Assembly (NCBI RefSeq): GCF_002285415.1
Contig: NZ_NSBU01000005.1
Coordinates: 1-64,000, forward strand
Origin: Actibacterium pelagium
GTDB taxonomy: Bacteria; Pseudomonadota; Alphaproteobacteria; Rhodobacterales; Rhodobacteraceae
DNA: 64,000 nucleotides
Direction of reading: 5' to 3'
Within the stretch, counting starts at the first letter, position 1. The number at the start of each line of letters is the position of its first letter. Shown in pieces: positions 1 to 64,000 of this stretch. The notes beneath the pieces are model-generated. The model was not told where the DNA came from, did no database searches, and worked only from the letters and a program-made list of their open reading frames with translations. The position numbers and the translations under genes were made by a program.

Positions 1-1572
1 AACTTCGAGCTGTTCGACATTGATGGTACGAAGTTCGACGATTTGGACGGTGACGGCTCGATTGAAGATGGAGAGCCTGGCCTTGGTGGTGTGACGATCT
101 TCATTGATCTGGATGGCAACGGCGAGTTTGACTGGACGGATACCGAAGGTGAGGAGAACGGTGTCTGGGACGCAGGCGAAGGGGATCGCTGGACGGTGAC
201 GGCCAATGATGGCACGTGGTCGTTCACGGATCTGGACTGGACCTACGACGAAAAGACGGTCTACGAGGTTCTGCCGGATGGCTATGTGCAGACGGTGGGT
301 GCTTCGGGCTACGAGATCGACGGCACCTCTGGCAATGACCAGTCGAACCTGGACTTTGCGAACTTCGAGTTGGCCAGTATTGAAGGCTACAAATTCTGGG
401 ATCTGGATCGTAGCGGTACTTGGGACTTCGTCGATACTAATGACAACGGTATTCGCGACGGAGACGAAATCACGGCCGAAGGCGGCGAGTCTGGGGCCCA
501 GGGTTGGACCATCCTGCTGTACAAAGACGATGGGGACGGCATCTTTAATGAAACTACAGCAATAGACAGCACTGTTTCTGACGAGACCGGATACTGGTCA
601 TTCGACGGTCTGATGGCAGGCACTTACTTCGTCAAAGAGCAACTTCTGGCAGGGTATGTTCAAACGACACCTGATGCATTTGGAGATGGCTACTTCAAAG
701 TGGTCGTCGATACGTCCGGTCAAGTCGTGATCACCGACGTGGAAGATAACTTGCTCCTCTTTGGCAATGACCAGATCGACGGGCCGGGTGTTCGGACTCC
801 GGGCTTCTGGCAGGGTCAGTTGGGACAGACGTACTGGGATGGCAACCCGGATAATGATGGCATTATCCCCGGTACGGGTAACACCGAGGAGAAAGAAGGA
901 GCTGAGTTCGCCGAGAATGATGTGATCGTCATGAACTATGGCGGCAACTTCGACGCTAATGGTGAATATGTCGATGGTGGGGACCCTGACTATTGGGATC
1001 GCGTTGCGGCGACGGACCCAGACGATCTTCTGTTACTGATCGGTGACTGGAACTTCGACGGGAACGATAGCGGGGAAGATTGGTATAAAGACGGAGAGGG
1101 AGTGACACTGACTGAGGCCCTCTACGCGCTGCAAGGTTATGGTTTGGATGGTACAAAGGACCGAGGTAAAAATAAGGATTGGGGAAAAACTGAACTGATT
1201 GAGCGTGACCTTGTCGCAGCCTGGCTGAACGTGATGGCGGGTAACGAATATCAGACGGCTCCAGAAGATGGGGAGTCGTTTGAAACTGCCGAATATTGGA
1301 TTGATCAGGCCATTGCTTACCTCAACTATTACTATGATGAAGCTAGCCCCCAACATAAAAAATCGGCTTGGCACGACGGCTTTAATCCGGATGGCATTGA
1401 CGGAAACGGGGACGAGATTGTAAGCGGTTCTGAAATCCACAACGCGCTCGACGGCTGGAACAACTCAGGTGAATTGGACGGTTTCTACGTTGCCTTCGAT
1501 GGTGACAATGGTGGAACCACTACAGCCCTGTCTTACTTCGCTGCAGAAGAGAATTACGACTCCGTTGCCTAA
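1..1572 (+). CDS. SdrD/Cna-B-like acidic repeat protein, probable type I secretion substrate (5' partial)
   Basis: The frame is open from base 1, so the N-terminus lies outside the window; the TTG near base 43 is internal. The visible 523 or so residues are very acidic and rich in Asp-Gly-Asp calcium-binding-like loops. Two related units begin with NFEL about 120 residues apart (bases 1 and 361) and share the pattern G-K/Y-F-x-DLD, as in SdrD B / Cna-B adhesin repeats. A motif VRTPGFWQGQ follows near visible residue 263, and the C-terminal part is Trp/Tyr/Asp-rich. No membrane anchor or sortase signal is seen at the C-terminus. The next genes encode a PrtD-like ABC exporter and HlyD adaptor, so I infer export by that system. 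The exact function is unknown. Confidence 0.72.
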   Translation, partial: NFELFDIDGTKFDDLDGDGSIEDGEPGLGGVTIFIDLDGNGEFDWTDTEGEENGVWDAGEGDRWTVTANDGTWSFTDLDWTYDEKTVYEVLPDGYVQTVGASGYEIDGTSGNDQSNLDFANFELASIEGYKFWDLDRSGTWDFVDTNDNGIRDGDEITAEGGESGAQGWTILLYKDDGDGIFNETTAIDSTVSDETGYWSFDGLMAGTYFVKEQLLAGYVQTTPDAFGDGYFKVVVDTSGQVVITDVEDNLLLFGNDQIDGPGVRTPGFWQGQLGQTYWDGNPDNDGIIPGTGNTEEKEGAEFAENDVIVMNYGGNFDANGEYVDGGDPDYWDRVAATDPDDLLLLIGDWNFDGNDSGEDWYKDGEGVTLTEALYALQGYGLDGTKDRGKNKDWGKTELIERDLVAAWLNVMAGNEYQTAPEDGESFETAEYWIDQAIAYLNYYYDEASPQHKKSAWHDGFNPDGIDGNGDEIVSGSEIHNALDGWNNSGELDGFYVAFDGDNGGTTTALSYFAAEENYDSVA

Positions 1573-1581
1573 AACTTATCT

Positions 1582-1620
1582 CACGGGTCGGATCAATTCG
1601 ACCCGTGTGGCCCCTTTTAT
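1582..1620 (+). terminator. Rho-independent terminator after the repeat protein gene
   Basis: A perfect 9-bp stem CACGGGTCG / CGACCCGTG encloses an 8-nt loop and is followed by a T-rich stretch (CCCCTTTTATT). It separates the large secreted-protein gene from the SapC and exporter genes, so they may be transcribed at different levels. Confidence 0.75.
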
Positions 1621-1647
1621 TACTGAACGAGTTAGAGTGAGAAGAGT

Positions 1648-2385
1648 ATGTTGAATTTACTTAAGAACGCTGCCCCTTTGTCAAAAGAGCAGCACAGTGA
1701 AACCTACCTTGAAACCGGTATGGGATATGATTTTACAAAGGGCATGGCCTTTGTGCCAACCCTTGTGACAGAAATCCCCAACCTCATTTCCGACTATGCG
1801 TTGGCATTTGTCGAGAAGGGCGGAAATGTTGCACTGGTGGCTCTTTTGGGGCTGAAGGAAGGGGAGAACCTATATCTCAATGCCGACGGTACTTGGGCCG
1901 CCGATTATGTTCCGGCCGTTCTGCGTCAATATCCCTTTGCGGCGATGATGGGCGGAGAGGGCCAAGAGCGCCGGGGCGTTCTGTGTATTGCGGAAGATTT
2001 TCCGGGTATAAATACCGAAGGAAAAGGAGTGGCGCTGTTTGGTGAAGACGGCGAGGCGAGCGATCTTGTGACATCTGCCCAGAAGATGGTGACGGAATTC
2101 GCGAGCGGGGCTTTGCGTACTAAGGCTTTCAACGCTGAGCTTCAAAAGCACGAACTGCTGAAACCCATGCGGGCCATTTTGAAGAATACATCGGGTGAAG
2201 AACGGCGAATTTCTGGGCTACTGGCAGTGGACAGAACGGCCCTGAAAGAGCTACCTGCCGAAGACCTGAAAGCATTGCAGGACTCTGGTGCTTTGGAGCT
2301 GATTTATCTTCAGTTAGCCAGCATGAAAAACCTGCGCGAATTGGCTTCGCGGATTGGAGAAACACCGAACGCCACGCTCAATTGA
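1648..2385 (+). CDS. SapC family protein
   Basis: A 245-residue protein with the SapC-family fold signature: an N-terminal stretch near YDFTKGMAFVPTLVTEIPN, a central GMxxG-type region (FAAMMGGEGQ) and a C-terminal helical part. SapC proteins were first linked to S-layer or secreted-protein loci in Campylobacter and often sit beside type I secretion genes in alphaproteobacteria; their biochemical role is not known. The ATG at 1648 follows a purine-rich GAGAAGAG. It lies between the putative secreted substrate and the exporter, so a role in secretion or surface assembly is inferred from context only. Confidence 0.75.
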   Translation: MLNLLKNAAPLSKEQHSETYLETGMGYDFTKGMAFVPTLVTEIPNLISDYALAFVEKGGNVALVALLGLKEGENLYLNADGTWAADYVPAVLRQYPFAAMMGGEGQERRGVLCIAEDFPGINTEGKGVALFGEDGEASDLVTSAQKMVTEFASGALRTKAFNAELQKHELLKPMRAILKNTSGEERRISGLLAVDRTALKELPAEDLKALQDSGALELIYLQLASMKNLRELASRIGETPNATLN

Positions 2386-2400
2386 TGCCACACCAAGTTA

Positions 2401-2422
2401 CAGGAGGGAGAAGAGCCTCCTG
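2401..2422 (+). promoter_or_regulatory. Intergenic hairpin between sapC-like gene and exporter
   Basis: A perfect 7-bp inverted repeat CAGGAGG / CCTCCTG with an 8-nt loop just after the SapC stop. It has no T tract, so it is more likely an mRNA processing or stability hairpin, or a weak terminator, than a classical terminator. Confidence 0.4.
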
Positions 2423-2479
2423 ACAGAAGCGCATTTCTTACCTAGAATACCGATGTATTTGAGTTGAAAGGTATTCCCA

Positions 2480-4183
2480 ATGGCGCAACCTACGTTGTTC
2501 GCGCAGACCATGCGGGCCGGGCGAAAACATTCTACGGGGTTGTTTTTGCTAAGTTTTTTGGCCAACCTTTTGTTGTTGGCTTCTTCCGTCTACATGCTTC
2601 AGGTGTTCGACAGGGTGCTGGCCAGTGGATCGTTCGACACGCTGATGTGGCTGTCGGTGATCGCGCTTTTGGCGATCGTGACCTACGGATTTCTGGAATT
2701 TGCCCGTCGCAAGGTCCTGTCGCGGACAGGAGCTTGGATATCTGCCGAACTGTCGCCCGAGGTGATCCGCAGGTCGATCTCGGACCGGTTGGAAACGGGG
2801 CGAAGTCCGGCGGGGCTTGGGGATGTTCAGGACATTCGGAATTTCATTGGCGGTGACGCAATTCTGGCGTTTCTGGATGCGCCTTGGACGCCGGTTTTCA
2901 TTGCTGTGATCTGGATGATGCACCCGGTATTGGGTGTGATCGCTGTTGCCGGGGCCATCGTGTTGTTCCTGATTGGGGTTCTGAACGATCTGGTCACGCG
3001 ACGGCGGCAGGCCGAAGCCAATGTCAAGCTGCGGCAAGTTCAAAACGATGCTCAGGCTTTTGTTGAAAACGCCGAGACTCTGACGGGCATGGGCATGATC
3101 GGGTCTGTGCTGGCGCGGTGGCAGGCGTCTCGCGATGTGGCGGATCAGGAAGGGGCTGGCGCCACAGAGTTGTCGTCAGTTCTGTTCAACCTGTCGCGGG
3201 CAATCCGTCTTGGGTTGCAGATTGCTATTCTGGGGGCAGGCGCGGCTTTGGTTTTGATGACAGAGTTGACGGCAGGGGGGATGATCGCCGCCTCAATTAT
3301 TTTGGCGCGCGCCTTGTCGCCGGTCGAGCGGGCGATTTCCGCGTGGAAGGCATTTGGGTCCTACAGGTTGGCTTCGCGCCGGTTGGAGGCTTTGTTCCGC
3401 GCCACCAAGGAACCGACCAAGCGGGTGTCGCTGCCCAAGCCAGATGGCAAGTTGTTCGTGAAGGATCTGCGCTACTTCGCGCCGGATACGCGCGCGCCTT
3501 TGGTGAAGTCGGTCAGTTTGCAGTTGGAGCCGGGGCAGCTTTGCGGGGTTCTGGGCCCTTCTGGCAGTGGCAAGTCCAGCCTGTGCCGCCTTCTGGTTGG
3601 TGCGTGGCGACCCAGCTTCGGTGAAATCCGCCTTGATGGGGCAGAGCTGGCAGAGTGGGACAGCGAAGAACGCGGACGCTATGTCGGCTATCTGCCGCAG
3701 CAGGTAGAGCTTTTTACTGGCACCGTGGCCGAGAACATTGCCCGCATGGGTGACGTCGATGACGCCAAGGTTTTGGCGGCCGCCAAGAAGTCTGGTGCGC
3801 ATGAGATGATCCTTGCGTTGCCAGAGGGCTATGAGACGAGACTGGGTCAGTTTCGCGACCAGCTTTCTGGAGGGCAGAAACAGCGGATCGGCTTGGCGCG
3901 CGCGCTTTATGATGATCCAAGCCTGATCGTTCTGGACGAGCCGAACTCTAACCTTGATGGGAATGGTGAAATCGCGCTGCAACATGCATTGGCCGGAATG
4001 AAAAAGGCTGGGCAAACCGTGGTGGTCGTGACCCACGTGCCAAGCCTCTTGCGGCAGGTGGACAAGGTTGCGGTTATCAAGGACGGCACGTTGCAGAAGT
4101 TCGGTGATCGGGATGAAGTGCTGCGCGAGATGATGGCGAAGCCACGCCCAGCCCCGACCCAAACAAAAGAAGCGGCGGAATAG
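2480..4183 (+). CDS. Type I secretion system permease/ATPase (PrtD family)
   Basis: A 567-residue fused exporter. N-terminal membrane segments (about residues 20-75 and 135-170, with more near 245-275) precede an intact nucleotide-binding domain: Walker A GPSGSGKS at 359-366, signature LSGGQ at 462-466, and Walker B LIVLDE at 482-487. Length and layout match PrtD/LapB-like exporters without a C39 peptidase domain. It would power one-step export of an RTX-like protein through an HlyD adaptor and a TolC-type outer-membrane channel; no TolC gene is in the window. The ATG is preceded by AAAGG at good spacing, and the HlyD gene starts 4 nt after the stop. Confidence 0.93.
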   Translation: MAQPTLFAQTMRAGRKHSTGLFLLSFLANLLLLASSVYMLQVFDRVLASGSFDTLMWLSVIALLAIVTYGFLEFARRKVLSRTGAWISAELSPEVIRRSISDRLETGRSPAGLGDVQDIRNFIGGDAILAFLDAPWTPVFIAVIWMMHPVLGVIAVAGAIVLFLIGVLNDLVTRRRQAEANVKLRQVQNDAQAFVENAETLTGMGMIGSVLARWQASRDVADQEGAGATELSSVLFNLSRAIRLGLQIAILGAGAALVLMTELTAGGMIAASIILARALSPVERAISAWKAFGSYRLASRRLEALFRATKEPTKRVSLPKPDGKLFVKDLRYFAPDTRAPLVKSVSLQLEPGQLCGVLGPSGSGKSSLCRLLVGAWRPSFGEIRLDGAELAEWDSEERGRYVGYLPQQVELFTGTVAENIARMGDVDDAKVLAAAKKSGAHEMILALPEGYETRLGQFRDQLSGGQKQRIGLARALYDDPSLIVLDEPNSNLDGNGEIALQHALAGMKKAGQTVVVVTHVPSLLRQVDKVAVIKDGTLQKFGDRDEVLREMMAKPRPAPTQTKEAAE

Positions 4184-4187
4184 TTTC

Positions 4188-5699
4188 ATGATGAATTGGG
4201 ATGCCATCAAATCCGACCTTAACCATCTGAATGAAATGCTGTTTGGTATTTGGCGCAAGGTGACCGCGGCCAATTCGATGGATGCGCCCCTGACCACGAC
4301 AGAGATTGCCGTGGGGACAGGTGTCTTCCTGCTGGCGGTGATTTTTCTTGTGCTGCTGCTGTCCCTTGTCCGGCCCGCCAGAAAGACGGTTTCGGGCAAG
4401 CCGCTGTCCGGTCAGACCCGTGGTGCCCGGATACTTGGCTATGGCGTTGCCCTGCTGTTCTTCGGGGTTCTTGGGGTGTGGTCGTGGTATGCGCCGCTTT
4501 CCAGCGCCGCACTGGCGCCGGGTGTGGTCAGTCCGGATGGCTCTCGGAAGACGGTGCAGCATCTGGAAGGCGGGATCATCCAGCGCATCCATGTGCGCGA
4601 AGGTGAAACAGTCGCGGCAGGCGATACGCTGATCACGCTGGAAAACGTCCGCGCTCTTGCGCGGCTGGACGAGTTGCGGGAACGGATGATCTTCCTTCTG
4701 GCGACCGAGGCGCGGCTTTTGACCGAGGCGGATGATCGCGACACCATCAATTTCGACTTCCCCGCTGATCTGATCGAAGCCGCTTCGGCGCAGGTCGAAT
4801 TGGCGAGCCGTGGTCAGAGGCAGCTGTTCGAAAGCCGCCGGGAAACGCAGGACGCGCGCGCCCGCATCCTTGCCAAACGCATCGACCAGTTGAACGAAGA
4901 GATTACCGGCCTTGAAGAGGTCATCGCAGCCCAGAACGAACAGTTGGGCCTGATCGGTCAGGAACTTCAGGCGACCAAGGAACTTTACGATCAGGGTTTG
5001 CAGCGCTTGTCCCCGTACCTCGCGCTTCAACGACAAGAGGCCGACCTGAAGGCAGAGCGGGCCGCCAACCGGGCCTCGATTGCGCGCTTGGGTCAGCAGA
5101 TCGGTGAAACAGAGCTTCAGCTTTACGCGATCGGCCAGCAGTCGCGCGAAGAGGTGAACGAAGAGCTTAGCCGCGTGCGGACCGAACTGGCGACGATCCG
5201 GTCACAGATACCGGAACGCGCCGACGCCCTTGAGCGCACCACGGTCACAGCGCCGATTGCGGGTCAGGTCCTGAACATCCGTGTCACCACCGAAGCCGGC
5301 GGCATCCTGCGTCCGGGTGGCGAGATTCTGGATATCGTACCGGACAATGCGACCATGATTGTCGATGCGCGGGTCAGCCCGCAGGACATCGACACGGTTT
5401 ATCCGGGGATGAGCGCTCAGGTTCTGCTGACGGCCTATGCGCAGCGCAACCTGCCGAGGATTTATGGAACGCTTCAAAGCGTCTCTGCCGACCGTCTGGT
5501 GGATGATCGCACCGGAGAGCCATATTTCCTGGCCAAGGTCTTTGTGGATGCCGATGAGCTGGCGGCTTTGGCCGAAGAGGTCGAGCTGATGGTGGGTATG
5601 CCCGCGGATGTCATGATCCTGACCGGAGAGCGGACCATGCTGGACTATCTTCTGAAGCCCTTCTCGGACAGTTTGCGGGGGTCCTTCCGCGAAAGCTGA
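4188..5699 (+). CDS. HlyD family type I secretion periplasmic adaptor
   Basis: A 503-residue membrane fusion protein. It has a biotinyl-lipoyl-like half motif after the membrane anchor (HLEGGIIQRIHVREGE, about 124-139), a long coiled coil (roughly 190-340) and a second lipoyl half and beta-barrel (TVTAPIAGQVLNI, about 346-358). It bridges the upstream ABC exporter to an outer-membrane channel. Two hydrophobic segments are visible near residues 38-62 and 86-110, whereas classical HlyD has one, so the N-terminus carries an extra anchor. Adjacent ATG codons at 4188 and 4191 are both possible starts. It is clearly in one operon with the ATPase. Confidence 0.93.
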   Translation: MMNWDAIKSDLNHLNEMLFGIWRKVTAANSMDAPLTTTEIAVGTGVFLLAVIFLVLLLSLVRPARKTVSGKPLSGQTRGARILGYGVALLFFGVLGVWSWYAPLSSAALAPGVVSPDGSRKTVQHLEGGIIQRIHVREGETVAAGDTLITLENVRALARLDELRERMIFLLATEARLLTEADDRDTINFDFPADLIEAASAQVELASRGQRQLFESRRETQDARARILAKRIDQLNEEITGLEEVIAAQNEQLGLIGQELQATKELYDQGLQRLSPYLALQRQEADLKAERAANRASIARLGQQIGETELQLYAIGQQSREEVNEELSRVRTELATIRSQIPERADALERTTVTAPIAGQVLNIRVTTEAGGILRPGGEILDIVPDNATMIVDARVSPQDIDTVYPGMSAQVLLTAYAQRNLPRIYGTLQSVSADRLVDDRTGEPYFLAKVFVDADELAALAEEVELMVGMPADVMILTGERTMLDYLLKPFSDSLRGSFRES

Positions 5700-5832
5700 T
5701 CTTGGTGCCTGCCTTCGGGCGGCCCAAACACCCGAGCCAGACAGTCGCAGTCTTTCTTTCCTTGATGTGAGGTGGTTAAGTTCCGTCGACGCGCTTTGAG
5801 GCGGGGCCAATAGAAATGGTTCAGAGGTAGAC

Positions 5833-6699
5833 ATGAAACCACTCAATCCACACTTTTCACCCCCTGCCGACGCACAAGATCGTAAGTCAATTTCGCCGGT
5901 GATTTGTTATTCACCGGAAACACTCCCAAACCCCAATCTGGGGGTTCTTCAGGCGCTTCGTACCCAAGCAGAAAAGACGGGCGAGTTGATCGTAGCACCA
6001 CGAGATGCCGGGTGCTGTGACGTTCCTGCAGGAACCTTCTTTCGCATTTCTTCAATCGAAGGGGCGCAAGTCGGAGACATGAACCTGTGGAGCAAATCGG
6101 ATCTGACCGAGCGTTTCTATTCGGGTAAGACGCGCGCATTGCACGGGACGCATGTCTCGACAGGGGATCGGCTTTGGTCAACTTTTCCCAACATGCGTCC
6201 GATGGCAACCATCACGGCTGACACATTGGACTGGTATGGCTTCGATGAATTCGGAGGGTCTGTGCATGACGTGATTGGCACGCGATGCGATCCTTACACT
6301 CACCACCTTTTGCAGCATGACGATTATCACTACTGTTGCCACTCGAACCTTACGCGCGCCCTTGCAAAGCACTGCGATCTTTCGCTGGACGAGGCAGAGC
6401 GGCATGTGCATGACGTTTTGAATGTCTTCATGTGCACCGGTTTCACCCGGGACACAGGGCAATATTTCATGAAAGCAAGCCCCGTACGACCGGGTGACTA
6501 CCTAGAGTTCTATGCAGAGATCGACCTGATCATGGGGCTTTCGGCATGCCCCGGCGGGGATTGCTCGCAAGAGCATTCTTCTGATGCGGCCGCTTGCTAC
6601 CCTTTGTTGGTCGAAGTGTTCGATCCCGGTGAAGAAGCGCGCGCGGCTCATAGAATATCGGCCCCGTCCGGTTACGACCGATCCCACGGAACGAAGTAG
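5833..6699 (+). CDS. DUF1989 / urea carboxylase-associated family protein
   Basis: A 288-residue protein with the DUF1989 signatures: a Cys-containing N-terminal motif (DAGCCDVPAGTFFRI), ALHGTHVSTGDRLWS, CDPYTHHLL, HYCCHSNLTRA and NVFMCTGF. The His/Cys clusters are likely metal or catalytic residues. The family includes the CgdA/CgdB subunits of carboxyguanidine deiminase and proteins found beside urea carboxylase. No carboxylase is seen here, so the substrate is open. Its place in front of an amino-acid/guanidino catabolic island supports a deiminase-like role on a guanidino or ureido compound (inference). SD AGAGGTAGAC precedes the ATG. Confidence 0.82.
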   Translation: MKPLNPHFSPPADAQDRKSISPVICYSPETLPNPNLGVLQALRTQAEKTGELIVAPRDAGCCDVPAGTFFRISSIEGAQVGDMNLWSKSDLTERFYSGKTRALHGTHVSTGDRLWSTFPNMRPMATITADTLDWYGFDEFGGSVHDVIGTRCDPYTHHLLQHDDYHYCCHSNLTRALAKHCDLSLDEAERHVHDVLNVFMCTGFTRDTGQYFMKASPVRPGDYLEFYAEIDLIMGLSACPGGDCSQEHSSDAAACYPLLVEVFDPGEEARAAHRISAPSGYDRSHGTK

Positions 6700-6796
6700 T
6701 ATCAAAGGCGATCAGCATTTTCGTTTTGCGCGCAATTTCTTGACTCAAATCCCTCGGTGAGTTTTCGTCAGGCGATCAGACAATGGAGATCGCAGC

Positions 6797-7840
6797 ATGT
6801 ACATCCTGAACAATCCCCATCGGTCTGGCGCAAAACTAGCCGCAAATGCCCCATATCCGTCGGTTGAGGCAAGCAAGGTTGGTGCTTTGCTTTCGCGATG
6901 TCCGGCGGCAAAAGAAACGCCGTTGGTGGATGCCACAGGTTTGGCCCCGGTTGCGAAGTTTTGGATCAAAGACGAACGCGAGCGGATGAACCTTGGGTCG
7001 TTCAAGGCGTTGGGGGCGGCCTATGTCATCGCCACCCACGCCGTCGCCGCATCGCCCACCCCTGATGCAACCACGTTACGGGGAAGAACCTATGTCACCG
7101 CGAGCGCTGGCAACCACGGCATGAGCGTCGCCGCAGGCGCAAAAGTGTTCGGCGCGCAGGCCGTTGTTTTCATTTCCGAAACCGTGCCAGAGACCTTCGC
7201 CGAGCGCTTGAAAGCGCAAAATGCAACGGTGGTGCGAGATGGGGCAGATTATGCCGCCAGCATAGAGGCCGCGATGAAGGCCGCAAATGCAAATGGCTGG
7301 ACACTCCTCTCGGATAGTTCGTGGGACGGCTACGTTGATCTTCCGCACCTCTTGATGGAAGGCTACCTGCAAATGGCCGCTGAAGCCGTCACCCAATGTG
7401 ATGCGGTGCCAACCCATATTTTCCTACAGGCGGGTGTGGGTGGAATGGCCGGCGCAGCGGCGGCTTATGCTCGTAAGGCTTGGGGCGACGAACCGCAGAT
7501 TATCATCGTGGAACCAGATGCCGCCCCCGCGTTACAGGCCAGCATTTCGGCGGGCAAAAGCACCTTTGCAGATGGTCCGGACAGCATCATGGGCCGGCTT
7601 GACTGCAAAGAGCCATCGCTCATTGCCTTGAACGGGTTGGCCCGAGATGCCGACAAGTTCCTGACGTTGTCGGATGATGAAGTACTGGAAATGCTGCCAG
7701 TGCTGGAACAACACGGGCTTTCCACAACAGCATCGGGCGGGGCAGGCATCGCAGCCGCCATGCGACCTGACGTGCAAGAGGCTTTGGGCATCGGTCCAGA
7801 AAGCCGCGTTTTGTGCATACTGTCCGAGGTTGCGGAATGA
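6797..7840 (+). CDS. PLP-dependent fold-type II enzyme, diaminopropionate ammonia-lyase-like
   Basis: A 347-residue tryptophan-synthase-beta-superfamily enzyme. The Schiff-base lysine is K70 in NLGSFKALGA, the substrate/phosphate loop is SAGNHG near 103-108, and MGRLDCKEPS resembles the diaminopropionate ammonia-lyase subgroup more than serine/threonine dehydratase. Such enzymes release ammonia from amino acids to give 2-oxoacids. The stop overlaps the next start (ATGA), so it is translationally coupled to the M24 hydrolase. EutB of the ectoine pathway is a relative with comparable neighbours, which makes ectoine-like or diaminoacid substrates the main alternatives. Confidence 0.7.
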   Translation: MYILNNPHRSGAKLAANAPYPSVEASKVGALLSRCPAAKETPLVDATGLAPVAKFWIKDERERMNLGSFKALGAAYVIATHAVAASPTPDATTLRGRTYVTASAGNHGMSVAAGAKVFGAQAVVFISETVPETFAERLKAQNATVVRDGADYAASIEAAMKAANANGWTLLSDSSWDGYVDLPHLLMEGYLQMAAEAVTQCDAVPTHIFLQAGVGGMAGAAAAYARKAWGDEPQIIIVEPDAAPALQASISAGKSTFADGPDSIMGRLDCKEPSLIALNGLARDADKFLTLSDDEVLEMLPVLEQHGLSTTASGGAGIAAAMRPDVQEALGIGPESRVLCILSEVAE

Positions 7841-8982
7841 GAGGGTTCGCGCGCTCTGAGTTCGAGGCGCGGACAAGACGCGCTCAGTCGATGATGGCCG
7901 AACATGGGGTGTCGGCCTTGCTGCTGACGACAGAACCTGAGCTGCGCTACTTCACGGGATTTCTGACCCGGTTTTGGGAGAGCCCAACCAGACCTTGGTT
8001 CTTGGTCGTGCCTTCCCAAGGCAAGCCAGTCGCGGTGATCCCCTCGATAGGCGCAGACTTAATGGGGCAGACATGGATAGACGATATCCGAACTTGGAGC
8101 GCCCCTGACCTTGAGGATGACGGTATCTCATTGCTTGCCGACACTTTGGGCGAGCTGACCCCGGTTGTCGGAGTGGTCGGCATTCCCGACGGTCACGAGA
8201 CCCATTTGCGCATGCCGATCGCGGACTTTGATCGGCTTCGAAGGTCCTTGGGTAAACGAACAATCGCTGGCGATCATGGGATCATGAAAGCGATGCGGAT
8301 GATCAAATCTCCTGCCGAGATAGAAAAGATTGAAACCGCTTGTTCAATTGGCGGGCGGGCATTTGCGCGTGTTCCGGAAATCGCAAGGCAAGGCGAACCG
8401 CTGGAAAGGGTTTTTCGAAAGTTTCAGATGCTATGTCTGGAAGAGGGGGCTGATTGGGTCCCCTATCTTGCTGGCGGCGCAGGGCAAGGCGGATACTCGG
8501 ACGTGATATCGCCTGCAACTTCCGCGCCGTTGGTGGCAGGTGACGTCCTGATGTTGGACACCGGGCTGGTATATGATGGGTACTTCTGCGACTTCGACCG
8601 CAATTGGTCTGTTGGACCGGCAAGTGCAGAGGTGCGGGCCGCTCACGCGCGACTTGTGGAAGCGTCCGAGGCCGCGTTTCAGGTCGCACGACCCGGCGCA
8701 ACGGCTGCGGATCTGTTTCACGCAATGAACGATGTGCTTTCGGGCGAAGCCGAAGGTACCGATGCAGGGCGGTTGGGCCATGGCTTAGGCATGTCCCTGA
8801 CCGAATGGCCGTCGTTGATCCCCACGGATTCCACCCGGCTAGAGGCCGGAATGGTGCTGACCCTCGAACCGGGCATTGCGGTTAACGACCGGATACTCGT
8901 CCATGAAGAGAACATCGTTGTCACCGAAAAGGGCGCGCGTTTCCTTAGTTCGCGAATTGGGCCGGAGCTGCCAGAGCTATGA
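7837..8982 (+). CDS. M24 family metallohydrolase (Xaa-Pro peptidase / DoeA-like)
   Basis: A 381-residue pita-bread hydrolase starting at the ATG in the ATGA overlap. The five metal ligands of M24 enzymes are all present: D241 (MLDTG), D252 (CDFDR), H315 (RLGHGLG), E344 (LEPG) and E358 (HEENIVV). It should therefore be a metal-dependent C-N hydrolase, unlike the metal-free creatinase encoded further on. Members include Xaa-Pro dipeptidases and ectoine hydrolase DoeA/EutD. The operon with a PLP lyase and an Asp/Glu-racemase-like protein resembles eutBDA, but no ectoine genes such as doeB are nearby, so the substrate is undetermined. Confidence 0.8.
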   Translation: MRGFARSEFEARTRRAQSMMAEHGVSALLLTTEPELRYFTGFLTRFWESPTRPWFLVVPSQGKPVAVIPSIGADLMGQTWIDDIRTWSAPDLEDDGISLLADTLGELTPVVGVVGIPDGHETHLRMPIADFDRLRRSLGKRTIAGDHGIMKAMRMIKSPAEIEKIETACSIGGRAFARVPEIARQGEPLERVFRKFQMLCLEEGADWVPYLAGGAGQGGYSDVISPATSAPLVAGDVLMLDTGLVYDGYFCDFDRNWSVGPASAEVRAAHARLVEASEAAFQVARPGATAADLFHAMNDVLSGEAEGTDAGRLGHGLGMSLTEWPSLIPTDSTRLEAGMVLTLEPGIAVNDRILVHEENIVVTEKGARFLSSRIGPELPEL

Positions 8983-9686
8983 CCCTGCTTCGCTACAAAC
9001 TGGATTTGGATGACCCCAATTTGTCACCGCTAGGCCTGATCGTGTTGCAGGTGGACGAGACGCTGGAACCAGAGTTTCACGAATACTTTTCAGACAGCAA
9101 ATGCCCGATCTACGTCTCGCGCATTCCAAGCGGGGCAGAGGTGTCGACAGACTCTTTGGCCGAGATGGAGGTTACCCTTCCGGCCGCCGCCGATCTTCTT
9201 CCGAAGGCGCGACCCTACAAGGTTGTTGGCTATGCCTGCACCTCCGCAAGTTCGGTGATTGGATCGGAACGGGTCGAAGAACTGGTGCAAGAGACCTGCG
9301 ACGTTGCTGTTGTGACAAACCCGCTTCGGGCAGCGGTGGCGTGCGCGGGCGATCTGGGGGTGTCAAAGCTTGCCTTGCTCTCCCCCTATGTCGAAGAGGT
9401 CAATGAAACCTTGCGCGCGGCCTTTGATCAGCAGGGGCTTTCAACCGATGTGTTCGGCTCGTTTGGCGAGTCCGAAGAAGCCAAGGTGGCACGGATTTCG
9501 GTCAGCTCCATCGTCGAAGCGGCCTGCGAGTTGGGCCGTGATCCATCCGTCGAGGCTGTCTTCATGAGCTGCACAAATTTGCGAACCTTAGCGGCGATTC
9601 CACAGATTCGGGCTCTGATTTCCAAGCCTGTTCTATCCAGCAACCAGTGCCTTGCGTGGCACATGCAGTGCCTAAATTCGGCTTAA
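8979..9686 (+). CDS. Asp/Glu racemase superfamily protein (maleate isomerase / arylmalonate decarboxylase-like, EutA-like)
   Basis: A 235-residue protein with the two cysteines of the cofactor-free racemase fold: C87 in GYACTSAS and C198 in FMSCTNLR. Maleate isomerases and EutA of the ectoine cluster keep both cysteines, whereas arylmalonate decarboxylases keep only one, so racemization or cis-trans isomerization is more likely than decarboxylation. The start overlaps the M24 stop (ATGA), which shows coupling with the two upstream enzymes. It is the last gene before a 156-nt gap leading to the transporter genes. The substrate cannot be read from the sequence. Confidence 0.75.
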   Translation: MTLLRYKLDLDDPNLSPLGLIVLQVDETLEPEFHEYFSDSKCPIYVSRIPSGAEVSTDSLAEMEVTLPAAADLLPKARPYKVVGYACTSASSVIGSERVEELVQETCDVAVVTNPLRAAVACAGDLGVSKLALLSPYVEEVNETLRAAFDQQGLSTDVFGSFGESEEAKVARISVSSIVEAACELGRDPSVEAVFMSCTNLRTLAAIPQIRALISKPVLSSNQCLAWHMQCLNSA

Positions 9687-9842
9687 AATGCTGAACAAAA
9701 GGCATAAACCAGCATGACGTTAGGGAAGCCTGACAAAATTCCGGGTTGCTTCAACAGAGGTCCATGTCCTTTAATGACCGTAATCGATCAAATGAAAGAC
9801 CTGGATTAACCGGGCAATCAAATGACGAAACAGGGGGGCCTT

Positions 9843-10943
9843 GTGGCCGATAATTCCAACGACGCCGCGTTCGTCGAATTTCAACGCGTCCAGAAATCCT
9901 ATGACGGCGAGATTCTCGTCGTGAAGGATTTGAACCTTGCGATGCCCAAGGGCGAGTTCCTGACAATGTTGGGGCCGTCCGGCTCTGGCAAGACGACTTG
10001 CTTGATGATGCTGGCCGGTTTTGAAACGGCAACGCATGGCGAGATCATGTTGGACGGACAACCGATCAACAACATTCCGCCGCATAAGCGGGGGATCGGC
10101 ATGGTGTTCCAGAACTACGCCCTGTTCCCGCATATGACGGTTGCAGAAAACCTGTCGTTCCCGCTTGAGGTTCGCAAAATCGGCAAGTCCGATCGCGAAG
10201 CCAAGGTTAAGCGTGCTCTGGACATGGTTCAGATGGGCGACTTTGGAAACCGACGCCCGGCCCAATTGTCCGGCGGTCAGCAGCAGCGTATCGCCTTGGC
10301 CCGTGCACTTGTCTTTGAGCCCGAACTGGTCTTGATGGATGAACCGCTTGGTGCCTTGGACAAACAGTTGCGCGAGCACATGCAGTTCGAAATTACGCGC
10401 CTCGCCCACGAGCTGGGCATCACGACCGTCTATGTGACCCACGACCAGACCGAAGCTTTGACGATGTCTGACCGCGTAGCGGTGTTTGATGACGGGCGCA
10501 TTCAGCAACTGGCACCGCCTGATCAGCTGTACGAAGAACCTGAAAACAGTTTCGTCGCCCAGTTCATCGGCGAGAACAACACGCTTCAGGGTGTCGTAAA
10601 GTCGATCAGCGGTGACACATGCATTGTCACCCTAGAGGATGGCTCTGAGATCGATGCGAAACCCGTCAATGTCAGCCAACCCGGCGAACGTACAACGGTG
10701 TCGATCCGTCCAGAACGGGTGGAGTTCAACAAAGACCGCCTGCATGACGATGCGCATACTTTGAAAGCCACCGTCACAGAGTTCATTTACATGGGCGATG
10801 TCTTCCGCTTCCGCATGTCGGTCGCTGGCAATGATGAATTCATCGTCAAAACAAGAAACGCGCCCGACGCTGTAAAGCTGAAGCCTGGTGAAGTGATTGA
10901 AATCGGCTGGTTGCCGCAGGATTGCCGGGCATTGGACGCCTAA
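9843..10943 (+). CDS. ABC transporter ATP-binding protein, polyamine type (PotA-like)
   Basis: About 366 residues. A standard ATPase domain (Walker A GPSGSGKT, signature LSGGQQQR, Walker B LVLMDEP, switch His in VTHDQ) is followed by a C-terminal TOBE domain, as in PotA/FbpC importers. A GTG at 9843 is chosen because AGGGGGG stands 4-5 nt upstream. The in-frame ATG at 9822 has no clear ribosome site and would add 7 residues. It is the first of four importer genes (ATPase, binding protein, two permeases). Its neighbourhood (creatinase, ureohydrolase) suggests that the cargo is a guanidino compound or polyamine, by inference. Confidence 0.92.
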   Translation: MADNSNDAAFVEFQRVQKSYDGEILVVKDLNLAMPKGEFLTMLGPSGSGKTTCLMMLAGFETATHGEIMLDGQPINNIPPHKRGIGMVFQNYALFPHMTVAENLSFPLEVRKIGKSDREAKVKRALDMVQMGDFGNRRPAQLSGGQQQRIALARALVFEPELVLMDEPLGALDKQLREHMQFEITRLAHELGITTVYVTHDQTEALTMSDRVAVFDDGRIQQLAPPDQLYEEPENSFVAQFIGENNTLQGVVKSISGDTCIVTLEDGSEIDAKPVNVSQPGERTTVSIRPERVEFNKDRLHDDAHTLKATVTEFIYMGDVFRFRMSVAGNDEFIVKTRNAPDAVKLKPGEVIEIGWLPQDCRALDA

Positions 10944-10957
10944 AACGAGATCGCGTC

Positions 10958-10981
10958 CCCCAAACGCGTTTTTAATTGGGG
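10958..10981 (+). promoter_or_regulatory. Hairpin between importer ATPase and binding-protein genes
   Basis: The inverted repeat CCCCAA / TTGGGG encloses a 12-nt T-rich loop. It lies in the 105-nt gap upstream of the binding-protein gene. It could be a weak terminator or an mRNA boundary that allows separate, higher expression of the binding protein. Confidence 0.35.
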
Positions 10982-11048
10982 ATTTGCTGGCAAGGGTCCC
11001 TATGCCAGCCGTTGAGATAAACACGGACCCAACGGGAGAAAACAAAAT

Positions 11049-12140
11049 ATGAAACCACTCAAATCTATAGTGATTGCAACCGCTCTGGCGACTGTCGCCG
11101 GGGGCGCAATGGCGCAGGAGATGACAATCGTCTCTTGGGGCGGCGCATATTCCAAATCGCAGCTGAAGGCCTATCACGAGCCCTATTCCGCAAAAACTGG
11201 TGTTACCATCATCAACGACGACAGCTCTAACGAAGCCGTCGCAAAGCTTCGCGCCATGAACGAAGCTGGCAACGTGACTTGGGATGTCGTTGACGTTGTC
11301 GCCGCCGACGCGATGCGTCTTTGCGACGAAGGCCTTGCAATGGAAATCGATCCGGACACGCAGCTTGCGCCAGCACCGGACGGTACATCAGCCGCAGATG
11401 ACTTTGGTGATCTTCTGGTCAGCGAATGCTTCGTTCCGCAGATCGTTTATTCGACCACCTTCGGTTACCGCACTGACATGGTTGGTGACACACCGCCGAC
11501 CAGCGTTTGCGCCATCTTTGACACCGAAACCTATCCGGGCAAGCGGTCCTTGGAAAAGCGCCCGATCAACAATGTCGAATGGGCTTTGGTCTGTGACGGT
11601 GTTGCCGCCGAGGATGTCTATGACGTTCTTGAAACCGAAGAAGGTCAAAACCGCGCTCTGGCCAAGCTGGACACCATCAAGGACGACGTCGTCTGGTGGT
11701 CGGCTGGTGCCGACACTCCGCAGCTTCTGGCCGACGGCGAAGTTGTGATGGGCTCGACCTACAACGGTCGCCTGTTCAGCGTCATCGAAGAGCAGAACCA
11801 GCCGGTTGCCATGCTCTGGGATTACCAGGTGTTCGATCTTGACGGTTGGATCATTCCTGCCGGCCTGAGCGAAGAGCGTAAGCAGCGTGCTCTGGACTAC
11901 ATCTATTTCGCGACTGACACTCAGCGTCTGGCAGATCAAGCGAAGTATATCTCTTACGGTCCGGCTCGTGCTTCTTCGGCGCCGCTGGTTGGCAAGCACG
12001 CTGACCTTGGCATCGACATGGCACCACATATGCCGACCGACCCGGCGAACTCGAAAACCGCTGTTCTGTACAACTTCGAGTTCTGGGCTGACTATCGCGA
12101 CGACATCGACGCGAAATTCCAGGCCTGGTTGGCTCAATAA
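11049..12140 (+). CDS. ABC transporter substrate-binding protein (PotD/PotF-like)
   Basis: A 363-residue periplasmic protein with a clear Sec signal peptide ending at GGAMA-Q (about residue 22) and the family start MTIVSWGGAYSKSQ. It resembles extracellular solute-binding family 1 proteins of spermidine/putrescine importers. Composition is acidic, suiting a cationic cargo. It is flanked by the ATPase and two permeases and followed by a strong hairpin that likely stabilises its mRNA. Nearby creatinase and ureohydrolase genes suggest creatine, agmatine or a related guanidino compound as cargo, but binding specificity cannot be read directly. Confidence 0.92.
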   Translation: MKPLKSIVIATALATVAGGAMAQEMTIVSWGGAYSKSQLKAYHEPYSAKTGVTIINDDSSNEAVAKLRAMNEAGNVTWDVVDVVAADAMRLCDEGLAMEIDPDTQLAPAPDGTSAADDFGDLLVSECFVPQIVYSTTFGYRTDMVGDTPPTSVCAIFDTETYPGKRSLEKRPINNVEWALVCDGVAAEDVYDVLETEEGQNRALAKLDTIKDDVVWWSAGADTPQLLADGEVVMGSTYNGRLFSVIEEQNQPVAMLWDYQVFDLDGWIIPAGLSEERKQRALDYIYFATDTQRLADQAKYISYGPARASSAPLVGKHADLGIDMAPHMPTDPANSKTAVLYNFEFWADYRDDIDAKFQAWLAQ

Positions 12141-12163
12141 TCCCTAACGGGTTCTACTAAATC

Positions 12164-12193
12164 GGCGAGGGGCCGCCCGACCGGCCCCTCGCC
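12164..12193 (+). promoter_or_regulatory. Strong hairpin after the binding-protein gene
   Basis: A perfect 11-bp stem GGCGAGGGGCC / GGCCCCTCGCC with an 8-nt loop and no T tract, between the binding-protein stop and the first permease. Such hairpins (compare malE-malF) block 3' exonucleases and keep the binding-protein message in excess over the permease message. Confidence 0.6.
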
Positions 12194-12211
12194 CAGACCG
12201 AAGGGACAGAA

Positions 12212-13483
12212 ATGACTGACGCAAGCCAATCCGGGCCCATGCTGGCCGCTGACGGAACGCCACTGAAACTATCGCTGGCACGCTCGCTCAGACGCCAAAA
12301 GATGCGGGCGCTGATGTTGATTGCACCGCTTTTGGTCTTTGTCCTTCTTTCCTTTGTCTTGCCAATTGCATCGATGCTGTTTCGATCCGTCGAGAATAGC
12401 ATCGTTTCCGACACCCTTCCCCTGACAGTTGAAGCCCTTGCCGAGTGGGATGAAACCTCGGGCGAGTTGCCTGACGAACCCGTCTACGACGCCCTGACCC
12501 ATGATATGGTCGCTGCGGTCGAGGCCAAGATCCACACCCGCCTAGGGTCGCGTTTGAACTATGAAGAAACCGGGATGTCGTCGCTGTTCCGAAAGTCCGG
12601 GCGACAATTCAAGAAGCTGGATCCGGCAACCGACGGTCCTTTCAAAGACAAGGTTATCGACATTCACGATGGCTGGGGCGATGTGGAAACTTGGCGTGTG
12701 ATCAAGACCCATTCGGTCAAGATTACAAACGGCTATTTCCTGAACGCGGTGGATATGCGCCGAACGCCCGAAGGGGCCCAAGCGCAACCTGAAGACAAGC
12801 AAATCCTTGTGAAGCTGTTCGGCCGAACGCTCTTCATGTCGCTGGTCATTACGGGCACCTGTATCCTTCTGGCCTATCCAATTTCGTATCTGTTGGCCAA
12901 TCTGCCAATGCGGGTTTCCAACCTGCTAATGATCCTAGTTTTGTTACCGTTCTGGACGTCACTACTTGTGCGAACGTCAGCGTGGAAAGTCATGCTGCAG
13001 CAACAGGGGGTGATAAACGATACGCTCGTCTGGCTGGGGTTGGTCGCTGATGATGCTCGACTTGTGATCATCAACAACCAGATCGGTACGATCGTAGCGA
13101 TGACCCACATTCTTTTGCCGTTCATGGTTTTGCCGATGTATTCGGTCATGCAGACCATTCCGCCCTATTATACGAGGGCTGCGAAATCCATGGGGGCAAC
13201 AAACTGGACGACGTTCTGGCGTATTTATTTCCCCCAGTCCATTCCCGGTATCGGGGCGGGGTCGATCCTCGTTTTCATCCTTGCGATTGGCTACTATATC
13301 ACGCCCGAGATTGTTGGCGGCACCAAAGGTGTCTTCATCTCGAACCGGATCGCGTATCACATCTCATCATCGCTGAACTGGGGCCTCGCAGCGGCCCTTG
13401 GGACCATACTTCTGGCGGTCGTGCTGCTCCTCTACTGGGTCTACGACAAGATCGTCGGCATCGATAACGTGAAGTTGGGATAA
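12212..13483 (+). CDS. ABC transporter permease (PotB-like) with large periplasmic insertion
   Basis: A 423-residue inner-membrane permease, longer than the usual 285 or so. A first transmembrane helix at about residues 31-53 is followed by a hydrophilic, probably periplasmic segment of some 150 residues; the remaining helices follow from about 205. The EAA-type cytoplasmic loop is visible as AAKSMGATNWTTFWRIYFPQ. It pairs with the next permease, whose start lies 6 nt after its stop. The insertion may be a contact surface for the binding protein or a lineage-specific domain. Confidence 0.9.
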   Translation: MTDASQSGPMLAADGTPLKLSLARSLRRQKMRALMLIAPLLVFVLLSFVLPIASMLFRSVENSIVSDTLPLTVEALAEWDETSGELPDEPVYDALTHDMVAAVEAKIHTRLGSRLNYEETGMSSLFRKSGRQFKKLDPATDGPFKDKVIDIHDGWGDVETWRVIKTHSVKITNGYFLNAVDMRRTPEGAQAQPEDKQILVKLFGRTLFMSLVITGTCILLAYPISYLLANLPMRVSNLLMILVLLPFWTSLLVRTSAWKVMLQQQGVINDTLVWLGLVADDARLVIINNQIGTIVAMTHILLPFMVLPMYSVMQTIPPYYTRAAKSMGATNWTTFWRIYFPQSIPGIGAGSILVFILAIGYYITPEIVGGTKGVFISNRIAYHISSSLNWGLAAALGTILLAVVLLLYWVYDKIVGIDNVKLG

Positions 13484-13488
13484 AGATC

Positions 13489-14700
13489 ATGGCAGCACTC
13501 ACCCCGATTTCGCGCAAACCGCTTTCAATGGTCATCCCGGCTGTGGCCGCGGCCGGTGCGTTCTTTGGTATCTTCGTTGGCGCAGGAAACGGTTCGGTCT
13601 TCCTTGGCATCATTGGCGGGGCAGCCATTTTGGCGGCTCTGGCTTGGGTCTATATCACTGTTCTCAAGAACGAGCGTATGGCCCGCTGGATCACCATTGC
13701 TTTGTTCGGTGTTCTTGGGCTCGTTTCCGGTGGCGCAATGGGCGCTGTACTGGGCTTGCTCGCCGGGTGGTTCTTCGGTTTCTTCATCTACTGGCTATAC
13801 GAAGGGCGTTACCGTCGCAAATTGCTGCCCTACATGACCTCTGGTCAGGTGTTATGGCACTATGGTTTCCGTGTGGTTTGCGGTGCAATTTTCGTGTTCC
13901 TGATCACGCCCATTCTTGTGGTCTTGCCACTTTCCTTCAACGCGGAAGACTTCTTTACCTTCACACCAGAGATGCTGCGTCTGGATCCGGAAGGCTATTC
14001 GCTGAAACACTATCGCGATTTCTTCAACAACAATGAATGGCAGCGCAGCTTCAAAAACTCGCTCATCATTGCGCCGATCGCGACGATCATTTCGGTCTCT
14101 CTTGGCACTTTGGCAGCGATCGGACTTAGCCAGTCTCATGTTCCCGGGCGCCGGGCCATCATGGCTGTACTGATCTCACCGATGATCGTGCCGTTGATTA
14201 TTTCTGCCACCGGTATGTTCTTCTTCTACAGCGACATTGGCCGTTTCCTTGAGGGAACGCTGGGGATGAACAAGAACTTTGTGGGGTATCTTAAGGTGAT
14301 CCTTGCGCACGCGGTGCTGGGCATTCCCTTTGTGATCATCACTGTGACGGCAACCTTGGTCGGCTTTGACCGGTCATTGACCCGCGCTGCTGCGAACATG
14401 GGGGCTGGTCCGGTCAAAACCTTCTTCTCGATCCAGATGCCATTGATCTTGCCGGGGGTGATCTCGGGCGGACTATTCGCCTTCATTACCTCGTTCGACG
14501 AAGTCGTGGTCATTCTGTTCGTTGGCTCTGCCAGCCAGAAGACCCTGCCTTGGCAGATGTTCACAGGCCTGCGCGAACAGATTAGCCCAACCATCCTTGC
14601 GGTGGCGACAATTCTGGTCGTGATCTCGATCGCGCTTCTGACAACCGTTGAACTGCTTCGCCGGCGGTCCGAACGGCTGCGTGGTCTCAGCCCGTCTTGA
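13489..14700 (+). CDS. ABC transporter permease (PotC-like) with extra N-terminal membrane region
   Basis: A 403-residue permease. The C-terminal 275 residues or so form a normal PotC-type domain with the EAA loop AANMGAGPVKTFFSIQMPL. The first 120 residues carry three or four additional hydrophobic segments (for example near 15-50 and 65-100) rich in Gly/Ala. It completes the importer begun at the ATPase gene. The extra helices are not typical of PotC and may stabilise the complex or sense substrate; this is inference. Confidence 0.9.
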   Translation: MAALTPISRKPLSMVIPAVAAAGAFFGIFVGAGNGSVFLGIIGGAAILAALAWVYITVLKNERMARWITIALFGVLGLVSGGAMGAVLGLLAGWFFGFFIYWLYEGRYRRKLLPYMTSGQVLWHYGFRVVCGAIFVFLITPILVVLPLSFNAEDFFTFTPEMLRLDPEGYSLKHYRDFFNNNEWQRSFKNSLIIAPIATIISVSLGTLAAIGLSQSHVPGRRAIMAVLISPMIVPLIISATGMFFFYSDIGRFLEGTLGMNKNFVGYLKVILAHAVLGIPFVIITVTATLVGFDRSLTRAAANMGAGPVKTFFSIQMPLILPGVISGGLFAFITSFDEVVVILFVGSASQKTLPWQMFTGLREQISPTILAVATILVVISIALLTTVELLRRRSERLRGLSPS

Positions 14701-14861
14701 CGGAAATCAGTCGTTGAACTAACAAAAATCCGTTCACTCCTGTCGCGATGGCGTCACGACGTTAAAGGAGGTGTTCGGCTCTCGGACCCCGAGACCGCCT
14801 GACCTGTACGCCGGGTCATGTGGCCGGGTTTTGCACATCCGGCAAAGAAGAGAGACCAGAC

Positions 14862-16082
14862 ATGACAGACCTTTCAAATCGCCCCGAGTATTTCACCTGC
14901 CACAATGGCGAGAAGGCCAAGCTGCCTTTCAGCAAAAGCGAATACGACCGTCGCCTTACAGCCCTGCGCGCCATCATGGCAGAGCGCGACATTCCGGTTG
15001 TGCTGCTGACGTCGATGCACAACATCGCCTACTACTCTGGGTTTCTGTATTGCTCTTTCGGGCGCCCCTACGGCTGTGTGGTCACACAAGACAGCTGCAC
15101 CACGGTTTCGGCCAACATTGACGCGGGTCAGCCCTGGCGCCGCTCGGTCGAAGAAAACGTGATCTACACCGATTGGAAGCGCGACAACTACTGGCGCGCG
15201 GTCTTCGACCTGATTGGCGACGCCAAGCGGATTGGTATCGAAGGCGACCACATGACGCTCGCGGCCCGTGACGCAGCATTGAAAATGCTTGGCCAGCCCG
15301 AGTTGGTCGATATAGCGCCCAACACGATGGCCGCCCGCATGGTGAAATCCGCTGAAGAGATCGAACTGATCAAAGGTGGTGCGCGCACCGCGGATATCGG
15401 TGGCGCGGCCATTCATGCCGCGATCCGGGAAGGTGCGACCGAAATCGAGATTGCCATGGCCGGACGCGACGCGATGGAAGCAGAGATTGCCCGCGCCTAT
15501 CCCGATGCAGAGTATCGCGACACCTGGGTGTGGTTCCAGTCAGGCCTAAACACGGATGGCGCCCATAACCCGGTTACCAAACGAGCGCTCAAACCCGGCG
15601 ATATCCTGTCGCTGAATACCTTCCCGATGATTTCTGGGTACTACACGGCGCTCGAACGCACGCTTTTCCTTGGAGAGCCGGACGCAGACAGCCTGCGCCT
15701 TTGGAAGGCCAATGTCGGCGCGCATGAGCTGGGTCTTAGCCTGATCAAGCCCGGCGCAACCTGTTCCGGTATCACAGAAGAGATCAACCGGTTCTTCGCC
15801 GACGAAGGGCTGCTGCAATACCGTTCGTTCGGCTACGGTCACTCTTTCGGCATCCTTAGCCATTACTACGGCCGCGAGGCGGGGCTTGAACTGCGCGAAG
15901 ACATCGACACCGTGCTGGAACCTGGGATGGTTGTGTCTATCGAGCCGATGCTTTGGGTCCCGGAAGGCCAGCCCGGTGCAGGCGGCTATCGCGAACACGA
16001 CATTCTGGTCGTTGGCGAGGACGGTGCCGAAAACATCACCGGCTTCCCATATGGGCCAGAGCACAACATCATCCAGGCATAA
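14862..16082 (+). CDS. Creatinase (creatine amidinohydrolase)
   Basis: A 406-residue protein, close to the 403 residues of Pseudomonas creatinase, which it strikingly resembles: LYCSFGRPYG, SANIDAGQPWRRS, GLNTDGAHNPVT with the catalytic His (H235 here, H232 in P. putida), and FGYGHSFGILSHYYGREAG. The M24 metal-ligand aspartates are replaced (LSLNTFP and TALERT), as expected for this metal-free pita-bread enzyme. It would split creatine into sarcosine and urea in the cytosol. The ATG at 14862 follows AAGAAGAGAG; an upstream in-frame GTG is less likely. It sits 3' of an importer and convergent with a ureohydrolase. Confidence 0.9.
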   Translation: MTDLSNRPEYFTCHNGEKAKLPFSKSEYDRRLTALRAIMAERDIPVVLLTSMHNIAYYSGFLYCSFGRPYGCVVTQDSCTTVSANIDAGQPWRRSVEENVIYTDWKRDNYWRAVFDLIGDAKRIGIEGDHMTLAARDAALKMLGQPELVDIAPNTMAARMVKSAEEIELIKGGARTADIGGAAIHAAIREGATEIEIAMAGRDAMEAEIARAYPDAEYRDTWVWFQSGLNTDGAHNPVTKRALKPGDILSLNTFPMISGYYTALERTLFLGEPDADSLRLWKANVGAHELGLSLIKPGATCSGITEEINRFFADEGLLQYRSFGYGHSFGILSHYYGREAGLELREDIDTVLEPGMVVSIEPMLWVPEGQPGAGGYREHDILVVGEDGAENITGFPYGPEHNIIQA

Positions 16083-16088
16083 GATCTT

Positions 16089-16111
16089 GGAACGGGCGTA
16101 ACGCCCGTTCC
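16089..16111. terminator. Bidirectional hairpin between convergent creatinase and ureohydrolase genes
   Basis: A near-perfect palindrome GGAACGGGCGT / ACGCCCGTTCC in the 32-nt gap between two convergent stops. It lacks a clear T tract on either strand, so termination strength is uncertain, but its position fits a shared terminator. Confidence 0.6.
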
Positions 16112-16114
16112 CAC

Positions 16115-17089
16115 CTAGGCCCGTTTGGCCCGCTCGTGGAAGATGAACCCTATGAAGTTCAACAGAAGCTGGGCCGCAAGTATTTGCGTACTTTCTGTTG
16201 GGTCATAGGCTGGCGCAACCTCGACAAGGTCGATGCCGACAACGTCTCCGCGCTGGGCAAGCCCTTGCAGGATCTCCAGCACATCATAGTACAGAAATCC
16301 GCCGTGGCTGGGTGTTCCAGTGCCCGCTGCAATCGATGGGCAGAAGGCATCAATGTCGATGGTGACATAGTATCGGGCGCCAGCGGGTATCCGGTCCAGC
16401 ACACCTTCTGTGCCAAGCTTGCGAACCTGCCTTACGGACAGGATGTCTGAACCTCGGGCTCGTGCGTCCTCGTACCCCTCTTTTGCAGTGGATGAGACAT
16501 TGCGGATGCCAAGCTGGGTCATGCCGCTGACGTAATCTTTTTCGATGGCGCGGCGCATCGGGTTGCCATGCCCTGCTGTAACGCCATGGCGTTCGTCCAC
16601 GAAATCAAGATGCGCATCGATCTGAACCACATGAATTGGCCCATTCGCGGCACAATCGTCTGCGAAGGCGTTCACGCAGGGTATGTTGATCGAATGGTCC
16701 CCGCCGATAACCACCGGCAGGGCCCCGGCGCTTAGGATTTTGCGTACACCTAGGGCGATATTCTCATGGCTCTCATCCGTCTTGGTGTGGATGATATCTG
16801 CATCCCCGATGTCGACCATGCGCACCGACGAATCGAGATAGGTGGCATCGTCCTCGTGGTCATACGCCCCTGCATGACCAAAGCTAAACAGAGTCGATGC
16901 TTCACGCACTGCCCTGGGGCCAAAGCGTGCTCCGGGCCTCCACTGTGTGCCGAAATCGAAAGGGGCACCTAGGACAGCCACATCAGCGTCGATCCGATCC
17001 CAATCTTCGACGTAGGGCGATTTACCAAAGGTAGAGAGGCCTACGAAAGGCAGGTTAAGGCGTCCGTCCGAATATCCGTGCGTGCTCAT
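16115..17089 (-). CDS. Ureohydrolase, agmatinase/guanidino-acid hydrolase family
   Basis: A 324-residue arginase-fold enzyme with all six manganese ligands: H132 (GGDHS), D158, H160 and D162 (QIDAHLDF), and D245 and D247 (TIDIDAF). The active-site loop reads SIAAGTGTPSHGG, followed by DLVEVAPAYD. It releases urea from a guanidino substrate. Agmatinase, guanidinobutyrase, guanidinopropionase and guanidine hydrolase all share these residues, so the name agmatinase is only a default. Convergence with creatinase and nearness to a DUF1989 gene and a polyamine-type importer favour a guanidino-compound pathway in which both enzymes yield urea. Confidence 0.85.
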   Translation of the reverse strand: MSTHGYSDGRLNLPFVGLSTFGKSPYVEDWDRIDADVAVLGAPFDFGTQWRPGARFGPRAVREASTLFSFGHAGAYDHEDDATYLDSSVRMVDIGDADIIHTKTDESHENIALGVRKILSAGALPVVIGGDHSINIPCVNAFADDCAANGPIHVVQIDAHLDFVDERHGVTAGHGNPMRRAIEKDYVSGMTQLGIRNVSSTAKEGYEDARARGSDILSVRQVRKLGTEGVLDRIPAGARYYVTIDIDAFCPSIAAGTGTPSHGGFLYYDVLEILQGLAQRGDVVGIDLVEVAPAYDPTESTQILAAQLLLNFIGFIFHERAKRA

Positions 17090-17195
17090 AATGTGGGCCC
17101 TGTAATCTATACCGTTTCGACCAATCTAGACTGAACGAACCCGTACGTCTTCAGAAAGAGAGCAAACAGCTAAGGGAGGGGGGCTTACACCGACG

Positions 17196-17236
17196 TCGAA
17201 AAGACAAAGGGCTTAGCCATTGCTGGCTAAGCCCTT
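17196..17236 (-). terminator. Terminator downstream of tRNA-Lys
   Basis: A perfect 13-bp stem AAGGGCTTAGCCA / TGGCTAAGCCCTT with a 4-nt loop lies just 3' of the tRNA on its strand and is followed there by a T-rich tail (TTTGTCTTTT). Confidence 0.85.
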
Positions 17237-17243
17237 GGTGAAG

Positions 17244-17319
17244 TGGTGAGCCGTGCAGGATTCGAACCTGCGACCCACTGATTAAAAGTCAGTTGCTCTA
17301 CCAACTGAGCTAACGGCCC
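17244..17319 (-). tRNA. tRNA-Lys (anticodon TTT)
   Basis: A 76-nt cloverleaf including encoded CCA. The acceptor stem GGGCCGT pairs with ACGGCTC (one G-T pair), the D-loop region is TAGCTCAGTTGGTAGAGCA, the anticodon arm is CTGACTTTTAATCAG with anticodon TTT, and the T-arm is GCAGGTTCGAATCCTGC. It decodes AAA/AAG. It lies alone between the ureohydrolase and dapF and has its own terminator. Confidence 0.97.
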
Positions 17320-17427
17320 ACTTGAGGCCCCCCATCTATGAGAAGCCCCCGGGGGGGTCAAGCACATTTTTGCAGTTTTTTAGTCCGGCTCTGGATTCAT
17401 TTCCGCAGGAGGTCTATATGCCCGCTC

Positions 17428-18267
17428 ATGCAACAGAAACTGCTTACCTCTGGCTTGCCCTTTCACAAGATGCATGGGGCAGGGAATGACTTCGTTGTCA
17501 TCGACTCGCGCGGGCGTCAGCCTGTGACGAACCATGCGCTTGCGCAGGCCGTTGGCGACAGGCATCGCGGGGTTGGGTTTGACCAGTTGGCCGAGATCGG
17601 CACCGGGGATGACAGTGACATTACGCTGACCTTCTGGAACAGCGATGGCAGCATTGCTGGTGCTTGCGGGAATGCAACACGCTGTGTTGCTGACTTGGTT
17701 ATGCAGGACACCGGGAAATCGTCGCTAAACATTCGTACCTCACGCGGCCTTCTTTATGCTGAACGCACCGATGACAACCGTGTGCGCGTGAATATGGGGC
17801 CGCCGCAGTTGGATTGGCAGGATATTCCTCTGTCGCACAAGGTCGATGTCCAGCATTTGCCGCTAGAGGGTGATCCGGTTGGCGTGGGTATGGGCAATCC
17901 GCATTGCGTCTTCTTCGTCGATGACGTCTCGCATGTTGATGTTGCGGGTTGGGGCAGCCGGGTAGAGCATGATCCTTTGTTCCCCGAAGCCACCAACGTG
18001 GAATTCGCGGAGGTTCGCAGCCGGTCCGAGATTCGGATGCGTGTCTGGGAACGCGGCACTGGGATTACCCTTGCCTGTGGGTCGGGGGCCTGTGCGACCG
18101 CCGTAGCGGCGCATCTGCGTGGGCTGACAGATCGCGCGGTCGAGATGGAAGTGGACGGTGGCTGGCTGTCGCTGGATTGGCGCGAAGATGGGGTCTGGAT
18201 GGCCGGTCCCACCGCACATGTCTTTAGCGCCGAGTTGAGCCCAGAGTTTTTGGCAGGGCTTGAATGA
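17428..18267 (+). CDS. dapF: Diaminopimelate epimerase
   Basis: A 279-residue protein with the DapF pattern: [15 protein letters not shown] at the N-terminus, the first catalytic Cys in GACGNATRC, and the second in ACGSGACAT. It converts LL- to meso-diaminopimelate for lysine and peptidoglycan. The ATG at 17428 gives the normal family length; the best SD (AGGAGG at 17407) is 15 nt away and better placed for an out-of-frame ATG at 17418, so the true start is uncertain. The open frame extends to 17338, but the extra residues are unlike the family. The stop overlaps mtaB by 4 nt. Confidence 0.93.
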
Positions 18268-19520
18268 CAGCTCCGAAGTTCACCACTCTTGGCTGCCGCC
18301 TAAACGCCTATGAAACCGAGGCGATGAAGGAATTGGCAGAGCAACATGGCGTGGACAATGCCGTGGTGGTGAACACCTGCGCGGTAACGTCAGAGGCCGT
18401 GCGGAAGTCCAAGCAAGAGATCCGCAAGCTGCGCCGGGATCACCCCGACGCCAAGGTGATCGTGACTGGCTGCGCGGCGCAGACCGAACCGGCGACCTTC
18501 TCTGCGATGGCCGAGGTCGATCTTGTCATCGGCAACACAGAGAAGATGCAACCCGAGACCTGGGCCGCGATGAAAGGTCCCGATTTCGTCGGCGAGACCG
18601 AGAAGGTTCAAGTCGACGATATCATGTCGGTCACGGAAACCGCAGGTCACCTGATCGACGGGTTCGGCACCCGCAGCCGCGCCTATGTGCAAGTGCAAAA
18701 CGGTTGTGACCATCGCTGTACCTTCTGCATCATTCCCTATGGCCGCGGGAATTCTCGGTCCGTTCCTGCAGGCGTCGTGGTAGACCAGATCAAACGTCTG
18801 GTGGACCGGGGCTACAACGAGGTTGTGCTGACCGGTGTTGACCTGACCTCTTGGGGGGCTGACCTTCCGGCCGAGCCAAAGCTGGGCGATCTGGTCATGC
18901 GCATCCTGAAGCTGGTGCCGGATCTGCCGCGTCTTCGGATCAGTTCTATCGACTCGATCGAGGTGGATGAGAACCTGATGCAGGCGATCGCGACAGAGCC
19001 GCGCCTGATGCCACACCTACACCTGTCTTTACAGGCCGGGGACGACATGATCCTGAAGCGGATGAAGCGTCGCCACCTGCGCGACGATGCGATCCGGTTC
19101 AGCGAAGAGGCGCGCAAGCTGCGGCCCGACATGACCTTTGGCGCTGACATCATTGCCGGTTTCCCGACCGAGACCGAAGCGATGTTCGAGAACTCGCTTA
19201 AGCTGGTGGAAGAGTGCGACCTGACGTGGCTGCATGTCTTCCCCTACAGCCCGCGCCCGGGAACCCCTGCGGCCCGGATGCCGCAAGTAAACGGCAACGA
19301 TATCAAGGCGCGCGCCGCGCGGCTGCGTCAGGCAGGGGCTGCACAGGTGCGCCGGCATCTGGAAGGTCAGATTGGCCGGACTCATCACGTTTTGCTGGAA
19401 AACCCGCGAATGGGCCGGACCGAGCAGTTCACCGAGGTGACTTTTGAGACGGATCAGCCAGAGGGCCAGATCGTCACCACCGCCATCCGCGCCCATAGCG
19501 ACACCCAATTGATCGCATGA
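18264..19520 (+). CDS. mtaB: tRNA t6A37 methylthiotransferase MtaB
   Basis: A 418-residue radical SAM methylthiotransferase. Order: N-terminal UPF0004 domain with the cluster cysteines in TLGCRLN, VVNTCAV and VTGCAAQ; radical SAM motif CDHRCTFC near residue 150; C-terminal TRAM-like region. The GCRLN and CAVT signatures fit MtaB rather than MiaB or RimO. It adds a methylthio group to N6-threonylcarbamoyladenosine at tRNA position 37. It overlaps both dapF and the following GST gene by 4 nt, indicating an operon. Confidence 0.93.
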
Positions 19521-20143
19521 CCCCGATCTTGTGGAGCTTTCGCCGCTGCCCTTATGCCATCCGCGCCCGTCTAGCGCTGGCGGTCTCAGGCCAGCAGGTC
19601 GAACTGCGCGAGGTCCTGCTGCGGGACAAGGCAGAAGAGTTCCTGCAAACATCTCCCTCGGCGACTATTCCTTGCCTCAAGACAGAGGATCAGGTGATCG
19701 ACGAAAGCCTCGACATCATGCTCTGGGCCTTGCGGCGGCATGATCCCGAAGGCTGGCTTGATATGCCGTCCGAGGGGATGGACCTGATCACCCTGTTCGA
19801 CGGGCCCTTCAAAGCCGCGCTCGATCGATACAAGTACCACACGCGCTTTGTCGATGCCGACGCTATGACCGAACGCGACACCGCCAGTGCCATTCTGCGG
19901 GACCTGAACGCAAGGCAGGAAAACGGTGCGATCTTCGATCAGCCTCGGCTGGCCGATTTCGCAATCCTGCCCTTCGTTCGCCAGTTTGCCTTTACGGACA
20001 AGCCGTGGTTTGACGCTCAGGACTGGCCGCATCTGGCGGCGTGGCTAGAGGCTTTTCTGACCTCGGATCGGTTTGCGCAGGTCATGCCCAAGTATGCTTT
20101 CTGGTCCCCGGGCGACACGTCGGTGATCTTCCCCGCGACTTAG
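19517..20143 (+). CDS. Glutathione S-transferase family protein
   Basis: A 208-residue protein with a thioredoxin-fold N-terminus (LWSFRRCPYAIRARLAL, CPYA motif) and an all-helical C-terminal half. The conserved cis-Pro/Ser region appears as ATIPCLKTEDQVIDESLDI. A CxxA active site suggests a Cys-type GST with thiol-transfer or reductase activity. The substrate is unknown. It is translationally coupled to mtaB (ATGA). Confidence 0.85.
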   Translation: MTPILWSFRRCPYAIRARLALAVSGQQVELREVLLRDKAEEFLQTSPSATIPCLKTEDQVIDESLDIMLWALRRHDPEGWLDMPSEGMDLITLFDGPFKAALDRYKYHTRFVDADAMTERDTASAILRDLNARQENGAIFDQPRLADFAILPFVRQFAFTDKPWFDAQDWPHLAAWLEAFLTSDRFAQVMPKYAFWSPGDTSVIFPAT

Positions 20144-20237
20144 GGTCCACCGTCAGGACGTTGGAATTCCGGTTGGCGGTGGGCGCAATTCGGGTAAATT
20201 CTGCAGGGTGCGATCAACCCGTCACAAGGCCCGACCC

Positions 20238-20867
20238 ATGCATCCCAACCCCATCTTCCGTAACCGCCCCGATCAGTTGAACCTGTCTTTCGCCAAGGCG
20301 CGCGGGTTTGGCACGCTGGTCGTCTCGACAGCAGGCGCACCCCTGATCAGCCATGTGCCCTTTGTTCTGGATGAAATTGCGCGCACGGTGGGAATGCATC
20401 TTGTGCGCTCAAATCCCATAGCGCGGTTGGTCAAAGAGTCTACGCCAGCAACCGTGGCCGTGGTTGGCCCGCATTCCTACATCTCGCCCGATTGGTATGA
20501 GACCCCAGATCAAGTCCCCACTTGGAACTATGTCGCTGTGCATTTGACCGGGATGCTAGAGCCCCTGCCGCCGAAAGACCTGCGTCCGCATCTGGAAGAG
20601 CTGTCGCATCAGTTTGAAGAACAGCTCGCGCCGAAGCCGGAATGGCTGTTGGATAAAATGGGGGAAGAGCCCTTGGCCAAGATGATCCGCCAGATCCTGC
20701 CCTTCCGCCTGCGCATCGCGGACGTCGATGGCACGTGGAAGCTGAACCAGAACAAAACGGATGAGGTCCGCCTGCGCGCGGGGACGGCGGTTGCCGAACA
20801 TGGGATCGGCAACGCCTTGTCAGAACTGGCGGCGCTGATGGCAGAGCCGCCAGAGAAACAGGCTTAA
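20238..20867 (+). CDS. PaiB-type FMN-binding negative transcriptional regulator family protein
   Basis: A 209-residue protein with the PaiB split-barrel signature HSYISPDWYETPDQVPTWNY near residues 75-95 and PFRLRIADVDGTWKLNQNK near the C-terminus. PaiB of Bacillus affects sporulation and protease genes, but most members are uncharacterised flavin-binding proteins. The ATG at 20238 is chosen over an in-frame GTG at 20208. The stop overlaps the end of the convergent ribH gene by 4 nt. Confidence 0.85.
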   Translation: MHPNPIFRNRPDQLNLSFAKARGFGTLVVSTAGAPLISHVPFVLDEIARTVGMHLVRSNPIARLVKESTPATVAVVGPHSYISPDWYETPDQVPTWNYVAVHLTGMLEPLPPKDLRPHLEELSHQFEEQLAPKPEWLLDKMGEEPLAKMIRQILPFRLRIADVDGTWKLNQNKTDEVRLRAGTAVAEHGIGNALSELAALMAEPPEKQA

Positions 20868-21298
20868 GCCGCCAGCGAGGCGCGTGCTTTTCCAACCATT
20901 AGGGCTGCGCGGGCTGCCTCGCGGCCTTTTTCGACGAAATGGGCGCGGTAGATGGCGTTGTGATGATCGGTTTCCTGATACTGGTGCGGCGTCAGAGAGA
21001 CTGACAGGACCGGAACGCCACTATCAAGGCTGGCGCGCATCAAGCCGTCCACAACAGCTTGGGCGACGAAATCGTGGCGATAGATGCCCCCATCTACGAC
21101 GAAGGCGGCGGCTGCGACTGCACCATAGCGGCCAGTCTCGGCCAGATCACGGGCCAGAAGGGGCATTTCAAATGCGCCGGGAACGTCGAAAACATCGACC
21201 TGCTCGGCGGGAATGATTTCGGTAAAGCCCGCAAGGGCCTGATCGACGATATCTGCGTGCCAGTTGGCTTTGATGAACGCATATCGGGTGTGTGTCAT
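20864..21298 (-). CDS. ribH: 6,7-dimethyl-8-ribityllumazine synthase, RibH2 type
   Basis: A 144-residue lumazine synthase of the RibH2 class known from Brucella, shown by FIKANWHADIVD, the substrate loop DVPGAFEMPL, the motif VVDGGIYRHDFVA and VLSVSLTPHQY. It joins 5-amino-6-ribitylaminouracil and dihydroxybutanone phosphate in riboflavin synthesis. RibH2 enzymes are usually second copies, decameric and less active than RibH1; no other rib gene is near. AAGGAGAT precedes the ATG, and an FMN riboswitch sits about 75 nt upstream, so expression should fall when FMN is plentiful. Confidence 0.93.
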   Translation of the reverse strand: MTHTRYAFIKANWHADIVDQALAGFTEIIPAEQVDVFDVPGAFEMPLLARDLAETGRYGAVAAAAFVVDGGIYRHDFVAQAVVDGLMRASLDSGVPVLSVSLTPHQYQETDHHNAIYRAHFVEKGREAARAALMVGKARASLAA

Positions 21299-21371
21299 GG
21301 CTATCTCCTTCGGTTTGACACGTCACCCAAGGCGATAACGAACAGGAACCCGCCCGGAAGGCGCGCCCTGT

Positions 21372-21515
21372 CGTTCTCTTTCATCCGGACTGTAACCGTC
21401 GGCTCTGGCCTCTCACCAGATCTGCTGACCCTTTGCCGGGGCAAAGGCGCTCGCGGGCTGACGGGGCGTACCCCGTATACCGCCGGTGGGGAATTTCACC
21501 CCGCCCTGAGAACAG
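21372..21515 (-). ncRNA. FMN riboswitch (RFN element) controlling ribH
   Basis: Read on the minus strand, the conserved RFN blocks are in order: TCAGGGCGGGGTGAAATTCC, CCACCGGCGGTA, GTCAGCCCGCGAGCG, GGTCAGCAGATCTGGTGAGA, and GCCGACGGTTACAGTCCGGA ending in TGAAAGAGAA. The element lies wholly upstream of the ribH start. Control is most likely at translation or by premature termination in the roughly 75-nt linker. Confidence 0.95.
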
Positions 21516-21662
21516 CGACCTTGTCGCACTTCCCGTCAGAGACAGCAAGAGGGGTAAGCAGGCGGACCAAGGAGTGCCGCGGGGCTTTGCCAGCGCATGA
21601 TGCCGGTTTAGACTTGGGCGAGGATTCGGGATGAATTTGTTTTGAGACATTTTTTTAAACAA

Positions 21663-23222
21663 ATGAGACGTGCTTGGCTCGTCACGTTGTTTGGTGTGAT
21701 CGCTAGCGCAGCCAGCGCTGGCGAGCGCGTGGCACTGCTGATCGGGAATTCGATTTATGATCGGCCAGAGATGTCGTTGCGCAACCCCTCGAACGATGTA
21801 GATGCCTTGGGCGCGACGTTGCGGGCGCTGGGTTTCACTACCTACGAGGCCGTGGATCAGGACCTATCCGGAATGGAGGCCGCGTTAAGCGCTTTTGCGG
21901 ATCAGGCTAACGGTGCCGAGATGGCATTATTCTTTTATGCAGGACACGGGGTTCAAATCGGTGGCGATAACCTGCTGATCGGAACAGAATTGCAGGCGCT
22001 GGATACAGACATGGTGCGCCGCAGCTCTTTACCCATGTCGCGAGTCCGCGAAGCGCTGGCGGCTGCGAATCCCGAGATTGGAATCCTGATGCTGGACGCT
22101 TGCCGTAATAACCCTTTCAGCGATGCAGGACTTGTGGACAAGGGGTTGGTGCGAACACGGGGTGGCGTAGGTCTTCTGGTGGCCTATGCCACCGACCCGG
22201 GCAACGTGGCCTATGACGGCGTGGGTGAAAACAGCGTCTTTACCGAGGCACTTTTAAAACACCTGAGCACTCCGGGTATTGATCTTCGGCTGGTGCTAGG
22301 ACGTGTGCGCCAGCAGGTGGTTCTGGAAACCCGAGGCCAGCAAGTGCCATGGGTGGAGGAGGCGGTCTTGGGAGAGCACTATCTTGTGCCCGCTATCGCA
22401 ACGACCGCTGGTGAGGATCCTTTCAAGGCAGAGATTGATCGTTGGCGGCAGATTGCTGCCAGCACCGATACCGCAGATTTTCAGGACTATTTGATCGCGT
22501 TTCCCGACGGGATGTTCGCCTCTTTCGCATCCGACCGGATCAAAGCGCTTGTGAAGCCGGACAGAATGTCGGGCGAAGGCAACAGTCTGGGCCTGCTGGC
22601 CTCGTCCGACCCGACACAGGTGGCAGACGCGCTGACCGCGCTTGGTCTGTTGCCGTCTCAAAACCCCTTGACCCGCGCAGTTGAGGCCGATCTGGTGCCA
22701 GCGCTGGATAGCTATCGCGCGCAACTGCCTGACCCCGGTGGCGCCAGTGCGCAACAGCTGTTCACCGATGCCACTCGCGTGTCGATGTTCTTGGCTGCAA
22801 CGACCCTGCAACGTATCCGCACTGACATCGTTGCGTTGCGCAGCGTAGAGGGAACCCTTGGCATTGCCGAAGACGCCCTGAACAAGATACGTGACATCGC
22901 CGAGGCAAACGAGGCCGCCAAGCCGATCTTGGAGCAAGCAGAGAAGGATGTGGGCGACATCCGCCTTGCCCGTGCTGACATTCTGCGGCGGCTCGACAAC
23001 TCGCGCAGTTACTATGACGACATTCTCAAGCGGGCCGTGTCCTTTGTTCCGGAAGAGGCATCACCCGCATTGATTGGTGGCGTAGATCGCTCTCGGAATA
23101 TCGGGCAGACGAACCGACAGTTGCTGAGCGATGCCAATTTATTTTTGAAGCACGTCAAGGATTCTGACGAAGCCACTAAAGGAAGCTACTCATGGCTGAC
23201 CGACCTTATTTCCGAAAACTGA
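21663..23222 (+). CDS. Secreted caspase-like (peptidase C14) protein
   Basis: A 519-residue protein with a signal peptide (hydrophobic to about residue 19, GVIASAASA) followed by a caspase/metacaspase p20-like domain. It starts ERVALLIGNSIYD, with catalytic His H95 in FFYAGHGVQ and catalytic Cys C147 in MLDACRNN. The C-terminal 270 residues are helical with predicted coiled-coil character. It overlaps the next lipoprotein gene by 31 nt. Periplasmic caspase-fold proteins of this type are uncharacterised; Arg/Lys-specific proteolysis is known for some relatives. The start is uncertain: the ATG at 21663 lacks a strong SD, and a TTG at 21642 is in frame. Confidence 0.85.
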   Translation: MRRAWLVTLFGVIASAASAGERVALLIGNSIYDRPEMSLRNPSNDVDALGATLRALGFTTYEAVDQDLSGMEAALSAFADQANGAEMALFFYAGHGVQIGGDNLLIGTELQALDTDMVRRSSLPMSRVREALAAANPEIGILMLDACRNNPFSDAGLVDKGLVRTRGGVGLLVAYATDPGNVAYDGVGENSVFTEALLKHLSTPGIDLRLVLGRVRQQVVLETRGQQVPWVEEAVLGEHYLVPAIATTAGEDPFKAEIDRWRQIAASTDTADFQDYLIAFPDGMFASFASDRIKALVKPDRMSGEGNSLGLLASSDPTQVADALTALGLLPSQNPLTRAVEADLVPALDSYRAQLPDPGGASAQQLFTDATRVSMFLAATTLQRIRTDIVALRSVEGTLGIAEDALNKIRDIAEANEAAKPILEQAEKDVGDIRLARADILRRLDNSRSYYDDILKRAVSFVPEEASPALIGGVDRSRNIGQTNRQLLSDANLFLKHVKDSDEATKGSYSWLTDLISEN

Positions 23223-23905
23223 TTTCCGCGGCGCTTGTAGCCACTCTGGCGCTTTCGGCCTGTAACACGACAACCCCCGAGCCCGAGGCGAAGCCGGCTT
23301 TGACCATGGCGCAGAACGAACAACTTTTACGCCAGCAAGCGGAAGCTATGCAGAAGACAATACTGGAAGGCGCGATTGCCGGGGCTGCCGTTGGCGGTGG
23401 TGGAGGGTTTGTTCTTAGCGGTGGCAGCGGTGATAGCGCGCGTCGTGGGGCAAACTTTGGCCTGTTCGCCGGGGCGGCTGCAGGTACATATGTTGCCTTC
23501 ATTCAGCGAAAATATATTCGTCGTGAACGCCGGTTGGATGCCATCAAGGAAGACCTCGACAAGAACGCAATTGAAATGCAGACCACGATCAATGTGATGC
23601 GCGACGTGCTTGTCGTTCAGAAGGCCGAACTGGCGGCACTTCAGGCAAGGGCGGCGGCTGGTGAAGATGTGTCCGCAGACCTTGGGGCTGAAGTAACACA
23701 GGCACAGGCCAATCTGGCCGAGATGGAGAAGGCCATCAGCGGGGCCACGAACCGTCAGGTAGAGTTTGGAGAGGCACGTGGACTGACCCTCGCCGGAAAC
23801 GAGACATTGTCGCCGATTGATCCCGAATTGGCAGCCCTTTCTGAACAGATCGCGGCGATGAAAGCCATCGCACAAGACCTGTCACAATCCTTGGGAGAAG
23901 CATGA
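23192..23905 (+). CDS. Predicted lipoprotein with glycine-zipper and coiled coil, partner of caspase-like protein
   Basis: A 237-residue protein with a lipoprotein signal and lipobox LSAC (Cys near residue 24). A Gly/Ala-rich hydrophobic stretch (AIAGAAVGGGGGFVLSGG and FGLFAGAAAGTYVAF, residues about 62-103) resembles glycine-zipper membrane segments, and the rest forms long coiled-coil helices. It starts inside the caspase gene, at an ATG after AAAGGAAG, and its stop overlaps the next gene, so all three are coupled. The function is unknown; envelope-anchored scaffold or inhibitor are possibilities. Confidence 0.75.
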   Translation: MADRPYFRKLISAALVATLALSACNTTTPEPEAKPALTMAQNEQLLRQQAEAMQKTILEGAIAGAAVGGGGGFVLSGGSGDSARRGANFGLFAGAAAGTYVAFIQRKYIRRERRLDAIKEDLDKNAIEMQTTINVMRDVLVVQKAELAALQARAAAGEDVSADLGAEVTQAQANLAEMEKAISGATNRQVEFGEARGLTLAGNETLSPIDPELAALSEQIAAMKAIAQDLSQSLGEA

Positions 23906-24339
23906 TGCACTTGAAAGCTCTACTTCTTGCTGGTGCAGCCTTTGGCCTTCTAGGCTGCGTAACTAGCGACGATCCGTCAGAGGGCGGGTTTTTCAACGGT
24001 GTGTCGGGCATCAGCTCTGGCACCTATGAGGGCCGCATTGCCGAGCGTGAGCAATCAGTGGACGAGGCAGAGGCCCGGAACGAGGCTCTTGCAACCGAAC
24101 AGGCCCGCTTGTCCTCGCAGATTTCTTCGGCGCGAAGTGAGCTGGCCAAGCTGAAGCTGCGAATCCTGAACCAGCGAAACGCTGCAGGGTCCTTGGATGC
24201 AGGTACCGAGGCAAGGGTACAGTCCGTCCTAAATGCGCAACCGGCTGGGCGAACTCAATCTGAACATCTGGCCGCGCTGCGAAAGACGATCACAGACGCC
24301 AAAGCGTTGAGCGCAGACCTTGCCAAGTTGTCAGGCTAA
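23902..24339 (+). CDS. Small coiled-coil lipoprotein
   Basis: A 145-residue protein with lipobox LLGC (Cys near residue 19) followed by a predicted coiled coil over about residues 45-90 (repeated Glu/Ala/Leu heptads) and a helical C-terminus. It overlaps the preceding lipoprotein gene (ATG ATG over the stop). No known family is recognised. Its place makes it the third part of the caspase-lipoprotein module. Confidence 0.7.
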   Translation: MMHLKALLLAGAAFGLLGCVTSDDPSEGGFFNGVSGISSGTYEGRIAEREQSVDEAEARNEALATEQARLSSQISSARSELAKLKLRILNQRNAAGSLDAGTEARVQSVLNAQPAGRTQSEHLAALRKTITDAKALSADLAKLSG

Positions 24340-24350
24340 CAAAAAGAGAA

Positions 24351-24375
24351 GGCGGCAGGTCACGCACCTACCGCC
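24351..24375 (+). terminator. Hairpin after the caspase-lipoprotein operon
   Basis: GGCGGCAGGT / ACCTACCGCC forms a 10-bp stem with one C-A mismatch and a 5-nt loop, 12 nt after the last stop. It has no strong T tract; a weak or Rho-assisted terminator. Confidence 0.5.
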
Positions 24376-24707
24376 AACTGTTACCTGAGAAATTTCGGGC
24401 AACCACTCTCTCTTTGGTAATAAAAGCAGAACTGTTTAAAATTACTTAGTACAGTCATACTTCACCTCGGCAGCCCGTCAGTCCAACAGTAAAAGAGGCT
24501 GGTAACCAAAAGTATATGTTTTGAAAGGTTGAAAATCTAATGTTGGGCCAATTGGTCAGATTTGTAGATATTTTGGAAACAATTTGCCCCTGAACTGCCT
24601 GAATTCAGTGAGCCCTAGCGTGATTCGCTTTGCGAGCTAGAAAACCGTTTTCCAAATGAAGGCCATGGCCCTTAAGCTGGCCTTCTCTGGAAGGATTGGG
24701 ATTAACG
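24376..24707. other. Gene-free AT-rich intergenic stretch
   Basis: About 330 nt, visibly more AT-rich than the flanks, with no credible coding frame. An 8-bp inverted repeat GAAGGCCA / TGGCCTTC at 24658-24685 sits directly before the ribosome site of the next gene and may be a 5'-UTR hairpin. I see no tRNA, known riboswitch or repeat. Confidence 0.5.
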
Positions 24708-25313
24708 ATGCAGCTTTTCTACGCAGTGACTTCTCCATTTGTGCGCAAGGTCATGGTGGTTCTGGCCGAGACCGGACAGACCTCTGATGTAGAGATCCTG
24801 CCGGTATACGGAACACCGGTTGATCCAGGAGATTTGCCACTAGACAAGAATCCCTTGGGCAAACTGCCGACATTGCTGCTGGAAGACGGTCGCGCGATTT
24901 ACGACAGCCGGGTCATAACGAGATATCTGGACGAAAGGGCTGGGGCCGGTCTGTATCCGCAAGCGCCAAAGCTGTGGGATAGCCTCACGCTTGAGGCAAC
25001 TGGGGACGGAATTCTCGATTCGGCATTGCTGATGGTCTATGAGGACAGACTAAGAGACCCCCAGCATCGCTCTGCCGATATTATTGAGGGGTATTGGGGC
25101 AAGATCGAGCGTGCGCTGGCGTTGCTATCGCAGCAATGGATGACCCATCTCAACGGGCCGCTGGACATCGGGCAAATCGCGGCTGGCTGTGCGCTGGGCT
25201 ACATCGATTTCCGCTTGCCGGACCGGGATTGGCGGCCCGACAACCCGAAACTCGCCGATTGGTATGAAACCTTCAGTCGGCGCGACTCGATGCTATCATC
25301 TGTGCCCAGTTAA
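24708..25313 (+). CDS. Glutathione S-transferase family protein
   Basis: A 201-residue GST. The N-terminal thioredoxin fold has the active-site stretch TSPFVRKVMVVLAE (Ser-type), the cis-Pro element PLGKLPTLLLEDGR and DSRVITRYLDE. The helical C-terminal domain ends DWRPDNPKLADWYETFSRR, a common ending in alphaproteobacterial GSTs. The start is the ATG at 24708, with GGAAGG upstream. It is a single gene converging with the outer-membrane protein gene, 10 nt apart. The substrate is unknown. Confidence 0.88.
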   Translation: MQLFYAVTSPFVRKVMVVLAETGQTSDVEILPVYGTPVDPGDLPLDKNPLGKLPTLLLEDGRAIYDSRVITRYLDERAGAGLYPQAPKLWDSLTLEATGDGILDSALLMVYEDRLRDPQHRSADIIEGYWGKIERALALLSQQWMTHLNGPLDIGQIAAGCALGYIDFRLPDRDWRPDNPKLADWYETFSRRDSMLSSVPS

Positions 25314-25323
25314 GGGCCCTTGA

Positions 25324-25980
25324 TCAGAAATTCAGGCTGACACCAACGTTCAACGCGTTGGTGATAATGTCGGTTTCCAGTTCCCCACCGCCATCAAGTT
25401 CGACCTTGTTTTGCGAATAAGTCCCTTTGTACTCACCAAAGATCGACCAGCGGTCGTTCAGCGCATAGCTGGCCCCTGCAACCCACTGCACAGCCGGGCC
25501 GGTCAACTGATAGCCGAAGGTACGGTTGTCGCCGTGGGTGATGTCGACATGCGGAATCGCAGCGCCGATACCCGCGCCGACATATGGGGTGTATCGACGG
25601 CTGTCTTGCTTCCAGCGGTAAAAGACATTCGCGGTCAGGATGTTATGACCGTCGGTAAACTCGAGGCGGTCAAAGCCGCCCGCTGCCAGAGAATCGTCGT
25701 CGGCATAAACTTTGGCGTGGTTGAAATCGACACCGAAGCCGATCCGATCGTTGCGCCAGTTAACGGCACGGAAGCCATAATAGGGCGGCATTTCAAAGGA
25801 TTTACCATCCCAACCGACGTTAATATCGATGGGAATTGCGCCATCATCTTCTCCGATTGCCCCGTCAAGACCGCTATGCGGTGCGGATTGCGTGCCGGTA
25901 TAGAAGCTAAGCTCCCATTCAGCGAGAGCAGGGCTGGCAGCCAAAAGGCCGGCGACGAGGGGCAAAAGGTACTTTTTCAT
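25324..25980 (-). CDS. Outer-membrane beta-barrel protein (possible lipid A oxidase-like)
   Basis: A 218-residue protein with a Sec signal (MKKYLLPLVAGLLAASPALA) and alternating hydrophobic/polar strands ending in Phe (NVGVSLNF), the usual outer-membrane insertion signal. The mature start WELSFYTGTQSAPHSG resembles proteins annotated as lipid A oxidase (LpxQ) in rhizobia, but I cannot confirm that from memory alone; a small porin-like protein is the alternative. The ATG at 25980 is chosen because the signal peptide begins there. Confidence 0.72.
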   Translation of the reverse strand: MKKYLLPLVAGLLAASPALAEWELSFYTGTQSAPHSGLDGAIGEDDGAIPIDINVGWDGKSFEMPPYYGFRAVNWRNDRIGFGVDFNHAKVYADDDSLAAGGFDRLEFTDGHNILTANVFYRWKQDSRRYTPYVGAGIGAAIPHVDITHGDNRTFGYQLTGPAVQWVAGASYALNDRWSIFGEYKGTYSQNKVELDGGGELETDIITNALNVGVSLNF

Positions 25981-26267
25981 CGTAAGCTCCGACAAACTGG
26001 TGATGAACCAAAATTCCGCAGTTGCAGCATGCCAAATCCTGACGAAAAGGACAACCAAACAGCCTGCACAATGAATTCAGAACACAAATACTGTGCTTAA
26101 ACTGTGTTTTCCCTGCAAAAAATCAACACCTGCGACGTTGTGTGTATCAATGACCGCTGGACCTGAGAGGACTCTGCCGCTAAGACCCGCGCGTAAGGCT
26201 GCGGTCCCCCTGCGGCTCGAAATTCTATGCCGTCCGGACTTTTCCGGCAAAGGAAGGGAGATATCTC

Positions 26268-26831
26268 GTGTCCCACGCAGAAGACCACGAAGGCACACGC
26301 CGCGATTTTCTGTACTTCGCAACCGCTGGCGCAGCCACCGTCACCACTGGTGCCGCTGTCTGGCCGCTGGTCAACCAGATGAACCCAAGCGCTGACGTTC
26401 TGGCGCTGTCGTCCATCGAAGTTGACGTCGCAGACGTTGCCGAAGGTACTCAGCTGACCGTCATGTTCCAGGGTAAGCCGGTGTTCATCCGCCGTCGTAC
26501 CGCCGAAGAAATCGAAGAAGCCAACGCTGTTGAGCTGTCCGAGCTGATCGACCCCGTTGCCCGTAACGGTAACATCGCCGAAACCGCCGATGCATCCGAC
26601 GCGAACCGCGCGCTGGACGAGAACGGCGAATGGCTGGTGATGATGGGTCTGTGTACGCACCTTGGCTGCGTGCCTCTGGGTGACGGCGCAGGCGACTTCC
26701 ACGGTTGGTTCTGCCCCTGCCACGGTTCGCACTACGACACTGCTGGCCGTATCCGCAAAGGCCCGGCGCCCGAGAACCTGCCGGTTCCGGTTGCCTCCTT
26801 CGTCAACGAAACAACCATTCAACTCGGTTAA
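26268..26831 (+). CDS. petA: Ubiquinol-cytochrome c reductase iron-sulfur (Rieske) subunit
   Basis: A 187-residue Rieske protein. A twin-Arg-like start and membrane anchor ([20 protein letters not shown]) precede the cluster-binding motifs CTHLGC and CPCHGS. It carries the 2Fe-2S centre of the bc1 complex and passes electrons from ubiquinol to cytochrome c1. The start is GTG at 26268, preceded by GGAAGGGAG. First gene of petABC; cytochrome b follows after 11 nt. Confidence 0.96.
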
Positions 26832-26842
26832 GGGAGCGTCTG

Positions 26843-28168
26843 ATGTCTGGAATTCCTCACGACCATTACGAGCCCAAGTCGGGCGCGGAAAAATGGCTGC
26901 ATAAACGCCTTCCGATCGTTGGCCTGTTGTATGACACGCTGATGATCCCCACACCGAAGAACCTGAACTGGATGTGGATCTGGGGCATCGTTCTGGCATT
27001 CTGCCTGGCGCTGCAGATCATCACCGGTATCGTTCTGGTAATGCACTACACCCCGCATGTTGATCTGGCCTTTGCCTCGATCGAGCACATCATGCGTGAC
27101 GTGAATGGCGGTCACATGATCCGCTATGTCCACATGAACGGCGCATCGCTGTTCTTTGTTGCGGTTTACGCACACATCTTCCGCGGCCTGTTCTACGGGT
27201 CGTATAAGGCTCCCCGCGAAGTCACCTGGATCATCGGTATGCTGATCTATCTGGTGATGATGGGCACCGCCTTCATGGGCTACGTACTGCCTTGGGGTCA
27301 GATGTCGTTCCACGGTACAGCTGTTATCACCGGCCTGTTTGGCGCGATCCCGTTCATCGGTGAATCGATCCAGACCTGGCTGCTGGGCGCAAGCGCTGTG
27401 GGCCAGCCGGCTCTGAACCGCTTCTTCTCTCTGCACTATCTGCTGCCCTTCGTGATTGCAGGTCTGGTCATCGTCCACATCTGGGCGTTCCACCACACCG
27501 GCAACAACAACCCGACCGGTGTTGAAGTGCGCCGTACCTCGAAGAAAGAAGCGCAAGCGGACACCGTTCCGTTCTGGCCCTACTTCGTGATCAAGGACTT
27601 CTTCGCTCTGGCCGTTGTCCTGGTTGTGTTCTTCGCAATCGTAGGCTTCATGCCGAACTACCTTGGCCACCCCGACAACTATGTCGAGGCGACCGCGCTG
27701 GCGACCCCGTCGCACATCGTTCCGGAATGGTACTTCCTACCGTTCTACGCGATCCTGCGTGCGTTCACCGCTGACGTCTGGGCCGTTCAGTTCGCAAGCT
27801 TCATCACTGCGGGCATCATCGACGCCAAGTTCTTCGGCGTTCTGGCGATGTTCGGCGCGATTGCAGTTATGGCGCTGGCGCCGTGGCTGGACACCTCGTC
27901 GACCCGTTCGGGTGTTTACCGCCCGATGTTCAAGTGGTGGTTCCGCCTGCTGTGCATCGACTTCATCGTCCTGATGTGGGCGGGTGCGATGCCTGCCGAG
28001 CCGCCCTATTCGACCATCTCGCTGATCGGTGCGACCTACTGGTTCGCTTACTTCCTGGTCATCCTGCCGCTTCTGGGCGTGCTGGAAACCCCGGAAGCCG
28101 AAGTCGAGACCATCGAAGATGACTTCAAAGCCAAGTACGGCAAGTCCGACGCGACCCCGGCTGAGTGA
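26843..28168 (+). CDS. petB: Cytochrome b of the bc1 complex
   Basis: A 441-residue polytopic membrane protein with the cytochrome b hallmarks: HMNGASLFF and VYAHIFRGL (heme ligands), [20 protein letters not shown] and [14 protein letters not shown] (the Qo-site PEWY). It oxidises ubiquinol at the Qo site. The chosen ATG at 26843 begins [14 protein letters not shown]; the frame is open further upstream inside petA, but that is a shadow extension. The stop region lies 17 nt before the cytochrome c1 start. Confidence 0.97.
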
Positions 28169-28185
28169 GAAAGGTTCTAGGAACA

Positions 28186-28977
28186 ATGATCAAGCGTATC
28201 ACAACATCCGCGATCGTCGCTCTGGCCCTGACCACGGGTGGCGCAATCGCCGCCGGTAGCAGCGAGCAGCACATCGAAGACTTCTCGTTCTCGTTCGAAG
28301 GTCCCTTCGGCAAGTTCGACGAAAACCAGCTGCAGCGCGGCCTGAAGGTCTACACCGAGGTTTGCTCGGCCTGTCACGGCCTGAAATACGTCGCGTACCG
28401 CAACCTGGGCGATGAGGGTGGTCCCCACCTTCCCGCCGATCAGGTCAAAGCCTTCGCCGCGCAGTTCGAAACCTTCGATCCCGCGATCGACGATTTCCGC
28501 ACTTCAACCCCGGCAGACAAGTTCGGCGCTTCCAACCTGGAAAGCGCACCGGATCTGTCTTTGATGGCCAAGGCACGTGCTGGTTTCTCTGGTCCTGCGG
28601 GTCTGGGTCTTAACCAGCTGTTCAAAGGCATGGGTGGCGCCGAGTACATCGCCTCGATCCTGACCGGGTACACCGGCAAAGAGAAAGAGGAAGCAGGTAC
28701 CGTCTTTTACGAAAACACCGCCTTCCCGGGTGGTTGGATTGCCATGGCTCCGCCGCTGGTAGGTGAAGACGTAGACTTTGACGATGGTCACTCGAACGAT
28801 CTGCACCACATGTCGGAAGACACTGCTGCCTTCCTGATGTGGGCCGCCGAGCCGAAGATGATGGCTCGGAAAGAAGCTGGTCTGAAGGGTGTTATCATCC
28901 TGATCCTGCTGTCGGCTCTGCTGTACATGACCAACAAGCGGATCTGGAAGCCGGTGAAAGCCGCTGCCAAGCAGTAA
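28186..28977 (+). CDS. petC: Cytochrome c1 of the bc1 complex
   Basis: A 263-residue protein with a signal peptide ([12 protein letters not shown]), the heme c motif CSACHG with surrounding LKYVAYRNL, the axial Met region near [10 protein letters not shown], and a C-terminal membrane anchor ([19 protein letters not shown]). It receives electrons from the Rieske protein and reduces cytochrome c2. The ATG at 28186 is chosen because it begins the signal peptide; an upstream GTG overlapping the petB stop is in frame but less likely. Last gene of petABC. Confidence 0.96.
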
Positions 28978-29001
28978 GCTTCTAGGCATTCAAACAATAG
29001 C

Positions 29002-29035
29002 AAAGCGCGTCCTTCGGGGCGCGCTTTCGCGTTTG
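29002..29035 (+). terminator. Terminator of the petABC operon
   Basis: An 11-bp stem AAAGCGCGTCC / GGGCGCGCTTT (one G-T pair) closed by a TTCG tetraloop, starting 25 nt after the petC stop and followed by a short T-rich run. Confidence 0.8.
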
Positions 29036-29156
29036 GGTAGGGAAATGATACCAATGTCCCTGCTTGACGTTACTGAATGCGCCAAATTCGCGCATGTCAA
29101 AAGCCCACAAGGCCTCTACATTGTCGTTCAAATCGATTCTTTTGGAGGAAGCCCCG

Positions 29157-29612
29157 ATGAAGTTTACTGTCGCTTTTGCCGTCACCGCATTGCTGGCCGC
29201 GCCGGCGTTTGCTGAGACCCCCACCGGGGACGCAACTGCCGGTGAAAAAGCATTCAAGAAATGCGTGTCCTGCCACGTCGTGAAAAACGACGAGGGCGAG
29301 ACCCTTGCCGGTAAAGCCGCGAAAACCGGTCCGAACCTGTATGGCATCGCCGGTGGCGCAGTTGGTCAGCAGGACTTCAAATATTCGAAAGTTGCTGCGG
29401 CAGCGGCTGAAGCCGGTGTCATCATGACCGAAGACAACATGGTTGCCTTCCTGGCGGATCCGTCCAAGTACCTGTCGGAAGCCGCTGGCCAGAAAGGCCG
29501 CTCGAAGATGAGCCTGAAGGTCAAGAAAGAGCAAGACGCACGTGATGTGTTTGCCTATCTCTACAGCCTGCAGCCCGCCCCCGAGGCGGCAGAGGAAGCC
29601 ACCACCAACTAA
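29157..29612 (+). CDS. cycA: Cytochrome c2 family protein
   Basis: A 151-residue periplasmic cytochrome c. Signal peptide MKFTVAFAVTALLAAPAFA; heme-binding motif CVSCH; TGPNLYGIAGG; a distal Met in KGRSKMSLKV; Ala/Glu-rich C-terminal tail. Cytochrome c2 carries electrons from the bc1 complex to the oxidase or reaction centre. The start at 29157 is set by GGAGGA upstream and by the signal peptide. It is separated from petABC by a terminator but is functionally tied to it. Confidence 0.93.
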   Translation: MKFTVAFAVTALLAAPAFAETPTGDATAGEKAFKKCVSCHVVKNDEGETLAGKAAKTGPNLYGIAGGAVGQQDFKYSKVAAAAAEAGVIMTEDNMVAFLADPSKYLSEAAGQKGRSKMSLKVKKEQDARDVFAYLYSLQPAPEAAEEATTN

Positions 29613-29633
29613 GTGTTGGCGTAAGAATTCTGG

Positions 29634-29668
29634 AAGCACCGCCCCTTCATCGGGCGGTGCTTTTCTTT
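29634..29668 (+). terminator. Terminator of the cytochrome c2 gene
   Basis: An 11-bp GC-rich perfect stem AAGCACCGCCC / GGGCGGTGCTT with a 7-nt loop and a T-rich tail (TTTTCTTT), 21 nt after the stop; asd converges from the other side. Confidence 0.9.
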
Positions 29669-29673
29669 GGGGA

Positions 29674-30714
29674 TTAGGCCGGCAGGAATTGCTCGGCGAT
29701 CTGAACCGCGTTCAGGGCCGCGCCTTTCAAGAGCTGGTCGCCCACGACAAAGATCGAAAGCGAGCGCCCGGAAGGATCGCCCAGATCTTCGCGAATGCGT
29801 CCCACTAGAACATCTTCCTGACCGCTGGCATCGACGGGCATGGGGAAGTAATTCGCCTCGCGGTCATCCACCAGTTTCACACCCGGTGCATCTTGCAACA
29901 GGGCGCGGGCTTGTTCGGGGCTGACTGGCTGGTCGAATTCGATGCTGATGGCCATGCCGTGTGCCCGCAGGATCGGAACACGGATACAGGTCACGCCAAT
30001 GGGCAGGGCGGGGCGCTCCATGATGCGGCGAACCTCGGCGATCACTTTGTTTTCTTCGCCGTTATAGCCGTTGTCTTCGATATCGGCATTGTGGCTGAAG
30101 AAGTTGAACGCATAGGGATGCGGCAGAACCTCTGGCTGGAAGTCGTCACCGTTCAGATAGGCTTGGGTGCCTTGGCGCAGCTCTTCCATCGCTGCCGCAC
30201 CGGCGCCACTGGCGGCCTGATAGGTTGCAAGGTTCAGTCGCTGGATGTTGAAAGCCTTGTGCAGCGGGGCCAAAGCAACGGTTGCGATGGCGGCAACGCA
30301 GTTCGGGTTTGCCACGACACCTGCGTGGCCCGACATGGCGGCGGCATTGGCTTCTGGCACGACCAGCGGCACATCTGGATCCATGCGGAAGGCCGAGGAG
30401 TTGTCGACCACCAGCGCACCGGCCGCCACAGCAATTGGCGCGAATTTGCGGGACAGGGTCGCACCCGCCGAGAAGAAGGCGACGTGCACGTCGTCAAAGC
30501 TGTTCTCGGACAGTTCTTCCACGATCAGGGTGCCGCCGTTGAACGATACCTCTTTGCCTGCAGACCGGGCCGAGGCCAGCAGTTTCAGGTTCGCCAACGG
30601 AAAGCCGCGCGCGGCAAGGGTGTTCAGTAGTTCAACGCCAACAGCCCCAGTGGAGCCAACGATGGCAACGTTGGGATTGGCGGGCAATTGCGCGGGTGGG
30701 TTTTGGTCCAGCAT
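29674..30714 (-). CDS. asd: Aspartate-semialdehyde dehydrogenase
   Basis: A 346-residue enzyme with the NADP-binding start VAIVGSTGAVGVE, the catalytic Cys motif VANPNCVAAIA, SGAGAAAMEEL and the substrate-binding CIRVPILRAHGMA. It makes aspartate semialdehyde, the branch point to lysine/diaminopimelate, threonine and methionine. The chosen start adds about 18 residues before the usual N-terminus. Upstream lies a Thr-rich leader peptide with competing hairpins, so attenuation by charged tRNA-Thr is likely. Confidence 0.95.
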   Translation of the reverse strand: MLDQNPPAQLPANPNVAIVGSTGAVGVELLNTLAARGFPLANLKLLASARSAGKEVSFNGGTLIVEELSENSFDDVHVAFFSAGATLSRKFAPIAVAAGALVVDNSSAFRMDPDVPLVVPEANAAAMSGHAGVVANPNCVAAIATVALAPLHKAFNIQRLNLATYQAASGAGAAAMEELRQGTQAYLNGDDFQPEVLPHPYAFNFFSHNADIEDNGYNGEENKVIAEVRRIMERPALPIGVTCIRVPILRAHGMAISIEFDQPVSPEQARALLQDAPGVKLVDDREANYFPMPVDASGQEDVLVGRIREDLGDPSGRSLSIFVVGDQLLKGAALNAVQIAEQFLPA

Positions 30715-30761
30715 GGGTCAGTCCTTGGTTTTGAAGGAAGCGGACGCTGGCATTTCCGATT

Positions 30762-30882
30762 GGCCCCGTCCGTCTTCGGCGGGGCGTTTCGGGTTTCGTT
30801 CGATCTAGATCGCGCGCACACCAAAAAGCCCCGCCGTGGCGGTGGTCTTTGTGGTGGTCTTGGTGATCATCATTGCGAACAT
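30762..30882 (-). promoter_or_regulatory. Putative transcription/translation attenuator in the asd leader
   Basis: On the minus strand, segment 2 (GGCGGGGC, complement of 30828-30835, inside the leader ORF) can pair perfectly with segment 3 (GCCCCGCC, complement of 30778-30785). Segment 3 can instead pair with segment 4 (CGGGGC, complement of 30763-30768) in a GCCCCG-CCG-AAGA-CGG-A-CGGGGC hairpin. The 2:3 and 3:4 pairings exclude each other, the logic of amino-acid attenuators. The last hairpin has no U tract, so the output may be Rho-dependent or translational. Confidence 0.55.
30805..30882 (-). CDS. Threonine-rich leader peptide upstream of asd
   Basis: A 25-codon frame reads MFAMMITKTTTKTTATAGLF then GVRAI and a TAG stop; 7 of the codons are Thr and 2 are Lys, clustered before the hairpin segments. 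ThrL of enterobacteria is likewise Thr-rich. In-frame ATGs at 30882, 30873 and 30870 are all possible; no strong SD is seen. Stalling at Thr (or Lys) codons would free the 2:3 pairing downstream and permit asd expression. It is far below the size normally annotated. Confidence 0.5.
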   Translation of the reverse strand: MFAMMITKTTTKTTATAGLFGVRAI

Positions 30883-30974
30883 GGAATGCCGCTTAGCAGC
30901 ATTGACCTATAAGGGCAATAGACTTGCGTTACCCGGGGCAGGCGGCTAAGCCGACCATCAAAGGAGCCCGCACT

Positions 30975-32081
30975 ATGAGCATGAACAGTTTCGGCCATCT
31001 TTTCCGTGTAACGACTTGGGGCGAAAGCCACGGTCCAGCGCTTGGTGCGACGGTTGATGGGTGCCCTCCGGGTGTGCCAGTGGCCGAAGAGGACCTGCAG
31101 GTCTGGCTGGACAAACGCAAGCCGGGCCAGAACAAGTTCACCACTCAGCGCCGCGAACCCGATCAGGTGAAAATCCTGTCCGGTGTGTTCGAGGGCAAAT
31201 CAACGGGTACCCCGATCCAATTGATGATCGAGAATACCGATCAGCGGTCGAAGGACTACGGCGACATCGTCGAGAAATTCCGCCCGGGTCACGCCGATAT
31301 CACGTACTGGCAGAAATACGGGATCCGTGACTATCGCGGCGGGGGGCGGTCTTCTGCACGGGAAACCGCAGCGCGGGTTGCGGCGGGTGGTGTTGCACGC
31401 AATGCGCTGCAGGCACTGGTGCCGGGCATCCAGATCAAGGGCTACATGACCCAGATCGGACCGCACAAGATCAACCGCGACAACTTTGACTGGGACCAGA
31501 TCGACCAGAACCCGTTCTGGACACCGGACGCAGCGGCAGCGGCTGACTGGGCCGAGTATCTGGATCAGCTGCGCAAGGACGGCAACTCTGTTGGTGCCGT
31601 GGTCGAAGTTGTGGCGCGCGGCGTTCCCGCCGGACTTGGCGCGCCGGTCTACGGCAAGCTGGACACCGATCTGGCCGCCGCGATGATGAGCATCAACGCC
31701 GTCAAAGGCGTCGAAATTGGCGAGGGCATGGATGCCGCGGCCCTGACCGGCGTCGAGAATTCCGACGAAATCTTCATGGGCAATGACGGCAAGCCGGTCT
31801 TCAGCTCGAACCACGCGGGCGGCATTCTGGGTGGGATTTCCACCGGACAGGATGTAGTCGTTCGTTTTGCAGTGAAGCCAACGTCGTCGATCCTGACCAC
31901 GCGCAAGACGATCACCAAGTCCGGAGAGCCGACAGAGATTATCACCAAGGGTCGTCACGATCCTTGCGTCGGTATTCGCGCGGTTCCGGTTGGTGAGGCG
32001 ATGATGGCTTGCGTGATCTTGGATCACCTGCTGCTGAACCGCGGACAGGTCGGCGAGGAGCTGCCCGGTAAGATCGGCTGA
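30975..32081 (+). CDS. aroC: Chorismate synthase
   Basis: A 368-residue protein starting [20 protein letters not shown], with the family signatures [24 protein letters not shown], and a C-terminal KPTSSI-type FMN/EPSP-binding stretch followed by [17 protein letters not shown]. It converts EPSP to chorismate, using reduced FMN, for aromatic amino acids. AAGGAG precedes the ATG at 30975; an upstream in-frame TTG is disregarded. The stop overlaps the AEC transporter start (TGATG). Confidence 0.96.
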
Positions 32082-33025
32082 TGCTCGGTATCTTCGGGAT
32101 CACATTTCCAATCTTTGCCCTGATCGGATTGGGATACGTCGTCACGCGCTATGAGGTGTTCAAAGCCTCTGACACGCGGGTCTTGGGCAAATACGTGATG
32201 AACATCGCGCTGCCAGGCTTGCTGTTCAACACGGTTGCGACGCGCCCAATCACTGACGTTATCAATCCGGGGTACATGCTGGCCTTTGCCTTGGGCGGCT
32301 TCGCAACATTGCTGCTGGTTTTTGGGTTTCTTGGTCTGACACGGACCGGTCCCAACCGTCGCGCGATTGCCGCGATGGGATCGACCTGCCCGAACTCGGG
32401 CTTTGTCGGGTACCCGATCCTGCTGCTTGCCTATCCCGATCTTGCGGGTGTCGCCTTGGCGATGAACTTCCTTGTGGAAAACATCCTGATCATCCCGGCC
32501 TGTCTGATTCTGATCGAGCTTGCACATAGCGGCGGGGAAAGCAGTTCGGTCGGGCGCAGGATCGCAGGAGCTTTTGGAACGCTGCTGCGTCGCCCATTCG
32601 TCATCGGATTGATCGTGGGCTTGGCTGTCTCGGCGGCCGGTCTGCCGGTGCCAGAGCCACTGACCCGTTTGACAGGAATGCTTGCCGTTTCAGCAGCGCC
32701 TGTTGCGCTTGTGGTGATAGGTGGATCGCTGGTCGGATTGTCGCCCAAAGGCAATCTGTTACTGGCCGCACAAATCGTGGTGGGCAAGCTTGTCATTCAC
32801 CCTTTGGTGACGGCAGGCATCGCGCTTATCCTGATGTCAGCGGGCCTTTCGATCAGCCCGGACATGTGGGCGATTTTGATCCTGACAACCTCGATGCCGA
32901 TGTTCACAACTTGGGTCGTGATTGCACAGGAATCGGGACACGAAGGTCTGGCCTCGCTTGCACTTCTGGGGGCGACGGCGATGTCCTTCGTGTCTCTTAG
33001 CGTCGTTCTTGCAATCGTCTCTTAG
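32081..33025 (+). CDS. AEC (auxin efflux carrier) family transporter
   Basis: A 314-residue membrane protein with about ten predicted helices. The family pattern is seen in YVMNIALPGLLFNTVA, the central MGSTCPNSGFVGYPILLLAYPD and the C-terminal TSMPMFTTWVVIAQ. AEC carriers move malate, amino acids or other anions; the substrate here is unknown. It is coupled to aroC by a 1-nt overlap. Its stop codon overlaps that of the convergent thioredoxin gene, leaving no room for a terminator. Confidence 0.85.
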   Translation: MLGIFGITFPIFALIGLGYVVTRYEVFKASDTRVLGKYVMNIALPGLLFNTVATRPITDVINPGYMLAFALGGFATLLLVFGFLGLTRTGPNRRAIAAMGSTCPNSGFVGYPILLLAYPDLAGVALAMNFLVENILIIPACLILIELAHSGGESSSVGRRIAGAFGTLLRRPFVIGLIVGLAVSAAGLPVPEPLTRLTGMLAVSAAPVALVVIGGSLVGLSPKGNLLLAAQIVVGKLVIHPLVTAGIALILMSAGLSISPDMWAILILTTSMPMFTTWVVIAQESGHEGLASLALLGATAMSFVSLSVVLAIVS

Positions 33026-33432
33026 GCGGTGGCCGCGGCGAGGGCCGTGTCCATCAGTGCCTTGATGTCTTTCTTCGATGTTCCAGCGACGATTCGGCCC
33101 AACTCTTGGTCACCACGCAGGACAACAAGGGTCGAGCGGCGTGGAATATTAAGCTCTCGCGCAAGGGCGCTGTTGCCGTAGTTGTCCCAGTCCACATCAA
33201 TGAAAGTCACCGATTTCTCGTAGGCCGGGTTCTCTTTTTTCAACGCATTGATAACACGTTCCTGCGCGGCGCAAGTGCTGCACCAGCTGGCTTTGAAATC
33301 AACGAAGACGGTTTCACCTTTCGCAAGATGCTGTTTTACAAGGCCGTCTCTGTATTCCAGCGATGCCCAAGCGGGCATCGGCAGGGTAACAGCGGCGGCA
33401 CCGGTTAGGGCGAAAAAGTCGCGACGGTTCAT
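33022..33432 (-). CDS. Exported thioredoxin-family protein
   Basis: A 136-residue thioredoxin-fold protein with a twin-arginine-like signal (NRRDFFALTGAAAVTLPMPAWA) and active site SWCSTCAAQ. It is probably periplasmic and reduced by the adjacent CcdA-like membrane protein, encoded 12 nt upstream on the same strand. Together they resemble thiol-reducing supply lines for cytochrome maturation or disulfide repair. The CSTC motif differs from CGPC of cytosolic thioredoxins. Confidence 0.85.
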   Translation of the reverse strand: MNRRDFFALTGAAAVTLPMPAWASLEYRDGLVKQHLAKGETVFVDFKASWCSTCAAQERVINALKKENPAYEKSVTFIDVDWDNYGNSALARELNIPRRSTLVVLRGDQELGRIVAGTSKKDIKALMDTALAAATA

Positions 33433-33444
33433 TTGGGTCTCCTT

Positions 33445-34158
33445 TTAAATGGCGACGGACAGATCGATGAGCCACGGGGGCAGAACTTCGAGCGCCCAGA
33501 TTTCAATGATCTTGTGAAGTTGGAAGAGGATCGCGAGACCGACGGCCACGAAGATGGCCCCCATGATCGGACGCGATTTGCTGGCAAAGCTGCGCAACAT
33601 GGCCTGTCGTTTCTGGATTACAGACCGCGCGCCATAGCCAAGGGCAAGGATGATGGTCGAGACGCCAAGCGCGAAGCTGATCATGATCGTGGTGGCGAAC
33701 AGAAGGCTTTCACCTTGGCTGGCCAATGAGATCGCACCGCCAAGGGTCGGGCCGATGCATGGGCTCCAGACCGCGCCAAGCAGCATCCCGCCAAGGAACT
33801 GACCCTGCAGGCCAGAGCGGTCGATGCGGTCAAGTTGGTCGTCGGCGCCGCTTGCCAGACTGCCGGTCGCCGTGGCGAATTGGGTCGAAAAGCGCGGAAC
33901 CAGAAGGATCAGGCCGAAACCGACCATCAGGATCGCGCCGCCTTGGGCGATGGTTTCCTCGGTTACGCCAAGGCTTCGGCCCGCGACGCTGAGCAGCATG
34001 CCAAGCGCGACGAAAGATGTGCTCATCCCGGCGGCAATGGCGACGGGGCCCAGCTTGTGCGCCTGAATGGCCGTGGCCAGAACGATCGGCAACACCGGCA
34101 GAACGCAGGGATTGATCAGGGTCAGCAGGCCCGCAAAATATCCAAGGACGATATCCAT
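33445..34158 (-). CDS. CcdA-family cytochrome c biogenesis / thiol-disulfide transporter
   Basis: A 237-residue membrane protein with six likely helices. The two redox cysteines occur in LLTLINPCVLPVLP and GAVWSPCIGPTLGG, exactly as in CcdA/ScsB-type electron carriers. It would pass reducing power from cytosolic thioredoxin to the periplasm, here to the downstream exported thioredoxin. The ATG at 34158 is chosen because the first conserved helix follows at once; the frame is open 12 codons further. Confidence 0.9.
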   Translation of the reverse strand: MDIVLGYFAGLLTLINPCVLPVLPIVLATAIQAHKLGPVAIAAGMSTSFVALGMLLSVAGRSLGVTEETIAQGGAILMVGFGLILLVPRFSTQFATATGSLASGADDQLDRIDRSGLQGQFLGGMLLGAVWSPCIGPTLGGAISLASQGESLLFATTIMISFALGVSTIILALGYGARSVIQKRQAMLRSFASKSRPIMGAIFVAVGLAILFQLHKIIEIWALEVLPPWLIDLSVAI

Positions 34159-34226
34159 GGGTCGGAAATTGGCGTGGGGAACCCGAAAAGTCACCCAACA
34201 TCGGCTTACAACCGATCACTTAACCG

Positions 34227-35093
34227 TCAGTTTTGTTGCTTTGAAAGCTGCACGGCAAGGATCGAGAACGTGATGATCACTACCCCAAGGATGTCGTAGA
34301 ACCCCATCTTTTCCCCAAGCAAAACGGCAGCGATGGCGACGCCGAAGAAGGGGTTCAAAAAGTGATAGGTTGCCGCTTTGACGGCGCCGATCCGGCCAAC
34401 AAGAACAAACCAGATGATCGTCGCAGTAAGGCCGGGGACCAGCGTCGTATAGACGAAGGCAACGCCCAACTGCCAGCTTGGGGTGAAGGTGGGCTCTTCC
34501 AGAATCAGGCCCGCGACCAGAAGGCAGGCCCCGCCGACCAGCATCTGCAGGCCAACGACCGTGATCAGGTTCCCGCCAGAGCTGGCCCCCCGAACTGAAA
34601 GTGTTGCGATGGACAGCGCCAGAACGCCAATGACACAGTAGGCAATTCCAGCCAGATCAACGCCCCCGGACAGTCGCGTGCCCATGATCACAGCAACGCC
34701 ACCCAAACCTGCGACAAGACCAACCAATCCAAGCAGCGGCAGGCGTTGTTTCAGGAACAGCCAGCCAAACAAGCCGACGATCAGTGGCATAGAGGATGCG
34801 ATGATCGCGGCCAGAGAGGCCTCGACCGTTTGCATCGCGACGAAGAAGAGGCCCAGATAGAGGGCATTCTGGCAAATCCCGAAGACAATCGTGGCGCGCC
34901 ATTGTTCCCGGCTTAGTCGAAAGCTTTGTCCCAAGGCCCAGGCGATCAACAGGCCCAGAAGGCCGGACACGAAAAAGCGCAACGAAAGTGACAAGAGCGG
35001 CGGCGCATATTCCACGATGACGCGGGCCGAGGTGAAAGCCGAGGACCAGAAGAGCGCAAAGCTCAGCCCCAGAATGAGTGATCGGAAATCCAA
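34227..35093 (-). CDS. EamA (DMT) family transporter
   Basis: A 288-residue ten-helix protein with two EamA repeats (SFALFWSSAFTSARV near the N-terminus; MLVGGACLLVAG and GAVKAATYHFLNPFFGVAIA in the second half). The start is probably TTG at 35093, preceded by GAGG at 5-nt spacing; the longer frame runs through the HU terminator and is unlikely. The substrate is unknown: amino acids or other small metabolites are typical. It lies downstream of hup on the same strand. Confidence 0.82.
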   Translation of the reverse strand: MDFRSLILGLSFALFWSSAFTSARVIVEYAPPLLSLSLRFFVSGLLGLLIAWALGQSFRLSREQWRATIVFGICQNALYLGLFFVAMQTVEASLAAIIASSMPLIVGLFGWLFLKQRLPLLGLVGLVAGLGGVAVIMGTRLSGGVDLAGIAYCVIGVLALSIATLSVRGASSGGNLITVVGLQMLVGGACLLVAGLILEEPTFTPSWQLGVAFVYTTLVPGLTATIIWFVLVGRIGAVKAATYHFLNPFFGVAIAAVLLGEKMGFYDILGVVIITFSILAVQLSKQQN

Positions 35094-35105
35094 AGGAACC
35101 TCGTG

Positions 35106-35136
35106 AAAAAGAAAAGGGCCGCCCGAAGGCGACCCT
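35106..35136 (-). terminator. Terminator of the HU gene
   Basis: On the minus strand an 8-bp stem with one mismatch (GGGTCGCC / GGCGGCCC, CTTCGGGC-like apex) is followed by TTTTCTTTTT, about 35 nt after the HU stop. It sits directly before the start of the EamA gene. Confidence 0.75.
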
Positions 35137-35171
35137 ATTGTAATTTTTGGCGGGGACAAGCCCCTGCGGCC

Positions 35172-35459
35172 TTAGCCGTTCACGCTGTCTTTCAGCGCTT
35201 TGGCGATGGTCATTTTGACGACCTTGTCCGCCTCTTTCTTGATCTGCTCGCCGGTGGCCGGGTTGCGAACCATACGCTCGGGGCGCTCACGGCAGTAGAT
35301 TTTGCCAACGCCCGGAAGGGTCACGGCACCACCGCCGGAAACTTCCTTGGTGATCACGCCGGTGATCGCGTCCAGAGCAGCCGAAGCCGCTTTCTTGTCG
35401 GCGCCCATTTCTTCTGCCAGAGCAGCAACCAGCTGTGTCTTGGTCAGGGGTTTAGCCAT
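35172..35459 (-). CDS. hup: HU family DNA-binding protein
   Basis: A 95-residue basic nucleoid protein: MAKPLTKTQLVAALAEEMG, the beta-arm with GVGKIYCRERPERMVRNPATGE, and a C-terminal helix KKEADKVVKMTIAKAL. It bends and compacts DNA. The beta-arm keeps the proline-containing RNPATGE intercalation tip. GGAGAT stands 8 nt before the start. The leader carries two short GC hairpins (AACCCCAAATGGGGTC and GCCCCGACAGGGGG). Confidence 0.96.
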   Translation of the reverse strand: MAKPLTKTQLVAALAEEMGADKKAASAALDAITGVITKEVSGGGAVTLPGVGKIYCRERPERMVRNPATGEQIKKEADKVVKMTIAKALKDSVNG

Positions 35460-35610
35460 GTATTTATCTCCTCAGAATCACCCCCTGTCGGGGCTAGTAA
35501 GACCCCATTTGGGGTTTATGAGCGCCACTCTAACTTTATCTTGCGATCAGACACAATGTTTTGTGTCATAAAAATAAGGCTTTTGTGCATTTTGTGGTGG
35601 GTTACGTCGC

Positions 35611-37095
35611 TTACAGGAAGGCTGTTTCCTCGAAGCTGCGCAATTTCCGGCTGTGAAGCCGTTCCAACGGCATCTCTCGCAGGCTTTCCATCGCGCGAAT
35701 CCCGATCAACAGGTGACGGGCAACCTGCGTCTTATAGAAGTCACTTGCCATGCCGGGCAACTTCAATTCGCCATGCAAAGGTTTGTCCGAGACACAAAGC
35801 AGCGTGCCGTAGGGGACCCGGAATCGGAAGCCATTCGCGGCGATGGTGGCGCTTTCCATATCCAGCGCAATGGCGCGGGACTGTGACAGGCGCTGAACGG
35901 GGCCAGATGTCTCGCGCAGTTCCCAGTTTCGGTTGTCGATCGTGGCGACGGTGCCGGTTCGCATTATCCGTTTCAGGTCATAGCCGCTGAGTTCGGTGAC
36001 CGAGGCCACGGCCTCTTCCAAAGCGATCTGGATTTCGGCAAGCGGCGGGATCGGCACCCAGACCGGCAGGTCATCATCCAGTACGTGGTCTTCGCGCAGG
36101 TAAGCATGTGCCAGAACGAAATCACCAAGCGATTGCGAGTTCCGCAGCCCCGCACAATGTCCGACCATCAGCCACGCATGCGGACGCAGCACCGCGATAT
36201 GATCGGTTGCGGTCTTGGCGTTCGAGGGGCCGACACCGATATTGACCAGCGTGATCCCTGCGCCATTGGGGGCCTTCAGGTGATAGGTTGGCATCTGTGG
36301 CAATTTCGTCGGGGTCGGCAGATGTGCGTCACGGGTCGTAATCTCAGCATTCCCGGGGCCGACGAATGAATTGTATGCACTATTGGGATCGGCAAGGGCC
36401 TCTCGGGCATAGGCTTCGAACTCTTCCACGTAGAACTGGTAGTTCGTGAACAGGACGTGGTTCTGGAAATGCTCGGCCGACGTCGCGGTGTAGTGCTGAA
36501 GGCGCGCCAAGGAATAGTCGATCCGTTGCGCCGTAAAGGGTGCCAGTGCATGGGCGCCATCGGGGTAGCGGAAGCCGAAACCGTTGACGATGTCATCATG
36601 GGTGGTCGACAGGTCCGGCACATCAAAGAGATCGCGCAATGGCAGGTCCAGCGCACCTTCTTGCGGGACTGTTAGATCCTGATCGGACGCCACGGCAAAG
36701 TGCACCGGGATCGGTGTCTTGGACGGGCCAATGGTGACCGGTACCCCGTGGTTGCTGAGAAGAAGGCCGATCTGCTGTTTCAGATAATTCGAAAACAAGT
36801 CCGGGCGCGTGATTGTCGACGCATAGGTTCCGGGTTCTGCAACGTGGCCAAAGCTTAGTCGGCTGTCGATTGTGGCAAAGCTGGTCGTTGTGATTCGGAC
36901 CTCGGGGTAAAAGGCGCGATAGCGGGCGGATGGAATATCGCCACTCAGCGCTTGTCGAAATTTGTCCCGTAGGAAAGTGGTACTTTCGGAATAGATGGCC
37001 TGAAGATAGCTGACCGCCTCTTTTGCGTCCGTGAAGGTCTTTGCCTCTGGGACTGTGGGGGTTTCGATTGAAAATTCCGAAGGTACTGCAGTCAT
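35611..37095 (-). CDS. amn: AMP nucleosidase
   Basis: A 494-residue protein with an N-terminal Amn-specific domain and a C-terminal nucleoside-phosphorylase-like domain (VNIGVGPSNAKTATDHIAVLRPHAWLM begins at about residue 280; ALDMESATIAANGFRF near 420). It splits AMP into adenine and ribose 5-phosphate, tuning the adenylate pool. Length matches E. coli Amn (484). It is divergent from the SDR gene. The adenine salvage gene apt lies 20 kb away. Confidence 0.94.
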   Translation of the reverse strand: MTAVPSEFSIETPTVPEAKTFTDAKEAVSYLQAIYSESTTFLRDKFRQALSGDIPSARYRAFYPEVRITTTSFATIDSRLSFGHVAEPGTYASTITRPDLFSNYLKQQIGLLLSNHGVPVTIGPSKTPIPVHFAVASDQDLTVPQEGALDLPLRDLFDVPDLSTTHDDIVNGFGFRYPDGAHALAPFTAQRIDYSLARLQHYTATSAEHFQNHVLFTNYQFYVEEFEAYAREALADPNSAYNSFVGPGNAEITTRDAHLPTPTKLPQMPTYHLKAPNGAGITLVNIGVGPSNAKTATDHIAVLRPHAWLMVGHCAGLRNSQSLGDFVLAHAYLREDHVLDDDLPVWVPIPPLAEIQIALEEAVASVTELSGYDLKRIMRTGTVATIDNRNWELRETSGPVQRLSQSRAIALDMESATIAANGFRFRVPYGTLLCVSDKPLHGELKLPGMASDFYKTQVARHLLIGIRAMESLREMPLERLHSRKLRSFEETAFL

Positions 37096-37206
37096 GAAAA
37101 GCCTGTCCGTTATAAGTTGCCTACGATTTAAGCGCTAACATAGCGATTTGACCAGTGGCCATTCCACGCGCTTGCACCTGACTTAGCGGCACCGGATAGT
37201 GCGAGT

Positions 37207-38055
37207 ATGACAAAAACACTTCTTTCTCTCGGTCATGGGTATTCCGCGCAGGCGCTGGCAAGGCTGCTGCCCAATGATTGGCACGTGATCGCGACAACGC
37301 GGAGCCAGGAAAAGGCCGATGCCTTGTCCAAACGAAATGTCGAGACCCGGGTCTGGCCGGGTGAGGACCTTCGCACAGACCTAGGCCGCGCCACTCATCT
37401 TTTGATGTCGATCGCCCCGGGGAAAGACGGCGACCCGATTCTTTCTGAAATGGCCGAGGATTTGCAGGCGGCCAGCCATCTGGAATGGGTGGGGTATCTG
37501 TCGACGACCGGCGTATATGGCGACCATGACGGGGGCTGGGTGGATGAAGCTACGCCCCTGACCCCCTCAACCGTGCGCGGTCAGCGACGGGTTGCGGCCG
37601 AAGCCGCGTGGGCAGAGCTTGGCCTGCCGCTACATATTTTCCGCCTTGCAGGTATCTACGGACCGGGCCGCGGCCCTTTTGCAAAGGTGCGTAAAGGCAC
37701 GGCCCGCCGTATCATCAAAGAGGGGCAGGTGTTCTCGCGCACCCATGTAGATGACATTGCGCAGGTTATCTGGGCCTCGATCAACCGGCCAAACCCCGGT
37801 GCTGCCTATAACGTCTGCGACGACGATCCGGCCCCGCCCCAAGATGTGATCGGCTATGCGGCAGAGCTATTGGGCGTTCCCATTCCGCCTGAAGTTTCTT
37901 TTGAAGAGGCTGAGATGACCCCGATGGCACGTAGTTTCTATGCTGAATCAAAAAAGGTCCGGAATGACCGCATCAAGCAAGAGCTGGGGGTCGAGCTGCT
38001 GTACCCGGACTATCGCGCGGGTTTGCAGTCGCTTTTGAGGTTGGAGACGACATAA
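37207..38055 (+). CDS. NAD(P)-dependent SDR / epimerase-like protein (YeeZ type)
   Basis: A 282-residue Rossmann-fold protein starting LLSLGHGYSAQALARLL, with the glycine motif GHGYSA in place of GxxGxxG. The conserved WVGYLSTTGVYGDHDGGWVDE carries an atypical-SDR active-site region, and FRLAGIYGPGRGPFAKV follows. YeeZ-type proteins are uncharacterised and may be weakly active. It precedes the dTDP-rhamnose genes by 88 nt and could be co-transcribed, but a role in sugar synthesis is not shown. Confidence 0.82.
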   Translation: MTKTLLSLGHGYSAQALARLLPNDWHVIATTRSQEKADALSKRNVETRVWPGEDLRTDLGRATHLLMSIAPGKDGDPILSEMAEDLQAASHLEWVGYLSTTGVYGDHDGGWVDEATPLTPSTVRGQRRVAAEAAWAELGLPLHIFRLAGIYGPGRGPFAKVRKGTARRIIKEGQVFSRTHVDDIAQVIWASINRPNPGAAYNVCDDDPAPPQDVIGYAAELLGVPIPPEVSFEEAEMTPMARSFYAESKKVRNDRIKQELGVELLYPDYRAGLQSLLRLETT

Positions 38056-38143
38056 TCCCCTGTGACCTTTAACGTCTTGTTGGATGACAGACGCTAGCCC
38101 TGTTGGTAAGCAATGCCCTAATTTAAGCAAGACGAGGCTCTTC

Positions 38144-38704
38144 GTGGATATTCAAAATACGATCCTGCCCGGTGTGAAGCTTCTCATACCACGCCGCTTT
38201 GGCGACCATCGGGGGTTCTTCTCGGAAAGCTGGAACAAGAAGGTTCTGGCAGATGCGGGGCTAGAGATCGAATTTGTTCAGGACAACCACTCGCTTTCAC
38301 GCGAGGTCGGAACGGTCCGGGGCTTGCACTTCCAGTCACCGCCACATGCACAGGGCAAGCTGGTACGTTGTGGCAAGGGTCGTTTGTTCGATGTTGCTGT
38401 GGATGTGCGCAAGGGTTCTCCGACCTACGGGCAATGGGTCGGGGAAGAGCTTAGCTTTGAGAATGGCAAGCAGTTGTGGATTCCGGCCGGTTTTCTGCAC
38501 GGGTTCATCACGCGCGAGCCGGATACCGAGATCATCTATAAATGCACCGACTATTACGCGCCGGAATGCGACGGGGCGGTCCGTTGGGACAGTTGCGGCA
38601 TCGATTGGGGGGATGTGGGCAACGCCATCTTGTCTGAAAAGGATGAAGCGGCCCAACCCCTTTCTGATTTCGACAGTCCTTTCTTCTGGGAGGGTGCAGA
38701 ATGA
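38144..38704 (+). CDS. rfbC: dTDP-4-dehydrorhamnose 3,5-epimerase
   Basis: A 186-residue cupin enzyme: [34 protein letters not shown] with catalytic His, [18 protein letters not shown], and IPAGFLHGF. It epimerises dTDP-4-keto-6-deoxyglucose at C3 and C5. The start is taken as GTG at 38144, since GAGG lies 6 nt upstream and it gives the normal family length; the open frame runs to 38084 without similarity. The stop overlaps rfbB by 4 nt. Confidence 0.95.
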
Positions 38705-39738
38705 AGATTCTGGTAACCGGTGGGGCCGGGTTCATTGGTTCAGCCGTGGTGCGGCTGTCAGTGGCGCGCGGGTATGAGGTGGTCAATTTGGATGCGCTGA
38801 CCTACGCTGCTTGTCTTGAGAACGTTGCACCCGTGGCCGACAGCCCTCTTTATGCGTTTGAACAAGCCGATATCCGCGACCGCGCGGTGCTGGATCGCGT
38901 GTTCGCGAAACACCAGCCTGACGTGGTCATGCATTTGGCCGCCGAAAGTCATGTGGATCGGTCTATCGACGGGCCGGGTGATTTCATCGAGACCAACGTG
39001 ACCGGCACCTACAACATGCTGGAAGCCGCGCGTGGCTATTGGATGGAAAAAGGCCAACCAGAAAGCTTCCGCTTCCACCATATTTCGACCGACGAGGTCT
39101 ATGGATCACTTGGCGAAACGGGCATGTTCACCGAAGAAACACCCTACGATCCGCGCTCTCCCTATTCGGCCTCAAAAGCCAGCAGTGATCATCTGGTGCG
39201 TGCATGGGCAGAGACCTATGGCCTGCCGATATTGGTGACCAATTGTTCGAACAATTATGGGCCCTATCACTTCCCCGAAAAGCTGATTCCGGTCGTGGTT
39301 TTGAAGGCTCTAGCCGGGCAACCGATCCCGGTTTACGGCGACGGCTCGAACATCCGCGACTGGCTTTATGTTGAAGATCACGCCGACGCGCTGCTGACCG
39401 TGATCGAAAAGGGAGAGGTCGGTCGCACCTATAATATCGGGGGCGAGAATGAGGCGAAGAACATCGACCTTGTCCGCACCATCTGTACCCTGCTGGATGA
39501 ACTGCGCCCGGGCGAAGCGCCTTATGCTGACCAGATTATCTTCGTGACGGACCGCCCCGGCCATGATCAAAGATACGCAATTGACCCGACACGCATCCGG
39601 ACGGAATTGGGCTGGCGCCCTTCTGTGACGGTGGAAGAAGGGCTGCGCAAAACTGTCGAATGGTATCTGGCAAACGAAGACTGGTGGCGTCCGCTGCTGG
39701 ATCGCGACGGGGTTGGCAAGCGATTGGGTGTCGCATGA
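38701..39738 (+). CDS. rfbB: dTDP-glucose 4,6-dehydratase
   Basis: A 345-residue extended SDR: NAD motif [21 protein letters not shown], the dehydratase [10 protein letters not shown], the catalytic YSASK, and [14 protein letters not shown]. It turns dTDP-glucose into dTDP-4-keto-6-deoxyglucose. GAGGG precedes the ATG, which overlaps the rfbC stop; its own stop overlaps rfbD (ATGA). It is part of a four-gene dTDP-L-rhamnose operon likely serving LPS or exopolysaccharide. Confidence 0.97.
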
Positions 39739-40586
39739 AGGCTTTGGTTTTTGGGAAGACCGGCCAAGTGGCTCAAGAGCTGCACAGGCTTTTACCGGAT
39801 GCTGTTTACCTTGGCCGGGATCAGGCCGATTTGACCAATCCAGAGGTCTGTGTTGCGGCCATCCAAGGCGCAGAGGTTGACGTTGTCATCAACGCCGCAG
39901 CCTACACGGCGGTCGACAAGGCAGAAGAGGATGAGGCGACTGCCGCGCTGATTAATGGTCAGGCCCCCGGTGCCATGGCCGAAGCTTGCGCCGTCAAGAA
40001 CATCCCCTTCCTGCATATCTCGACGGATTACGTGTTCGACGGGTCTGGCGAGCAGCCCCGTTCTGTCGACGATCCGGTTGCGCCGCTTGGGGCCTATGGC
40101 TGGACCAAGCTGGCGGGCGAGCGCGCGGTCGAGGCTGCGGGCGGTCGCCACGCAATTCTTAGAACCAGCTGGGTGTTTTCCGCACATGGCAACAATTTTC
40201 TGAAGACCATGTTGCGGCTGTCTGAAACCCGCGATGCATTAAGTATCGTGGCCGATCAGATCGGCGGCCCAACCCCGGCGGCAGAAATCGCTTCAGCATT
40301 GGTTGAAATGGCAAAGTCGATGGTTGCCGGACAAGGCGGGCAGGGGATCTATCATTTCTCGGGTGCCCCCGATGTAAGTTGGGCCAATTTCGCGACAGAG
40401 ATTTTTCGGCAGGCGGGGCGCAAGGTGACCGTTACCGATATCCTGTCCAGTGACTATCCGACCCCCGCGAAACGGCCATTGAATTCTCGATTGGATTGCC
40501 GTCGGATAGAGACGGATTTTGACATCCAGCGGCCCGATTGGGCGGCTGGTGTCGGGTGTATTTTGAAAGAATTGCAGGTGATCTGA
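39735..40586 (+). CDS. rfbD: dTDP-4-dehydrorhamnose reductase
   Basis: A 283-residue [14 protein letters not shown] glycine motif, [27 protein letters not shown], catalytic YGWTKLAGE, and [13 protein letters not shown]. It performs the last NADPH-dependent step to dTDP-L-rhamnose. The ATG at 39735 overlaps the rfbB stop; the frame open upstream of it is a shadow. The stop overlaps rfbA by one base (TGATG). Confidence 0.96.
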
Positions 40587-41461
40587 TGGCACAACGTAAA
40601 GGCATCATTCTGGCGGGCGGGTCCGGTACGCGTCTGTATCCGATCACCATGGGCATCTCGAAACAGCTGCTGCCGATCTACGACAAGCCGATGATCTATT
40701 ATCCGATCTCGGTGCTGATGCTGGCCGGCATCCGCGAGATCGCGATCATCACCACCCCGGACGATCAGTCTCAGTTCCAGCGCCTGCTAGGAGATGGCTC
40801 GCAATGGGGGTTGACATTTGAATGGATCATCCAGCCCTCGCCAGACGGTTTGGCACAGGCCTATATTCTGGCCGAAGACTTTTTGGATGGGGCGCCATCG
40901 GCCATGGTTCTGGGTGACAATATCTTCTTTGGCCACGGTTTGCCCGAGGTGCTGCAACGCGCCGGAGACCTGTCCGAAGGCGGGACCGTGTTCGGTTACC
41001 ACGTGGCCGATCCCGAAAGATACGGGGTGGTTGCGTTCAATGCCGATGGCGAGGCAACCCAAATCATCGAAAAGCCCAGGGTGCCTCCGTCGAACTATGC
41101 GGTGACGGGCCTCTATTTTCTTGACGGCAAAGCCCCGGAACGCGCGAAGCAGGTCCAGCCGTCTGCGCGTGGTGAGCTGGAAATTACGACCCTGCTTGAA
41201 ATGTATCTACATGAGGGCTCCTTGAACGTGGAGCGGATGGGCCGCGGCTACGCCTGGTTGGATACGGGCACTCATGGCAGCCTTCTGGATGCCGGAAACT
41301 TCGTGCGCACTCTGACCACGCGGCAGGGCATGCAATCGGGTTGTCTGGACGAGATCGCATTCGAAAAGGGCTGGGTTTCGCGCGACGAACTTCGTAAGCG
41401 GGCAGAGAAGTTCAAGAAGAACGACTATGGCGATTATCTAAGTGGGCTTTTGCGCGAATAA
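40586..41461 (+). CDS. rfbA: Glucose-1-phosphate thymidylyltransferase
   Basis: A 291-residue nucleotidyltransferase: GIILAGGSGTRLYPITMGIS, KQLLPIYDKPMIYYP, LGDNIFFGHG (Asp metal ligand), EKPRVPPSNYAVTGLYF and WLDTGTHGSLLDAG. It makes dTDP-glucose, the first step of the pathway, although it is encoded last. The ATG at 40586 shares a base with the rfbD stop. Feedback inhibition by dTDP-rhamnose is typical of the family. Confidence 0.97.
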   Translation: MAQRKGIILAGGSGTRLYPITMGISKQLLPIYDKPMIYYPISVLMLAGIREIAIITTPDDQSQFQRLLGDGSQWGLTFEWIIQPSPDGLAQAYILAEDFLDGAPSAMVLGDNIFFGHGLPEVLQRAGDLSEGGTVFGYHVADPERYGVVAFNADGEATQIIEKPRVPPSNYAVTGLYFLDGKAPERAKQVQPSARGELEITTLLEMYLHEGSLNVERMGRGYAWLDTGTHGSLLDAGNFVRTLTTRQGMQSGCLDEIAFEKGWVSRDELRKRAEKFKKNDYGDYLSGLLRE

Positions 41462-41514
41462 TCTGCGCAAACCACGGATCACCGAAATAGCCCTTTAGTT
41501 GTTGAAAGAGCATC

Positions 41515-42570
41515 ATGACTGAAAGAACTCTCCCGGCTGAATCTGGCCTTGGCACATTTGAACGCTGGCTCTCTGTCTGGGTGGCACTGGCCATCGGGGC
41601 GGGTGTTCTTCTTGGGAATCTGTTCCCGAACTTGTTCGGTTTCCTCGCCTCGTTAGAGGTTGCTTCGGTGAACCTGCCCGTTGCCGTTTTGATTTGGGCG
41701 ATGGTCTATCCAATGATGGTCGGCGTCGATTTCGGTGCTTTGCGACAGATTGGTGACAGACCAAAGGGATTGATTGTCACCTTGATCGTGAACTGGCTGA
41801 TCAAGCCTTTCACCATGGCCGCTTTGGGGGTGCTTTTCTTCAACTACGTGTTCGCCGGCCTGATCCCGCCAGATGACGCACAGGCCTATCTGGCGGGTGT
41901 GATCCTGTTGGGCGCGGCGCCCTGTACGGCTATGGTCTTTGTCTGGTCCAATCTTACACGAGGCGACCCCACTTACACCTTGGTTCAGGTAAGTGTGAAT
42001 GACGTCATTATGGTCTTCGCATTTGCGCCCATCGTGGCCTTCCTTCTGGGCGTAACGGACATTGTTGTGCCTTGGGATACGCTGTTGTTGTCAGTGCTGC
42101 TGTATGTGATGGCACCACTTCTGGCCGGGTATTTCACGCGAAAACGGCTTGTACAGCGGGGCGGTGAGGCTGCGGTGGACGCCTTCAAGGCCCTCGTTCA
42201 GCCATTCTCTGTCATTGGGTTGCTTGTAACCGTTTTGCTGCTTTTCGCATTTCAAGGAGAGGTCATACTGGAAAGTCCGCTGGTCATCATGCTGATCGCG
42301 GTTCCATTGTTGATCCAGTCCTATGGCATCTTCTTTCTGGCCTATGCCGCGGCGCGGGCTTGGAGGGTACCCTTCAAAGTTGCGGCTCCGTGTGCGTTGA
42401 TCGGGACCTCGAACTTCTTTGAGCTGGCCGTGGCCGTGGCAATTAGCCTGTTTGGACTGGGTTCCGGCGCCGCGCTTGCAACGGTTGTTGGTGTTCTGGT
42501 CGAGGTGCCGGTGATGCTATCCTTGGTGGCCTTTGCCAACAAAACCCGGCATTGGTTCCCGTCCGAGTAG
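41515..42570 (+). CDS. ACR3-family arsenite efflux transporter
   Basis: A 351-residue ten-helix transporter of the bile/arsenite/riboflavin superfamily. The ACR3 signature [18 protein letters not shown], containing the essential conserved Cys, is clear, as are [13 protein letters not shown] and [18 protein letters not shown]. It exports As(III) driven by the proton gradient. AAAGAG precedes the ATG. It stands alone: no arsenate reductase is adjacent, and the ArsR-like regulator 3 kb away is not clearly linked. Confidence 0.9.
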
Positions 42571-42631
42571 GATGGAAGTGGGAACTGTCCAAACGGGTCA
42601 ACCTGCCCAGAACGACGGAAACCTGACTCGT

Positions 42632-42664
42632 CAAACAAGAAACGCCGCCCAAGTGGGGCGGCGT
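42632..42664 (-). terminator. Terminator of gcrA
   Basis: A perfect 9-bp stem ACGCCGCCC / GGGCGGCGT with a 5-nt loop, followed on the minus strand by TTTCTTGTTTG. It lies 25 nt beyond the gcrA stop and may also serve the convergent ACR3 gene. Confidence 0.85.
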
Positions 42665-42688
42665 CTTCATTCGTATCAGCGTTAAGCC

Positions 42689-43255
42689 TTAGCGACGACG
42701 GTCGCGGCGCGAGCTCATTGGCTGGAAGGCCACGCCCACATGCGCTTCGCAATAAGGTTTGCCTTGCTGCACGGACAGGCCGCAGAACCAGAATTCGTCT
42801 GTGGCGGGGTCACCGATCGGCCATTTGCAGGTGCGCTCGGTCAGTTCCATCAGCGACAGCTTTTTGGCGCCCTTCTCGACTTCGCGCACTGTGGCCAGTG
42901 CCTCGGGGCTGATCTCGTTCGCAGAAGGCTGCGGCGGCAGGGGCTGGCCCGCAGGGATGATCTGCTTGCGCACGGCCGGAGTGGTCGCGGGCGCGGCAGC
43001 GGCCGGCTTTTCCGCCTTCGGCTCTGCCTTCGGCTTGGGCGCGGGTTTCGCCGGAGCTTCAGCCTTGGCTGCGGGTTTTTCCTTGGCGGTTTTCGCCGTG
43101 GTCGAGGTCGCGCGATTCGACAGGCCCAAGCGGTGCACTTTGCCGATCACGGCGTTGCGGGTCACGCCACCCAGTTCCTTGGCGATCTGAGAGGCCGATT
43201 GCCCCTCTCCCCACATCTTTTTAAGCGTCTCGACGCGTTCTTCTGTCCAGGACAT
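42689..43255 (-). CDS. gcrA: GcrA cell cycle regulator
   Basis: A 188-residue protein: N-terminal DNA-binding domain MSWTEERVETLKKMWGEGQS with ELGGVTRNAVIGKVHRLGLS; a long Ala/Pro/Lys-rich linker (about 55-115); and a C-terminal region CKWPIGDPATDEFWFCGL that binds sigma-70. In Caulobacter GcrA acts with CcrM methylation to drive cell-cycle promoters. The ATG at 43255 begins exactly at the conserved N-terminus. The linker is low-complexity. Confidence 0.95.
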   Translation of the reverse strand: MSWTEERVETLKKMWGEGQSASQIAKELGGVTRNAVIGKVHRLGLSNRATSTTAKTAKEKPAAKAEAPAKPAPKPKAEPKAEKPAAAAPATTPAVRKQIIPAGQPLPPQPSANEISPEALATVREVEKGAKKLSLMELTERTCKWPIGDPATDEFWFCGLSVQQGKPYCEAHVGVAFQPMSSRRDRRR

Positions 43256-43390
43256 ATGGTTTCCTTGGCTGAGCAGGGCCGGCATGCCATTTGGCGCAGC
43301 CCTCTTGAGAATTCTTATAGCACCCTATTCTAATCGTTTGACCGGTTGGGTTACAAGCGGGTTAGCGGAACAAGGAATTTGGGGTTCAAA

Positions 43391-44194
43391 GTGCAGAATT
43401 CAACAGGTGTCGCCGAGCGTCGTTTCGGAAAGATCAACTGGCTTGGCCTATACACTTTGTCGTGGCGCGAGATTCGCCGGTTTCTGGGGGTGTGGAGCCA
43501 AACCTTGGCCGCCCCGCTGGTCACCGCTGGGCTGTTTCTGGCGGTGTTTTCGTTAGCCTTCGGAAGCAACCGTGCCCCGGTCATGGGCGTGCCGTTCCTG
43601 CATTTTCTTGCACCCGGTATCCTGATGATGACCGTCATCCAGAATGCTTTTGCCAATACGTCCAGTTCGATCATGATCGCGAAGGTGCAGGGCAACATCG
43701 TTGATACCTTAATGCCGCCCTTGTCGCCGTTCGAGCTGATGCTGGGCTATCTTGCCGGAGCAGTCGCGCGTGGCTTGTTCGTAGCGGTGGCGATTTCCGG
43801 TGTCTTGATCGTCGTGCTTGGTCTGCCTTTGGCGCATCCAATCTGGGCGTTGGTCTTTACGCTTCTTGGATCGGTGTTTTTGGGCGGGCTTGGCATTCTT
43901 GCCGGGATCGTTGCGCAGAAATTCGACCAGATGGCCGCTATCACCAATTTCGTGGTGACACCGCTGTCTTTCCTGTCCGGCACGTTCTATTCGATTGAGC
44001 GCCTGCCAGAAGCGATGCAGATCGCAACCCACTTCAATCCGATCTTCTACCTTATTGACGGGGTCCGTTTCGGGATGATCGGCGCATCGGACAGCTCTCC
44101 TTGGTTGGGGCTGACCGTTTGTCTGTTGTCTTGTGGGGTGGTGTGTGGCCTCAGCTGGTACTGGCTGCGCACAGGGTACCGGCTGAAGCCGTAA
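43391..44194 (+). CDS. ABC-2 type transporter permease
   Basis: About 267 residues with six likely helices and the ABC-2 signature region NFVVTPLSFLSGTFYSIERLP near residue 190, typical of NodJ/drug or polysaccharide exporters. Its ATPase partner is not next to it, so it must be encoded elsewhere. The start is uncertain: GTG at 43391 gives a short cytosolic N-terminus before WREIRRFLGVWSQT; the frame is open to 43346. It converges on azoR. Confidence 0.85.
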   Translation: MQNSTGVAERRFGKINWLGLYTLSWREIRRFLGVWSQTLAAPLVTAGLFLAVFSLAFGSNRAPVMGVPFLHFLAPGILMMTVIQNAFANTSSSIMIAKVQGNIVDTLMPPLSPFELMLGYLAGAVARGLFVAVAISGVLIVVLGLPLAHPIWALVFTLLGSVFLGGLGILAGIVAQKFDQMAAITNFVVTPLSFLSGTFYSIERLPEAMQIATHFNPIFYLIDGVRFGMIGASDSSPWLGLTVCLLSCGVVCGLSWYWLRTGYRLKP

Positions 44195-44197
44195 GGT

Positions 44198-44217
44198 CTC
44201 GCGCCCGAAGGCGCGAG
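44198..44217. terminator. Bidirectional hairpin between ABC-2 permease and azoR
   Basis: A perfect 8-bp stem CTCGCGCC / GGCGCGAG with a CGAA tetraloop placed between two convergent stops. T tracts are weak on both sides. Confidence 0.65.
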
Positions 44218-44225
44218 CGTAAATC

Positions 44226-44807
44226 TTAAGCGGCCAGGGCTTGCACGTCTGCTTCGAGACGCGCGATAGAGGCTTCTGCGTCAACCGCCATCTGGTCGGC
44301 GGCAATGATCTCTACCTCGGTGATGCCGACAAAGCCCAGAACGTGGCGAATGTAGCCGGTTGCAAAGTCGACCGGCGAACCGACCGGAACACCGCCAGAC
44401 GCCGCAACGACGATTGCGCGCTTCCCTTCCAGCAGGCCTTTGGGGCCGCTTTCGGTGTACTGGAACGTCACACCAGCACGGGCAATCAGGTCAATCCAGG
44501 CTTTCAGGCTTGCGGGAAGGCTGAAGTTGTACAGCGGCAGGCCGATCACGACCACGTCGGCGGCTTTCAGCTCTGCGATCAGCTCATCCGATAGGGCCAG
44601 CTTGGCTTTCTGTTGGTCCGTACGTTCGTCCACCGGGGTGAAGTTCGCGCCGACCCACTCTTCGTCGATGAAAGGCAGAGTTTGAGCCAGATCGCGGGTC
44701 AGGACGGTTTGCGGGTTCAGGCGGTCCAAAACCTTCTGGGTGTATTTGCGGGTCACAGAGTCGGCTTTGCGGGCCGAGGCGTCGATGTGAAGAGCTGTGG
44801 TGGTCAT
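44226..44807 (-). CDS. azoR: FMN-dependent NADH azoreductase (AzoR family)
   Basis: A 193-residue flavodoxin-like protein: DASARKADSVTRKYT at the N-terminus, GLPLYNFSLPASLKAWIDLI, and AASGGVPVGSPVDFATGYIRHVLGF at the flavin site. It reduces quinones and azo dyes and may detoxify electrophiles. The ATG at 44807 is preferred because GGAG precedes it; a further ATG lies 4 codons upstream. The divergent LysR gene 96 nt away probably regulates it. Confidence 0.93.
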   Translation of the reverse strand: MTTTALHIDASARKADSVTRKYTQKVLDRLNPQTVLTRDLAQTLPFIDEEWVGANFTPVDERTDQQKAKLALSDELIAELKAADVVVIGLPLYNFSLPASLKAWIDLIARAGVTFQYTESGPKGLLEGKRAIVVAASGGVPVGSPVDFATGYIRHVLGFVGITEVEIIAADQMAVDAEASIARLEADVQALAA

Positions 44808-44903
44808 GGTGGTCTCCATTCAAATTCGTTGACCCGTAGATGCGCATCTGCAAAAACAAACTCAATCTGCGATTTGAAACCGTTTATGTTGGGATTTGCA
44901 CAT

Positions 44904-45821
44904 ATGGATTTTGACAACTGGGATGAGGTCAGAACAGCGTATCAAGTCGCACGGCTTGGAACCGTCAGCGGGGCGGCGGATGCTTTGGGTGTGCACCACG
45001 CGACGGTGATCCGGCATATCGACTCTTTGGAAGACCGTTTGGGTGTGAAACTTTTCCAACGCCATGCCCGAGGGTACACGGCAACAGAGGCCGGGTTGGA
45101 CCTGCTGCAGGTGGCGCAAGCGACGGCCGATCAGTTTTCACATCTAGCAGGTCGTTTGCGCGGGCAGGGCTCTGCTGTGACCGGAGAGTTGCTGGTGACT
45201 TCTGTCAGCACGCTGTCCTCTTTATTGGTGCCGGTGTTGGCGGACTATCAGCATGAACACCCAGAGCTTCAGGTCCGTTTTTTAACGGACACGCGGGTTT
45301 TCCGGCTTGAATATGGCGAGGCGCACGTGGCGATCCGCGCCGGGAACCAGCCGAAGGAGCCGGACAATATCGTACAGCGGCTGGGCGACATGTGCACCGG
45401 CATGTTCGCGCACAAAAGCTATGCCGAGAAATATGGGATACCTACGACCGAAGCGGATTACGTCCATCATAACTTCATAGGTCCGACCGAGGAAAACCAT
45501 CGCGCTTTGTTCTACAAGTGGATGCGGGAACATGTGCCGGCACAGAACGTTCGTTTTCGGGTCAGCGATCTGCGCGACGCCTTTGGGGCGGTGATCGCGG
45601 GGGCAGGCATTGGCATGTTGCCGATTTGGCAGGCAATAGAGCGGGACGACCTTGTTCAGGTTCTTCCGCCAAGACCTGAGTGGGCGACCAAGATCTGGTT
45701 GGTGACCCATGTCGATCTGCATCGCACCGCAAAAGTGCAAAGCTTCACCGCAAAGCTTAAGGAATCTGCCAAGCTGTGGCCGACGGATTGTACGTCACTC
45801 CCCGTCGCCCAAGCCGTGTAG
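44904..45821 (+). CDS. LysR family transcriptional regulator
   Basis: A 305-residue regulator. The N-terminal winged helix-turn-helix (YQVARLGTVSGAADALGVHH, then RHIDSLEDRLGVKLFQR) is followed by a substrate-binding domain. It is divergent from azoR, the usual arrangement for a LysR controlling its neighbour, so it likely responds to quinones or other electrophiles. The ATG at 44904 is chosen because the HTH follows; another ATG lies 6 codons upstream. The 3' end overlaps the convergent ArsR gene by 27 nt. Confidence 0.93.
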   Translation: MDFDNWDEVRTAYQVARLGTVSGAADALGVHHATVIRHIDSLEDRLGVKLFQRHARGYTATEAGLDLLQVAQATADQFSHLAGRLRGQGSAVTGELLVTSVSTLSSLLVPVLADYQHEHPELQVRFLTDTRVFRLEYGEAHVAIRAGNQPKEPDNIVQRLGDMCTGMFAHKSYAEKYGIPTTEADYVHHNFIGPTEENHRALFYKWMREHVPAQNVRFRVSDLRDAFGAVIAGAGIGMLPIWQAIERDDLVQVLPPRPEWATKIWLVTHVDLHRTAKVQSFTAKLKESAKLWPTDCTSLPVAQAV

Positions 45822-46133
45822 CTCGACATCCAGAAAACGTTCGAACGCGTCCAGATTGACGGGTTCGAACTGCCCGAACCCCTGCATCCAGACCGACGCC
45901 TCTCTCATGGCGTCGGGTTCCAGCTTGCACCATTTCACCCGTCCGCGTTTTTCCTGACTGATCAATCCGGCTTTGGTCAGGATGCTCAGGTGCTTCGAAA
46001 CTGCGGCCAGAGAGATATCGAAAGGCTCTGCAACATCGGTCACGGCCATGTCGTCTTCCAACAGCATGTTCAGAATTGCCCGCCGGGTCGGGTCTGCCAG
46101 TGCGGCAAAGATAGAGTCGAGTTGGCCTGTCAT
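45795..46133 (-). CDS. ArsR/SmtB-type winged-helix regulator
   Basis: A 112-residue regulator: MTGQLDSIFAALADPTRRAI, recognition helix region ISLAAVSKHLSILTKAGLIS, and RVKWCKLEPDAM. The metal-binding CxC of true arsenic sensors is absent, so it belongs to the metal-independent ArsR group often linked to SRPBCC proteins. No clear target is next to it; the divergent EamA gene starts 141 nt away. The open frame upstream of 46133 is not used. Confidence 0.92.
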   Translation of the reverse strand: MTGQLDSIFAALADPTRRAILNMLLEDDMAVTDVAEPFDISLAAVSKHLSILTKAGLISQEKRGRVKWCKLEPDAMREASVWMQGFGQFEPVNLDAFERFLDVELHGLGDGE

Positions 46134-46274
46134 GGCGGGCAGACTACCCCCGCGCGCCGAAAAGCGAAAGCAGTGCCCTATCACGCGCTTTGATCCCCAC
46201 CATAAGCAGTTTGAATTTGTGGTTCGCCCCGCGTGCCCATAGGGTCGGCAGGTTCGAGCCAAATTGGGGGCACA

Positions 46275-47168
46275 ATGTTAAACTGGGCGCTGATCTTGCT
46301 GCTGGGTTTGTCCTGGGGCTCTTCCTTTTTCTTCAACGAGATCCTGCTGAGAGAGCTGGGTCCGATGTGGATATCCGTCGGTCGCGTAGGGATCGGGGCA
46401 CTTGGCTGCTGGGTTTGGATTTTCCTGTCCCGGCGATCTTTGCGCGTGTCGGCCGGAATGTGGCTGGGTCTTGGGGTGTTTGGACTGTTCCAATACGCGG
46501 TGCCGTTGACCGTTTATCCCGCCACCCAGCAATTCATTACCTCCAGCGCGGCCGGGATCATTAATGCGATGACACCAATCATGGTGGTGATCGTCAGCCA
46601 CTTCTGGCCAGACGGAGAGCGTGCAACCCGTTTGAAGTCCCTTGGCGTCGCGTTGGGCTTCGCCGGTATCATCGTGTTGGCATTGCCGGACGTTCAGGCG
46701 GATGAGGGCAGTTCGACCCCCGTGGCGCTTTTGGCAACGATGATTTCGCCTTTCTGCTATGGCATCGCCATGAACTTGCTGCGCAGCCTTGCAGGTATTG
46801 ACCGAGTTCTGATGACCGCTTGGTCTCTGACGATTGCGACGGTGATGGTTCTGCCGATCGCGTTTGCCCGCGAAGGCGTACCAACCATCACCCGGGTCGA
46901 GACTTGGGCCTCTCTGCTTGTGATCGGCCTGATCCTGACCTCGGCCGCATTCATCCTCCTATACTGGCTGGTGCCGCGGGTTGGGGGCACCACGGCCTCA
47001 ACCATCACATTCGTCGCACCGATCTCTGCCGTGCTGTTGGGCGTGTTTATCCTGAATGAAACACTGACGTTGGTTCACCTGCTGGGAATGGCGATCATCT
47101 TTGTTGGCTTGCTGTTCATTGATGGTCGCGTGGTCAGGTTGCTTCGAAACCATCAACCAAATGGTTGA
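46275..47168 (+). CDS. EamA (DMT) family transporter
   Basis: A 297-residue ten-helix protein: N-terminal repeat LLGLSWGSSFFFNEILLREL and the C-terminal repeat VGGTTASTITFVAPISAVLLG with a final LLGMAIIFVGLLFIDGR. It is one of four DMT transporters in the window, and its substrate is unknown. The ATG at 46275 begins the first helix. It may be controlled by the divergent ArsR-type protein. Confidence 0.87.
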   Translation: MLNWALILLLGLSWGSSFFFNEILLRELGPMWISVGRVGIGALGCWVWIFLSRRSLRVSAGMWLGLGVFGLFQYAVPLTVYPATQQFITSSAAGIINAMTPIMVVIVSHFWPDGERATRLKSLGVALGFAGIIVLALPDVQADEGSSTPVALLATMISPFCYGIAMNLLRSLAGIDRVLMTAWSLTIATVMVLPIAFAREGVPTITRVETWASLLVIGLILTSAAFILLYWLVPRVGGTTASTITFVAPISAVLLGVFILNETLTLVHLLGMAIIFVGLLFIDGRVVRLLRNHQPNG

Positions 47169-47202
47169 ATATGGAAAACCGCGCTTGTCGAGCGCCGAAG
47201 TG

Positions 47203-47301
47203 GGTGCGACATTCCGCGATATTTAGAAATAACGTTTATTTTCAGTGGTTTATTTAATCTCTGCGGTGCGACATCGCACCTTGACTCATGGCGCCCCCTA
47301 A
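47203..47301 (+). promoter_or_regulatory. Promoter/operator region of the ATP synthase F0 operon
   Basis: The 10-mer GGTGCGACAT occurs at 47203 and again at 47265. The second copy is the left half of a perfect inverted repeat GGTGCGA-CA-TCGCACC (47265-47280), which ends exactly where a -35-like TTGACT (47281) begins. A weak -10 candidate (ACTAGT) lies about 16 nt on. The layout suggests an operator and promoter; the bound protein is unknown. Confidence 0.45.
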
Positions 47302-47338
47302 CACTAGTTTGCGCGCAACTTCCTGCAGGGGCTTCAAA

Positions 47339-47686
47339 GTGGTCGATCCGGAACAAAAAGAGCAGCTTGCGCAGCTCGAACAGCGGATCGAGGCGGCTAA
47401 AACCGCGGCCAAGCCCGACAAGCCCCATCAGGAGAGCCATTATTCCCAAGCCAACATGGCCTGGCGGATGGTGACAGAGCTTGTAGCCGGTCTGGGGATC
47501 GGCTTTGGCATCGGGTTCGGGTTGGATGCTCTTCTGGGCACAACACCTTGGATGATGGTGCTGTTCATATTCTTCGGCCTTGCGGCGGGTGTTCAGACCA
47601 TGCTGCGAACGGCCAAAGAGATACAAAAGAACCAGCAGGCCAAATCGGCCGGCAAGGACGGGAAAGAGACACGCGATGGCGACTGA
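47339..47686 (+). CDS. atpI: ATP synthase protein I (AtpI)
   Basis: A 115-residue small membrane protein with a charged coiled N-terminus, two helices ([21 protein letters not shown] and [18 protein letters not shown]) and a basic C-terminus. It helps assemble the c-ring. The start is set at GTG 47339, with AGGGG 7 nt upstream; the frame is open to 47288 in promoter-like DNA. The stop overlaps atpB by 11 nt. Confidence 0.85.
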
Positions 47687-48434
47687 AGCACAAGGCGCAG
47701 AAGAAGGCGGCCTGGTATTCCACCCGATGGATCAGTTCATTGTGAAGCCGCTGTTTGGTGGCGAGAACATTGGTCTGTTCACTCCGACCAACGTGACGCT
47801 GTGGATGGCGCTGGCCGTTGTGGCGATCTTCGCACTTCTGGTTCTGGGTACCCGTGGTCGCGCCATGGTTCCAAGCCGCGCCCAGTCGGTTGCCGAGTTG
47901 GCCTATGGTTTTGTCTACAAAATGGTTGAAGATGTCGCCGGCAAAGACGCGGTTGGCTTCTTCCCCTACATCATGACGCTGTTCATGTTCATCGTTTCGG
48001 CCAACTTCCTCGGTCTGATCCCGATGTCTTTCACCACCACCTCGCACTTTGCGGTCACCGTGGTGCTGGCGCTGGCGGTCTTCCTGACCGTGACTGTCGT
48101 CGGTTTCGTAAAGAACGGCACCAAATTCCTCGCCCTGTTCTGGGTTTCCAGCGCGCCTCTGCCGCTGCGCCCGATCCTGGCGATCATCGAACTGATTTCC
48201 TACTTCGTACGCCCTGTTAGCCACTCGATCCGTCTTGCTGGCAACGTCATGGCGGGCCACGCGGTTATCAAGGTTTTCGCAGGCTTCGCCGCGATCTCTG
48301 TGATCAGCCCGGTTTCGGTCCTTGCCATCACCGCGATGTACGGCTTGGAAATCCTCGTGGCCTTCATTCAGGCTTACGTTTTCACAATTCTGACCTGTGT
48401 GTACCTGAAGGACGCACTGCATCCGGCACACTAA
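47676..48434 (+). CDS. atpB: ATP synthase F0 subunit a
   Basis: A 252-residue membrane protein with the essential Arg in [17 protein letters not shown] and the C-terminal [19 protein letters not shown]. It forms the proton half-channels against the c-ring. The ATG at 47676 lies inside atpI, showing translational coupling. Second gene of the F0 operon. Confidence 0.97.
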
Positions 48435-48483
48435 GGTCCGATCACCCTATACCTACACTTCCAAATCGTAAGGAGATTTCACC

Positions 48484-48708
48484 ATGGAAGGTCAACTGGC
48501 ACACATCGGCGCAGGCCTGGCAGCAATCGGTTCGGGCGCAGCCGCAATCGGTGTTGGCAACGTAGCAGGCAACTTCCTGTCGGGCGCTCTGCGTAACCCG
48601 TCGGCAGCTGGCGATCAGACCGCCACCCTGTTCATCGGTATCGCATTTGCAGAAGCACTGGGCATCTTCTCGTTCCTGGTCGCTCTGCTGCTGATGTTCG
48701 CCGTCTAA
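48484..48708 (+). CDS. atpE: ATP synthase F0 subunit c
   Basis: A 74-residue hairpin of two helices: [21 protein letters not shown], polar loop ALRNPSA, and the second helix with the proton-carrying Glu in [15 protein letters not shown]. The Glu-containing motif indicates proton rather than sodium coupling. AAGGAGAT precedes the ATG. A stem-loop follows the gene. Confidence 0.97.
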
Positions 48709-48738
48709 TCCTAGCGGAACACTAATCCTTACGTTGGC

Positions 48739-48758
48739 GGGGCCGTTAATGCGGCCCC
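48739..48758 (+). promoter_or_regulatory. Hairpin between atpE and atpF'
   Basis: A 7-bp stem GGGGCCG / CGGCCCC with a 6-nt loop and no T tract. Since subunit c is needed in many copies per complex, a 3' stability hairpin or partial terminator here would raise atpE message over downstream genes. Confidence 0.5.
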
Positions 48759-48791
48759 TCCGTCACCGGAAAGTTCCCTTAGGAGGACGCT

Positions 48792-49337
48792 ATGGCGAGT
48801 GAAACAAAAGAAGCCGCCAGCCACGCAGCGGACGCAGCGGCCTCAGCGCCGGGTATGCCGCAGCTGGACTTCTCGAACTGGGGTAACCAGATCTTCTGGC
48901 TGGTGATCACGCTCGTCGTGATCTACTTCATCCTGTCGCGCATCGCATTGCCGCGCATCGCGTCGGTTCTGTCAGAGCGTCAGGGAACCATTACCAACGA
49001 TCTGGCAATGGCAGAAGAGCTGAAGCTGAAAGCGCAGGAGGCAGAAGCTGCCTACCAGCAAGCGCTAACAGATGCTCGTGCTGAAGCTAACAAGATCGTG
49101 GCTGACGCCCGCGCCGAAATTCAGGCTGATCTGGATGTCGCGACGGCCAAAGCCGAAGCAGAGATTTCTGCCAAGTCGGCAGAATCCGAGAAAAAGATTG
49201 CTGAAATCCGCGAAGGCGCGATGGAAGCTGTGACCGAGGTCGCTAAAGACGCTGCGAAAGAAATCGTAAGCGCTCTGGGCCAAAAGGCAGACGCCCGTTC
49301 GGTTACTGCTGCTGTTAACGCACGGCTGAAAGGATAA
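48792..49337 (+). CDS. atpF': ATP synthase F0 subunit b'
   Basis: A 181-residue peripheral-stalk protein. An Ala-rich N-terminus leads to one membrane helix ([20 protein letters not shown], about residues 36-55) and a long charged helix. A separate b' next to b is typical of photosynthetic and related alphaproteobacteria. It forms a heterodimer with b. AGGAGG precedes the ATG; the next gene starts 4 nt after its stop. Confidence 0.93.
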
Positions 49338-49341
49338 GACG

Positions 49342-49896
49342 ATGAAAAAACTGTCCATCCTTCTTGCCCTGATGGCCAGCCCGGCCATGGCCGCATCCGG
49401 CCCGTTCTTCTCTCTTGGCAATACCGACTTTGTCGTTCTGATTGCCTTCATCGTCTTCATCGGCGTGCTGGTTTACTTCAAAGTACCGGGCATGCTGGGC
49501 GGTATGCTGGACAAGCGTGCCGACGGTATCGAGGCCGAACTGGAAGAAGCGAAAGCCCTGCGTGAAGAAGCGCAAAGCCTGCTGGCCTCGTATGAGCGCA
49601 AGCAGCAAGAGGTCAAAGAACAGGCAGAGCGCATCGTCGCCCACGCCAAGGAAGAAGCTCAGACTGCGGCCGAACAGGCCAAGGAAGAGCTGGCCAAGTC
49701 GATCGCCCGCCGTCTGGACGCGGCACAGGATCAGATTGCCTCGGCTGAAGCTTCCGCTCTGAAAGAGGTTCGCGACCGCGCTGTTTCCGTGGCTGTTGCT
49801 GCAGCTGGCGATGTCATCGCGAAGAAGATGACTGCTGAAAATGCAGACGCTCTGATCGACAATGCAATTGCGGATGTTCAAAGCCGCCTGCACTGA
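49342..49896 (+). CDS. atpF: ATP synthase F0 subunit b
   Basis: A 184-residue stalk subunit with a cleavable-signal-like start ([11 protein letters not shown]), a membrane helix ([19 protein letters not shown]) and a long coiled helix rich in Glu/Ala/Lys. With b' it connects F0 to F1. The F1 genes are not here, the usual split operon of alphaproteobacteria. It is the last gene before a strong terminator. Confidence 0.95.
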
Positions 49897-49920
49897 GCGA
49901 CGACTCAATACGTCAAAAAG

Positions 49921-49949
49921 AAACCGGGGCTCTTGCCCCGGTTTTTTTT
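49921..49949. terminator. Strong terminator at the end of the F0 operon
   Basis: A perfect 10-bp stem AAACCGGGGC / GCCCCGGTTT with a 4-nt loop and a run of T on the plus strand; the minus strand also has a T-rich tail (CTTTTT), so it serves the convergent gene too. Confidence 0.95.
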
Positions 49950-51375
49950 ATTGTGAGGTCTGCGCCTGAGGGAAGACCGACCTGAAGTAGTCGCTGAGGA
50001 GCACGTAGTCTTGCGGCGGTAAGGTCGTCGGGGCGATACTGACCGGTTCCAGCTGAGTTTGTTCAACCGTCGGCTGTTCGGGTTTTGGGCCGACTGATTT
50101 GTGAAGCTCGCTAAGAATCTCATTCATCAACTGGTTTTGATAAGTCTCTGCCACAGTCGTGGGCGTTATGGTTTCAGTTTCATCCATCTCTGCCTCTGAT
50201 CCCATTTCTATGATCATTAGCGCTGTCTTGGCGTCCAGCCCGATCTCGGTCATCAGGTATTCAAGACGTGCTGCCAATGTTCCGGCTTCCGCTTTGGGGC
50301 CTGTGCCCGCCTGCGGATAGGACGCCTGTTCTGGTTGAGTGGCCGCCGGGGTTGCTGAGGCGACAACTGATGGCGCGGCCGGAAACATCTCTGTCTTATG
50401 GCCCAAGGCCTCTTGGTTTGGGGGCTGGGCCGCGGATCGCAGACGTTCTAGCTCTGCCTGCAATTCTGCTGCATTTCTTTCCAGCTCTACGATACGAAGG
50501 GCTTCTTGTGACGGTGACTGAACGGGGGACGCAACAGGCTGCGTTGAAACCGAATTTTGAGAATGCCGTTCAAGAAGCAGTTCGCGCAGCACATTCAACT
50601 CGCCTTTTACTTCTGCCATTTCTGCATCAACCCCAGTGTCGACTGTTTGAATTGGGGTCTGCGGTTGCGGCATCGGTGATTGCCAGTTTGCGGCCTGGGT
50701 TAGGTTCGCGTCCGTCGCTCCATTGGCGCCGTTCGGGATCGGCCAGCCGCGAGGGAGTACTGTGTAGTCCTGTCTTGCCGAAATCCAACGCAGATATGCA
50801 CTGACCGCGCCAAATCCGACTAGCGACACGCGATCCACCTCATCCTGCCCGCGCCGGATGATGAGTTCGTCGCTAGAGGACAATAGCGTCTCCATCCGAT
50901 CGTCCAGCGGTTGAAGAATGCGGGCAGGGACCTCTAACTCGCTAATCCCTTCTACCACGAAGAACCGGTCACCTTCGGCCGCGTTTTCCAGACGAATTTG
51001 TAGCTCGCCCCTTGAATTCAGCATGTAGGAAAGTGTCCCCTTCCGGCCCATGCAGGAATAGGTTCGTGGGCGACAGACGACTTCGAAAACATCAGTGTCG
51101 AGCCGCGGGTTGGGAGAGAAGCGCGCATAGCCGTCCGGGTCGAACCGAAAGTAAACACCATCAACCAATCCTTCTTGGAAGGTGGGCCAACCAAAGGCCC
51201 CTCTTAGTTCCTGCCGAGCCTCTCGTGCGCCGATCGCAAACAGGATAGAGGTGTCGAGGATGGCGTTTTCTGAGGCGAAATTCTCGACATTCTGAATTTG
51301 AACCTGAGAACCCGCTGCCGTCACTGAAACGCCAATGAGAAGTCCAGCAAGCGCTGTGTTTTGAAATGTAAGCAT
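49948..51375 (-). CDS. Hypothetical secreted coiled-coil protein
   Basis: A 475-residue protein of no recognised family. A signal-like N-terminus (ALAGLLIGVSVTAAGS) is followed by a globular region (about 25-215, with two Cys in VCRPRTYSCMG). A predicted coiled coil covers roughly 250-330 (MAEVKGELNVLRELLLERHS and LERNAAELQAELERL), and the tail is Pro/Thr/Gln-rich. Likely periplasmic. Its start overlaps the DUF3131 stop (TGATG), so the two are coupled. It converges with the F0 operon. Confidence 0.7.
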   Translation of the reverse strand: MLTFQNTALAGLLIGVSVTAAGSQVQIQNVENFASENAILDTSILFAIGAREARQELRGAFGWPTFQEGLVDGVYFRFDPDGYARFSPNPRLDTDVFEVVCRPRTYSCMGRKGTLSYMLNSRGELQIRLENAAEGDRFFVVEGISELEVPARILQPLDDRMETLLSSSDELIIRRGQDEVDRVSLVGFGAVSAYLRWISARQDYTVLPRGWPIPNGANGATDANLTQAANWQSPMPQPQTPIQTVDTGVDAEMAEVKGELNVLRELLLERHSQNSVSTQPVASPVQSPSQEALRIVELERNAAELQAELERLRSAAQPPNQEALGHKTEMFPAAPSVVASATPAATQPEQASYPQAGTGPKAEAGTLAARLEYLMTEIGLDAKTALMIIEMGSEAEMDETETITPTTVAETYQNQLMNEILSELHKSVGPKPEQPTVEQTQLEPVSIAPTTLPPQDYVLLSDYFRSVFPQAQTSQ

Positions 51376-53105
51376 CAGAAGTCCGCCTGTGTTTGTTCAG
51401 AATGTCGAAGTGCCGGTAACCAGTCTTCTTTTTGTGGGGGGTCGGGATAGTTTCGAACGATCCGAATGTCCTGATCGCGGTACGCGGTGTACCAGACTTC
51501 GGTCTCGCCGGTGTATGGCGTCAGAATCGTGCCCTGAACCTTGTGCAGAAGAGATGTCAGGATGATCCCGTTGTTGTTGGCCGTGAAAATCTCAACGCGC
51601 CCCTGACCGCGTTCGTACAACCCTTCGAACATTCCGGTCTCTGGGTCGTAGAGTTCGATAATCGCCTCATACAGAACATCTGTGTAATCTGTATCCCAAA
51701 GTGCCCACAGGCCCAGTGCGGCTTTCGCTGCCACTGCTGCGTGATCTGGGACATAGTCGCCCCTTGGGGTCACGGTGTTCCACGGATAGCCGTCTGAAAA
51801 GATGGTGTCATAGGTAAAGTAGGGCGGGCCTTTGACGTTATGTTCCGAGCGCGCGGTCATGAACCCGGTGCGGCGCCAGCGGTTTTCCTGCACCTGGTAA
51901 ATGCGGTCTGCAAATTCCGCGCGCCAACCGTCTGAGTGCAGCCAGTCAGGGCTAGAATCGTCATGGGGAAGATCAAAACCCAGTTCCAGTCCGTCCTGTA
52001 GATAGGATTCCGTGACCACGTAATTCTGAGAGTGGAAAATGCGGGGGTCGCGCCCGTCATAAGGCACCTGAACGCCATAGATTGACGCAGTCAGAAACGG
52101 CTCGGCCCGGTGGGCGAGGTATGGCTTGAAACCCCATAACGCAAAGCCCTTCGCGGCGTATTCTTCGTATCCCAGGCGCCCTTCTTGCGCGTAGACAGTC
52201 TCGCCCGAGTCCTTGTCAACGTAAGAGCCGAACATCAGTCCTTCGTCGTCGATCACATTCCGAAAGTCCCACTTCAGCAGCACTGAATCAACGGTGTTGC
52301 CAAGATGCGGGTAGCGGTTTTTGACGATCCGCAGCCAAACAAGAAAGCGGCCGATATCGAGGGCTGAAAACCCGATCTCTCCGGGCTTGTTGGTATAGTC
52401 CACCTTCGCCCCGGTCTTGGTGTGATACACTTTGTTCGGAAGCTCTTTCCGGAACAATTCTAGCCCTTTGATCGTGGTCAACAGTTGTGTGATGCGTTTG
52501 TCGAACTCGGGCTTCTCGATGATGCAAAGCTCATAAGCTGCAACCGCCCCTGCGATGTAGGACGCTGTGTCCCAAAGTGTGGTCGAAGGATAATTGCCCA
52601 CCGAGTTCGCAAGGCCGGTGCTCTCTTGCGTGAAGAGTTCAAAATAGTGCCAGGCCGTCCGAGCTGCACGCATCTCTCGCTCATTCAGGAACCCCCTTCG
52701 CGGGCGATATTTGCGGACATATTCGTTGCGCCGGGTGTACCCAGAGGCCTGGTCCAAACCCTGATCAATTTTTTCGAAATAATCCTTCGGCATTTCGCAC
52801 ATGCGCGGCGGTTTGGTGCGCTTATGCTCACCTGCAAGCGAACTGGTTGTGGCGACGGGCAAGTTGCCGCGCATCAGGGCGGGGATATTGTCTAGATCCC
52901 CACCTGCGATGATCGGGATGATCTCTTCTTCCTGCGCCAAAAAAATGGAACGGGCGCCTGCACCTACAGAAAATACGGCCCCAGCCAGCACGGCCCCGGC
53001 ACCCGCTAGAAGGGCGATACCGTAAGATACAGACTTCTTTGACGTAACTGATTTCTTCACCATGGGTCGATCCAATTGCGCGTTTCCGCCCTTGATAAAC
53101 GCCAT
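51375..53105 (-). CDS. DUF3131 domain-containing envelope protein
   Basis: A 576-residue protein. An N-terminal membrane anchor or signal (about 30-55, GIALLAGAGAVLAGAVFSVG) precedes a DUF3131 domain, an alpha-barrel resembling glucoamylase-like glycan hydrolases, spanning roughly 130-540. Recognisable stretches include AARTAWHYFELFTQESTGL, TTLWDTASYIAGAV, GFSALDIGRFLVWLRIV and RLGYEEYAAKGFALWG. Enzyme activity is unproven for the domain. The start could also be ATG at 53063. It is divergent from an unusual ABC protein gene. Confidence 0.82.
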   Translation of the reverse strand: MAFIKGGNAQLDRPMVKKSVTSKKSVSYGIALLAGAGAVLAGAVFSVGAGARSIFLAQEEEIIPIIAGGDLDNIPALMRGNLPVATTSSLAGEHKRTKPPRMCEMPKDYFEKIDQGLDQASGYTRRNEYVRKYRPRRGFLNEREMRAARTAWHYFELFTQESTGLANSVGNYPSTTLWDTASYIAGAVAAYELCIIEKPEFDKRITQLLTTIKGLELFRKELPNKVYHTKTGAKVDYTNKPGEIGFSALDIGRFLVWLRIVKNRYPHLGNTVDSVLLKWDFRNVIDDEGLMFGSYVDKDSGETVYAQEGRLGYEEYAAKGFALWGFKPYLAHRAEPFLTASIYGVQVPYDGRDPRIFHSQNYVVTESYLQDGLELGFDLPHDDSSPDWLHSDGWRAEFADRIYQVQENRWRRTGFMTARSEHNVKGPPYFTYDTIFSDGYPWNTVTPRGDYVPDHAAVAAKAALGLWALWDTDYTDVLYEAIIELYDPETGMFEGLYERGQGRVEIFTANNNGIILTSLLHKVQGTILTPYTGETEVWYTAYRDQDIRIVRNYPDPPQKEDWLPALRHSEQTQADF

Positions 53106-53108
53106 AAA

Positions 53109-53178
53109 GTTAACAAAACGAGAAATGGCAAAGAGGTGAAGATCTCAGAAACCCTATTGTAAACAATGCTTTGTTAAC
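53109..53178. promoter_or_regulatory. Divergent promoter region with 9-bp inverted copies
   Basis: GTTAACAAA at 53109-53117 is mirrored by TTTGTTAAC at 53170-53178, 52 nt apart, in the 122-nt gap between the two divergent arms of the DUF3131/ABC locus. Such symmetry suggests a shared operator that could regulate both directions; the protein is unknown. Confidence 0.4.
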
Positions 53179-53227
53179 GATGCCTCGATAACGCTGGTCC
53201 CGCACGCAACCAGACCGAGGCAGTTCG

Positions 53228-55195
53228 ATGGACCAAACGACACCAACGTCAAAGACGCAGGGAACGATCCTTTCAGAGGGTCAAGCCAGCGCGCCTGTGC
53301 CCATGCAGCGCGACAGGATGGTCCCGGGATGGGTGCGTATCGTCAGCTATGTTTTCACCCTTGGGACCAGTCTTTGTATCCTGTCGATCTCTGTACTTGC
53401 GGTCTTTTTCCAATCGTTGGTCGTGGATGAACAGCAACTGATCTTGTCACCTTTGTTCGCAATGGTTGGCGCTGTCGCCGTGTTTGGAATTCTATTGATG
53501 GAATTCGCGCACAGCCGAGCTCTTGCAGGTTACCGGGAAGACCGGCGGAAGCTGGCGCAATATGCCCAAGGCGGCATTGGCGTGCTGATTGCCCTCTTCC
53601 TGGCTTTGGTCCATCCGCTGCTTGCGTTACCCTCGTTGATCGCGGCCGCCATTTCATTCGGCGGACTTTCGTTGCTTACAAAGTATATGCGAAAGACCCC
53701 TCAGTGGGACTTCAACGCGCAGGAATCGATTCCCATTCTGTCAGGAAGAGACTTCTTTGGTTTCGGGTTGGCCACGACCTACCCCCGGTTGCCAGAGCTT
53801 GCTTGGACGTTACATCTGGCCAGTGTTGTGACCGCCGGGCTTAGCGGTATGGCAGTTTCCAGCTGGCTTGCAGGCCAAGAGGTATTGGCAGGTAATGCCG
53901 TCGGCAGTGTCGCGCTTATGTCGCTTTGGGCAGCCCATTGTCTGGGAATGCGCGCCCTTCTCAAGGCCGAAGCCCAGCCAGAAATAACTGAGCAATCCCA
54001 CAGCGTCGTACCCGTCGAGCAAGCGGACGATGAAGAAGAGGAAAGCGCGGGGCTGCGCATCCGGAACCTGAGTGTTGCTATACCAGGGGGGCGTAACCTT
54101 TTGACGAATGTCTCTTTGGATCTGCCCCCGGGCAGCATCACCGGGGTGATCGGCGAAACGGGTGCCGGGAAAAGCCTGCTGCTGCAGGCTTTGTCGGACC
54201 CGTTCGGACTGCGTGGGTTGGATGTTAAGGGGCGCGTTCATGTCAATGGATCGAACATTTGGGAACGTAAGTCTTATGAGCTCGCTCCTCAGTCCGCATT
54301 CCTGCCCAATCAGCCGTTGATTTTGCCTGCTTCTGGCGAAGACAATTTGACCTGTTTCCATAAAGAATTGTCCGGCGACCGCGGGAAGCGATATCTTGAG
54401 AAACTTGTCTTTTCATCGCAAACCGCGTCGGACATCTGTGCAGTCCACGATGCCAGCTGTCTCCCCGACACTCAGAAACGGTGCCTGGCCTTTGCCAGAG
54501 CTTTTCTCTTGTCACCGCCGATCTACCTGATGGATCGGCCCGAAGACGGTCTTCCTGAGAAACAAATTGCGGCGTTGCTTGGCTTGATCCGGCAAGAGAT
54601 CCGTTTGGGACGAAGTGTGATCATGGCAACCGAAAACCGCGCATTGCTTGAAGCTTGCGACAAGGTCGTCGTCTTGCAAGAAGGGCGCGTGATCGATTTT
54701 GGGGATGCGCGCGAGATGCGGACGCGACGCTCCTCTGGCTGGATGCGCTTTGTAGGGGAACGACAACTGGAGACAGAGGACAATCTGGACACATGGATCA
54801 GGTCGCATTTCAAGCGTGACGGAGATGAAGCAAACAGACGCAAGATGTGCGTGGTTGCGTCTGAAATGCTTGCCTTTTCCTGTCAGAACGCACGCGCAGC
54901 CGAGACCGAAAAACTAAGCTTCGAGTTCAAGCACTTTGAAGGGTATTGCGTCCTTAAGCTTCAGGACAAAGATTCTGCAGTCACCAACGCGCAACTGGAT
55001 AAGGCCCGTAAAGCAGCAGAAGCGGCAGAAACCACAGCGAGATTGACGCCCCTTGCCGCAGTCATTCGGGAAAGCCTTGAGGTTGAAACGACGGTCGAGA
55101 TGGACCGGCGTGTTCTGACGGCAAAGATTGAAACCTATGACCCGCGCAAGACGGGCTCTTTTACAGGGGTTGGGCATGCGGTTAAGAAGTCGTGA
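53228..55195 (+). CDS. Membrane ABC protein with degenerate nucleotide-binding domain
   Basis: A 655-residue fusion. The N-terminal half has about six membrane helices (40-150 and 195-245); the ABC domain spans about 276-500. Walker A GETGAGKS (309-316) and a Q-loop Q355 remain. However, the signature is LPDTQKR (412-418) instead of LSGGQ, the Walker B Glu is R437 (YLMDRP), and the switch His is E469 (MATEN). Hydrolysis at this site should be crippled. A 150-residue C-terminal part (about 505-655) has no recognised family. It overlaps the fusion-protein gene by 20 nt and may act as an assembly or substrate-docking component. Confidence 0.8.
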   Translation: MDQTTPTSKTQGTILSEGQASAPVPMQRDRMVPGWVRIVSYVFTLGTSLCILSISVLAVFFQSLVVDEQQLILSPLFAMVGAVAVFGILLMEFAHSRALAGYREDRRKLAQYAQGGIGVLIALFLALVHPLLALPSLIAAAISFGGLSLLTKYMRKTPQWDFNAQESIPILSGRDFFGFGLATTYPRLPELAWTLHLASVVTAGLSGMAVSSWLAGQEVLAGNAVGSVALMSLWAAHCLGMRALLKAEAQPEITEQSHSVVPVEQADDEEEESAGLRIRNLSVAIPGGRNLLTNVSLDLPPGSITGVIGETGAGKSLLLQALSDPFGLRGLDVKGRVHVNGSNIWERKSYELAPQSAFLPNQPLILPASGEDNLTCFHKELSGDRGKRYLEKLVFSSQTASDICAVHDASCLPDTQKRCLAFARAFLLSPPIYLMDRPEDGLPEKQIAALLGLIRQEIRLGRSVIMATENRALLEACDKVVVLQEGRVIDFGDAREMRTRRSSGWMRFVGERQLETEDNLDTWIRSHFKRDGDEANRRKMCVVASEMLAFSCQNARAAETEKLSFEFKHFEGYCVLKLQDKDSAVTNAQLDKARKAAEAAETTARLTPLAAVIRESLEVETTVEMDRRVLTAKIETYDPRKTGSFTGVGHAVKKS

Positions 55196-56474
55196 GCCCA
55201 AGAGCTTAGGGCGCCCAAAATCCGGGCCAACCATGGGCTTTCTTTGGTGGGCGGGCATTCCATTTTTACTGCTTTGGGGCGCTATTCAAATCGCTGTCGA
55301 GGTGAGTGATAACCTGACCTTGCCACGCTCTTTGGTTTTCTCCGGGGAGTTGCGGCCTGAACAGGAAGTCTTCCCGGTGATCTTGCCTCAGGGATTGGCC
55401 TTGAAAGAGGTGGTGGTCTCAGAGGGAGAGCAGGTAAACGTTGGCCAAACACTAGCAGTTCTGGATGGCGAGCGAATTGCGCTTCGGCAGCAGGAAGTGA
55501 GCGCAGAACTGGCGGCGATTGATGTCTTCCTCGCTTGCCTGCGGGCAAATGACGGGGACGTACCAATCGCGGAAGCCATGCCGCAAAGCGAGTTGGGAAC
55601 GGCTGTGAAGGATGCCCTGCGCGAGTGTCGGCTCACACGTGAATCCCAAAAACTTGGCGTAGACCACCTACGTTCAGAGGTTGCGCTTTTGGAAGAACAG
55701 AAGAGCCTTCTTCAGCACAAAATCAGGCTCTCTCGATCGTTTGAGAACAAACAGGACTTCGAGGGTTTGGAAGATATCGTTTCCGCAGCTTTGGCGGCGA
55801 CTAAAATAGATGAAAGAATTCTTGAAATACAGGCGAGGCGGAAGGACTTGGATCTGCAAAACGAAGACGAGATACTTGCGAAACTTCGGCAGACCAAAGC
55901 AACCAAGCGCGAGCGAGAGGACGAAAACAGACTTTTGGCAGAGGCGTTGTCGGCACCTCGCATTGTGGCGCAGGTTGCTGGGCGGGTTGGTCGGGTAAGG
56001 ACCCTGCCCGAAGGCTTTCTTTCGCAGGAAGACACTGAATTCACCGTGTTGCGCCCGGGTGAGCGGGGTGGCTATTCGATGACCTTTGCATTTCCCATTC
56101 GCCATAGAGATCAAATCGGTCTGGGGGCAAAAGTCAGGGCCTCGTTGTCGGGGTGGGCTGGGCCGGGGCCCGGCCCAGAATTGCAAGGACAAGTGACGGG
56201 AATTCTGCCACCGGTTTCGACGCAATCGTCAGACCATCTGATTGCCGAGGTCACGTTAGTTCCCGCCTCGGTTCAGGCGATCGAGGCGGTTGGCCCTCGT
56301 TTGGCGTTAGACGGTCCCGGCATGGCGTCTTTGCTTAGGGTTTCCCTTGAGGAAGAAACCCTTGGTCAGGCGCTTGAACGCGTCGTGGCGCAAGACTTTG
56401 GGAACGGCGACGGCGTCATTCACCGGATATTCAAAGAGTTTGGCAGGATGCCTTCCGACTTGGAAGAGGGCTAA
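55176..56474 (+). CDS. HlyD-like membrane fusion protein
   Basis: About 432 residues. One membrane helix (FLWWAGIPFLLLWGAIQIAVE, near 20-40), a lipoyl-like half (VFPVILPQGLALKEVVVSEG), a coiled-coil hairpin (about 100-275) and a C-terminal beta region (RIVAQVAGRVGRVRTLPEG). It lacks the usual HlyD C-terminal motif and ends in an unusual 60-residue helical tail. The start is the ATG at 55176 inside the ABC gene, preceded by AGGGG. It probably bridges the degenerate ABC protein across the periplasm. Confidence 0.78.
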   Translation: MRLRSREPKSLGRPKSGPTMGFLWWAGIPFLLLWGAIQIAVEVSDNLTLPRSLVFSGELRPEQEVFPVILPQGLALKEVVVSEGEQVNVGQTLAVLDGERIALRQQEVSAELAAIDVFLACLRANDGDVPIAEAMPQSELGTAVKDALRECRLTRESQKLGVDHLRSEVALLEEQKSLLQHKIRLSRSFENKQDFEGLEDIVSAALAATKIDERILEIQARRKDLDLQNEDEILAKLRQTKATKREREDENRLLAEALSAPRIVAQVAGRVGRVRTLPEGFLSQEDTEFTVLRPGERGGYSMTFAFPIRHRDQIGLGAKVRASLSGWAGPGPGPELQGQVTGILPPVSTQSSDHLIAEVTLVPASVQAIEAVGPRLALDGPGMASLLRVSLEEETLGQALERVVAQDFGNGDGVIHRIFKEFGRMPSDLEEG

Positions 56475-56482
56475 GCGGGAGC

Positions 56483-57022
56483 TTAGGTGCCATCGAAGGC
56501 GCAGAGCGCGTGTACGTCCATTCCCAAGGCCTCGATGTGTTTGCGCCCGCCCAATTCGGGCAGATCGACAACAAATGCGCAGCCGACGATTTCGCCACCT
56601 AGCCGCTCAACCAGTTTGATCCCGGCTTCAGCGGTGCCACCGGTCGCCAAAAGGTCGTCCACGATCAGGATGCGCTCGCCGGGTTGGATTGCGTCGTCAT
56701 GAATCTCGACAACCGCTTCGCCATATTCCAGTTGGTATTCTTCGCTGATAGTCGTGCCCGGCAGTTTGCCTTTCTTGCGAACTGGCACGAAGCCAACCGT
56801 CAACTGATGCGCGATGGCGCCACCGAGGATGAATCCCCGCGCTTCCAGTCCCACGACTTTGTCGATCTGGAGGCCAGCGTAGGGATGCAACAATTGATCA
56901 ATCGCCATGCGGAACCCGCGAGGATCGGCAAAAAGCGTCGTCACATCGCGAAACATGATCCCTTCATGGGGAAAGTCCACGATGGTTCGGATGTAGTCTT
57001 TGACAGAGTTGGAGCGGGTCAT
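56483..57022 (-). CDS. apt: Adenine phosphoribosyltransferase
   Basis: A 179-residue enzyme: [64 protein letters not shown] and the PRPP loop [17 protein letters not shown]. It salvages adenine to AMP and could recycle adenine released by AMP nucleosidase. The ATG at 57022 is chosen over one 16 codons upstream. Its stop is 8 nt from that of the convergent fusion-protein gene. Confidence 0.96.
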
Positions 57023-57374
57023 CGGCACAGCCTGTTGTTGAAAGCGTGCCTTTTGTGGCTGAACTACCATGTGACCTCAAGAGTGGATCAGGAATATTTG
57101 TGGCTGAAAGGGTTCGATGAAGCAGCTTTAGCAACCACGGCGGGTTGGACTTGTCAAAATTCATCCGATCCCACACGTGAAATTCGGGTCTCCACCCGAG
57201 AGTTCGAGAAAGAACACCCCGTGATGAAACGGTCATAGCGGTCCAAAACGGTTGTTTCTGGCGTATTTATGCGTCTTTTCCCGTCTTCTTGGGCAATCTC
57301 GGGTTACGTTCGGCTGACATTCATGTTAGCGCGCGACAACCCTCGATACCTGATCAAACGCGCGTGGTGCCAAA
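57023..57374. other. Gene-free stretch between apt and the SulP gene
   Basis: About 350 nt holding the divergent promoters of apt and the transporter. No coding frame with a credible start or composition, no tRNA, and no clear hairpin with a T tract is seen. Confidence 0.5.
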
Positions 57375-59000
57375 GTGTCCCAGAACCCCTATTCCGCATT
57401 TGCCAAAGGCCTGATGTCGAACGTGACGGGTTTTAACCCTCCGAAGATGACACCGGCCATCTGGAAGACAGAGCTTCTTTCTGGACTGACTGTGGCGCTG
57501 GCCTTGGTGCCCGAAGCCGTTGCCTTTGCTTTTGTCGCCGGTGTGCACCCGCTAGTTGGTCTTTATGCGGCCTTTATGGTCGGGCTTATCACCGCGCTGA
57601 TCGGTGGCCGGCCGGGGATGATCTCGGGCGCAACCGGGGCTTTGGCGGTAGTCATGGTCGCGCTGGTGGCAGAGCACGGCGTTGAATACTTGTTCGCGAC
57701 GGTCGTTCTTATGGGGATCTTGCAAATTCTGGCCGGGATTTTCCGTTTGGGTCGGTTTATCCGGCTGGTGCCGCACGCGGTTATGCTGGGCTTTGTGAAC
57801 GGTCTGGCAATCGTAATTTTCCTTGCTCAATTGGGGCAATTCAAGGTGCAGGGCACAGCGGAACCGGGACACGGTTTGGGTGGCGGAGAGTGGCTGTCAG
57901 GCGCACCCCTTTACACCATGCTGGGTCTGGTGGTGCTGACCATGGCGATCATCTGGCTGCTGCCGAAGGTCACCAACGTGATCCCGGCGCCCTTGGCTGG
58001 TATCGTCGTTGTCGCGCTGATTGTGATCGGGTTGAACCTTGATGTCCCGCGCGTTGGCGACATGGCCGAGATCGCTGGCGGCCTGCCGGCCTTCCATATC
58101 CCGATGGTGCCGCTTAACTGGGCCACTTTCGAGATCATCCTGCCCTATGCCTTGATCCTTGCTGCAATCGGCTTGATTGAAAGTCTGCTGACCCTGAACC
58201 TAGTTGGTCAGATGACAGACCAGCGCGGCGGAGCGAGCCAGGAGTGCATCGCCCAAGGTGTCGCGAACACCGTGACCGGATTCTTCGGCGGTATGGGTGG
58301 TTGCGCGATGATCGGTCAGTCGATGATCAACGTAAAGTCAGGCGGCCGGACCCGTATCGCCGGGATTGCGGCTGCGCTATTCCTGCTAAGCTTCATCCTG
58401 TTTGCCTCGCCGCTGATCGAGCAAATCCCGCTGGCAGCGCTTGTTGGTGTGATGTTCATGGTGGTGATCGGGACATTCGCTTGGAACACCTTCCGGATCA
58501 TGCGTGTGTCGACCAAGTTCGCCAGCTTTGTGACGATCCTTGTGACAGTTGTGACCGTCATGGAAGACCTTGCAATCGCGGTTGTCGTCGGTGTGATTGT
58601 CTCGGCCCTGCAATACGCTTGGGTCAACGCGTCACGGATTTCGGCCAAGGCCTATACCACGCCCGAAGGTGGCAAAGTCTATCAGGTACAAGGGCCGCTG
58701 TTCTTCGGCTCCGCCGCCGGATTTGGTGAGCTGTTTGATGTCAAAAACGACCCTGCGCTGGTCATTGTCGACTTTGCTGACAGCCGCGTTGCGGATCAGT
58801 CCGCCCTGAACGCGATCGAAGAACTGGCGACCAAGTATCACGAGGTCGACAAAGAGATCGAACTGCGACACCTGTCTGCCGACTGCAGAGGCCTGCTGGA
58901 ACAAACTGGGTTGATTGTCACGGAAAGCGACGACGATCCGGACTACCAGCTGGCCGCGAACTATAAGGTTCAGACCGGTCTGTTTGCTGGCGGACACTAG
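57375..59000 (+). CDS. SulP family inorganic anion transporter
   Basis: A 541-residue protein. A 10-14-helix transport domain with the SulP N-terminal signature (ELLSGLTVALALVPEAVAFA, GVHPLVGLYAAFMVGLITAL, GATGALAVV) is followed by a C-terminal STAS domain (from about 435, VYQVQGPLFFGSAAGF and VIVDFADSRVADQSAL). Substrates in the family are sulfate, bicarbonate or other anions. The start is GTG at 57375. Confidence 0.92.
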   Translation: MSQNPYSAFAKGLMSNVTGFNPPKMTPAIWKTELLSGLTVALALVPEAVAFAFVAGVHPLVGLYAAFMVGLITALIGGRPGMISGATGALAVVMVALVAEHGVEYLFATVVLMGILQILAGIFRLGRFIRLVPHAVMLGFVNGLAIVIFLAQLGQFKVQGTAEPGHGLGGGEWLSGAPLYTMLGLVVLTMAIIWLLPKVTNVIPAPLAGIVVVALIVIGLNLDVPRVGDMAEIAGGLPAFHIPMVPLNWATFEIILPYALILAAIGLIESLLTLNLVGQMTDQRGGASQECIAQGVANTVTGFFGGMGGCAMIGQSMINVKSGGRTRIAGIAAALFLLSFILFASPLIEQIPLAALVGVMFMVVIGTFAWNTFRIMRVSTKFASFVTILVTVVTVMEDLAIAVVVGVIVSALQYAWVNASRISAKAYTTPEGGKVYQVQGPLFFGSAAGFGELFDVKNDPALVIVDFADSRVADQSALNAIEELATKYHEVDKEIELRHLSADCRGLLEQTGLIVTESDDDPDYQLAANYKVQTGLFAGGH

Positions 59001-59130
59001 GTTAAAGTAGGGGCAGGGACCTTCCTTGTCCCGCAAACACTTAGGTGTACCGCGACAAGCCTGATCGGCGCACAGAAGCAGTGCAGCAAGACGTCTTTAC
59101 TTTTTGAACAGCGCGTGGTCATTCGATCGG

Positions 59131-60045
59131 ATGAAGTTGCCTTTGTCCAAATTCCAGATCGCCATGATGCTTGCGCTGCTTGCCGCTCTTTGCTGGGCAG
59201 GAAACCAGGTCATGGGCCGGTTCGTGCGTGACACCATTCCGCCGATCGGGCTGACATTTTGGCGCTGGACCATGTGTGCGACCCTTCTGACGCCGTTTGC
59301 CTTGCCGAAACTGCTGAAAGAGTGGCCCATCGTGCGCCGCAACTGGAAGCTTCTTTTTGGACTGGGGTTGTTGGGTAGCGCGATGTTTCAGGCGATGGTT
59401 TACATCGGCCTGCATACGACGACTGCGATCAACGGGCTATTGCTGAACTCTACTGGGCCAGTATTCACGCTTTTCATCGCCATGATCGTCTTGAAGGAAA
59501 AGGCGACCCTTCGCCAGTTTATCGGTATCGCGGTATCCTTCTGCGGTGTCGCGTGGCTGGTTCTGCGCGGCGATCTGGGTTCTTTGGGGGCTTTGCAATT
59601 TACGGTTGGCGACATCTGGATCGTGGGCGCGATGTTCGTCTGGGGCCTGTATTCGGTGCTTTTGCGGTTCCGTCCTAGCGGCCTGTCTGACCTGACGCTC
59701 GTCTATATCGTCGCCTTGGTGGCAGCGTTCATGCTGTCGCCGCTGATGGTCTGGGAAGTGTCGCGCGGACAGGTTGTTCCGCTGAATATGCAAGGCATTC
59801 TGGCGGTGGGCTATGTCGCTGTTTTCGCCTCGATCGTCGCATTCCTAAGCTTCAATGCAGCGGTCGCGCGTATTGGTCCGACAAAGGCGGTGACCTTCCT
59901 GCATTTCATTCCGGTTTTCGGCACAATTCTGGCGATTGTTTTTCTGGGCGAAAGGCTGGCTTCCTATCACCTGACCGGATTTGCCGTTGTCATGGTCGGC
60001 GTATATCTTGCGACCATGGGGAAGACGAATGCACCTGACGCTTGA
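59131..60045 (+). CDS. EamA (DMT) family transporter
   Basis: A 304-residue ten-helix transporter: MLALLAALCWAGNQVMGRFV in the first repeat and ARIGPTKAVTFLHFIPVFGTI in the second. The start at 59131 begins just before helix 1. Its 3' end overlaps phnM by 17 nt, implying translation coupling. The substrate is unknown, but phosphonate- or ribose-related compounds are conceivable because of the phnM link. Confidence 0.88.
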   Translation: MKLPLSKFQIAMMLALLAALCWAGNQVMGRFVRDTIPPIGLTFWRWTMCATLLTPFALPKLLKEWPIVRRNWKLLFGLGLLGSAMFQAMVYIGLHTTTAINGLLLNSTGPVFTLFIAMIVLKEKATLRQFIGIAVSFCGVAWLVLRGDLGSLGALQFTVGDIWIVGAMFVWGLYSVLLRFRPSGLSDLTLVYIVALVAAFMLSPLMVWEVSRGQVVPLNMQGILAVGYVAVFASIVAFLSFNAAVARIGPTKAVTFLHFIPVFGTILAIVFLGERLASYHLTGFAVVMVGVYLATMGKTNAPDA

Positions 60046-61162
60046 GAACGCCGAGGCGCTGTTGCCCGGCGGGTTGCAACCCACATCGGTCTCTATTGAA
60101 AATGGATTGATCGTTATGGGTAAAGGCCGTTCGGTTGATCTGACCGGCTGCCGTATATTTCCCGGAATTGTCGATCTGCATGGCGATGGATTTGAGCGCC
60201 ATCTTGCCCCGCGTCGTGGCGCGATGATGGATATGTCCGAAGGCCTGTTCGCCGTGGATGCAGAGCTGGCGGCCAACGGGATCACCACGGCGGTTTTGGC
60301 GCAGTTCTGGTCCTATGAAGGCGGGATGCGACGGCCAGAGTTTGCGCAGAAACTGGTTAATGCGCTTTTGCAGGTTGGCGATGATCTGTTGACGGATATG
60401 CCGCTGCAATTGCGTTTGGAAACCCATCTGATTGATGAATACCCCGACGCCGAGGCTTTGATTGATCGGGCCGGGATCAAATACGTGGTCTTCAACGATC
60501 ACCTGCCGCACGATGCGCTTGAGAAGGGCAAACGTCCCCCGCGGCTGACCGGGCAGGCGCTGAAAAGCCGCCGGTCGCCAGAGGCGCATTGGGCGCTGCT
60601 GCAAGAGCTGCACAATCGCGGGCCAGAGGTTCCAAAGGCCCTAGCCGCTTTGGCCGCGCGTCTGCGTGACAAGGGCGTTCAATTGGGCAGCCATGATGAC
60701 GCCACGCCGGAAGAGCGCTCTGCCTTCCGCGAGATGGGCGCGCGGATTGCCGAGTTCCCCGAGACCCGAGAGGCAGCAGAGGCGGCGCAGTCTGCTGGCG
60801 ATCCAATTGTGCTTGGGGCACCAAATGTGATGCGCGGCGGGTCGCATGCGGGCAATGTCGCAGCAGCAGAGCTGATCAAGGATGGGCTATGCGACGCCAT
60901 CGTCTCGGATTACCATTACCCGTCAGTTCGCCGTGCAGCGGTGCAACTGGCGGATACTCTCGGGTTGGAAGCGGCTTGGCGGTTGGTGTCCGAACGCCCT
61001 GCCGAGATTCTGGGCCTGACCGACCGTGGCCGGATTGAGCCGGGGCTGCGGGCGGATCTGGTGGTGCTGGACCCGAAGGGGCGTGTTGGCGCAACATTCA
61101 GTGCGGGCCAGCTTGCATTTGCGCGCGGGGCAATCGCGGCTCGGATCATGGGGACAGGGTGA
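60029..61162 (+). CDS. phnM: Alpha-D-ribose 1-methylphosphonate 5-triphosphate diphosphatase
   Basis: A 377-residue amidohydrolase-fold protein of the PhnM type: metal-binding FPGIVDLHGDGFERHLAPRR, GITTAVLAQFWSYEGGMR, LGSHDDATPEERSAF, AAAELIKDGLCDAIVSDYHYPS, and the C-terminal LRADLVVLD. In the C-P lyase pathway PhnM removes pyrophosphate from the methylphosphonate triphosphate intermediate. No other phn gene is present nearby, so it may act elsewhere or belong to a split pathway. It overlaps the EamA genes on both sides. Confidence 0.9.
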   Translation: MHLTLENAEALLPGGLQPTSVSIENGLIVMGKGRSVDLTGCRIFPGIVDLHGDGFERHLAPRRGAMMDMSEGLFAVDAELAANGITTAVLAQFWSYEGGMRRPEFAQKLVNALLQVGDDLLTDMPLQLRLETHLIDEYPDAEALIDRAGIKYVVFNDHLPHDALEKGKRPPRLTGQALKSRRSPEAHWALLQELHNRGPEVPKALAALAARLRDKGVQLGSHDDATPEERSAFREMGARIAEFPETREAAEAAQSAGDPIVLGAPNVMRGGSHAGNVAAAELIKDGLCDAIVSDYHYPSVRRAAVQLADTLGLEAAWRLVSERPAEILGLTDRGRIEPGLRADLVVLDPKGRVGATFSAGQLAFARGAIAARIMGTG

Positions 61163-62016
61163 AAGTATTCCTTCTAACAGCGCTGACGATGGTGGCCTTT
61201 TCTGCCAACTCGCTGTTGAACCGGGCTGCTTTGACCGACGGTGACATTGGTCCCGGGGCCTTCGCCCTTATCCGCGTGGCTGCCGGGGCGATCGTGCTTA
61301 TCCTGTTGGTAGCTCTGCGGGACAAAGCACTGCGGGCACCTAAGTTTGATTGGGCCGCTGTCGCTGGGCTGTCGGCCTATATGCTTGGCTTCTCTTACGC
61401 CTATATTCAGCTGGATGCAGGTCTGGGCGCATTGATCCTGTTCGCAGGTGTTCAGGTTACCATGTTCGCGGGTGCCGTTCTGGGCGGTGAACGCCCGCAC
61501 ATCGCGCGCTGGGCCGGAATGGTCTTGGCGCTGGCAGGGCTTGCACTGCTTGTTTGGCCCGACGGTCAGATCAACCTGCCCCCGCAAAGCGTGGCTTTGA
61601 TGTCCGTGGCGGCGATTGGGTGGGGCGTGTATTCGCTGATCGGGCGCGGTATCGCGGACCCGCTGGCCGCGACGGCGGCGAATTTCCTTTATACCTTGCC
61701 AGCGGTCTTGCTGATCCCGCTGGTGGCCGGGGGGCTGCTTGAGGCCAACACCAAGGGTGTTCTGCTGGCGATCCTGTCGGGTGGCGTGACCTCTGGGCTG
61801 GGTTATGCGCTGTGGTACAGTCTTTTGCCGAAACTGGGTGCAACCCGCGCGGCGCTGGCGCAACTTTCGGCCCCGGTAATTGCCGTGGTGGCAGGCGCGA
61901 TCCTGTTAGGAGAGGCCGTAACACTGAAGGCTGTTCTGGCCTCGGGCCTGATCCTTGGCGGGATTGCGTTGGGCGTGGTCTGGCCTCAGCTGACGATACG
62001 CTCCAAAGGGTCGTAA
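61159..62016 (+). CDS. EamA (DMT) family transporter
   Basis: A 285-residue ten-helix protein starting at GTG 61159 within the phnM stop (GTGA). First repeat MVAFSANSLLNRAAL; second LGATRAALAQLSAPVIAVVAG. It is the third gene of an EamA-phnM-EamA operon. Its last 31 nt overlap the convergent Nudix gene. The substrate is unknown. Confidence 0.88.
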   Translation: MKVFLLTALTMVAFSANSLLNRAALTDGDIGPGAFALIRVAAGAIVLILLVALRDKALRAPKFDWAAVAGLSAYMLGFSYAYIQLDAGLGALILFAGVQVTMFAGAVLGGERPHIARWAGMVLALAGLALLVWPDGQINLPPQSVALMSVAAIGWGVYSLIGRGIADPLAATAANFLYTLPAVLLIPLVAGGLLEANTKGVLLAILSGGVTSGLGYALWYSLLPKLGATRAALAQLSAPVIAVVAGAILLGEAVTLKAVLASGLILGGIALGVVWPQLTIRSKGS

Positions 62017-62432
62017 TAGATGCCGTCGCCCCAGGCGATGTCGATCAAGCTGGAAGGTTTGAAGCGGAGAACCGAAAGCTCTTCCCGTGTCACGAATTGG
62101 CGATTGTGAACGATGGCTTCGGGGTCCTGCCATTCAGAAGAAAGCTGACCCGATTGCAGGGTACAGCGAAAGAAGACCTCTACCTGATGGAAGCCATGAT
62201 CGGGTGAATGAAACTCGTTCACCAGACAGGGCAGGCCGACCTTGATGGTCAGGCCGGTTTCCTCGAACACTTCGCGCGCAAGGTTTTCTGGCAGCGAGGA
62301 TCCGGGTTCAGCCCCGCCTCCGGGGACACACCACAGGTCGCTTTTGTTGCCGGGGTAGGCATTGACGACCAAAAGGCGGTCATCCTGCATCAGTACGGCG
62401 CGGGCGGCCAGTCGGATCGGGCGATAGGGCAT
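61986..62432 (-). CDS. Nudix hydrolase with altered first glutamate
   Basis: A 148-residue Nudix protein. The box reads GGGAEPGSSLPENLAREVFE then ETGL: the REVFEE core is intact, but the first conserved Glu of Gx5Ex7REUxEE is a Ser (about residue 45). This may tune metal binding or substrate. The ATG at 62432 is chosen, with AGG 8-10 nt upstream; a GTG at 62492 is also in frame. It overlaps the convergent EamA gene. Confidence 0.85.
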   Translation of the reverse strand: MPYRPIRLAARAVLMQDDRLLVVNAYPGNKSDLWCVPGGGAEPGSSLPENLAREVFEETGLTIKVGLPCLVNEFHSPDHGFHQVEVFFRCTLQSGQLSSEWQDPEAIVHNRQFVTREELSVLRFKPSSLIDIAWGDGIYYDPLERIVS

Positions 62433-62521
62433 AGGCGCAGCCTGTCGCAAGCGGTCGGGCCGGGCAAGGGAATTGTATCTGGGGTGTTCCACTGTGGGTG
62501 CGGGACGACTATGTCAGAAGG

Positions 62522-63241
62522 ATGCGTCGGATTTTAAGCGTCACTCTCTTGGCTGTCCCCGGTCTTGCACAGGCAGACTGCGTGGTTCTTCTGCACGGCC
62601 TTGCCCGGACCGAAGCCTCTTGGACTGTGATGGGCGAGGTGCTGGAGGCGCGTGGATACGATGTCGTACGACAAGGCTATCCGTCGACTGAGAAGACCAT
62701 ACAGGAGCTTGCAAAGTCCGTGGATGATGGGCTGAAGGCATGCGATGGGCCTGCTCATCTGGTCACCCATTCGATGGGAGGCATTCTCGTCCGGCAATGG
62801 ATGGCTGAAACCAATGACCCACGCGTGCAGCGTGTGGTCATGTTGGGGCCGCCCAATCAGGGCTCTGAACTTGTCGATGAGCTAGGGGAGCTGGCCCCAT
62901 TCGAATGGATCAACGGGCCTGCAGGAATGCAGCTTGGGACCGGTGAAGAAAGCCTGCCCCGAAGCCTGCCTGCCGTCACGTTCGACCTGGGGGTCATTGC
63001 AGGCGACCAAAGCGTCAGCCCGGTCTATTCTCAGCTGATCCCGGGCGATGATGATGGCAAGGTCTCTGTCGCCTCGACCAAGGTCGACGGGATGGCCGAT
63101 CACATCATCTTGCCCGTGACCCACACCTTCATGATGAACGACCCGCAGGTGATCTGGCAGGTCGAAGCCTTCCTGACCAACGGAAAGTTCAGTGACAACC
63201 CGGGATTCTGGGGCGCCATTGGAGAGCTGGCGGGCGACTAG
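62522..63241 (+). CDS. Secreted alpha/beta hydrolase (lipase/esterase-like)
   Basis: About 239 residues with a signal peptide ([15 protein letters not shown]) and the alpha/beta-hydrolase motifs: oxyanion [14 protein letters not shown], nucleophile Ser in [14 protein letters not shown], and a late His in [10 protein letters not shown]. It resembles triacylglycerol-lipase/PGAP1-like esterases. The SD for ATG 62522 is too close (AGAAGG directly before), so GTG 62498 is an alternative start. Confidence 0.85.
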
Positions 63242-63415
63242 ACCTTTTCGGTCAGCTAGATGACACAGCAAGCGACCGGTGTCGAAAGCGGGGTGCAGCT
63301 ATCGACATCAGTACTTGGAGCGCTGCGATCAGGTCTTCCCTTCCACGAGGACCGGATGCCGTATGTCGGGGCGAAGTCAACTTTGACGTGGCTCGGGGAA
63401 GGCACCGACAAGGGC

Positions 63416-63450
63416 CAAAGAAAAACCCGGCGCGAAGGCCGGGTTTTTTT
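63416..63450. terminator. Bidirectional terminator between the hydrolase and trcR genes
   Basis: An 11-bp stem AAAAACCCGGC / GCCGGGTTTTT with a 6-nt loop. The plus strand ends in a run of 7 T and the minus strand in TTTTTCTTT, so it can serve both convergent genes. It lies about 180 nt after the hydrolase stop. Confidence 0.9.
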
Positions 63451-63453
63451 GGA

Positions 63454-64000
63454 TTAGGGCTGTTCGTCTTCGTCGTCGCCGCCGGGAAGGTTGAAGAAGC
63501 TGTCTGCGTCGGGCAGGTCTTCCTCTTTCTCGTCTTCGTCGTTGTCGGACAGCGAGAAGGTTTCCAGACCAGAGATCGCTGTGGGGATCTTGGGCTCGGT
63601 GTCCATCTCCAGCGACTGTTCGGTCGACAGCAGTTTGCGGCGCTCATCATCGGACATCGCTTCGCCTTCTGCGGCTTTCTTGGCGGCGGCTTTCTGAACG
63701 GCGGCGTCCAGTTCCGACTGTTTACACAGGCCAAGCGCAACCGGGTCGATGGGCTGCATGTTGGCGATGTTCCAGTGGGTACGTTCGCGGATCGACTGGA
63801 TCGTCGGCTTGGTGGTGCCCACCAGCTTGGCGATCTGACCGTCGGTCAGTTCGGGGTGGAACTTCACCAGCCACAGGATCGAGTTCGGACGGTCCTGACG
63901 CTTGGACAGCGGGGTGTAGCGCGGGCCACGGCGTTTTTCTTCGCCCACGGCAGCGGCGTTGAACTTCAGCTTCAGCTTGTACAGCGGATCGGCTTCGGCC
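63454..64000 (-). CDS. trcR: Cell cycle transcriptional regulator TrcR / DUF1013 protein (5' partial)
   Basis: The frame stays open to the window end, so the N-terminus is missing. Visible are ADPLYKLKLKF, KRRGPRYTPLSKRQDRPN, ILWLVKFHPELTDGQIAKLV and GTTKPTIQSIRERTHWN, a helix-turn-helix that is the hallmark of DUF1013/TrcR. A long C-terminal tail very rich in Asp/Glu (DNDEDEKEEDLPDADSFF) follows. It is an alphaproteobacterial protein associated with RNA polymerase and the cell cycle. The GTG at 63948 is internal. Confidence 0.93.
   Translation of the reverse strand, partial: AEADPLYKLKLKFNAAAVGEEKRRGPRYTPLSKRQDRPNSILWLVKFHPELTDGQIAKLVGTTKPTIQSIRERTHWNIANMQPIDPVALGLCKQSELDAAVQKAAAKKAAEGEAMSDDERRKLLSTEQSLEMDTEPKIPTAISGLETFSLSDNDEDEKEEDLPDADSFFNLPGGDDEDEQP

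What the first reader, a model, noticed from the sequence alone, without database searches (positions are those of the whole stretch)
21663..24339. Caspase-fold protein with two coupled lipoproteins
Seen: a secreted C14-like protein with His95/Cys147 overlaps a lipoprotein with a glycine zipper and a second coiled-coil lipoprotein, all translationally linked. Known: bacterial caspase-fold proteins act in signalling and defence, mostly cytosolic. Inference: a periplasmic protease tethered or restrained by envelope lipoproteins, possibly for stress or death responses.
Basis: partly seen in the sequence, partly recalled or inferred. Interest (0 to 1): 0.72.

Follow-up and report, generated by a model that had tools for sequence, protein, structure and literature searches.

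The report
Caspase-headed envelope sensor module (TagQ/TagR-like)
Some bacteria appear to have rebuilt a known outer-membrane damage sensor, which elsewhere switches on a bacterial spear gun, by giving one of its parts a caspase-type protein-cutting head in place of the usual one.

Summary
In detail: 21663-24339 encodes an exported caspase-fold protein (His95/Cys147) overlapping two lipoprotein genes. The trio is a conserved unit, adjacent in 25 assemblies of the Roseobacter group and relatives (20 of 25 in the same order; 5 rearranged but still together); dyad and acidic S1-pocket residues are invariant in 24 of 24 intact copies.

It is not an isolated protease. Both lipoproteins are homologous to those ending TagT-TagS-TagR clusters in other Alphaproteobacteria (LP1 = TagQ-like), and the caspase protein's helical tail matches, at profile level, the tail of those TagR-like proteins. 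So a caspase domain sits where TagR carries its FGE-like domain. TagQ-TagR is the Pseudomonas sensor module through which outer-membrane damage activates the kinase PpkA and the H1 type VI secretion system (T6SS). 12 of 13 trio genomes in a family sample have a T6SS (101 of 394 overall), all 12 with a PpkA-topology kinase; the exception has a broken caspase gene.

Best reading: a TagQ/TagR-type envelope sensor whose output domain is an Arg/Lys-specific protease. Tethering, protease activity, substrate and T6SS control are inferred; the window's own trio is not beside its T6SS. New variant of a known kind.

The parts
21663..23222 (+). Exported caspase-fold protein, 519 aa: signal peptide, C14 domain, helical linker, TagR-like helical tail
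   Evidence: Pfam PF00656 E=4.3e-36; AlphaFold model pLDDT 75.3, pTM 0.51, best PDB matches MALT1 and caspases; orthologues in 24 other assemblies, 23 of them intact
21663..21719 (+). Predicted Sec signal peptide (residues 1-19)
   Evidence: by eye; the 17 intact named orthologues printed all look alike in this
21726..22382 (+). Caspase catalytic domain (residues 22-240): His95 at 21945-21947, Cys147 at 22101-22103; D45, D145, D185 align with MALT1 D365, D462, E500
   Evidence: invariant in 24 of 24 intact trio copies, as are W230, E232 and E233; 0 of 12 other C14 proteins aligned have Glu at 232 or 233
22749..23219 (+). C-terminal helical tail (residues 363-519), homologous at profile level to the tail of TagR-like FGE proteins
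   Evidence: hhalign prob 93.5, score 49.8 against a maximum of 20.2 in 100 column shuffles; prob 78.9 with another alignment and 1.4 directly against 4 Pseudomonas-type TagR tails; tail model (residues 257-519) pLDDT 84.7, pTM 0.82
23192..23905 (+). LP1: TagQ-like lipoprotein (lipobox Cys24, codon 23261-23263), glycine zipper about residues 60-98, coiled coil
   Evidence: hhalign 99.8% over 227 columns to LP1 of TagR clusters; 96.9% over 124 columns to TagQ, against 92.9% over 43 columns for unrelated glycine-zipper proteins and 48.8-57.5% for the reversed alignment
23902..24339 (+). LP2: small coiled-coil lipoprotein (lipobox Cys19, codon 23956-23958) with motif DPxxGGFFxGVxGxxSGxYxxRI
   Evidence: hhalign 99.5% (E 1.8e-22) to LP2 of 7 TagR clusters, reversed control 14.1%; conserved in the trio

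Best explanation
The trio is a domain-swapped TagQ/TagR-type envelope sensing module. LP1 (TagQ-like) and LP2 are lipoproteins, probably in the outer membrane, that hold the exported caspase-fold protein through its TagR-like C-terminal tail. When the outer membrane is damaged or touched by an attacker, the tether changes and the caspase head becomes active. It cleaves after Arg/Lys a periplasmic target, most likely the periplasmic part of the PpkA-topology kinase or an inhibitor of it; the kinase, Fha and PppA then control T6SS assembly. SHOWN here by sequence: export and lipidation signals (by eye), conserved dyad and S1 acidic residues, conserved trio, homology of LP1 and LP2 to the TagR-cluster lipoproteins, probable homology of the tail, T6SS and kinase co-occurrence. 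INFERRED: outer-membrane placement, tethering, proteolysis, substrate, damage signal, T6SS output.
For: Same slot and partners: TagT-TagS-TagR(FGE)-LP1-LP2 in other Alphaproteobacteria against C14-LP1-LP2 here. LP1, LP2 and tail homology with controls. A tail HMM hits the C14 of 31 of 31 trio loci (18 of which were found through the tail in the first place) and 0 of 19 other C14-matching frames, among them the window genome's two other C14 genes. T6SS sheath gene in 12 of 13 trio genomes against 101 of 394 (Fisher p = 5e-7); a TssC hit within 30 kb on the same contig in 5 of 12. TssM, TagF, PppA, TssA/B, TssH or the kinase within about 8 kb of the trio in 9 of 25 assemblies, in 0 of 8 control loci of the family. 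The kinase (kinase domain, one TM, periplasmic part) is in 12 of 12 T6SS-positive trio genomes and in 46 of 315 family genomes, all 46 T6SS-positive (one search compared by eye). 11 of 13 trio genomes have no true TagR-type protein. Pseudomonas TagQ is needed to recruit TagR, and the TagQRST-PpkA pathway senses outer-membrane damage (PMC6657622, PMC11881912, passages).
Against: No functional data. In the window's genome the trio (contig C5) is not beside the T6SS (C4), the window has no T6SS gene, and 16 of 25 trio loci show no T6SS gene or PpkA-topology kinase within about 8 kb (one of the 16 is on a 4.9-kb contig). The kinase is T6SS-wide: only 10 of the 46 kinase-positive genomes are trio genomes. 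No TagS-like gene in 30 trio loci or the window. Direct tail comparison with 4 Pseudomonas-type TagR tails is not significant (prob 1.4); the link goes through alphaproteobacterial TagR-like tails. The single-sequence TagQ HMM hit (4.8e-6) means nothing alone: 178 of 299 genomes hit that model, the listed hits mostly over the glycine zipper, and another gene of the window genome scores slightly better. In one search glycine-zipper controls reach high probabilities too (98.4% to TagQ over 58 columns); only alignment length tells them apart. Co-occurrence with T6SS may partly reflect shared ancestry. The alphaproteobacterial TagR-type loci show no T6SS genes themselves.
Confidence: 0.55

Rival explanations
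1. One reading: a lipoprotein-restrained periplasmic caspase for general envelope stress or cell death, independent of T6SS.
For: Catalytic and S1 residues invariant in 24 of 24; the window genome has two further full C14 genes without the tail, so C14 proteins serve other ends too; no T6SS gene within about 8 kb in 16 of 25 trio loci.
Against: T6SS co-occurrence (12 of 13 against 101 of 394), neighbourhoods with TssM, TagF, PppA and the kinase in 9 of 25, and homology to the TagQ-TagR module. The one T6SS-negative trio genome has a disrupted C14 gene.
Confidence: 0.2
2. The caspase fold is a regulated binding domain rather than a working protease: like TagR, it only relays a conformational signal to the kinase.
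For: TagR acts by activating the PpkA pathway, with no proteolysis mentioned in the passages read (PMC6657622); degenerate caspase homologues are known in bacteria (PMC3501461, passages: dyad kept in 75% in Alphaproteobacteria).
Against: His, Cys and all three acidic S1 positions are invariant in 24 of 24 orthologues.
Confidence: 0.15
3. A periplasmic defence device: the caspase destroys incoming effectors or executes the attacked cell, with T6SS co-occurrence reflecting bacterial warfare in general.
For: Caspase-fold proteins occur in defence libraries (weak PADLOC 'caspase' hit 1.7e-7); T6SS carriers presumably also meet T6SS attack (recalled, not tested).
Against: Homology to a sensor, not an effector, module; where T6SS genes are near, they include the regulators TagF, PppA and the kinase.
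Confidence: 0.1

Closest known systems
TagQ-TagR (TagQRST) sensor of the Pseudomonas aeruginosa H1-T6SS
   Same: TagQ-like lipoprotein (LP1) directly after an exported protein with a probably related C-terminal tail; T6SS genomes with TagF, PP2C phosphatase (PppA-like), T6SS FHA protein and a transmembrane Ser/Thr kinase
   Different: Caspase domain in place of the FGE-like domain; an additional lipoprotein LP2; no TagS/TagT beside the trio; often not beside the T6SS genes
Alphaproteobacterial SrfC(PF10139)-Sel1-VWA-TagT-TagS-TagR-LP1-LP2 clusters (e.g. L083; also L085, L088, L095, L096)
   Same: LP1, LP2 and the tail; same gene order TagR/C14-LP1-LP2
   Different: FGE-type head; ABC transporter, VWA and SrfC proteins present; no T6SS genes in the fetched loci
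Bacterial orthocaspases / paracaspase MALT1 (peptidase family C14)
   Same: Caspase fold, HC dyad, acidic S1 residues corresponding to D365, D462, E500
   Different: Sec-exported, TagR-like tail, invariant W230-x-E232-E233, tied to two lipoproteins
WD40-C14 protein next to a TagQ-like or glycine-zipper protein (L090, L093, L126)
   Same: A caspase domain encoded next to a TagQ-like protein
   Different: WD40-C14 architecture, C14 at the C-terminus, no TagR-like tail, no LP2 found; far apart in the C14 tree

Membership tests
Peptidase C14 (caspase-like) | C14 domain above curated cut-off | tested here: met
   PF00656 125.2 bits, cut-off 21.4
Peptidase C14 (caspase-like) | His-Cys dyad and fold | tested here: met
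   24 of 24 intact copies; model matches MALT1 and caspases, Foldseek prob 1.00
Peptidase C14 (caspase-like) | Proteolytic activity, Arg/Lys at P1 | not testable with these tools
   only S1 residues inferred by alignment with MALT1
TagQRST T6SS sensor module | TagQ: lipoprotein of NF041250 | tested here: inconclusive
   curated cut-off (300 bits) not reached: 26.1 bits, a level other glycine-zipper genes reach; profile alignment to TagQ runs over 124 columns, beyond the zipper, and LP1 is full-length homologous to the TagR-linked LP1
TagQRST T6SS sensor module | TagR: FGE-like domain | tested here: not met
   C14 domain instead; only the tail is TagR-like
TagQRST T6SS sensor module | TagS/TagT ABC transporter beside it | tested here: not met
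   no TagS-like gene in 30 trio loci or the window; TagT (a generic ATPase) hits only in the loci of two genomes and, over 10 kb away, in the window
TagQRST T6SS sensor module | T6SS with PpkA-type kinase, PppA and Fha in the genome | tested here: met
   12 of 13 trio genomes T6SS-positive, kinase in these 12; Fha, TagF and PP2C in the window genome's T6SS locus by Pfam
TagQRST T6SS sensor module | LP1 binds the TagR-slot protein and controls T6SS | not testable with these tools
   needs bench work; no co-folding tool on hand
EACC1-associated conflict-system caspases | NF047832 above cut-off | tested here: not met
   68.2 bits, cut-off 140

The most novel reading that the evidence does not exclude
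T6SS retaliation in these bacteria is triggered proteolytically: outer-membrane damage releases an Arg/Lys-specific caspase from a TagQ-type lipoprotein leash, and it cuts the periplasmic domain of a PpkA-like kinase, a bacterial caspase relay that sends an envelope-damage signal across the inner membrane.
Probability: 0.25. Interest if true: 0.92.

Novelty: new variant of a known kind. Interest (0 to 1): 0.74.

Why it matters
How TagQ and TagR turn outer-membrane damage into kinase activation is unresolved (PMC11881912, passages: an unknown signalling molecule is proposed). A natural variant in which TagR's head is replaced by a protease makes a mechanism directly testable: change one cysteine and ask whether T6SS firing needs proteolysis. 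It also suggests a concrete role, envelope sensing, for one group of exported bacterial caspase homologues. In the held library only two papers contain both 'TagQ' and 'caspase': in one (PMC7825059, passages) 'caspase' occurs only in reference titles; the other (PMC8109176) was seen only in the listing and is about DNA damage and immunity. No paper holds four of the terms TagR, type VI secretion, caspase, peptidase C14, threonine phosphorylation. Further listings were looked at by title and start of abstract only. Subscription papers are mostly not held, so this is no proof of absence.

Tried and rejected
Single-protein TagQ HMM match as proof: rejected; NF041250 hits 178 of 299 genomes, the listed hits mostly over the glycine zipper, and another gene of the window genome (C4:268764-268925) scores 2.6e-6 against 7.3e-6 for LP1.

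Direct match of the C14 tail to four Pseudomonas-type TagR tails: not significant (prob 1.4). The tail alignment built from A7 gave prob 78.9 (83.4 with the four TagR tails added) to TagR-like tails, lower than the 93.5 and 90.9 of the first alignments. I keep 'probable homology'.

Limits: the LP2 rows from TagR clusters were the 7 that the trio LP2 profile already hit, and LP1 rows were found through LP1, so these two comparisons are not blind (the tail comparison is: TagR-like rows were chosen by their FGE protein). Two LP1 rows (L088, L096) were over-long. The six glycine-zipper controls were picked by pattern; 'YiaD-type' is my recalled label. LP2 also gives short spurious matches to LP1 (95.1% over 30 columns).

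Tail fold search: no Foldseek match at E<=0.001. VIA-align gave only helical-hairpin matches, Z up to 9.1, below the level the tool calls meaningful for helical models.

Defence-system filing: PADLOC 'caspase' is weak and the NCBIfam EACC1-type caspase below cut-off.

Co-folding of the three proteins: no tool for complexes. Linked constructs were not attempted, since changed copies are barred.

Tree of C14 domains (39 rows): trio C14 proteins need 2 changes on the best tree, 1 in 50% of bootstraps, against 12.3 in shuffles; one origin is compatible, not proven, and the tool warned of long branches. T6SS association was not tested on a species tree.

Papers on TagQ and TagR themselves (PMC3467343, PMC3402362) are not held; their content is known here only through citing papers.
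Full report
1. What is there. Pfam gives C14 at E=4.3e-36 and nothing above cut-off for the lipoproteins.

2. Conservation. A five-row LP1 profile found 41 of 394 family genomes at E<=1e-3, 13 of them strongly (E<1e-30), and all 13 carry C14 and LP2 beside it. Of the 28 weaker ones, 9 loci were fetched (L156-L163, L100): 3 are TagR-type clusters, 6 have neither TagR nor C14. A named scan with the C14 tail returned 18 loci (Ruegeria, Shimia, Cribrihabitans, Aliiruegeria, Halocynthiibacter, Defluviimonas and MAGs); 18 of 18 carry all three genes (LP2 of L141 is cut by the contig end). The order and strand C14-LP1-LP2 holds in 20; in 5 (three Shimia, L138, L081) LP1, or LP1 with LP2, is on the other strand but still adjacent. 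Retention through rearrangement argues for joint function.

3. Catalytic site. Across 24 intact copies from 24 assemblies, D45, H95, D145, C147, D185, W230, E232 and E233 are invariant; the 25th (L079/L145, a MAG) has a disrupted gene. The MALT1 alignment places D45, D145 and D185 on the residues that hold P1 arginine in MALT1: D365, D462, E500 (residue roles: PMC4626109, passages; the numbering was worked out by hand from the alignment). An Arg/Lys preference is thus predicted. Twelve other C14 proteins from the same loci and genome share dyad and acidic residues but have no Glu at 232 or 233. Model of the whole protein: pLDDT 75.3, pTM 0.51; best PDB matches MALT1 and caspases.

4. What it is related to. 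In the class-level search LP1 homologues were found in 31 of 385 genomes. Of 20 loci fetched at up to 16 kb (19 from that search, L100 from the family search), 13 hold a TagR-like FGE protein directly before LP1, most with TagS, TagT, VWA and SrfC-like genes upstream (Pfam names tested on L083); the other 7 do not (two of them, L090 and L093, hold a WD40-C14 gene instead). In four Pseudomonas-type loci whose TagQ passes the curated NF041250 cut-off, the order VWA (probably the end of PpkA, my reading)-TagT-TagS-TagR-TagQ is the same, and a profile of alphaproteobacterial TagR-like proteins runs to its end (position 537 of 538) in all four TagR proteins. Profile comparisons: trio LP1 against TagR-linked LP1 99.8% over 227 columns; against TagQ 96.9% over 124 columns. 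Controls: glycine-zipper proteins against trio LP1 92.9% over 43 columns and against TagQ 98.4% over 58; reversed LP1 48.8-57.5%. LP2 against TagR-linked LP2 99.5%, reversed 14.1%. The C14 tail against TagR-like tails: prob 93.5, score 49.8, 129 columns to the C-terminus; reversed controls about 12, best of 100 column shuffles 20.2. With the A7-based tail 78.9; direct comparison with four TagR tails 1.4, while TagR-like against TagR tails is 98.4. The tail HMM hits the C14 of 31 of 31 trio loci and 0 of 19 other C14-matching frames. So homology of LP1 and LP2 to the TagR-cluster lipoproteins is firm, LP1 to TagQ well supported by length and synteny, and tail homology probable. The trio is best read as a TagR-TagQ-LP2 unit whose FGE head is a caspase. 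The C14 tree allows a single origin.

5. T6SS link. The sheath gene TssC (PF05943) is in 12 of 13 trio genomes and 101 of 394 family genomes (Fisher p=5e-7). A TssC hit lies on the same contig within 30 kb in 5 of 12 (8, 10, 24, 27, 28 kb), at 113 kb in one, on other contigs in 6, the window's genome among these (several assemblies are in many contigs). T6SS core genes, TagF, PppA or the PpkA-topology kinase lie within about 8 kb, or to the contig end, in 9 of 25 assemblies; 0 of 8 control loci of the same family and not the window have such genes. The query names for that search were checked by Pfam for Fha, TssK, TssL, TssM, TagF, PP2C and the ClpB-type TssH of the window genome. The kinase has a cytosolic kinase domain, one TM near residue 330 and a periplasmic part, with DUF4384 in L072. 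It is in 12 of 12 T6SS-positive trio genomes (in G544 kinase and periplasmic parts were found on different contigs' ends), and the only kinase found in the T6SS-negative G622 lacks the periplasmic part. In the family it is in 46 of 315 genomes, three of them by partial hits, all 46 T6SS-positive (one search compared by eye); 10 of the 46 are trio genomes. It is therefore T6SS-wide and the trio an add-on in a subset. True TagR-type proteins (E<1e-100) occur in only 2 of 13 trio genomes, the same two that have SrfC; 7 others have weak hits over the FGE domain only.

6. Mechanism. In P. [quoted passage not shown] By analogy LP1 (with LP2) would hold C14 by its tail and outer-membrane damage would switch on its protease head; the kinase's periplasmic domain is the most obvious target. 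All of this paragraph after the first sentence is inference.

7. Limits. No functional data; sparse distribution (13 of 394); possible shared ancestry behind the T6SS association; the window's own trio is not beside its T6SS; TagS/TagT are missing beside the trio; no complex prediction was possible.

8. Verdict. New variant of a known kind.

Noticed in passing
L090:4252-8534, L093:4318-8558, L126:1570-5837: A WD40-caspase protein of about 1050 aa encoded next to a TagQ-like protein (with SH3 in L090; in L126 TagQ-like by NF041250 only, with a glycine zipper by Pfam): a second kind of TagQ-like/caspase pairing without the TagR-like tail.
   Followed up: partly
L083:9-9204 (also L085, L088, L095, L096): SrfC(PF10139)-Sel1-VWA-TagT-TagS-TagR-LP1-LP2 clusters without T6SS genes in the fetched loci: TagQRST-like sensors apparently used outside T6SS loci.
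   Followed up: partly
L155:1534-6078 (G000:C4:221533-226077): A 1514-aa protein with both VipA/TssB and VipB/TssC domains (Pfam), a sheath fusion in addition to ordinary TssB and TssC; second TssC hits in long frames (up to about 1,780 aa) recur in many T6SS-positive family genomes.
   Followed up: partly
L132, L133, L139 (9.8-14.6 kb): Two further C14 genes on the opposite strand downstream of the trio in three Ruegeria genomes.
   Followed up: partly
L100:7977-10842 (G553): LP1- and LP2-like genes beside an FHA/VWA protein gene, with neither TagR nor C14 next to them: possibly a third partner in this slot.
   Followed up: no
21369-21517 (-): FMN riboswitch (Rfam RF00050, 112.6 bits) upstream of a lumazine-synthase-like gene at 20864-21298 (named from its sequence), divergent from the trio.
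   Followed up: no
L079 / L145 (same genome, G622): The only trio genome of 13 without a T6SS sheath gene also has a C14 gene split into pieces; possible decay together, or assembly error.
   Followed up: partly
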